The position numbers were made by a program, and so were the translations under genes. Shown here piece by piece: positions 1 to 30,602 of a stretch of 30,602 bases of DNA; positions within the stretch are counted from its first letter, which is position 1, and each line of letters starts with the position of its first letter. The DNA comes from a virus, in the IMG/VR virus record IMGVR_UViG_3300034418_004552, positions 1-30,602 of that record. One strand, given 5' to 3'. The notes beneath the pieces are model-generated. The model was given only the letters and a program-made list of their open reading frames with translations. It was not told the DNA's origin and did no database searches.

Positions 1-44
1 GATTGCTTATGAATCTTAGAGGTGAAGATAAGTGGTTAAAATAA
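1..44 (+). CDS. 3' end of an upstream gene (partial)
   Basis: An open frame runs in from the left edge and ends at TAA 42-44. It encodes a short tail ending in RGEDKWLK. The next ATG follows one base after the stop, which is the spacing seen elsewhere in this late gene block. Too little is present to name the product. From its place just before the tail hub gene it is probably another virion or tail gene. Confidence 0.5.
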   Translation, partial: LLMNLRGEDKWLK

Positions 45-45
45 A

Positions 46-3000
46 ATGGCAAACATTCAAAGAAATTTTATAGCGGGCCGTATGAATAAAAGCCTTGATG
101 AAAGGCTTGTCCCAAATGGAGAGTATGTGGATGCTTTGAATGTAAGGCTTGGTTCTACTGAAGAATCAGAAATAGGTGCTGTTGAAAATGCTAAAGGAAA
201 TATACCATTAACAGAGCTTCAGTACGTAGATGGAACTAAATTAAGTTCTTCTGCTAAATGTATTGGTGCGTTTGAAGATGGAGCTCAGCTTGTTATTTAT
301 TGGTTTGTACACGACCCTGCGTTTACACAAGGAGCTACAGGTAAATTAGATTTAATTGTTTCTTATGACGTTGAAACAGGAGAACTAATTTATCATGTTG
401 TTAGTATAGATGATGGTAATGGTATAAATACAACTTTAAATTTTAATCCAAACTTTTTAATTACAGGTGTGGATAAGATTGAGAACTTATTATTTTTTAC
501 TGATAATACAAATCCACCAAGAGTAATAAATATAAATGAAAATTATGGTGACCCGCAGCCAGGGGTGTTAACAGATGGGTTTAATAAGGATGATATATTA
601 GTTATTAAAAAACCTCCCACTAGTGCTCCGAGAATTGAAACATATTATGCGCCTGCCCAAGACGACGCTTATTTAGAAGATAAATTTATTTGTTTTGCTT
701 ATAGATATAAGTATGAAAACAATGAGTATTCAGCTATTTCTCAATTTACTGAGCCCGCTTTTACACCAGGAGCTTTTGATTTTAGTGTTAATAGTTACCT
801 AAACGAAGGAATGATTAACAAAGATAATGCTGTAACTATTTATTTTAATACAGGTGCATCTAAAGTAACTGATATACAAATACTTTTTAAAGAAGCTGAT
901 TCTAGTGTTATTAAAATAATAAGGAGTATTAGCAGAGCTCAATACGGTGTTAATCAAGAACAACAAATAACATTTACAAAAAGAAAAATATTTAGTGTTT
1001 TACCTGATTCTGAAATATTAAGATTATATGATAACGTTCCTCAATTAGCAAAAGCACAAACATTAATGGCTAATAGGCTTGTTTATGGTAACTATACAGA
1101 GGGTTATAATTTTATTACAAATGAAGGTGGTAATGTAAAATTTGATTTTACTACAACTTTAAAATCAGAAGAAATAAATTTATCTAATCTTCCTGTTAAT
1201 ATTTCACAAGGTTATTATTCTATTGATTTAACTTCGACACCTACTACTCCACCACCTATTTACATTGATGATAGTAATATGATGATTGATTTAAGCTCAT
1301 TAATTATTTCAAGTGGTTCTAAATTAAAAGCTGGTTCATCTCTTACTTTTTCATTTGGATTTGAATATAGCAGTTCAGTCGTAACAGGAGGAGGCCCAGC
1401 AGCTACTCCAGGGAATCAAAACTATTATGTAAACTGGACTTATACTTTACAACAAGATTTTGACACTGTTTATGATTTAGTAAATAGCACAGATTTTTAC
1501 GACAAAGTAGGTAGCCCAACATCTATACAAACTGTTTCAAACGCAGAAAATGGAAACACATTAACTGATGTATTTAATTTAGCGTTACCTCAATCTTTTG
1601 ATTCTAATTATACACAATTAAATCAAACAGGTGTATCAAGTTTAACGCCAGTTCCTGCATCTGGAGCTGTGGGTGAGCCAATTATTAGAACAAATTACTC
1701 AATTGGAAGTAATACATTTGGTCTTCAAATTTTAGCTGCGGTTTATTATGACCCAGTTTCTTTATCATATTTATTTACATATAATAGAATTACTGATGCC
1801 ACTGTTACTTTTCAATCATCTGCAACAGCTAGAAGTTTACATAGTAACAGAGGTTACGAGATAGGAATGGTGTATATGGATGATTACAACAGAGCTTCTA
1901 CTGCTCAGGTTAGTGAATTAAATAGTGTAAATCTTCCATGTAACTTATCTACCTCAAGAAATTATATTCAGGTAAATATACCTGAAGAGCAAAAAGCCCC
2001 TTATTGGGCAACAAAATATAAGTTTGTAATAAAACCAACAGCAACAGATTATCAGACGATATATAGTAATATAGTATACAGAGACTCGGGTACTGGAGCT
2101 AGTTATTTTTTACTTGATGGGGAAAACGCTAATAAAGTAGAATCCGGAGACAAGCTAATTGTAAAAGCTGATGCTAGAGGTCCAATGAATAGATGTTCGA
2201 TTGCAACTGTTTTAGAAAAAGAAGCTAAAACTGCAGGGTTTATAGATGTTTTTGATGCTGCAGGAAACGAAATAGAAGTGTTTGGGGGAACTTACATGAA
2301 GATAAATGCTTCAAATTTTGCTGCTGTTGAATCTAATGATGCTATTGTTTCTGTTCCTGAGAAAAAAGCTATTTGTAAAGAGGACACTTTTTATCCAGTT
2401 GTAGCATTTCCATTTTTTACAGCTACTAATCAATCCGGTTCAGCTCCAGTTTATGATGTGTATGATGTTCCTGTAGGAACTAGAATTACAATGCGTATTG
2501 AGTTTCAAAGGAATGGAGGGTCTGCAACGATTGGACCTACTTGTCAAAGACAAAATTACGTTTTAGAAAAAAGCTTTACTGCATCAAGAAATTACACTAA
2601 TATGATAGATTGGTTTAACGGAGATAACGTAGACCAAACTTTAAATGAGGGAGTTGAAGATACAACTGGTGAAATTTCAATAGATACATTATATATTCCT
2701 GCAACAAATTCAGTGGCTGCTCCGCCTCTCGGAGCTGTTAATATTTACACGTCAGACAAAAAAAGTAAGTCAGAAATTGCAAATGCTAATTTATTTGGAG
2801 CTACAGCTAATGACCCTGAAGAAACTTTTTATTTTAGAATGTTTGAAGATACAGCAAACCAGGACGCAAATAGTAAAAATTTAATTTATTTACTTATATC
2901 TGGTGGAAGAGCTTGTGGAGGAACAACTAATAAACGTTCTGAATTACAAGTGTCTTTTACAGTATATAGAACTGACTCTATGTATGTTTTTGAAACTCAG

Positions 3001-4983
3001 CCAACAGATGCTTTGCCTGATGTTTGGTATGAAAACAGTGAATCATTTAACATAAATGGTAATTTACATTTAGGAAATGTGCAAAACCAAACTACAAGTC
3101 AACCTGCTATTGTAAACACGGGATTTGCAAATTGTTTTTCTTTTGGAAACGGAGTAGAAAGTTACAGGATTAGAGACTCAATAAAAGAACCAGCATTTAA
3201 TTTAGGTAATAGAATATTCACAACATCAAACGAAGAGTATAAAGCAGCGCATAGGTTTGCAGATTTAACATATAGTGGAGTTTACAATGATGAGTCAAAT
3301 GTAAACAGACTTAATGAGTTCAATTTAGGTTTATTGAATTTTAAACCATTAGAAGAAACGTATGGTGATGTAGAAATATTGTATGCAAGAGAAACAGATA
3401 TACTTGTCTTACAAGAAGATAAAATATCTTATGTGCTTGCGGGTAAAAACATATTATCAGATTCAACTGGAGGTGGGCCAGTAACATCTGTTCCTGAAGT
3501 ATTAGGAACGCAGATAGCTAGAATAGAAAATTATGGTATAAGTAATCACCCTGAAAGTTTTGCAGAATTTGGTGAAAACAAATACTTCTCTGATGCTAAA
3601 AGAAATGTAATTGTAAAATTAACTGGAAGCTCGGCTCAAAACGAAATACTAACAGTTATTTCTAGTCAAGGAATGAGAAGTTGGTTTAGAGATTTATTTG
3701 CTGACGCTTCAGCTACTCAGAAACTAGGTGGTTATGACCCATACATGCACGAATATGTGTTTACTTCTAACACTATAGTTAAACCAGAAACTGAATTATG
3801 TACATCATGTGGTGTGACAAAGAATATAACTGTAGTTGCTCAACAAGAGTTTGTTTATTGTGTTGATGTAAAACAAGAAGTTGGGACTGTTTATATAGAT
3901 TATGTAATACCTTTTGAAAATTCTGATTTAATTGTAACCGAAGGAACTCAGCAGCAGATTGTTTCTGAAGCTGGTGTAGATTTAGAAACAGAAGGTCAAG
4001 TTTCAGGAACTGGATACACTATTCAAGCAATATATGATGGTGTTACTTATACTACTGGTGTAGTATATCAAAGTGGAACATTATCATTTAGTAAGCCAAA
4101 TTCAGTTCCAACGGAAGTGGTTTTAATAGTAACTACAGATTCATCGGTAAACGACACTATTCAAATAACTGTAAAATGTCCTGGTCCTGAACTGTTTAAT
4201 GTTTACAGTATTACATTATCAACTAATGCAATTGCAGGTCAATTTACACATACAGAATTTTATTGGGAAAAAGGAACAGTTATATCTCCAACTCAATCAG
4301 ATTTAGTAACGTTATTAAATAGCCCGAATGACCCTATAGTTTCACAATATAGAGAACTTGAAGGAGGTCAAGGGGCAAATGTTATTCCTCAAGATGGAGC
4401 AATAATTACAATGAGGTCTAATAAAATTAATTTTGATAATTTCCAGTTTGACCCTAACGAAAATGAGTTTAGATATTTAAGAACAGACGCACTATATGAA
4501 AACAATTCAACTGATATAAATATATTATTAGCAGCTTCTATTGAGGCAACTCCAATTAATACAGCAGGCGCTCCTAATTTGTATAAAGCTAATTTTGCTT
4601 TACCAAATGGTGGTGACAAATTATATTTAATATATGATTTAAGAAAATCTATTGGACAAGAGCTTTGTTATTCACCGCTCAGTTTCTTTGAATCTTGTTG
4701 TGATTGTACGTTTAGTCCAACCCCAACCCCAGCGCCATCACCAACTCCAGCACCAGCAGTACCAACATACGATTACTTTATAGGTATAGATTGTGTAAGC
4801 CTTCAGGCTGTTTATTTAAAAGCTAATACAACATTAGGTATTGTAGTAGGAAATGAAGTGCAATACACCAGTGGAGGAACAACAATGGGTTGTGCTTCTT
4901 TATATGCTACGGGAGGTTCTGGTGTAAATGGTGAAGTAGTGGTTTTAGTAGCAGGATGTGGAGATTCAAGATGTTCAACATAA
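46..4983 (+). CDS. Tail stabilisation/hub-like virion protein with C-terminal Pro-rich linker and Cys module
   Basis: This 1645-aa protein is a large virion protein. Its N-terminus carries the signature GRMNKSLDERLVPNGEY (residues 11-27), followed by DALNVRLGSTEESEIGAVEN. This opening is typical of phage proteins annotated as P22 gp10-like DNA-stabilisation or tail-hub proteins in podoviruses and crAss-like phages. The middle is beta-rich, with no enzyme motif seen. Near the C-terminus a Pro-rich linker (about 1557-1574) leads into a last module of about 70 residues that begins YDYFIGIDC and ends in a Cys pair (CGDSRC). That module resembles those of the next gene and of the fibre-like gene at 12079. 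The ATG at 46 lies one base past the upstream stop. The hub role is inferred from the N-terminal signature and gene order; the C-terminal extension looks like an acquired fibre-like module. Confidence 0.6.
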   Translation: MANIQRNFIAGRMNKSLDERLVPNGEYVDALNVRLGSTEESEIGAVENAKGNIPLTELQYVDGTKLSSSAKCIGAFEDGAQLVIYWFVHDPAFTQGATGKLDLIVSYDVETGELIYHVVSIDDGNGINTTLNFNPNFLITGVDKIENLLFFTDNTNPPRVININENYGDPQPGVLTDGFNKDDILVIKKPPTSAPRIETYYAPAQDDAYLEDKFICFAYRYKYENNEYSAISQFTEPAFTPGAFDFSVNSYLNEGMINKDNAVTIYFNTGASKVTDIQILFKEADSSVIKIIRSISRAQYGVNQEQQITFTKRKIFSVLPDSEILRLYDNVPQLAKAQTLMANRLVYGNYTEGYNFITNEGGNVKFDFTTTLKSEEINLSNLPVNISQGYYSIDLTSTPTTPPPIYIDDSNMMIDLSSLIISSGSKLKAGSSLTFSFGFEYSSSVVTGGGPAATPGNQNYYVNWTYTLQQDFDTVYDLVNSTDFYDKVGSPTSIQTVSNAENGNTLTDVFNLALPQSFDSNYTQLNQTGVSSLTPVPASGAVGEPIIRTNYSIGSNTFGLQILAAVYYDPVSLSYLFTYNRITDATVTFQSSATARSLHSNRGYEIGMVYMDDYNRASTAQVSELNSVNLPCNLSTSRNYIQVNIPEEQKAPYWATKYKFVIKPTATDYQTIYSNIVYRDSGTGASYFLLDGENANKVESGDKLIVKADARGPMNRCSIATVLEKEAKTAGFIDVFDAAGNEIEVFGGTYMKINASNFAAVESNDAIVSVPEKKAICKEDTFYPVVAFPFFTATNQSGSAPVYDVYDVPVGTRITMRIEFQRNGGSATIGPTCQRQNYVLEKSFTASRNYTNMIDWFNGDNVDQTLNEGVEDTTGEISIDTLYIPATNSVAAPPLGAVNIYTSDKKSKSEIANANLFGATANDPEETFYFRMFEDTANQDANSKNLIYLLISGGRACGGTTNKRSELQVSFTVYRTDSMYVFETQPTDALPDVWYENSESFNINGNLHLGNVQNQTTSQPAIVNTGFANCFSFGNGVESYRIRDSIKEPAFNLGNRIFTTSNEEYKAAHRFADLTYSGVYNDESNVNRLNEFNLGLLNFKPLEETYGDVEILYARETDILVLQEDKISYVLAGKNILSDSTGGGPVTSVPEVLGTQIARIENYGISNHPESFAEFGENKYFSDAKRNVIVKLTGSSAQNEILTVISSQGMRSWFRDLFADASATQKLGGYDPYMHEYVFTSNTIVKPETELCTSCGVTKNITVVAQQEFVYCVDVKQEVGTVYIDYVIPFENSDLIVTEGTQQQIVSEAGVDLETEGQVSGTGYTIQAIYDGVTYTTGVVYQSGTLSFSKPNSVPTEVVLIVTTDSSVNDTIQITVKCPGPELFNVYSITLSTNAIAGQFTHTEFYWEKGTVISPTQSDLVTLLNSPNDPIVSQYRELEGGQGANVIPQDGAIITMRSNKINFDNFQFDPNENEFRYLRTDALYENNSTDINILLAASIEATPINTAGAPNLYKANFALPNGGDKLYLIYDLRKSIGQELCYSPLSFFESCCDCTFSPTPTPAPSPTPAPAVPTYDYFIGIDCVSLQAVYLKANTTLGIVVGNEVQYTSGGTTMGCASLYATGGSGVNGEVVVLVAGCGDSRCST

Positions 4984-4988
4984 ATGGT

Positions 4989-4996
4989 TAACTTTG
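4989..4996 (+). promoter_or_regulatory. Bacteroidota -7 box TAACTTTG
   Basis: TAACTTTG matches the Bacteroidota -7 consensus TAnnTTTG. It lies just past the stop of the tail hub gene and ends 11 bases before the ATG at 5008, so a transcript from it would have a leader of only a few bases. No clear TTG was found at the expected -33 position. Confidence 0.5.
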
Positions 4997-5007
4997 TAAA
5001 ATTATAA

Positions 5008-7857
5008 ATGCCGGCAACAACAGCTACATATTATTTTAGTTCTTCGAGTTTCTCGAACGCTACTGCATTATATACTGATGCGGCATTATCAATTTTTGCA
5101 CCTGATGGATGGTATTCAGACCAAAATATTTACAGACAGCAAGCTGCTGGAGTATTATTTGCAGAGACTTCGTGTCCTAATTGTTTATCACCGTCACCTA
5201 GTCCTATACCAACGCCATCGCCAACGCCATCGCCAACGCCATCGCCAACGCCGTCGCCAACGCCAACGCCGTCGCCATCGCCAACGCCAGCACCTGTAGT
5301 TAGCTATGACTATAGATTGTATGCTCAATGTAGTGGAGCTGCGACACAAGTATTTAGAGTTATTTCCGGTGGAATATTTCCACCTGTAGTACAATATGAT
5401 GGGATATGTTGGGAAAACTCAAGCTCAACTGTTTTAACATCAACTATAGATGTAGCAGGTTTACCAAGTTATGCGGATTGTGCTACATGTATTACTCCAT
5501 CACCAACTATAACTTATGATTATAGAGAATACACGGAATGTAGTGGAACAGCTACTCAAGTGTTTAGGGTTCCATCAGGAGTTTCGTTTGCACAAGTTGT
5601 AAAATATTTAGGAACTTGTTATGAAAACACTCAAGCGACTACTTCTATATCTAATGTAGATATTTCAGAAACATATACAGATTGTGTAAGTTGTCTACCG
5701 ACTCCATCTTATGAAATATTTTCTACAAACACTGTACAAAACGGTGTAGGTTCTTCAGTATTAGCGTGTCAAGCAACAACAGCATATAGTATGTTTACTA
5801 GTAGAACTAATGTAGCTTCAATTCAAGTAAATGATGTGGTTTATACAAACGCTACTTTAACAAATACTTGGAATGGAAACAGTTTTTGGTATGGAGTAAC
5901 TGATAATAGTGGAAATGTTCCAAATAATGCAAGTGGATTTGCTTTATTAATTAATTCATCTGGTGTTGTGACTGTGAAAACTACCTGTGTAGCTCCGTCG
6001 CCAATACCAACTCCTACTGCAACGCCAACACAGGATGTTGAAATAAGACAGTGTGGTACTACAAGCCCAACTTATCTAGTAAGAATTACTGGAACATCTG
6101 GATATTTAAGTGGACAATCAATAGAAATAACTGGAGCAGCAGCTGGAGGTAATCCAGAATTTACAGGTGCAACTTGTTATGAAATTATAGACGCAGCTGC
6201 ATCTTCGTATAATTCTACTGTTACAGTTAACTCTGCGTATAGTAGTTGTAATGGATGTGCTCCAACTCCAATTTATGAATACAATGAATACACAGAGTGT
6301 CAGACATCAACAACACAAATTTTTAGAAAACTTACAACAACATCAACTTGGCCAAGTTTTGTTCAGTATAACAATATTTGTTATTCAAACCGACAATCAA
6401 CAACAGGTACTTCATCTATAAGTGTTGAACCTCTTACAAGCTTTAATAACTGTTTTGATTGTGAAAACCCATCAATGTTTATTAATGGTTTACCACAACA
6501 AGGATATACAGAAGCTGCGGCTTGTAATGCTAGAACAGATTACTTTGTTTTCTCTGATAGAGCAACGGTTGGTCAAATTATAGTTGGAGATACATTATAT
6601 GCTAACTCTTCAAAAACTACAGTATTTAACGGAGGTTTAGAATGGTATAGTATTTCAAACACTTTAGGTCTTTTACCACAACCTTCAAATGATAAATATT
6701 TAATTAATTCATCAGGTGTTGTTCAAACTATAAAAACTTGTGCTGTAGTTCCTTCACCTACTCCGACAACTGCGCCGCCTCCAGTAACTCAAGAAATATC
6801 AATAGTGAGTTGTGGTACAACAAGCCCTACATACCATGTTGAAGTAACAGGAAGTAATAGTTTAACTGTGGGATTAGGTATTAAAATAAGTTCTGGTGGT
6901 ACGACTGGTGGATGTCCAACGTTTGATACATCTCAATGTTATGAAATTACAGCTGTAAATATTGGCTTCCATAATTGTCAAGGTGTACTTGATGTTGTGA
7001 GCAACAATTGTTCTAATTTATCAGGATGTTCTCCATCACCGACTCCAGCGCCTAGCCCAACACCGACACCATCACCAACAGCAATTTCGTATCAATATTT
7101 AGATATAACAAGGTGTGATGGAGGTACAAATAATTATACAATTGTAAGAACTTCTCCTGGGACGTTCCCTACGAACAGTTCAGTGTTAATGCCTGATGGA
7201 TTTTGTTATGAAGTAACCGACCCTTCAGCTAGCACAACTACTCAAGAAGGATTAGCATGGTATACTTCTTGTATAGCTTGTGCATCCGCTACATCACCAT
7301 CTCCATCACCGACTCCAGCGCCAGTGGTTTCAACATACTATTTTTTAATTGATAGATGTGATGGAAGTGCTGGAACTTACACTGAAATGGCTTCAACTTC
7401 TATTTTATCTCCAGGTACATCAGTAAAAATGGATGACGGATTTTGTTATGAAGTACAAAATGCTGTAGGAGTAATAAACTCAAATGTTCCACTGTCTACT
7501 TTCGCTGATTGTACTGCTTGTGAAATAACTGTTCCGACACCTAGTCCGACACCTAGTCCTAGTCCAACACCTAGTCCTAGTCCGACGCCTAGTCCGACAC
7601 CTGCGCCTACACCTGCGCCTACAGTTGCATGTAACCTTATTAATTTGGAGTTTGTAGCAAGCGTAAATAATATTGTATGTGACAACTATGAGTTTTACTA
7701 CGCAAACACAACTGATTTATGTACTGCATCACTTTTATATAGAACTCCAACTTGTGATAGAGCTGCCTTAGCAGGTTATTATAACAACGGAAGCTTCTAC
7801 AGATATTGGAATGGTTCATCGTTTACATCCTCTTGTACAGCAACAACTTGTCCATAG
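5008..7857 (+). CDS. Modular Cys- and Pro-rich tail fibre/adhesin-like protein
   Basis: This 949-aa protein is a string of small domains joined by Pro-rich linkers. Residues 1-59 form an N-terminal module ending CPNC. A linker of alternating Pro with Ser or Thr covers about 61-96. Modules with four conserved Cys, in the pattern C...C[YW]E...CxxC, occur at about 100-161, 170-229, 345-417, 423-485, 596-674, 697-758 and 776-838. A second module type, about 90 residues long with a conserved INSSGVV near its end, occurs at about 235-327 and 488-578. Further Pro-rich linkers lie at about 675-691, 763-772 and 843-871, before a last Cys-rich module. No signal peptide or enzyme motif was seen. Position in the late block suggests a virion surface fibre or decoration protein; host binding is inferred. 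The linkers are the obvious candidate substrates for the modification cassette that follows. Confidence 0.6.
5209..5290 (+). repeat. 12-bp in-frame tandem repeat encoding a Pro-Thr-Pro-Ser linker
   Basis: The unit CCAACGCCATCG occurs three times exactly from 5209 and once with one change, then continues as imperfect half-units. Each unit encodes PTPS. The tract is far more GC-rich than its surroundings. Because the unit is a multiple of three, gain or loss of copies would change linker length without breaking the frame. Confidence 0.85.
7534..7620 (+). repeat. Second Pro-rich linker repeat, built from different codons
   Basis: This tract encodes nearly the same alternating Pro-Thr/Ser/Ala peptide as the tract at 5209. 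It uses mainly CCT, AGT and ACA in place of CCA, TCG and ACG. The difference in codons suggests that the two linkers expanded independently rather than by a recent copy from one to the other. Confidence 0.8.
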
Positions 7858-7910
7858 TTTTTCATTTTAAATAATTATCATTAACTTTATTTGAAATTAA
7901 ATTAAATCAA

Positions 7911-9221
7911 ATGGAGGAAATAAATAATTTTTTATCTGCAGATGAATGTCAGCAGTTAATAAAAATGATTGATGCAAACCACACACGTTCATCAGTTGTA
8001 GAAGGTGGCACTGACAGGACAGCTGTTACAAATCATCGAACATCCAGCACATCAAATCTTGATATGCAAAATTCTTTAGTAAAAAATATCCAAAGTAGAA
8101 TAGCAAAAGAATTGAATATTGAACTAATAAAAGGAGAAGCTCTACAAGGACAGTTGTATGAGCCTGGTCAATATTTTAAACCTCATAATGATTTTTTTAG
8201 TGGACCTGCTTATGATATGCATTGTAAAGCATCTGGGAATAGAACTCACACTTTAATGATTTATTTAAATGATGGCTTTAAAGGAGGTGGAACAAGCTTT
8301 CCTAATTTAGGAAAAGTTGTTGTACCGGAAACTGGTAAAGCTATATGGTGGTATAATATGGAAGATGGAAAGCTTCAAGATAAATATTTACATGAAGGTG
8401 TTACAGTGGATGAAGGAAAAAAATACATTGTAACATCCTGGTGGAGGGAAAAAAACTGGAATGGAGCTAGTGATGAAAAGCTATATTTAGACTCTCAAAA
8501 AGAACAAATTGTGAAAAAAGTTGACCAACCAGTTGAAACTAAAATTGTTGAAGGTATGCAAAATAAATCATACATTGTTAAAGCGTCGCAAGCTGAGGAA
8601 ATAAAAGAACCTGTATTAACTAAAAATTTTAGTAACGTAACAGACTTCCCAAGATTTACAGAGAATGGTTTTTCTTTAATAAAATGCCCTACAGATACTT
8701 GGAATTTAATTAGAGAATCTTATGAGTTATTAAAAGATAAAACAGAAGATGAAAACTTTGCTGGCAAGCAAGAGTTTATAGTAGGTGGCGAATCTGAAAT
8801 AATGTCTTTTGACCATTTACCTACAGTAAGAACAATGATACACGACCAGCTTTTACCTACGCATCAAGAATGGGTAAAAGAGCCGCTTTTAAAATCATTC
8901 ATATATGGTATACGTTCATATAAAAAAGGAGCAACACTTACTTCACACGTAGATAGAATAGCTACACATCACATTTCATCCATAATTATAGTTGATAAAG
9001 ATTTAGCTTGTGGCTGCTCAAACAAACCAGAGGCTGATGATTGGCCACTAGACATACAAGGTCACGATGGAGAATGGTATAAAGTTTATGCTCAACCTGG
9101 AGATATGATATTATATGAATCAGCTGTGTGCGAACACGGAAGAAAAGAAGTTTTTGGTGGAACACATTTTAGAAACTTTTATGTACACTATAAATTAAAA
9201 GACTGGAAGTATGTCGGATAA
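7911..9221 (+). CDS. Two-domain 2-oxoglutarate/Fe(II) oxygenase, prolyl 4-hydroxylase-like
   Basis: This 436-aa protein carries two oxygenase domains. Residues 1-180 match the prolyl 4-hydroxylase catalytic family: the iron-binding HxD is H92/D94 (FKPHNDFF), the conserved RTHTLMIYLND is at 111-121, a GGGTSF follows, and the distal H161 and 2-oxoglutarate-binding K171 lie in HEGVTVDEGKKYIVTSW. Residues 245-436 are a second domain with HVD (346-348), PGDMILYESA (396-405) and distal H409 with R421. This pattern is seen in another oxygenase group known from algae and aquatic microbes. All iron ligands are present in both halves. The expected reaction is hydroxylation of a prolyl residue, using O2 and 2-oxoglutarate, in the host cytoplasm. 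The gene opens a run of four overlapping genes and sits between two Pro-rich virion genes, which suggests those as substrates. The target is inferred, and a non-protein substrate cannot be excluded. Confidence 0.85.
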   Translation: MEEINNFLSADECQQLIKMIDANHTRSSVVEGGTDRTAVTNHRTSSTSNLDMQNSLVKNIQSRIAKELNIELIKGEALQGQLYEPGQYFKPHNDFFSGPAYDMHCKASGNRTHTLMIYLNDGFKGGGTSFPNLGKVVVPETGKAIWWYNMEDGKLQDKYLHEGVTVDEGKKYIVTSWWREKNWNGASDEKLYLDSQKEQIVKKVDQPVETKIVEGMQNKSYIVKASQAEEIKEPVLTKNFSNVTDFPRFTENGFSLIKCPTDTWNLIRESYELLKDKTEDENFAGKQEFIVGGESEIMSFDHLPTVRTMIHDQLLPTHQEWVKEPLLKSFIYGIRSYKKGATLTSHVDRIATHHISSIIIVDKDLACGCSNKPEADDWPLDIQGHDGEWYKVYAQPGDMILYESAVCEHGRKEVFGGTHFRNFYVHYKLKDWKYVG

Positions 9222-10269
9222 ATACATTTCTATTGAACCTTGGTGGGCAGGATTTGCTAACGTAAGGATGTCATTAGAAATAGGTCTGGCTATATCAGAG
9301 CTAACCAATCGAAAGTTTATAATACCACCTGGTATTTACTTTAATGCAATAACTCCTTGGGATAAAAAAGAAACTTATATAAATCCTTTTGATATATGGG
9401 ATGAGAATGTGTTTAAACAAACCTTTAATACAGTTAATTACACCGATATACCAGAGTACGCAGTTTTAAACGGACAAACATATTTTACTGGGGTAGATAA
9501 GTTTGCAAAGCTAATGTTGTTTGATGAAGTTTATAAAGAACTACACCCTCTTCATAGTTGCATTGGTTTTGTTTTAACAACAGACGTTAAGGATATAGAA
9601 GACTATAATAAGTTTGCACAGGGAAGAAAACAATATAATCTACATCAAGAAGATAAATTCATACACTTTCCTAGAAATTTATTTGGTCATTTTTATCACA
9701 GCGTATATGCAGCAAGTGATAATAAAAAGAAAGAAATTAAATCTAAAATGTTAAATGGTTTTAAATTTAAACAAGAACACATAGAGGCTATAGATTTTAT
9801 AAAGCAAGCTCTTGGAGCATACAATGCAATACACATAAGACGAGGAGATTTTATAGATACTAGACCACACACTGTTCCGCTTCTTGAACAAATACCAAAA
9901 TTTCTTGATAAACATTTATTTAAAAATAATTTACCACTTTACATTGCGACTGATGAAAAAGATAAATCAATATTTAATTTTTTAAAAGACAAATATGAGA
10001 TATACTTTTTAGACAATTTTATGCAAGACCTTACACCACTTAAGGCAACTATATATGACCAGATAATTCCAAGTTATTCATTTCAGTTTCTTGGCAGCGT
10101 GATGTCTACATTTACAGATTACATACACGTGAATCGTGCAAGTATGGGAGTGTTTACAAATCCAAGAGTTGGTTGTAACTTTGATAAACCAGAGCTTATC
10201 TACGACAAGTATCCTTGGGAAGAAGAGGAATGGGGTTGGGATAATTTATACAGATATTATTGGGAATGA
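9211..10269 (+). CDS. O-fucosyltransferase-like glycosyltransferase
   Basis: This 352-aa protein shows the main landmarks of the GDP-fucose O-fucosyltransferase superfamily. The N-terminal GFANVRMS (14-21) precedes a conserved helix and KFIIPP. The nucleotide-binding HIRRGDF is at 208-214, LYIATDE at 243-249 and FLGSVMSTFTDYIHVNR at 293-309. Such enzymes transfer L-fucose from GDP-fucose to Ser/Thr or sugar acceptors. Here the gene two places downstream should make GDP-L-galactose, which differs from GDP-L-fucose only by a 6-hydroxyl, so L-galactose is a plausible donor sugar; this is inference. No membrane segment or signal peptide was seen. The gene overlaps the oxygenase gene by 11 bases and the next glycosyltransferase by the ATGA junction, so co-translation is likely. 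Overall similarity to any one subfamily cannot be judged by eye. Confidence 0.7.
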   Translation: MSDKYISIEPWWAGFANVRMSLEIGLAISELTNRKFIIPPGIYFNAITPWDKKETYINPFDIWDENVFKQTFNTVNYTDIPEYAVLNGQTYFTGVDKFAKLMLFDEVYKELHPLHSCIGFVLTTDVKDIEDYNKFAQGRKQYNLHQEDKFIHFPRNLFGHFYHSVYAASDNKKKEIKSKMLNGFKFKQEHIEAIDFIKQALGAYNAIHIRRGDFIDTRPHTVPLLEQIPKFLDKHLFKNNLPLYIATDEKDKSIFNFLKDKYEIYFLDNFMQDLTPLKATIYDQIIPSYSFQFLGSVMSTFTDYIHVNRASMGVFTNPRVGCNFDKPELIYDKYPWEEEEWGWDNLYRYYWE

Positions 10270-11093
10270 GCACTATATTAGTTAGTATAGCATCTTATAA
10301 AGACTCTGAGCTTTTGCCTACGATAAAAGACTGTATTAGTAAAGCAAAAAACCCAGGACGAATATATTTTGGAATATGCGAACAAGATGAAATATCAAAT
10401 AATGAATTAGAATCAATACCTAATTTAAAAAATTTATTTGTTTATTATAAAGATTCTAAAGGACAAGGTTGGCATAGAAATCAAATATATAAACACCTTT
10501 ATGAAGGTCAAGATTATTGTTTGATGATTGATAGCCATAGTAGATTTGCTGAGGATTGGGATGAAAAATATATTAACGCTTTAAATTCTAGGCCAGATAA
10601 AACTATATTAACAGGCTTTCCGCCACACTATGGTATTGGAGAATCATACAATCACTATGCTAAAGCAAGACCTCATAATACATATAACTATCCTTTAGAA
10701 ATAGATTCTTGTTATAAAATTTCTGGCAAAGGAACAGGGTTTAACGGTGAGTATACTGAAACAGTTTGCGTCAGTGCAGCTAATATATTTTCAACAGGTG
10801 AATTTACTCAAGAAACATTGTATGATGAATACCTACATCCTTTTGCTGAACAAGAAATTATTTCCTGCTTAGCATATCAACACAATTATAAAGTAGAAGT
10901 TATGAAACAAGCTTTAGTTTGGCATTGTTATTATAATAATTTACCTGGAAGTGAGGAGAAGTATAGAATGTTGCCTTTTGAAGAAATTAAAATTCAAGGA
11001 TATGAAACGTGTTTTGTACCTTTGTTAGATAAAAGAAAAAGTTTACGTTCTGCAACGGAATGGACACAGCATATTTTAAAATTTAAACAATGA
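10266..11093 (+). CDS. GT60-like glycosyltransferase (GlcNAc-transferase family)
   Basis: This 275-aa protein resembles the GT60 family (Pfam Glycosyltransferase (GlcNAc)). That family includes Gnt1, which adds GlcNAc to hydroxyproline on Skp1 in Dictyostelium, and related protist mucin-type transferases. It opens with STILVSIASYKDSELLPT and then has a GQGWHRNQIY segment. The metal-binding DSHSRF motif is at 89-94, followed by LTGFPPHYG, FAEQEI (193-198) and WHCYY (219-223), all in family order. The length is that of the catalytic core only. The start is taken as the ATG at 10266, which overlaps the previous stop as ATGA; a TTG six bases upstream is less likely. Next to a prolyl 4-hydroxylase, its likely acceptor is hydroxyproline. 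The sugar donor, UDP-GlcNAc in known members, is not proven here. Confidence 0.75.
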   Translation: MSTILVSIASYKDSELLPTIKDCISKAKNPGRIYFGICEQDEISNNELESIPNLKNLFVYYKDSKGQGWHRNQIYKHLYEGQDYCLMIDSHSRFAEDWDEKYINALNSRPDKTILTGFPPHYGIGESYNHYAKARPHNTYNYPLEIDSCYKISGKGTGFNGEYTETVCVSAANIFSTGEFTQETLYDEYLHPFAEQEIISCLAYQHNYKVEVMKQALVWHCYYNNLPGSEEKYRMLPFEEIKIQGYETCFVPLLDKRKSLRSATEWTQHILKFKQ

Positions 11094-12055
11094 AAAAAAT
11101 AGTAGTATTAGGAGCTGGTGGTTTTATTGGTTCTCATTTAGTTAACAAATTAAAGTCTATGGGTAACTATGTAATTGGCATAGATGTTAAACTCCCTGAG
11201 TTTAGTTTAACAAAAACAGACGAATTTTTTCAAATAGATGCAACAAATTTTCAGCAGTTAGATAAAGCAATACAAAGCAATGTAGATGAAATATATCAAT
11301 TAGCTGCTGACATGGGAGGGGCAGGTTATATATTTACAGGTGAAAATGATTTAAATGTTATGTTGAATAGTGCTACAATTAATTTAAATATAGCAAGAAT
11401 AGTAAAAGAAAAAAATATACCTATGGTTTTTTTTAGCAGTAGTGCGTGTATATACCCGGAACACAACCAGATGGATGCAGACAACCCTAACTGTGAGGAG
11501 TCATCTGCTTATCCAGCTAATCCAGACTCAGAGTATGGTTGGGAAAAACTATTTAGTGAAAGATTGTATGCAGCTCTTGCCAGAGACAATGGGACAAAAG
11601 TAAGAATAGCTAGATACCATAATGTGTTTGGGCCAGAGGGAACTTGGCAAGGTGGAAGAGAAAAAGCACCAGCTGCTATATGTAGGAAAGTATTAACAGG
11701 AAAAGATGAAATTGAAATATGGGGAGATGGTAACCAAACCAGGAGTTTTTTATATATAGATGATTGTATAAAAGCAACAGTAGATTTTTGCAACAATGAT
11801 GTTCAGTTTCAAGGACCTATAAATATAGGTAGCGAAGAAATGGTTTCTATTAACACATTAGTAGACTATGCTTGTGCGGTCGAAGGTAAAGAATTGAAGA
11901 AAGTACATATACCCGGGCCGCTCGGTGTGCGTGGTAGAAACAGTGATAACAATTTATATAAAAAAAAGGTTAGTATAACCGATTACGCAAGGCCTTTAAA
12001 AGAAGGTGTATCGCTTACATACGCTTGGATTAAAAGTCAACTAAATAATTCGTAA
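11090..12055 (+). CDS. GDP-mannose 3,5-epimerase
   Basis: This 321-aa extended short-chain dehydrogenase-type epimerase closely follows the plant GDP-mannose 3,5-epimerase pattern. It has an N-terminal NAD-binding GAGGFIG (8-14), LAADMGG (71-77), SSACIYPE with catalytic C120, Y149 and K153 of the YxxxK pair, GGREKAPAA with K192, WGDGNQTRSF, and PGPLGVRGRNSDNN near the end. The catalytic Cys and Lys pair separates this enzyme from simple 4-epimerases. The reaction converts GDP-D-mannose to GDP-L-galactose, with GDP-L-gulose as by-product. Its partner is likely the fucosyltransferase-like enzyme two genes upstream, which uses GDP-sugars. It starts in the ATGA overlap with the GT60-like gene and ends the cassette. 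GDP-mannose would come from the host. Confidence 0.88.
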   Translation: MKKIVVLGAGGFIGSHLVNKLKSMGNYVIGIDVKLPEFSLTKTDEFFQIDATNFQQLDKAIQSNVDEIYQLAADMGGAGYIFTGENDLNVMLNSATINLNIARIVKEKNIPMVFFSSSACIYPEHNQMDADNPNCEESSAYPANPDSEYGWEKLFSERLYAALARDNGTKVRIARYHNVFGPEGTWQGGREKAPAAICRKVLTGKDEIEIWGDGNQTRSFLYIDDCIKATVDFCNNDVQFQGPINIGSEEMVSINTLVDYACAVEGKELKKVHIPGPLGVRGRNSDNNLYKKKVSITDYARPLKEGVSLTYAWIKSQLNNS

Positions 12056-12060
12056 ATTTG
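12053..12060 (+). promoter_or_regulatory. Bacteroidota -7 box TAAATTTG
   Basis: TAAATTTG fits TAnnTTTG and lies between the end of the modification cassette and the fibre-like gene at 12079. A TTG at 12025-12027 is 25 bases upstream, slightly longer than the usual spacing. The expected transcript leader would be about 10-15 bases. Confidence 0.45.
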
Positions 12061-12062
12061 TA

Positions 12063-12077
12063 AATCAATAATTGATT
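12063..12077 (+). promoter_or_regulatory. Inverted repeat in the short leader of the fibre-like gene
   Basis: AATCAAT-A-ATTGATT is a perfect 7-bp inverted repeat around one base. It lies between the -7 box and the ATG at 12079. It could be an operator at the transcription start or a weak start-proximal hairpin. It may also be chance in AT-rich DNA. Confidence 0.3.
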
Positions 12078-12078
12078 T

Positions 12079-13827
12079 ATGGCGTGTAGAAATATAAGAT
12101 TTTCTTGTCCAATTGGAGCAGATACTTGTACTTGGACAGTAGAGTGTTGTGATGGAACAAAGTATAATTATGAGCTTGATGAAAATAACACGGAAGACCT
12201 GTGTTTAACACAAGGCTCAACAATACTTTTGACATCTCAATATGGTTCTTGGAATGACACCAGTCAAACATGTCTTACTAATTGTGGTGATGTAGACCCT
12301 ACACCAATTGCAGGTTATGAATATTATGAGTTTGATGACTGTAATAGTGGAGCAAAACAAATTTTTAGAGCATCTTTATCTGTCCCTGTTTTAATACCTA
12401 ATGTTGTTAGATATAATTCAGAATGTTGGCAAAATCCCACTTTAACAAATACTACTTCTAATGTTGATATAAGTTCATTACAAGGTTTTGTTGACTGTGC
12501 TTCATGTGCAGGTGTTCCAACTCCGCCAACTCCACCAAGTCCTCCAACACCTGCTACTACACCAGAATATTGTTTGGTTCAAACTAATACTGTAACTATA
12601 GAAGAAATAGATTTATCAGCTATACCAGGAGCAACTAGTTCAAGAGCTTATGTTTTCAATGGAGCTTTAGGTATTTATAAAGTACAATTAGGTCAGTATA
12701 CTTTAAGTGGTGTTCCTTCAGCACATCCAATAGCAATTCTAAACTATGGTGTTGACACTTTAATATCATACACAGGACAATACAATGCAGGAACAAAGAC
12801 TGGGCCTGATGGATACAGCTACACCTATTACTATGGTGATATAACTATAAATGTAAACGGTGACTTTGGAGCAGTAAGCTATGCGTGTTACTTCCACGGA
12901 TATATGGGAGGTGAAAATAATTTAAGATATGACTCGACATGTCCATCACCAACAGACCCTACACCTGTAGCTCCAACCCCAACACCAGCGCCAACGAGTG
13001 TTGTGCCACCTATACCATCTCCTGTTGATACAGAGTGGACATTATCATATAGTGATAACTCAGAGGGGTGGCCATCATTCTACTCGTTCAATCCAGATTA
13101 TATGATTGGCATGAATAACTTTTTCTATACGTTTAAAGGAGGAAACTTATACCAGCACAATACTAATGAGATTAGAAATAACTATTATGGCGAACAATTT
13201 AATTCTCAAATATCAAGTGTGTTTAATGCAAACCCTCTTGAAAATAAAATATTTAAAACCATAAACTTAGAATCTGATAATGCTTGGCAAGCGTATATGG
13301 AGACTGATATACAACAAAATGGTATTATAGAAGATGGTTGGTTTGAAAAGAAAGAAGGAGCATGGTTTGCTTACGTAAGGCAAGAAGGAAATGTCCCTGC
13401 TTTTGAAGGGCAATATGCAATGAGGTCCGCCAATGGTATAGGTAAAACTTCAAATGTTTCAGTAGATGGTGGTTTAACTACATTAAGTTTTTCTACAAAC
13501 CCACTTGTATCTATTGGGAATATTATAAGTATTGGTGATTATGTATACCACTCACTGCCTCAATACACTGAGGTTACATTCGGTGGTGTTGTAACTAATA
13601 TACAGGTTGATTTACGAAATGGTTTAAACAATATATTTGTAAGCACTACCTATGATGGAGCAGTAGCCTTTCCACTTAATGACCCATATATAATGTTCTT
13701 AAAAAGTTCTGAGGCTGAATCACATGGTTTACTCGGACATTATTGTATATTTACTATTGTTAACGTAAACACAAATAAGACGGAATTGTTTGCGGTAGAG
13801 AGCGAAGTAATGAAAAGCTATCCGTAA
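12079..13827 (+). CDS. Second modular fibre-like virion protein with a cupredoxin-like domain
   Basis: This 582-aa protein has a Cys-rich N-terminus (1-70) and then a four-Cys module (about 80-143, YEYYEFDDC to CASC) of the type repeated in the fibre-like gene at 5008. A Pro-rich linker follows (147-162). Residues 163-288 form a domain with H215 in SAHPIAI and a closing SYACYFHGYMGGEN, giving the ordered set H215, C270, H273 and M276 that resembles type 1 copper ligands. A second Pro-rich linker (289-315) leads to a C-terminal region of about 265 residues. This region starts at WTLSYSDNSEGW and has FNPDYMIGMNNFFYTF, which is common in structural proteins of phages of this group. A virion fibre or baseplate-associated role is inferred; no enzyme activity was recognised. 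Confidence 0.55.
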   Translation: MACRNIRFSCPIGADTCTWTVECCDGTKYNYELDENNTEDLCLTQGSTILLTSQYGSWNDTSQTCLTNCGDVDPTPIAGYEYYEFDDCNSGAKQIFRASLSVPVLIPNVVRYNSECWQNPTLTNTTSNVDISSLQGFVDCASCAGVPTPPTPPSPPTPATTPEYCLVQTNTVTIEEIDLSAIPGATSSRAYVFNGALGIYKVQLGQYTLSGVPSAHPIAILNYGVDTLISYTGQYNAGTKTGPDGYSYTYYYGDITINVNGDFGAVSYACYFHGYMGGENNLRYDSTCPSPTDPTPVAPTPTPAPTSVVPPIPSPVDTEWTLSYSDNSEGWPSFYSFNPDYMIGMNNFFYTFKGGNLYQHNTNEIRNNYYGEQFNSQISSVFNANPLENKIFKTINLESDNAWQAYMETDIQQNGIIEDGWFEKKEGAWFAYVRQEGNVPAFEGQYAMRSANGIGKTSNVSVDGGLTTLSFSTNPLVSIGNIISIGDYVYHSLPQYTEVTFGGVVTNIQVDLRNGLNNIFVSTTYDGAVAFPLNDPYIMFLKSSEAESHGLLGHYCIFTIVNVNTNKTELFAVESEVMKSYP

Positions 13828-13834
13828 AAATTAG

Positions 13835-13842
13835 TATCTTTG
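13835..13842 (+). promoter_or_regulatory. Bacteroidota -7 box TATCTTTG
   Basis: TATCTTTG matches TAnnTTTG and ends six bases before the ATG at 13849. A transcript starting at the usual distance would begin at or next to the start codon, implying a leaderless or nearly leaderless mRNA. A clear -33 TTG was not found. Confidence 0.5.
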
Positions 13843-13848
13843 CATAGA

Positions 13849-14259
13849 ATGGACTTTAATATAAAAGAATTAAATCCTTCAGATTATGAGGATGTTTTGG
13901 TAGGATGGTGGAAAGATTGGGATTGGCAACCGCCGCCTAAAGATTTTTTACCAAACGATGGAGTAGGAGGAGTAATGGTTACACACAATGACCAGCCTAT
14001 TTGCGCTGGTTTTATGTACATGACCAACTCAAAAGTTTCGTGGGTAGACTGGATTATATCCGACAAAAAAATAGAGGACACCCAGTTAAGACACGAGGCG
14101 GTTAAGTTTTTGATAGCTGTTCTAACAAACATCTGTCAGGAAAATGGAAGTGTTTATATATATGCGCTTTTAAAAAATGATAACTTGATTAAGACATACG
14201 AAGAATTAGGATATATACAAGGGGATAGCAACGCAACCGAAATGATAAAAAAAATATAA
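13849..14259 (+). CDS. GNAT-like acetyltransferase
   Basis: This 136-aa protein has the size and layout of a small GNAT-fold protein. There is an N-terminal strand-helix region, central strands around GGVMVTHNDQPICAGFMYM, and a C-terminal segment NDNLIKTYEELGYIQG that matches the typical acetyltransferase motif B. The acetyl-CoA loop (Q/RxxGxG/A) is not clear, so activity is uncertain. Genes of this kind often sit among phage structural genes, but their target is generally unknown. The start is the ATG at 13849. A TTG nine bases upstream overlaps the promoter box and is less likely. The gene ends one base before the next ATG. Confidence 0.5.
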   Translation: MDFNIKELNPSDYEDVLVGWWKDWDWQPPPKDFLPNDGVGGVMVTHNDQPICAGFMYMTNSKVSWVDWIISDKKIEDTQLRHEAVKFLIAVLTNICQENGSVYIYALLKNDNLIKTYEELGYIQGDSNATEMIKKI

Positions 14260-14260
14260 T

Positions 14261-15004
14261 ATGCCAGCATTTAGTACAATCGCATTAGCAACAGTATCAG
14301 CTGCCGGTTCAGCATTTAGTTTTGCTGAAGCAGGAAAACAAAATAAACTAGCTAGAGAGGCTCAACGAGACGCAGCAAAAGCTTTGGAAGAAGCAAAGAA
14401 AAAATTAGAAGTAAACATGATGAGGGGTCTTTCAATTGCTAAAGAGCCTTACGAGTTAGAGCGTGAAGCTTTGCTTCAGGCTGGAGCATCAGCTCTTCAA
14501 GCGGGTGTAGAGGGTGACCCACGTGGTGCAGCAGCTACAGCAGGTAGAGTTTTTCAAGCGCAGCAACAGGCATCAGCTGAGCAAAGAGCTGCAATGGCAG
14601 AAGAAATGCAAGAGTTAGATTTACTAGCTGCTCAGGAAGAAGTTAATCTTCAGAGACAAAGAGTTGGTTTAGATATAGGAGAAGCGAGAGGTCAACAAGC
14701 TATGGCTGCAGATGCAAGAAGAGCAGCAGCTCAAGCAACTACAGCAGGAGTTCAAGGCTTAGTTGATGTGGGTACAACCTTATTTCAAGGTTCTGATTTA
14801 TATGACGGAGAAAGAACTCCAGAAGAAATGGAAGCTATAAGAACAGCACGTAAACAAAATAGAATAGACAGAAGAAACAATCGTAGGATGAAAAGAGGAG
14901 TTTCTGATGTTTCAAGAGATTTTCAGAATATAGATTATATGGATATTAATTATCAACCTATGTTTGATATACCAGGGGTCGGAGGACGTGGTATGCTTTC
15001 TTAA
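14261..15004 (+). CDS. Internal virion/ejection protein (T7 gp14-like position and composition)
   Basis: This 247-aa protein starts with a small-residue hydrophobic stretch (about 4-25) followed by a long Ala-, Glu- and Gln-rich helical region (about 25-165) likely to form coiled coil. It ends in a basic segment (RKQNRIDRRNNRRMKR) and a short tail. This make-up and its place just before two larger proteins match the smallest of the three ejection proteins of podoviruses, which are packaged in the head and enter the cell envelope during DNA delivery. No catalytic motif was seen. Assignment rests on composition and gene order, not on a family signature. Confidence 0.5.
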   Translation: MPAFSTIALATVSAAGSAFSFAEAGKQNKLAREAQRDAAKALEEAKKKLEVNMMRGLSIAKEPYELEREALLQAGASALQAGVEGDPRGAAATAGRVFQAQQQASAEQRAAMAEEMQELDLLAAQEEVNLQRQRVGLDIGEARGQQAMAADARRAAAQATTAGVQGLVDVGTTLFQGSDLYDGERTPEEMEAIRTARKQNRIDRRNNRRMKRGVSDVSRDFQNIDYMDINYQPMFDIPGVGGRGMLS

Positions 15005-15015
15005 TATAAAATAAT

Positions 15016-16563
15016 ATGCCAGTAGGATTTGGATACATAAGAGATGAGCAGCCAGCTATAGTTGATTGGTCTGCAATTACCAGAGAAGCTAGGGAGACCA
15101 TTAAGGGTATCGAGGCTGATAGACAAGCTAAAAGAGAAGGTGTTGACCAGGCTATAAGAGACCAGTCGGAAGCTTTACTTAATAGACCTAAGAGTCAGAA
15201 TACAGAGTACAATGCTGCTATGTCTAACATGACAGCACAGATAGAAGCTACTATGCTTCAGAACTACAACGACTTACGTTTAGGAAATATAAATCTAAAT
15301 CAATTTAACGCAACTAAAAATACCATGATGAGTGAGACTAAAGGTGTTCTCGCTATTGCTAAGGTATATGCAGACCAGTATGATGCTAATGTAGAGGGAG
15401 CACAGAACGGAACACTATCTGGTTTTTCTAACTGGACAAATGCAATGACTCAAGAGATGATGGATTTTCAAGGTGTAGAAACTTTTGTTGGGCCAAATGG
15501 TAAGATATCATTTGTAAAGAAAAAGGAAGACGGCACAACAGAAACTCTTGATACTTCTGAGCTATTTACATTAGCTAACATGAAGCAACAGAAGTTTGAC
15601 ATGAAGGCTGCGATAGATAATGCTAAAGAAGAGGGAGGTTTTACTTATGTAAACAACTTAGGTGAGAAAACACAAGGTTATTTTATTGACCCTACATCTG
15701 GAGAAATAAATACCGAAGCTATAACAAAATCCGCAGCCAGTATGGTGGCGCAGGATTCTAATGCCTATGGTATATTATATGATTACATAGGAGGTTATGA
15801 TTTTAAAAGACTATCTGACGACTTTTTTGCTGAGCATCAGACTGGAGAAGAACAAAAGAAAGCCCTAGAGCAATTACAAAAAGAAAATAAAAATGTGATT
15901 TATATAAACTCTAATGGTATGCCTATAGTTTCTAAGGAACAAAGAGATGTAGCGCAAAAGTATGTACAAGAACAGTTAGAACAAGTAGCTGTCACATCAA
16001 AACAAGAAGCAGGATTTTTAGCTGAGGAAATAACACAAGCTAAATTAAACGAGTTAAATCAATCAATAGAAAAAAGTAAGGCAGACCAAAAATTTATTGA
16101 AACTCGTACAAATAGTGAAGAGGTAAAAACAACCGAAGAGTTTAAAGTAAAACTTCCTAAAATACAAACGTATTTAACTGACCAATTAAAACAACCTATA
16201 ATAGATGCTGTGGCTAAGGGTAGAGCGGTAGATGCTCAAGGAAATAGAACATTAGATTTGACAGACGCCGACAATCAAGTGGCAAAAACTTTGAAAAAAC
16301 TTTTATCTTCGATGGACGTTTCTGCTGACTCGGCTTCGTTTTTAAAACAGGCAGTTAAATTAAGGCTTCCAAAAGAAGGAGGAGGATTTAAATCAGAAAC
16401 TATTGGTTTAGCTGGAAAAGATGGGTTAGATATATTCGAGGATGTTTTAGAATTATTATTGTTGTTGCCTGAAGAAAATTTAGATAAATTTTATACAAGA
16501 GTTGTTGATGTAAATAGAGACGGAAAAATTGATGTAGTAGAAAAAGGAGAATTAGACGAGTAA
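15016..16563 (+). CDS. Probable internal virion/ejection protein with a C-terminal EF-hand loop
   Basis: This 515-aa mostly helical, Gln- and Lys-rich protein has coiled-coil-like stretches (about 20-110 and 270-380). It lies between two other probable ejection proteins, matching the middle member of a podovirus ejection set. The C-terminus holds a complete 12-residue EF-hand loop, DVNRDGKIDVVE (498-509), with Asp at positions 1, 5 and 9, Asn at 3, Gly at 6, Ile at 8 and Glu at 12. This strongly suggests Ca2+ binding. The role of calcium is unknown; stabilising packing or sensing the ion-rich outside medium are possibilities. The virion role is inferred from context. Confidence 0.5.
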   Translation: MPVGFGYIRDEQPAIVDWSAITREARETIKGIEADRQAKREGVDQAIRDQSEALLNRPKSQNTEYNAAMSNMTAQIEATMLQNYNDLRLGNINLNQFNATKNTMMSETKGVLAIAKVYADQYDANVEGAQNGTLSGFSNWTNAMTQEMMDFQGVETFVGPNGKISFVKKKEDGTTETLDTSELFTLANMKQQKFDMKAAIDNAKEEGGFTYVNNLGEKTQGYFIDPTSGEINTEAITKSAASMVAQDSNAYGILYDYIGGYDFKRLSDDFFAEHQTGEEQKKALEQLQKENKNVIYINSNGMPIVSKEQRDVAQKYVQEQLEQVAVTSKQEAGFLAEEITQAKLNELNQSIEKSKADQKFIETRTNSEEVKTTEEFKVKLPKIQTYLTDQLKQPIIDAVAKGRAVDAQGNRTLDLTDADNQVAKTLKKLLSSMDVSADSASFLKQAVKLRLPKEGGGFKSETIGLAGKDGLDIFEDVLELLLLLPEENLDKFYTRVVDVNRDGKIDVVEKGELDE

Positions 16564-16564
16564 C

Positions 16565-19500
16565 ATGGATGAATTAAAAAAATTGTACGACGTTTTAATT
16601 AGAGACGGATACTACACTAAGTCATTCGATGATTTTCAAGTGCAATTTAGTGACCCAGTTTATGTTCAGAAAGTATACGATGTCGTTAATAGAGATGGTT
16701 TGTTTACCAATGATATAGAAGTTTTTCAAGAAAAATATTCAGTAAAAAAAAAAGACGATTCCCAACCAGAATTGGTTTCAGAATCGGAAGTTGGTTTATC
16801 GGAGGAACAACCCAAATTTAAACCTATACCAACTGGAGGTATAACATCTTTTGAAAAAGACACTGCGCTAGAAAGAACCTTAGGTAAAAATTTTGTTACA
16901 GATTTTTTCGGAGATATATACAGAGCTGCTGAGCAAGGAGTCAAGCAAGGTCAAGCAGTTGATGATGCTCTTAAAATATTTGGAAAAGGAACTAACGTCA
17001 CCTCAGAAAACGTACAGGCTTTTATAGAAGCTCAAAATGCTTTAGCGGATTCTCCAGAGTCTGATGAAATGAGAAAATTTAACACTGACTTTGAAGAGGC
17101 TGGCGGCGGTGTGTTTGGTTTTATTAAAGCATTGCTTCAGAATAGAGGTCAAGTTATACCACAATTATTTGTAAGCTCAGTTACAGCCATGATGAATCCA
17201 GCTTCATTAGCGGCTGCTGGAGGAGCAATAGCAACAGGAACAGGGGCAGGTGCTACAGCGGGTGCTGCGGCAGGAGGTGTTGGTGCTATACCCGGTGCTA
17301 TTGGAGGTTTTATTTCTAGTTTACCATTTGCTTTAGGAGCATCCGGAGGAACACTAGAAACTGCATTATCTTTTGGAGAGTTTTTACAGGAAGAAGTTTC
17401 TAAGAATGGCAAAGAATTTACCGAGGAAGCTGTCATGGAAGTTATAAATAACCCTGAGGCTATGACTAGAATAAGAGGAAAAGCTGCGGGAAGAGGTTTA
17501 ACCATAGGTATTATTGATAGATATACTTCAGGTATAGCTGGTAAAGCAGTAAAAAGTATGGGTTCTGCGGCAAAAGGAGCAACAAGACTTCAGAGAGCGG
17601 GACAGGATGCTAAAAGATTAGTGGCAGCAGGAGGAATAGAAAGCGTAGGTGGTTCTCTTGGAGAGACAGCAGCGAGAGTTGTAGCAGGTCAAGAGCTTGA
17701 TGTAAGAGAAATAGGGTTTGAAGGTATAGCTGGAACAGCAACAGCACCTTTTTCTTTTGCTTATGGACAGTTGCTTGGTCAGCCTCAATATAATATTAAT
17801 AACGGTGTTGTAAGTAGAGAAAAAATTGAAGAAGCTATAAATAATTATACTGATGAAGACTTTGCAAGAGCAAAAATAAAAATTGAAAATGACCCAGAAT
17901 TGTTAGAGCTTGCTAAAAAAAGAAAAGATGATTTAAAAATAAGAGACCAAGTTATATTAGAAGGTCAAGCAACTCTTCCACAATTACCAGAGAACATTAG
18001 AGAAAAAGTTATTGAACTTGAAATAGAGGCTAAAAAATTATTTGGCAATAGAAATAAAGGTTCGCAGTTAAGGCTAGAAGAAATTAACAAAGAGTTAAAT
18101 TCATTGTATGGGTTAGATACTGAAGAATCTATAAAAATTAATTTAGATGAAGTTGCAGAAGAAGTGCCTTCAAAATCAGAACAAATAAAAGAAAAATTAA
18201 AAATAACTGAAGAGCAAAGAAAGCCTGATGTGAGTGAGGCAAATTTAAACGAAGAAACAATAGCGGAACAAAAGTCTTTAACTATAGAAGAACAAATACA
18301 AAGAAGAGTAGAGGATACGGGTAGACAAATTGAAGGTAAGCCACCAGCTAAAAGGTTTAAAAAAAGAGGAGAAGAAGTTTCAGTTGCTGTTGACAATCAG
18401 ATTACTGAAGTCATTGAAAATACTAACAGTGAAAACATTATTGAACAAAAAGAAACCATATTTAAAAGTATAGCAAAACCATTAAACACCTCAGAGGCAA
18501 GAAAGAAAGCTTTTCTTGACTTAGTAGATAAGCTGTCACAAAATACTGATGTATCAAAAAGAACAATCGCTAGATTAAAAACAGGTATACAAAAATCTAC
18601 ATTTGATAATGCAGGAAAAGTTAGAAACAAACTTGAGGATGTGATTAAAACTTTTGATACACAAGAAAGAAAAGATTTATATAAAGAAGGAAACAGTCTG
18701 GTTAAAAATATAAAAAGACAAATTAGAAAGGGAAGAAAAAGACTAGACCCTAACCTTGTTATTGCGGCTGAAGAATTTTTAGATATAAATCCATTAGAGG
18801 TATCAGATTTAAAAGAGTATGTAGACAAGGCAAATCAAATAACAGAAGGGTTAAAGCCTACAAGGTTTACTAAGGAAGGAGCTGATGTATCTGCTCCATT
18901 TGTTATTAATGATATAACAGAGTATGCACAGAAAGAATTAGAGATAGAGAAAATAAAAGTTGCACAGCTTAAACAAGATGCTTTTCAAGAATTGACTGGG
19001 GTATCAGCTGAAGAGCTATCAATGAATGAAGTAAACGAGGTTTTGAGAAATGCTTACAATGAAAGCGTAACAAGTCCTGATGAATTTATTGTAAATGAAA
19101 TAAGTAAGATAACCGGTAAAGAACAAATTATAAACACAGCGGCAGCTAATGCGTTTGACACATACAAAACTATTATTAAAAATCAAATAGACACAGGAGT
19201 TGACACTTTTTCTGAGAGCGGTCAAAAAATAGAGCTAACACCTCGCCAAAAAAGAATTGTAAAAGATTTTATGGAGATAGATGTAACTAAACTATCTACG
19301 CCAGATAAAGTAAAAGCAATAGATGCTATAGTGAATTTTGCAGTAAACGGAGAATCAGGAGGTATGCTAGCTACTACTTCTAAATATAAAGGAGGAGAAT
19401 TTGCAGCTTTAGATGAATCAAATAATTTAAGGTCTAGTGAAATTAAAAATGTAGTAGATAAAATGCTAGGCACATCTTCAGGTTTATACTGGAGTAAAAA

Positions 19501-21646
19501 TATTGCGTCTCTACCTATTATGTCGGAGTTTATGTTTGGGAATCAAAACGATTCTCGTACATTTTTTGAAAACAGTGGTCTGCAAAAAGTTATAAATGGT
19601 TCGGCTAATGGTGAAAGAATATCAACTGCTATTGGAGACATGTATCATGCTAAATTTTATGATAAAAAAGCTAATGGTGAAGATTTTTATTCACCAGAAA
19701 ATGTAACAGAAAGAGGTATGTATGGTTTTATTAATAGAACGATTGATGGAACAGTTTCTGAGCAACAAGAAGAGTTTCAAAGAAGAAAAGATTTAATAGA
19801 AGAATCTTATGAGGCGCTTAAAAATGGAAGTCCAATTGAGCAGCAGAAAGGACAAGACTATGAAAATGTTTTTAATAAAATACTAAAAGAGGCTGTAACA
19901 ATTCAAGATGTAAAAGATAAAGTGGACGCAGTAAATGTTGAAGCAGTTGACTTTATAATTAATGAGTGGTCAGAAATTTATCCTGATTTAAAAAATCACG
20001 CCTTAGATATATATAATGTTTCATTAGACAGTGACCCCAACTATGTATCAGACACATTAAGTTTGTTAGAAGGTGTTGATGCTCCATCTTTAGATGCTCC
20101 AATATTTGACAACCCTAATTTAAACAAAAGAAAAATTTACAATAAAAAAACAGGAGTTCTTGAGAAGAACTTGCGTTTACAATCCCTTCAACAAACAGGA
20201 AAAAAACGATATGTTAATTTAGATTTTGATTCACAACAAATATTTAAAATTAGAAAAGCTTTAATAGACATGGATACAGCTGAAGGTATACAGCAATTAA
20301 AAGGCTATACAGATTCTAAATCTTTTGAACAGATTATACCAGACCCTAGGGTAAGGGAAGAGTTTTTAAATAGAATAAAAGAGTATGTAAATGCTAAAAG
20401 AGGAAACAAATATATATCCGAACAATCTAGGCGTGATGCAAGGAAGCTAAACAGATTTATTACTCTTGGTGTGTCAAGAACTTTGGGTAGTGTTGGTCAG
20501 TACCCAAAACAGCTAGTTCCTCTTTCTAACACAGCAGTTAATGCTGGAGGTAGAAACACCTTTGATGCTGTTAGACAATTTACTTCCAATAAAGCTTTAC
20601 GAGAATGGATAACAAAACTACCTTATGATATTGCTAATAGGGGTATTGAAGCTGAAGCATTACTGGATTCTTATAATACTAAATTGGAAAAACAAGCAAG
20701 AACTAAAAGCGGAAAGATGGTGGGTGAGCTTGACAAGCTTCAAAACTGGTGGTTAAAACAAATGCTTATCAATCCAGATAAGATAGCAGCAAACGCATCG
20801 TGGGTAGCTTACTATGGAAGAGAAATGAAAAGAAAAGGTGTTGATATTTTTGCAGAGGGGTTTGATTGGGCTAATCACGAAGTAGATACTGAGGCTGGAA
20901 ACTATGCGCAGCAACAAGTAGACAGACAGCAGAACGTTTCGCAAAGAGATTTACAAGGAGCTTGGTTTAGAAGTGATGATACTACTACAAGGTTAATGAC
21001 TAAAATATTTTTACCGTTTTCAAATTTTTTATTGAATCAAAAAAGCAGAATGTATTCTGATTTAAATACTATGACAAATAAAAATTCCTCTACACAAGAA
21101 AGAACAACAGCTGCTCGTTCACTAGGAGGATTAGCTGTAGAAACTGCTGTTTTTAATGCTATAGGTTTAGGTCTTACAATGGGAACAGCTGCACTTTCAA
21201 ATATGCTAGGCGCACCAGAGGAAGACCCTGAAAAACTTGAACAACAAACTGCTAATAGATTAAAAGGTAGACTTGGTAATATTGTATCAGATGTGTTAAG
21301 TCCGCTACCTCCTTTAGATGATGGGGTAAGAATAGGTTTAAACGCTCTTATTGCTTCAATATCAGATGATGAAAATCCTTTTGAGTTTTACACAAGCAAT
21401 GAAACTTTATTAGAGGATTTAGGATTGGGAAGTATTGTAATAGAAAAATCTATAGGACAACCGTTTGTTGCTTTAAAAACCATGTTGTCTGGAACATATA
21501 ATGGTAAAGAATTAGATAGTGAACATTTAGAATTAGCTAAGGTTACAGCTGCATTATGGCCTTTATATATTTCTGGTGCTCTTCCTGCAGAAGCGGGCTC
21601 TATAATAACTTATAATTTAAAAAGAATTAAAGATAGCGTTAAATAA
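16565..21646 (+). CDS. Large internal virion/ejection protein
   Basis: This 1693-aa protein is the largest in the window. The N-terminus has two related units of about 28 residues, LYDVLIRDGYYTKSFDDFQ (from residue 7) and VYDVVNRDGLFTNDIEVFQ. A Gly/Ala-rich hydrophobic stretch (about 200-255) could insert into membrane. A long charged helical region follows (about 430-900). The C-terminal third contains RRDARKLNRFITLGVSR and NWWLKQMLINPDKIAANASW, then another hydrophobic stretch (about 1518-1548). Size, membrane-active segments and position fit the largest podovirus ejection protein (as T7 gp16). No lysozyme or protease motif was recognised. It starts two bases after the previous stop. Large polyvalent phage proteins are the main alternative. 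Confidence 0.55.
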   Translation: MDELKKLYDVLIRDGYYTKSFDDFQVQFSDPVYVQKVYDVVNRDGLFTNDIEVFQEKYSVKKKDDSQPELVSESEVGLSEEQPKFKPIPTGGITSFEKDTALERTLGKNFVTDFFGDIYRAAEQGVKQGQAVDDALKIFGKGTNVTSENVQAFIEAQNALADSPESDEMRKFNTDFEEAGGGVFGFIKALLQNRGQVIPQLFVSSVTAMMNPASLAAAGGAIATGTGAGATAGAAAGGVGAIPGAIGGFISSLPFALGASGGTLETALSFGEFLQEEVSKNGKEFTEEAVMEVINNPEAMTRIRGKAAGRGLTIGIIDRYTSGIAGKAVKSMGSAAKGATRLQRAGQDAKRLVAAGGIESVGGSLGETAARVVAGQELDVREIGFEGIAGTATAPFSFAYGQLLGQPQYNINNGVVSREKIEEAINNYTDEDFARAKIKIENDPELLELAKKRKDDLKIRDQVILEGQATLPQLPENIREKVIELEIEAKKLFGNRNKGSQLRLEEINKELNSLYGLDTEESIKINLDEVAEEVPSKSEQIKEKLKITEEQRKPDVSEANLNEETIAEQKSLTIEEQIQRRVEDTGRQIEGKPPAKRFKKRGEEVSVAVDNQITEVIENTNSENIIEQKETIFKSIAKPLNTSEARKKAFLDLVDKLSQNTDVSKRTIARLKTGIQKSTFDNAGKVRNKLEDVIKTFDTQERKDLYKEGNSLVKNIKRQIRKGRKRLDPNLVIAAEEFLDINPLEVSDLKEYVDKANQITEGLKPTRFTKEGADVSAPFVINDITEYAQKELEIEKIKVAQLKQDAFQELTGVSAEELSMNEVNEVLRNAYNESVTSPDEFIVNEISKITGKEQIINTAAANAFDTYKTIIKNQIDTGVDTFSESGQKIELTPRQKRIVKDFMEIDVTKLSTPDKVKAIDAIVNFAVNGESGGMLATTSKYKGGEFAALDESNNLRSSEIKNVVDKMLGTSSGLYWSKNIASLPIMSEFMFGNQNDSRTFFENSGLQKVINGSANGERISTAIGDMYHAKFYDKKANGEDFYSPENVTERGMYGFINRTIDGTVSEQQEEFQRRKDLIEESYEALKNGSPIEQQKGQDYENVFNKILKEAVTIQDVKDKVDAVNVEAVDFIINEWSEIYPDLKNHALDIYNVSLDSDPNYVSDTLSLLEGVDAPSLDAPIFDNPNLNKRKIYNKKTGVLEKNLRLQSLQQTGKKRYVNLDFDSQQIFKIRKALIDMDTAEGIQQLKGYTDSKSFEQIIPDPRVREEFLNRIKEYVNAKRGNKYISEQSRRDARKLNRFITLGVSRTLGSVGQYPKQLVPLSNTAVNAGGRNTFDAVRQFTSNKALREWITKLPYDIANRGIEAEALLDSYNTKLEKQARTKSGKMVGELDKLQNWWLKQMLINPDKIAANASWVAYYGREMKRKGVDIFAEGFDWANHEVDTEAGNYAQQQVDRQQNVSQRDLQGAWFRSDDTTTRLMTKIFLPFSNFLLNQKSRMYSDLNTMTNKNSSTQERTTAARSLGGLAVETAVFNAIGLGLTMGTAALSNMLGAPEEDPEKLEQQTANRLKGRLGNIVSDVLSPLPPLDDGVRIGLNALIASISDDENPFEFYTSNETLLEDLGLGSIVIEKSIGQPFVALKTMLSGTYNGKELDSEHLELAKVTAALWPLYISGALPAEAGSIITYNLKRIKDSVK

Positions 21647-21648
21647 TT

Positions 21649-21828
21649 ATGCCTTTTAAAAGTCAAGCACAAAGAAAATGGATGTATGCTAATAAGCCAG
21701 AGATGGCTAAGCAGTGGGAAGATGAAACCCCAGCTGGTCGTTTGCCAGCACGTTTAAACTCTCGCTCTACATCTAAGACTAAAGTTAGTCAGAGAAGACG
21801 CAGGCGTAAGATTAGAAAAGGAATGTAA
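21649..21828 (+). CDS. Small basic protein of unknown function
   Basis: This 59-aa reading frame starts MPFKSQAQRKWMYANKPEMA and ends in a strongly basic tail (RRRRRKIRKGM). The N-terminal KSQAQRKWMYANKPEMAKQW pattern recurs as a short protein in many phage genomes, but no function is known to me. It follows the large ejection protein gene after two bases and closes the + strand block. The basic tail suggests nucleic-acid binding or packaging with DNA, which is a guess. Confidence 0.7.
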   Translation: MPFKSQAQRKWMYANKPEMAKQWEDETPAGRLPARLNSRSTSKTKVSQRRRRRKIRKGM

Positions 21829-21829
21829 A

Positions 21830-21858
21830 TAATAAATACATAATGAAAGTATTTATTA
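21830..21858. terminator. AT-rich hairpin between convergent gene blocks
   Basis: TAATAAATAC (21830-21839) and GTATTTATTA (21849-21858) form a perfect 10-bp stem with a 9-base loop. It lies between the last + strand gene and the last - strand gene and could end transcription from both sides. The stem is AT-rich and has only a short T-run, so it is not a strong classical terminator. Confidence 0.45.
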
Positions 21859-21894
21859 AAACCGCAATCATAAAATTTATTTTAGGATTTTTCA

Positions 21895-22611
21895 TTACAG
21901 ATTCATTAGACAGTTTATAGCTGTATGCCCACCCAGAACTACACCACAACCAATAGCTTGTTTTTTAAAATGCTTTGCGTAAGCAGCTGCGTATGATGTT
22001 GTGTCTATACCACAGCCCACCTGCATACCGAAGATACGAAAGTTTCTTCCAACCATCCACTCAATATATGCCTGTGTATGTATGTGTCCCTGTACAGTAG
22101 ACATCATATCGTTCTTTGCTTTTGTTCTTGCCGTACCTCCCTCACCGTGTATGTACTGAACGTTATCATACACTATCCTTTCCACCCAGTTCCATTTAGT
22201 TCCCAGCACCTCATTGTAAGACTTAATCCACATAGTTGGTATGGCTGAGGTCTGAGCTTTCCGCATAACCATTCTGTCATGGTTTCCTATAATCACATCA
22301 GCTACTGGAAAAGCTCTGTTCCAATGACTGACAGTTTGTATTGCGTAGTCTAGCTCATCAGCTCCTCCGAGTGCGTCAGAGGAAGTCTCGTGATAAGAAC
22401 TGTAATGGTTGTCTATAATATCTCCAATGAATATTACTTGGTTGCATAAATACTTTGCGTAAGTTTCTTGACAGAAATCTAAGTATCCGTCAAGTTCAAA
22501 TGGTGCATGCAAATCTCCTACTACTAATATTCTTCTCTCGTTTTTAGTTAGGTTATCGTATGCAATTTTTTTATCTCCTTTTAATCGTGGTCTGAAATCT
22601 TTATAGCTCAT
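21895..22611 (-). CDS. Calcineurin-like metallophosphoesterase
   Basis: This 238-aa protein has all five metal-binding blocks of the metallophosphoesterase superfamily: GDLH (D33, H35), GDIID (D64), GNHD (N110, H111), H155 in YIHGEGG, and GHIH (H176, H178). It should hydrolyse phosphomonoesters or phosphodiesters with a two-metal centre. Phage members are often found near replication or nucleotide-processing genes, but their substrates are mostly unknown. The ATG at 22611 overlaps the end of the upstream small gene by 11 bases, so it is translated with the - strand block and is its last gene. No signal peptide is present, so it acts in the cytoplasm. Confidence 0.88.
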   Translation of the reverse strand: MSYKDFRPRLKGDKKIAYDNLTKNERRILVVGDLHAPFELDGYLDFCQETYAKYLCNQVIFIGDIIDNHYSSYHETSSDALGGADELDYAIQTVSHWNRAFPVADVIIGNHDRMVMRKAQTSAIPTMWIKSYNEVLGTKWNWVERIVYDNVQYIHGEGGTARTKAKNDMMSTVQGHIHTQAYIEWMVGRNFRIFGMQVGCGIDTTSYAAAYAKHFKKQAIGCGVVLGGHTAINCLMNL

Positions 22612-22789
22612 CGTTTATTGATTCGTTAATAGTTTTTAATTTACTATTAAGAGTCAGTATAGACTTACGAGTTTCATCATACTCTTGGTCTACCAATGTT
22701 TCGTATATTTGATTTACTGAGTCGTGAATATCCTCCATTATAAAGTTAATGTTCTGAAGACGCTTTTGTTCTAGCGGTGTTATATTCAT
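22601..22789 (-). CDS. Small helical protein of unknown function
   Basis: This 62-aa protein is hydrophilic and predicted helical, with heptad-like Leu/Ile spacing (NINFIMEDIHDSVNQIYETL and LNSKLKTINESI). It overlaps the metallophosphoesterase start by 11 bases, which suggests co-translation. No family is recognised. Confidence 0.6.
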   Translation of the reverse strand: MNITPLEQKRLQNINFIMEDIHDSVNQIYETLVDQEYDETRKSILTLNSKLKTINESINDEL

Positions 22790-22799
22790 TTTATAAGGT

Positions 22800-23027
22800 T
22801 TACTGTTCTCTTAACAATAACCTTCCTGTATACTCATCGATTGTTTTGATAGCCTTGTATATTTTACGAGACTGTCGTTTTACTTTTTCTACTTCTGTCT
22901 TACTAGACTCGCTACCTAAATTACAATAAAGGTCTGCGTCAATTTCAAAAAGAGTATCTATTTTCCTTTTATTACTCCAGCTCGTGAAGTTTAGAATCTT
23001 TTCAATGTCATCTATGTTATAAGACAT
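22800..23027 (-). CDS. Small protein of unknown function
   Basis: This 75-aa, Lys- and Asp/Glu-rich protein starts MSYNIDDIEKILNF and contains a basic helix KVKRQSRKIYKAIK near the C-terminus. The ATG at 23027 is chosen over a TTG nine bases upstream. It lies between the DnaA-like gene and another small gene in the same direction, with short gaps. No family is recognised. Confidence 0.6.
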   Translation of the reverse strand: MSYNIDDIEKILNFTSWSNKRKIDTLFEIDADLYCNLGSESSKTEVEKVKRQSRKIYKAIKTIDEYTGRLLLREQ

Positions 23028-23048
23028 AAGTATCAATGCAACTTAAAG

Positions 23049-23579
23049 TTATGAAATTTTTTTCAACATTTCATTAATTTTTGCAAATCTTTGTTTCAAG
23101 TATGCAGTTTGCGGAACATACCCAAACTCTTTTCTGCACTCATTAAATATATCTGTAAACTCTTTTTTAATTAAAACTCTTATGCTTTTGTTTCTTTCTT
23201 TTAAATTAATGTTTTCATTTACATACTTATAATACTTTGTCTTTAAGTCTTTAGAATTTTTTATGTTGATTGCATAATTTAATTTTAACTTATTAAACAT
23301 TTCATCATAAGCTTCGAGGTAATAGTAATCATTGTTTAACTCAAAGGTTTCAAAAACCTTTAAGCCATGAAGCACAGTGGCGTGGTCTTTATAAATAAAT
23401 GAGCCAATGTCAGTTAAAGAATGACTGGTTAAGTTTTTGCATAGCTTATAATAAACAGCTCTTCCATACACTAGCTCTCGGTTTCTGTTTTTCTTTGTTA
23501 TATCTGCGTTGAGTTTTTTAACGACTTCATTTCTTATTGCTTTTAATTTTGTGCATTCTTTAATTTCAATTGTTTTCAT
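23049..23579 (-). CDS. DnaA domain IV-like DNA-binding protein
   Basis: This 176-aa protein carries a DnaA C-terminal-type helix-turn-helix near its N-terminus (about 33-77). ELVYGRAVYYKLCKNLT is followed by SLTDIGSFIYKDHATVLHGL, matching the DnaA signature around the DHsTVlha box that contacts the DnaA-box sequence. There is no AAA+ ATPase domain. The rest (about 80-176) is Lys- and Asn-rich and helical. The likely role is sequence-specific DNA binding in phage replication or transcription, perhaps at DnaA-box-like sites or by competing with host DnaA. It overlaps the upstream gene by 14 bases. Confidence 0.75.
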   Translation of the reverse strand: MKTIEIKECTKLKAIRNEVVKKLNADITKKNRNRELVYGRAVYYKLCKNLTSHSLTDIGSFIYKDHATVLHGLKVFETFELNNDYYYLEAYDEMFNKLKLNYAINIKNSKDLKTKYYKYVNENINLKERNKSIRVLIKKEFTDIFNECRKEFGYVPQTAYLKQRFAKINEMLKKIS

Positions 23580-23910
23580 ACTTAATAGTTTTGTTTAGGT
23601 TTATATAGTCTAAGTATTCATCCGAAGTTATAATATTAAATTTATAAAACAAAGGAAACATACTTCTTGAGTTTAAATATTCTACGCTAAAAAACAAAGG
23701 GTCTTCCATGGTAACAACACCTGCTAACATGCCAAATCTCCTAGGTTTTTCTTCGTATTTTTTTTCTTCATGCATTTCACTTGCAAGTTTATCAAGCTGC
23801 ATTATAATTCCAGCGCTATAAAGCGGAGGTAAACTTTCTAACTCTTCTAAAAAATTTTCTTCCATTTCATAGAAGTGGTCATCCCCTGTAAATCTCTGCG
23901 GTAAATCCAT
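23566..23910 (-). CDS. Protein of unknown function
   Basis: This 114-aa acidic protein starts MDLPQRFTGDDHFYEMEENF. It has no motif that I recognise and no membrane segment. Its start overlaps the end of the VRR-NUC gene by 32 bases and its end overlaps the DnaA-like gene, so it is part of the same translation-coupled run. Confidence 0.6.
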   Translation of the reverse strand: MDLPQRFTGDDHFYEMEENFLEELESLPPLYSAGIIMQLDKLASEMHEEKKYEEKPRRFGMLAGVVTMEDPLFFSVEYLNSRSMFPLFYKFNIITSDEYLDYINLNKTIKYENN

Positions 23911-24118
23911 ATTCTTTTAATTCTTTCATTCGGTATTCCTGCAGCTTAGACACCTTTCCCTTCTTAGTTTTAATTTCATAAAACTCAATACCATAGTCGG
24001 GGTGTAATGCTAGTACATCAGGTATACCATTCTTATTAGTCTTAATTAATTTAATAACAAAGTAACCATCAGCTTCAAGCGATTTAATTTTTTTAGTTTG
24101 AATTTGTTGCTCTGTCAT
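23879..24118 (-). CDS. VRR-NUC domain nuclease
   Basis: This 79-aa protein is a minimal VRR-NUC fold of the PD-(D/E)XK nuclease class. It has GIPDVLAL (31-38, with D34), then IEFYEIKTKKGKVSKLQ (44-60) giving E48 and K50, and a final helix EYRMKELKEYGF. Stand-alone VRR-NUC proteins are common in phages and are thought to act on branched DNA. The ATG at 24118 is chosen; a TTG six bases upstream lies inside a promoter-like box. The end overlaps the following gene. Confidence 0.85.
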   Translation of the reverse strand: MTEQQIQTKKIKSLEADGYFVIKLIKTNKNGIPDVLALHPDYGIEFYEIKTKKGKVSKLQEYRMKELKEYGFTAEIYRG

Positions 24119-24488
24119 ATGCAAAGTTACTTAAATCTTTTATTGGTATTAAGACCGATAAAGATGTTTTGTCATCACCCATTTCTTTCACGCACCCTTT
24201 TGAATAATATTCCCTAGCTATCTCTTTTAGTCTTTTAGTTTTAATTATTATTATCACCTCATCCCTAAATTTATCAGCCAAAACAAACGCATAGTAATCT
24301 GATTTAGTTTTAGATATACCAGATGGTTTACCTCTGCTTTCAAACTCGACTGCTATATTACCTGTTGTTGCTGTCCAAAAATCTCTTTTAACTTCTACTT
24401 TAGAGTTTTTAAATATATTGTCAACTAACTTCTCGCCTTGCTGACCGATGACTAAGTCGTAGTCAAAATTAGTTTTTCTGTCCTTCAT
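24093..24488 (-). CDS. Predicted PD-(D/E)XK-type nuclease
   Basis: This 131-aa protein contains GQQGEKLVDNIF (15-26), VEVKRDFWTATTGNIAVEFE (31-50) and SRGKPSGI (51-58). This arrangement recurs in small phage proteins regarded as endonuclease-like, with acidic and Lys residues placed as in resolvase-type nucleases. The exact catalytic set cannot be fixed by eye. The start is taken at the internal ATG at 24488, which overlaps the upstream gene by 20 bases. A longer form from 24548 would add a basic 20-residue leader and overlap much more. The 3' end overlaps the VRR-NUC gene by 26 bases. Confidence 0.6.
   Translation of the reverse strand: MKDRKTNFDYDLVIGQQGEKLVDNIFKNSKVEVKRDFWTATTGNIAVEFESRGKPSGISKTKSDYYAFVLADKFRDEVIIIIKTKRLKEIAREYYSKGCVKEMGDDKTSLSVLIPIKDLSNFAYDRATNSN
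24122..24129 (-). promoter_or_regulatory. Possible Bacteroidota -7 box TAACTTTG
   Basis: On the - strand TAACTTTG matches TAnnTTTG. It ends three bases before the VRR-NUC ATG at 24118, inside the 3' end of the preceding gene. A transcript would start at or just inside the start codon. No -33 element is evident, so it may be a chance match or an internal leaderless promoter. Confidence 0.3.
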
Positions 24489-24687
24489 CCTCAGCTTTCT
24501 TTTTATCTTTCTCTGCATCTTTCTTAAGCTGCTCGATAGCCTTGTCATAACCTTTCATTCTCTTAAGAGCTTCAAGCGTTCCAATTGATAGGCTTCTAAT
24601 GTTCATCATCTCTTTGATGACTTCTTGCATGATGTTATCAAGCTTGTCTAGCTTGTTCATCATCTCTATTAATTTTTGTTCTTTCAT
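24469..24687 (-). CDS. Small coiled-coil protein of unknown function
   Basis: This 72-aa protein is almost entirely charged helix, with regular Leu/Ile/Met spacing in the first half (MNKLDKLDNIMQEVIKEM) and a Lys-rich second half. It is a likely coiled coil that could pair with itself or a neighbour. It starts two bases after the SF2 helicase stop. No family is recognised. Confidence 0.55.
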   Translation of the reverse strand: MKEQKLIEMMNKLDKLDNIMQEVIKEMMNIRSLSIGTLEALKRMKGYDKAIEQLKKDAEKDKKKAEDEGQKN

Positions 24688-24689
24688 AA

Positions 24690-25937
24690 TTATAAACTTA
24701 GTAAATCTTTTTTAAAATGTCTGAGGGTGTAATCTTTTTTATTGGTTACAGTTTTATATATCTTAGTTTCGATTCCTCTCTCTGCAAATATCCAATACAC
24801 ATCACTCACTTTTGAATCTTTGGTAGTCATTCTGTCACGAGACTGCCAATAACTAAGAGCAGAAAAATCTATGTTGTAATACACAAGGCAGTCAGCTTCC
24901 TTTAAACTTATTCCTTCTCGCCCACTTACTATTTGAAGCGCTATATTTTTATTGGTTGCCTTGAACTCCTCCAGGTCATCAGTCAAGTCATCTCCGTACA
25001 CCTCTTTTAAGGCATCATACTCGGCTTTAAACTTATAATATATGCCTACCTTCTTATCTTTAAATTCAGTGCGTATAAACTTAGCTTTTGACAAGTCGGT
25101 TACCATACGCTTTCCGTTCTCCAACTTGACAGTTCCAGAAAAAAGCTGGTGAATCTTTGACATCTTCTTTACCCCAGTGTCACCGAGTATAACCTCCTTA
25201 GTTTTCTTTCCTGTTATAATACCATACTCCCTCATCTCCTTTACAAAGTTATATGTCAGCTCACTCATCCTAACCTTGAGAACATGCTCTCTTATCTCTG
25301 ACTTAAAACCTGCCTCCTTCTGAGTATAACTTATCATGTATGGTTTCATCCTGTCAAGTATTGCCGGTTTACCATCATCGTAGTTGTTTATGTGGAAGGA
25401 GTTAATTATTTTCTGGACTACATTAACATACTCTTTAGCAAACTTATAAAAGCTTTTGTATTCAATGAATGGATTCTTAGGACAAGCATACACTTGATGG
25501 TATATCTGACTAAATGATTCTGGAGTTGGAGTTCCAGACATCAGAATAACATAAGGGTTTTGTTTTAATATTATTTCTTTAACTAGCTTAGTTCTCTTAC
25601 TTGGTTTTGGATAAGCTCCAAGCGTGTGCGCCTCATCAAGAACAATTAAATCAAACGTGTTAGGTTGATTGATTCTTACTTTATGAAGGCTTTCGTAATT
25701 TATTATAGTTATATTATAACTTGGCTTGAGTTTATTAAAGTCAGTATCAATAGAACTAATTGCTTTTTTCTTGGTGACAAACAAAAGATTCTTAATGCCT
25801 AGTTTCTCTGCCACTCCCAGAGCAGTCAGAGTCTTTCCTGTTCTGACTTCCATTGAAAGATAAACGAAGCGGTGTGCCTGAAGCACACCCTTCGCTTTCT
25901 CAATTATCTGTATTTGATAATCTCTGAACTCTACCAT
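24690..25937 (-). CDS. SF2 (SNF2-like) DNA helicase/translocase
   Basis: This 415-aa protein has the motifs of an SF2 ATPase: a Q-like FRDYQIQII (4-12), Walker A MEVRTGKT (29-36), DEAH (101-104), SGTP (134-137), and a C-terminal lobe with QIVSGREGISL and motif VI-like QSRDRMTT. Family members use ATP to move along or remodel double-stranded DNA. Phage versions often sit beside VRR-NUC nucleases, as here. The ATG at 25937 is chosen because it forms a TAATG overlap with the previous gene. A frame open a further 45 bases upstream would overlap that gene more. Confidence 0.88.
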   Translation of the reverse strand: MVEFRDYQIQIIEKAKGVLQAHRFVYLSMEVRTGKTLTALGVAEKLGIKNLLFVTKKKAISSIDTDFNKLKPSYNITIINYESLHKVRINQPNTFDLIVLDEAHTLGAYPKPSKRTKLVKEIILKQNPYVILMSGTPTPESFSQIYHQVYACPKNPFIEYKSFYKFAKEYVNVVQKIINSFHINNYDDGKPAILDRMKPYMISYTQKEAGFKSEIREHVLKVRMSELTYNFVKEMREYGIITGKKTKEVILGDTGVKKMSKIHQLFSGTVKLENGKRMVTDLSKAKFIRTEFKDKKVGIYYKFKAEYDALKEVYGDDLTDDLEEFKATNKNIALQIVSGREGISLKEADCLVYYNIDFSALSYWQSRDRMTTKDSKVSDVYWIFAERGIETKIYKTVTNKKDYTLRHFKKDLLSL

Positions 25938-26344
25938 TATTTTACATAATAACTTTGAGCCGCTTTGCCCCCACAATTCCATGAGTCCTTGTGTAGACCT
26001 TGGTCAATACAGGTTAGATGTCTTGAGGTATGTATGACATACACCTTTGATTCATCGACAGGAAACTCTTTGACTTTATATCTTTTGTTTCCATTCCTTT
26101 TCAATGGTGATTGTCTTGGTGAAAAACCATTCTCAATAAGAAATGCTTCGAACACTCTCTCATTGTTTGGCATCATCTTCATTTCAAGACCTATCTCAAA
26201 TAATCTTTGCATTACTTGAAAATATTCCAACCCTGTAGCATGAGCACAAGCTCTTACGACACAGTCATGTGTGCGTAACTCCTTAACTCTCTGGAAGTAT
26301 TTTTCTCTACCTCCATAAGACTTTAAGTATTCAATTGTTTTCAT
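25937..26344 (-). CDS. Papain-like (C39-type fold) protein
   Basis: This 135-aa protein has a layout like small papain-fold proteins of phages. An N-terminal helix carries C28 in THDCVVRACAHATG. A middle segment with VFEAFLIENGF follows. Strands then lead to H109 in SRHLTCIDQG, and DSWN (120-123) comes just after. Cys, His and Asp/Asn therefore appear in the order of a cysteine peptidase triad. Activity and substrate are unknown. Its place between primase-helicase and SF2 helicase suggests a processing or host-takeover role, which is a guess. It is the first gene after the best promoter in the window and is coupled to the helicase gene by TAATG. Confidence 0.5.
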   Translation of the reverse strand: MKTIEYLKSYGGREKYFQRVKELRTHDCVVRACAHATGLEYFQVMQRLFEIGLEMKMMPNNERVFEAFLIENGFSPRQSPLKRNGNKRYKVKEFPVDESKVYVIHTSRHLTCIDQGLHKDSWNCGGKAAQSYYVK

Positions 26345-26391
26345 ATTACAATTTGTTTGTTAAACATAATTTTGCCGAACTAACGACAATA

Positions 26392-26423
26392 CAAAGATAC
26401 GACAAAAGTTTTACAATTCCAAA
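26392..26423 (-). promoter_or_regulatory. Bacteroidota promoter TTTG-N20-TATCTTTG
   Basis: Read on the - strand, TTTG (26423-26420) is followed after 20 bases by TATCTTTG (26399-26392). This matches both elements of the Bacteroidota housekeeping consensus at the usual spacing. It lies in the largest gap of the - strand block, about 50 bases before the ATG at 26344. It should drive the papain-like gene and the tightly linked genes after it. Confidence 0.75.
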
Positions 26424-26442
26424 TCCTAGTCATAGCAAGGCT

Positions 26443-28842
26443 TTAGAAAGCTGGTTCAATGTCTGGTTCTGTTAATTCTATCCATCGACCCGTCATATCC
26501 TTTCCTTCTACAGGAGGGTGACCTGTCGCATATTCTGCATAAGAATGAAGCCATTTATAAAAGACCTGTCTACTTATGGTCATCCTAGATTTCGGTCCAT
26601 AGTCTGGGTATTCATTAATGAAATCAAAGTACAATTCATTCTTGTATATTTTTAAGCCAACCCCTAACTTGTCATTTTCATTTGATTCAGCTAACAATCC
26701 ACACCACTCAATAAAGTCATGAGATGTAGAAGCTGATAGTTGTCTGATTTTAAGATTAACAAACTCACTTTCAATTAAGCCCTCTCTTAAATACAACTGT
26801 AGACACTCAATCATATAGTTATCAAACACACACCACTCATCATCATCCCAATCTCCAAAGAACAATTTACCAAACTCATCCTGTGGTGTATAAGATTTAG
26901 TATAGTGTTGGTATAACTCAAGCTCCCACTTCCTTCTTTGAAAAGAATTACCTGTACCTTTTATGGCATAGTTTGTGGTGATAGCTATCTTAGGGCTCTT
27001 GTTAAATGGTATCTTAATTGCATCCTTATTCTTTTTCTCAAGAGTTAATCCCTCTGTCACCACACTAAACAATCTTTCAAAGTTGAAATACTTCTTGACA
27101 TCATCAAAGCAAAGTATCTGAGTATCCACAGAAACTAACTGGTATGCAAATGATTTCTCAAATGCAAATGCTTTTCCATCTATAGTCACTAACTTTTTCA
27201 TGTGGCTTAAAGCATTCATAAATATACCCTTCCCTGTCCCACCTTCTGGATTGTCTGAGATAACCTCATCATTAAGTATGACCGCTGGACAGTACGATAA
27301 GTTCTTATGACCATGCATTAGAAATCCTATCGTTGACTCCATAGACAGAGTTCTCTTTTCGTTTTGGCCACACACATTATGTATAAATGTTTTATAGTCA
27401 CACTCGGTTATTAGACACTCACGAAACGCCCTGTCAATCACTTGGTCTTTCCAAACATACCCATCAAGGTCTACATAATCTATAGCTGACACCTCGTATT
27501 TCTTAATCTGTACAGCACAATTTTTAAAATATAAATAAGATGTATCCTTAGTATCTTCTATAAAATACACATCAATTGTGTTAATTAATGTAAGAAACTC
27601 CTCTTTAAAGAACCTAGTCTGCTCTGCAAAGTAATTATAAATAGACACATCTTCAATTTGGTACAAGTAGTCAAGAACGAAATCTTTTATCTCTTTCTCG
27701 GTTGAATGGTCTATAAGATTATTAGTTACCCTTACAAATACAAAACTCTTACTACCTTCCGGTGCATACTTATAGAAACCATTGTCTTCTAAAAACTTTT
27801 TAAAATATAATGGCACTATCTTTATAACACCCTTCTCTGTCTTAGTCCAGAACTCCTCATCCTTACCCTCTTCCGCTTTCTTAATAACCGCATCAATAGT
27901 ATACTCTGGTAACTCTGTTCTTTGCAAGTCTTTCTTTACATCTTTCTTTGGCTCACCCCTCTTAAGTCTTTGCTTAACATTGTCAATTATTTCAGTGTTC
28001 TCATAATACTTTGTGTTAAAAAGATGAGTCTTGCTATAAGCTGAATCGATTGTATTATCTATCTCTCTGGATGGAAAGTCTTTTGTTGCATAGTTATTAC
28101 ATATGATAGAGGCAGTTGTCTTGTTAATTCCAAACTCATTTAATGCTTGAGCTATCACATATACATTGTGATTTCTCTGACCCTCTGTCATAGGGTATTT
28201 AGTTTGCCACCACTTGAGAAGTATCTCTACTATCTTTCTCTCGTCTGTAATTTTTAATAGTGGTTGACCTTGTGCTAAATGCTTTTCTTGGTATTCTTCT
28301 TCTTCTAACTTTTCCCATAAATTACTTTTCTGGTTGACATAGATTTGTTTATCAAAACTTTCATAACATACTCTTGATATATTTTTTGATGTAGTATCAA
28401 AGTAAGGAGATGCAAAATGTTTTTTTAGTGCATTGAAATACTTTGTGTGGTTCTCTGAGTCCTTCGGTATCCTTACTAAAACCTTTAATCCATTTCCAGA
28501 AGGTGATACAAAAACTGCAAAGACAAACTTATTTTTTTCAAACTTCGCCCTGTCATCTGTCAGGTCTTTCTTTTTTTCATATCCATCAAAGTCTAAACAG
28601 ATAAGGCCACTATGCTCAACCAGTGCCGAGTCAGACCTCTTATTAAACACACCAGAAAAACATATTGATGGTAATTTTTTCTTAAGCTCGTTCCTCTCTG
28701 ACTTATTCTTTTCGTTTCTTATTCTCTTGACCAGCTCACTATTCTTTCCTTCTTTAATCCTGTCCAGTATAAACATCACATCTCTGTGAAAAGGTGTATC
28801 GGTCTCCAGTATGTTTTTAAATATTGTAACTTCTGTTTTCAA
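26443..28842 (-). CDS. Primase-helicase (VirE-N/BT4734-like primase plus D5-like SF3 helicase)
   Basis: This protein of about 799 aa joins two parts. The N-terminal third resembles the BT4734/VirE-N primase-related domain: CLDFDGYE, SPSGNGLKVLVRIP and SRVCYESFD. A PriCT-like helical segment follows (RNHNVYVIAQALNEFG). The C-terminal half is a D5-like SF3 ATPase with Walker A EGGTGKG, Walker B LCFDDV, motif C KIAITTN and an arginine-finger-like RRKWELE. It probably primes and unwinds phage DNA and is the central replication protein here. No ATG fits the start. The TTG at 28842, directly after an A/C-rich leader, gives the N-terminus LKTEVTIFKN. A TTG at 28884 would add 14 residues rich in Ser and Phe. 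Confidence 0.85.
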   Translation of the reverse strand: MKTEVTIFKNILETDTPFHRDVMFILDRIKEGKNSELVKRIRNEKNKSERNELKKKLPSICFSGVFNKRSDSALVEHSGLICLDFDGYEKKKDLTDDRAKFEKNKFVFAVFVSPSGNGLKVLVRIPKDSENHTKYFNALKKHFASPYFDTTSKNISRVCYESFDKQIYVNQKSNLWEKLEEEEYQEKHLAQGQPLLKITDERKIVEILLKWWQTKYPMTEGQRNHNVYVIAQALNEFGINKTTASIICNNYATKDFPSREIDNTIDSAYSKTHLFNTKYYENTEIIDNVKQRLKRGEPKKDVKKDLQRTELPEYTIDAVIKKAEEGKDEEFWTKTEKGVIKIVPLYFKKFLEDNGFYKYAPEGSKSFVFVRVTNNLIDHSTEKEIKDFVLDYLYQIEDVSIYNYFAEQTRFFKEEFLTLINTIDVYFIEDTKDTSYLYFKNCAVQIKKYEVSAIDYVDLDGYVWKDQVIDRAFRECLITECDYKTFIHNVCGQNEKRTLSMESTIGFLMHGHKNLSYCPAVILNDEVISDNPEGGTGKGIFMNALSHMKKLVTIDGKAFAFEKSFAYQLVSVDTQILCFDDVKKYFNFERLFSVVTEGLTLEKKNKDAIKIPFNKSPKIAITTNYAIKGTGNSFQRRKWELELYQHYTKSYTPQDEFGKLFFGDWDDDEWCVFDNYMIECLQLYLREGLIESEFVNLKIRQLSASTSHDFIEWCGLLAESNENDKLGVGLKIYKNELYFDFINEYPDYGPKSRMTISRQVFYKWLHSYAEYATGHPPVEGKDMTGRWIELTEPDIEPAF

Positions 28843-28870
28843 TTTGTTTGTTTGTTTGTTAAAAAAGGAG

Positions 28871-28911
28871 GAGGAGAAAACCAATTAATATGAAAAGAAA
28901 AAAATCTCCTC
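28871..28911 (-). promoter_or_regulatory. Hairpin in the primase-helicase leader
   Basis: GAGGAGA and TCTCCTC form a 7-bp inverted repeat around a 27-base A/T-rich loop, just upstream of the primase-helicase start on the - strand. It may end transcription from upstream genes or control the primase-helicase mRNA. The long loop makes it a weak candidate. Confidence 0.25.
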
Positions 28912-28923
28912 ACTCCTGTTATA

Positions 28924-28937
28924 AATTAAATTTAATT
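28924..28937. promoter_or_regulatory. Perfect 14-bp AT palindrome
   Basis: AATTAAATTTAATT reads the same on both strands and lies in the gap between the DUF736-like gene and the primase-helicase gene. It could be a regulator site, but palindromes of A and T arise easily in DNA of this composition. Confidence 0.25.
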
Positions 28938-28939
28938 AA

Positions 28940-29176
28940 CTAGAAAAGGTCTTCACCTTTTTTATCTGCCTTATCTTCAGGCTTGACATAAGGTTTGCTT
29001 TGCTTGATAGAAATCTTTGGGTCACCTGCTTGGGTAGTTCCATTCCACCCAGCAATCTCCCAAACAACTCCATTAAGGTCTGTCATTGTACCCTTATGGT
29101 CAGGTTGGTTTTCTTTTTCCTTGTACTTGTTTGGAAATAAAGAACCCATCCCATCCTTGTGTTTGTATTCACTCAT
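28940..29176 (-). CDS. DUF736-like protein with an SSB-like acidic tail
   Basis: This 78-aa protein contains GSLFPNKYKEKENQPDHKG, then GVVWEIAGWNG and ISIKQSKPYVK. This order resembles DUF736 proteins, small beta-rich proteins common on plasmids and phages. It ends in DKKGEDLF, an acidic tip finishing in Phe like the C-terminal tail of single-stranded DNA-binding proteins. Placed between exonuclease/annealing genes and the primase-helicase, a single-stranded DNA-binding role is plausible but unproven. It starts after an ATATAT run with no Shine-Dalgarno site. Confidence 0.55.
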   Translation of the reverse strand: MSEYKHKDGMGSLFPNKYKEKENQPDHKGTMTDLNGVVWEIAGWNGTTQAGDPKISIKQSKPYVKPEDKADKKGEDLF

Positions 29177-29186
29177 ATATATATAT

Positions 29187-30008
29187 TTAAATTACTCTTC
29201 TCGTGTACGACTTTCGCACATCGTGTGTTGCACCTTCCCCAAAAAACTTATCGTAGTTTGCTAGTGCACTCATAACTGCCATCTTACCACCCTCAAGAGT
29301 TTGGTCTGATGGAGTTATCTCTTCAATGTCATAATAAATATCACCATCGTTATTTATCTTTTTCTTTTTACCAAAGAAAATAAACTTAAAGTCCATGCCA
29401 AAAAGTTGTTTATATAAATAACACTGGGAGTCGTATCCGAAATCTCTCATCCTAAAAATATTTATATCTGAAGGATTGCTCCCTGTGGTTTTTAAATCTA
29501 CTATAACATACTGACCATCCACATCTAAAGTGATAAGGTCAGCCTTACCTTTAAACATGTGGCCATGTATCTCAGCTATTGCTGGTTGCTCTTTTAATGC
29601 AATTGGATTATTAAGTAAAGCTCTAACAATATCAGAACCATACTCTGACTTTGGATTCATCACCCAATCTGCTAGGTCTTTTATTTCCTGAGCCTCAGAA
29701 GTTCTTAAAACAAAATCAACATTGTTGTCTTCTTTGTACTGCTTGTACTCTTTACTTGCTCTAGTCTTTACATCAACCATCGCAAAATCTTTTGCCTTGT
29801 CTGGCTCAAGTAAAAGTTGATGGAAGTATTTCCCTAGCTCTAAGTTTTTCATCTGGTCATCAGAAAACTTTTTCGTTGAACGAAACTCTTTGGCTGAACT
29901 TTCAGACTTAAGATACTTAAGGTCAGAGTTGGATAAGAACTGCTTACCAAACTCACCATAGTATAACTCATCATCTTTAAGTTGCTCTATTATTTTATCT
30001 CTATCCAT
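29187..30008 (-). CDS. RecE/exonuclease VIII-like PD-(D/E)XK exonuclease
   Basis: This 273-aa protein has the order of landmarks seen in RecE-type phage exonucleases: LSNSDLKYL (25-33), GKYFHQLLLEP with H63 (59-69), HGHMFKGKADLI with D157, VIVDLKTTG with D171 and K173, and the YDSQCYLY motif with Q195 and Y199. Such enzymes degrade one strand of duplex DNA 5' to 3' and leave single strands for an annealing protein. The gene overlaps the upstream Erf-type gene by eight bases, so the two probably work as a recombination pair. Confidence 0.82.
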   Translation of the reverse strand: MDRDKIIEQLKDDELYYGEFGKQFLSNSDLKYLKSESSAKEFRSTKKFSDDQMKNLELGKYFHQLLLEPDKAKDFAMVDVKTRASKEYKQYKEDNNVDFVLRTSEAQEIKDLADWVMNPKSEYGSDIVRALLNNPIALKEQPAIAEIHGHMFKGKADLITLDVDGQYVIVDLKTTGSNPSDINIFRMRDFGYDSQCYLYKQLFGMDFKFIFFGKKKKINNDGDIYYDIEEITPSDQTLEGGKMAVMSALANYDKFFGEGATHDVRKSYTRRVI

Positions 30009-30573
30009 AAAGCTCTTTTTCTAATTTTTGTAACTGCTCTATATCAATTACAAAGTTTTCAGATATCAACACTTGAATTTGCTTCCAAGTCTTTTTATCT
30101 TTTTGCTTTGCCTTTGCACTCATTAGTATGTTTTTATAATTAGCATCACTCATGATAGGTTTTGAAGATGTTGATACAGATGCTGGAGCTGGGTCATCGT
30201 TTGCATCGATGTCCTCATCAGGTGCAATACCTAGCATACCAGCTAATGCATATCTTCTATAGTAAGTTATCCCAGCCCCTACACTTTGGTAAAGATTCAT
30301 AGAACCAAGCTTAACCTCAGAGACTGGAGTCCAGCTTTCGATAGCCTCACCAGAATCTATGTGTGCAAGAGTTGTTTTAACAGATGGCAACCTAGACTGC
30401 TCATCAGTATCAATAGACTGAATTAGCACCAGTCCATTCTTATTTAATATTGGAGTAACAATTTTAATTAGGGTTTCTAGTTTACAATACTTGTAACCAT
30501 ACCCAGAGGAATCTTTTGGTATCCCCTTTAATTCTTTCTGGAACTGAGCCAGAGATTTATATATATTTTTCAT
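30001..30573 (-). CDS. Erf-type single-strand annealing protein
   Basis: This 190-aa protein matches the ERF superfamily. YKYCKLETLIKIVTPILNKNGL (27-48) is followed by TTLAHIDSGEAIES, then the core QSVGAGITYYRRYALAGMLGI (95-115) and an acidic DEDIDAND. Proteins of this family bind single-stranded DNA and anneal complementary strands in phage recombination and replication. A C-terminal helical region (about 140-190) follows a Ser/Pro-rich hinge. The start is the ATG at 30573. It is the first gene of the - strand block visible here; more genes may lie past the right edge. Confidence 0.88.
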   Translation of the reverse strand: MKNIYKSLAQFQKELKGIPKDSSGYGYKYCKLETLIKIVTPILNKNGLVLIQSIDTDEQSRLPSVKTTLAHIDSGEAIESWTPVSEVKLGSMNLYQSVGAGITYYRRYALAGMLGIAPDEDIDANDDPAPASVSTSSKPIMSDANYKNILMSAKAKQKDKKTWKQIQVLISENFVIDIEQLQKLEKELYG

Positions 30574-30602
30574 TAGTTATTTTTGTGTTAGTTTATAATA
30601 CT

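Follow-up and report, generated by a model that had tools for sequence, protein, structure and literature searches.

A gene cassette lies inside a split crAss-like muzzle

The window (the whole stretch of DNA that was analysed, with all features below on the + strand) is a 30,602-base virus record from a podovirus related to the Cellulophaga phi38:1-type phages and to the Manatee Spring genome. The main part of its muzzle is encoded at 46..4983, a 1645 aa product which matches phrog_14478, a virion structural protein (7e-221), and is homologous to phi38:1 gp97 and the Manatee Spring structural protein ctfjg026. The C-terminal part is encoded at 12079..13827, where a Cys module and Pro-rich linkers are accompanied by matches to phrog_38031 and to the crAss muzzle C-terminal domain PF25729 (2.8e-19, 69.8 bits against a Pfam cut-off of 27). 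In phi38:1 the ends of both products occur in one open-reading frame. The crAss-like muzzle of phi-crAss001 (gp44) likewise carries PF25729 and shares homology with phi38:1-type virion proteins, but the muzzle of the window is divided into separate open-reading frames, with a 949 aa Cys-module protein rich in X-Pro (XP) dipeptides (5008..7857) and a gene cassette (7911-12055, directly 3' of it) between them.

The Cys-module protein, which we propose as the main substrate of the cassette, is an open-reading frame with five XP runs of 4–18 dipeptides each, including an (S/T/I/A-P)18 linker at 5188..5295, an (S/T/A-P)8 linker at 7030..7077 and a (V/T/S/A-P)15 linker at 7531..7620. The linkers are far beyond chance: the longest run has 18 dipeptides, whereas in 2000 shuffled versions of this protein no run exceeded 5. 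A further (S/T/A-P)7 linker followed by a Cys module is seen in the sequence at the end of the main muzzle part (4714-4755). Across the three structural genes 61 XP dipeptides lie in runs of at least four, with Ser (25), Thr (23), Ala (10), Ile (2) and Val (1) at X, and the linkers thus show the clustered, non-contiguous Pro alternating with Ser/Thr/Ala/Val of an arabinogalactan-type glycomodule. In plant hydroxyproline-rich glycoproteins it is prolines in such a clustered, non-contiguous arrangement that carry the glycans (PMC8012813, PMC5651053). The original prediction had placed long SP/TP/AP linkers of fibre proteins next to the cassette; the runs do adjoin it, but their location needed correcting, because the flanking genes encode a crAss-like muzzle in two parts and the linkers therefore belong to a split tail-tip assembly.

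The cassette encodes two oxygenase domains, two transferases and an epimerase

Four co-directional genes make up the cassette, and they overlap as originally described, the first two (7911-9221 and 9211-10269) sharing 11 nt. The N-terminal domain of the first product (7911..8456, residues 1-182) is a prolyl 4-hydroxylase (P4H) by sequence, fold and alignment: it matches Pfam 2OG-FeII_Oxy_3 (4e-14), its nearest solved structures by sequence are the Bacillus P4H (1.8e-24) followed by those of Chlamydomonas and PBCV-1, and the predicted fold (mean pLDDT 81) is also that of a P4H, with matches including, as a close one, the Chlamydomonas enzyme CrP4H with bound (Ser-Pro)5 (3gze), and the PBCV-1 P4H (5c5t). 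Residues H92, D94, H161 and K171, together with R43-T44-S45, are invariant in an alignment of 21 relatives, so that the HxD...H iron ligands and the 2OG-binding Lys are carried on a P4H fold. Whilst the original prediction recognised this enzyme, it missed a second 2OG-Fe(II) oxygenase domain (OX2) in the same gene (8640..9221, ca. residues 245-436), which rests on a match to phrog_2954 and on the alignment, with H346, D348, H409 and R421 kept in at least 90% of relatives. A sequence search of the PDB with OX2 gave no match; its homologue in cyanophage S-SCSM1 is a separate gene, SSCSM1_114, beside an O-fucosyltransferase (O-FucT)-like gene.

The second gene (9211..10269) encodes an O-FucT-like transferase with an HxRRxDF motif. 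The window protein lies below the Pfam O-FucT cut-off (3.6e-6, 27.3 bits against 31.5), with the proteins of relatives L101, L203, L139 and L284 at 61-89 bits, and it matches POFUT2 at 3e-12 (four-sequence profile). The best PDB fold matches of its AF2 model (pLDDT 88.6) are POFUT2 and POFUT1, in partial superposition (TM ~0.55), and the motif residues H208, R210, D213 and F214 are invariant on this POFUT-type fold; fold and motif fit the O-FucT-like identity first assigned. The third gene (10266..11093) encodes a GT60-family glycosyltransferase, as was also first proposed (PF11397, 1e-31, 111.1 bits against a cut-off of 21); its start is probably the ATG at 10266, the alternative being a TTG at 10260. 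The fourth product (11090..12055) had been named a GDP-mannose 3,5-epimerase, an assignment upheld by alignment over its full length to the Arabidopsis GDP-mannose-3',5'-epimerase 2c59 (2.3e-87; Pfam match 6e-43), including the ACIYP and KAPAA stretches, in which the catalytic Cys and Lys of the plant epimerase lie; it is the predicted source of GDP-L-galactose/gulose. Judged by eye, the cassette enzymes carry no obvious signal peptide, which fits action in the cytosol ahead of lysis.

Cassette and linkers occur together in muzzle relatives

The same genes fill the same slot in seven related contigs (L006-L012), two of which are truncated at a contig edge. Combining an IMG/VR search that used the muzzle as query with the other scans yielded 47 dereplicated complete intervals. 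An oxygenase gene was present in 21 of these (the P4H domain in 20, and in L112 the second oxygenase only), and all 21 contain XP runs, against none of the 20 loci that lack the cassette; co-occurrence with Pro-rich linkers in related phages, one of the checks proposed with the original prediction, supports that prediction. The remaining loci have a GT60 cassette without P4H, four with XP runs and two without. On the muzzle tree the correlation needs only 3-4 changes and so represents few independent events, and an independent-pairs test had too few pairs to reach significance.

The composition of the linkers bears on which residue would take the sugar. The transferases might instead glycosylate Ser/Thr of the linkers in a mucin-like manner, the oxygenases hydroxylating, for example, a sugar, or prolines that stiffen the linker and stay unglycosylated. 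The window linkers, with 79% Ser/Thr at X, would suit this reading, as would the GT60-only muzzle cassettes with Thr-Pro linkers and without P4H. Thr is, moreover, the acceptor of the T. cruzi polypeptide GlcNAc-transferase. That enzyme is also included in GT60 (PMC6939170). The relatives with P4H point the other way: X is frequently Ala or Val (Ser/Thr fraction 0.55 when pooled, minimum 0.08), with values of 0.08 in L109, 0.20 in L110 and 0.26 in L045, and in such mainly Ala-Pro/Val-Pro linkers only proline could take the sugar. Cassettes without P4H have Thr/Ser linkers (fraction 0.86; p=0.0075 against the P4H set, in a comparison that ignores phylogeny and has only four loci without P4H), a contrast that would be expected if P4H made the sugar acceptor independent of Ser/Thr. 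Glycosylation of Ser/Thr is in our judgement unlikely, and the pairing of P4H with a further transferase family, described next, also argues against it.

P4H is paired with HPAT-like transferases

The plant hydroxyproline O-arabinosyltransferase family (HPAT), which is hydroxyproline-specific in plants, first came to notice in two bacterial MAG contigs, where HPAT, GT60 and P4H are joined in one polypeptide. Among the window proteins scanned none matched HPAT (Pfam PF23452). In muzzle relatives it occupies the slot held in the window by O-FucT and GT60, with P4H and HPAT in 11 cassettes and P4H, HPAT and an epimerase-family gene in 7 (loci not dereplicated). With the phage HPAT-like alignment as the sole query, a search gave 44 loci, 42 of them with P4H (exceptions L357 and L359), and over all data P4H is present in 58 of 61 HPAT loci, lying no more than three genes away in 27 of the 31 dereplicated cases. 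The presence of HPAT, which had not been anticipated, is the weightiest of the comparative results, and its pairing with P4H speaks against Ser/Thr as acceptor. Ten divergent HPAT-like members were scanned, of which eight were above the Pfam cut-off, one was below it and one had no match, and HPAT was also above the cut-off in L313/L314 and L236; several of the closest members from the muzzle family give no significant match of their own and are joined to the group by profile similarity. In genomes, HPAT was found in 0/14 controls, in 1/369 of one class and in 3/4 of one bacterial family.

Phages are known to modify DNA by means of 2OG oxygenases and glycosyltransferases, and the cassette might in principle decorate bases against restriction, a reading for which a weak, sub-threshold match to a TET-associated glycosyltransferase in relative L203 may be counted. 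We rejected such DNA hypermodification as highly improbable: by sequence and fold the oxygenase is like P4H rather than TET, its partners are protein-type transferases (O-FucT, HPAT), and the cassette sits inside a tail module.

Association with Pro-rich proteins in other phages

Of 40 genes with fused P4H and OX2 (partly from muzzle relatives), 35 have a Pro-rich gene no more than three genes away, compared with 1/12 and 0/19 for two sets of more distant P4H-like oxygenases and 122/1229 (10%) for random genes. For example, in L104, L106 and L107 an Ig-domain protein ending in (TP)(EP)(VP)n lies directly upstream of O-FucT and P4H, and in another context a single-domain P4H lies directly 3' of a large poly-Pro protein. 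Other cassettes include carbamoyltransferases (L034; fused to O-FucT in L101) and GT32-like, GT1 and TibC/GT9-like genes; these extra transferase genes suggest further variation.

The association is one-way, from the cassette to the linker. A scan of viral contigs for XP runs, made independently of the cassette, gave 47 loci with a run of at least nine in an open-reading frame, and only three of these have a P4H-like gene, all weak matches. We rejected the idea that an XP run is enough to indicate the pathway: such linkers are ordinary in phages without P4H and do not predict it. GT60 was likewise rejected as a sufficient sign, as it is frequent in phage loci without P4H and by itself implies no hydroxyproline. 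In cyanophages a P4H-like gene, O-FucT and OX2 are neighbours, yet no XP run lies close to them, a counter-example that is partly resolved by the complete S-SCSM1 genome, in which two annotated virion proteins have long XP runs elsewhere; the other cyanophage contigs searched, which are fragments, showed no long XP run. A last group comprises P4H and HPAT pairs without a nearby Pro-rich gene (L343-L346, L348-L360), some of them in head modules, and systems of this kind are accordingly not confined to XP linkers. The original prediction had counted the regular occurrence of homologous cassettes in phages with no Pro-rich virion protein as evidence against it, and these pairs are in part such a case.

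They are also the kind of locus expected if the cassette acts on a host protein, in the way that bacterial P4Hs modify EF-Tu, on host surface sugars or on another virion protein, its adjacency to XP linkers reflecting module trafficking. The pairs in head modules (L348-L360) and the existence of XP linkers without P4H are in keeping with this, and EF-Tu-modifying or -binding P4H entries are found among the fold matches. We nevertheless give another target little credence, since the cassette tracks XP runs within the same muzzle locus, both where it is present (21/21) and where it is missing (20/20 without runs), its proximity to Pro-rich genes (35/40) far exceeds the 10% of random genes, and the arrangement recurs in unrelated phage types.

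A proposed pathway for hydroxyproline-linked glycosylation

The window appears to come from a marine crAss-like phage with its own enzymes for hydroxylating prolines of its tail proteins and then attaching sugars to them. Comparable sets of genes are found in many other phages, for the most part next to Pro-rich virion proteins. We consider it probable, from the sequence data, that the cassette is a cytosolic, phage-encoded hydroxyproline O-glycosylation pathway for the phage's own tail linkers. The modification of the phage's own linkers, as originally predicted, is partly supported, by gene linkage, linker composition and HPAT in relatives. What we observe is the order of the genes, their domain families, the conservation of active sites and the co-occurrence; each chemical step is inferred. 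The P4H domain would 4-hydroxylate prolines in the Ser/Thr/Ala-Pro linkers of the Cys-module protein and its neighbours, and the second oxygenase may add a further hydroxylation. The first sugar could be placed on hydroxyproline by GT60 (as alpha-GlcNAc, as on Skp1), by the O-FucT-like enzyme or by both, with HPAT the candidate for this step in relatives, and GT60 and/or the O-FucT-like enzyme would begin or lengthen the glycan chain. The epimerase is predicted to convert GDP-mannose to GDP-L-galactose, a plausible donor for the O-FucT-like enzyme because L-fucose is 6-deoxy-L-galactose. At the tail tip the putative product would take the form of extended spacers coated with sugar, which may serve for stiffening, for shielding or for receptor binding; protection or host binding had been suggested originally.

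To our knowledge, hydroxyproline-linked O-glycosylation has so far been a eukaryotic modification. The original prediction stated that no phage system of this kind had been described, and in the open-access literature, outside which most subscription papers lie, we likewise found neither a phage system combining a prolyl hydroxylase with glycosylation nor any hydroxyproline-linked system in phages or bacteria. The hydroxylation and glycosylation of mimivirus collagen act on lysine. PBCV-1 offers a virus-encoded P4H of the same fold (5c5t), but both are viruses of eukaryotes. An unpublished analysis cited in PMC7019647 reports no hydroxyproline in purified PBCV-1 virions, and a viral P4H is thus no guarantee of hydroxyproline in the virion. 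In the Skp1 pathway of Dictyostelium and Toxoplasma (PhyA/Gnt1), a cytosolic P4H is similarly followed by a GT60 enzyme, Gnt1, which acts specifically on Skp1 hydroxyproline, and later by fucose (PMC6939170). That pathway differs in that its target is one proline of a ubiquitin-ligase adaptor, its fucose is added by the bifunctional PgtA rather than an O-FucT-like enzyme, and its enzyme set has no epimerase. Plant arabinogalactan proteins and extensins, modified by P4H with HPAT or galactosyltransferases, share the Pro motif, and phage relatives share HPAT, but the plant modification takes place in the secretory pathway rather than the cytosol, and the window is without HPAT. Mycobacteriophages Che8, Corndog and Myrna also use phage-encoded glycosyltransferases on virion proteins, but at the C-termini of capsid and tail-tube subunits, and excerpts of the two reports mention neither a prolyl hydroxylase nor a hydroxyproline linkage (PMC12619734, PMC12363180).

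We lean towards regarding hydroxyproline-linked O-glycosylation as a widespread, modular form of phage virion decoration, in which P4H would be fixed, HPAT, GT60, O-FucT, GT32-like enzymes and carbamoyltransferases would be interchangeable, and a few bacteria would carry the HPAT-GT60-P4H fusion. Should this hold, a protein modification of plants and protists would exist in phages too, which would change ideas on its origin, and the cassette would offer a simple set of cytosolic enzymes with which bacteria could be made to produce hydroxyproline glycoproteins. Many phage oxygenases and glycosyltransferases now regarded as 'auxiliary metabolic' would then be explained as virion decorators.

Prolyl hydroxylases and Pro-rich proteins in other genomes

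Long runs of alternating X-Pro dipeptides, the proposed substrate of the cassette, occur in two annotated virion proteins of the cyanophage S-SCSM1 (MK867354.2, positions 28463-28788 and 172919-172992), the genome of which also encodes 2OG oxygenases, O-FucT and GDP-sugar genes. In four loci (L249, L275, L283 and L293) a large protein of ~1450-1570 aa, containing contiguous, extensin-like poly-Pro runs, is followed immediately downstream by a single-domain prolyl-4-hydroxylase (P4H) gene, and no recognised transferase adjoins the P4H gene in any of the four. Other phages (L348-L360) carry P4H paired with HPAT, the plant hydroxyproline O-arabinosyltransferase family; no Pro-rich gene was found near these pairs, and those of L348, L349 and L355 adjoin head-module-like genes.

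Two bacterial MAG contigs combine HPAT, GT60 and P4H domains in a single ~1200-aa polypeptide (L313:3418-7020 and L314:9199-12711), neighboured by an O-FucT-like gene, a GDP-mannose epimerase gene and a small Pro-rich ORF, and long HPAT ORFs resembling these were present in three of four genomes of one bacterial family.

Variation in muzzle cassettes and accessory enzymes

Muzzle cassettes of four loci (L037, L044, L071 and L077) encode GT60 and GT32-like transferases without P4H, their linkers are Thr-Pro, and they are possibly a Ser/Thr-linked counterpart. In the window, the C-terminal muzzle part is followed by a small conserved gene (13840-14259); at the equivalent position, the Manatee Spring genome carries a gene with the annotation N-acetyltransferase subunit. 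A radical SAM/SPASM enzyme adjoins P4H and GT60 in L027 (18885-19784, Pfam), and in L285 and L269, where it was assigned from a similar N-terminus. Finally, the fusion of an O-FucT-like domain to a carbamoyltransferase in L101 (899-3454) suggests carbamoylated sugars.
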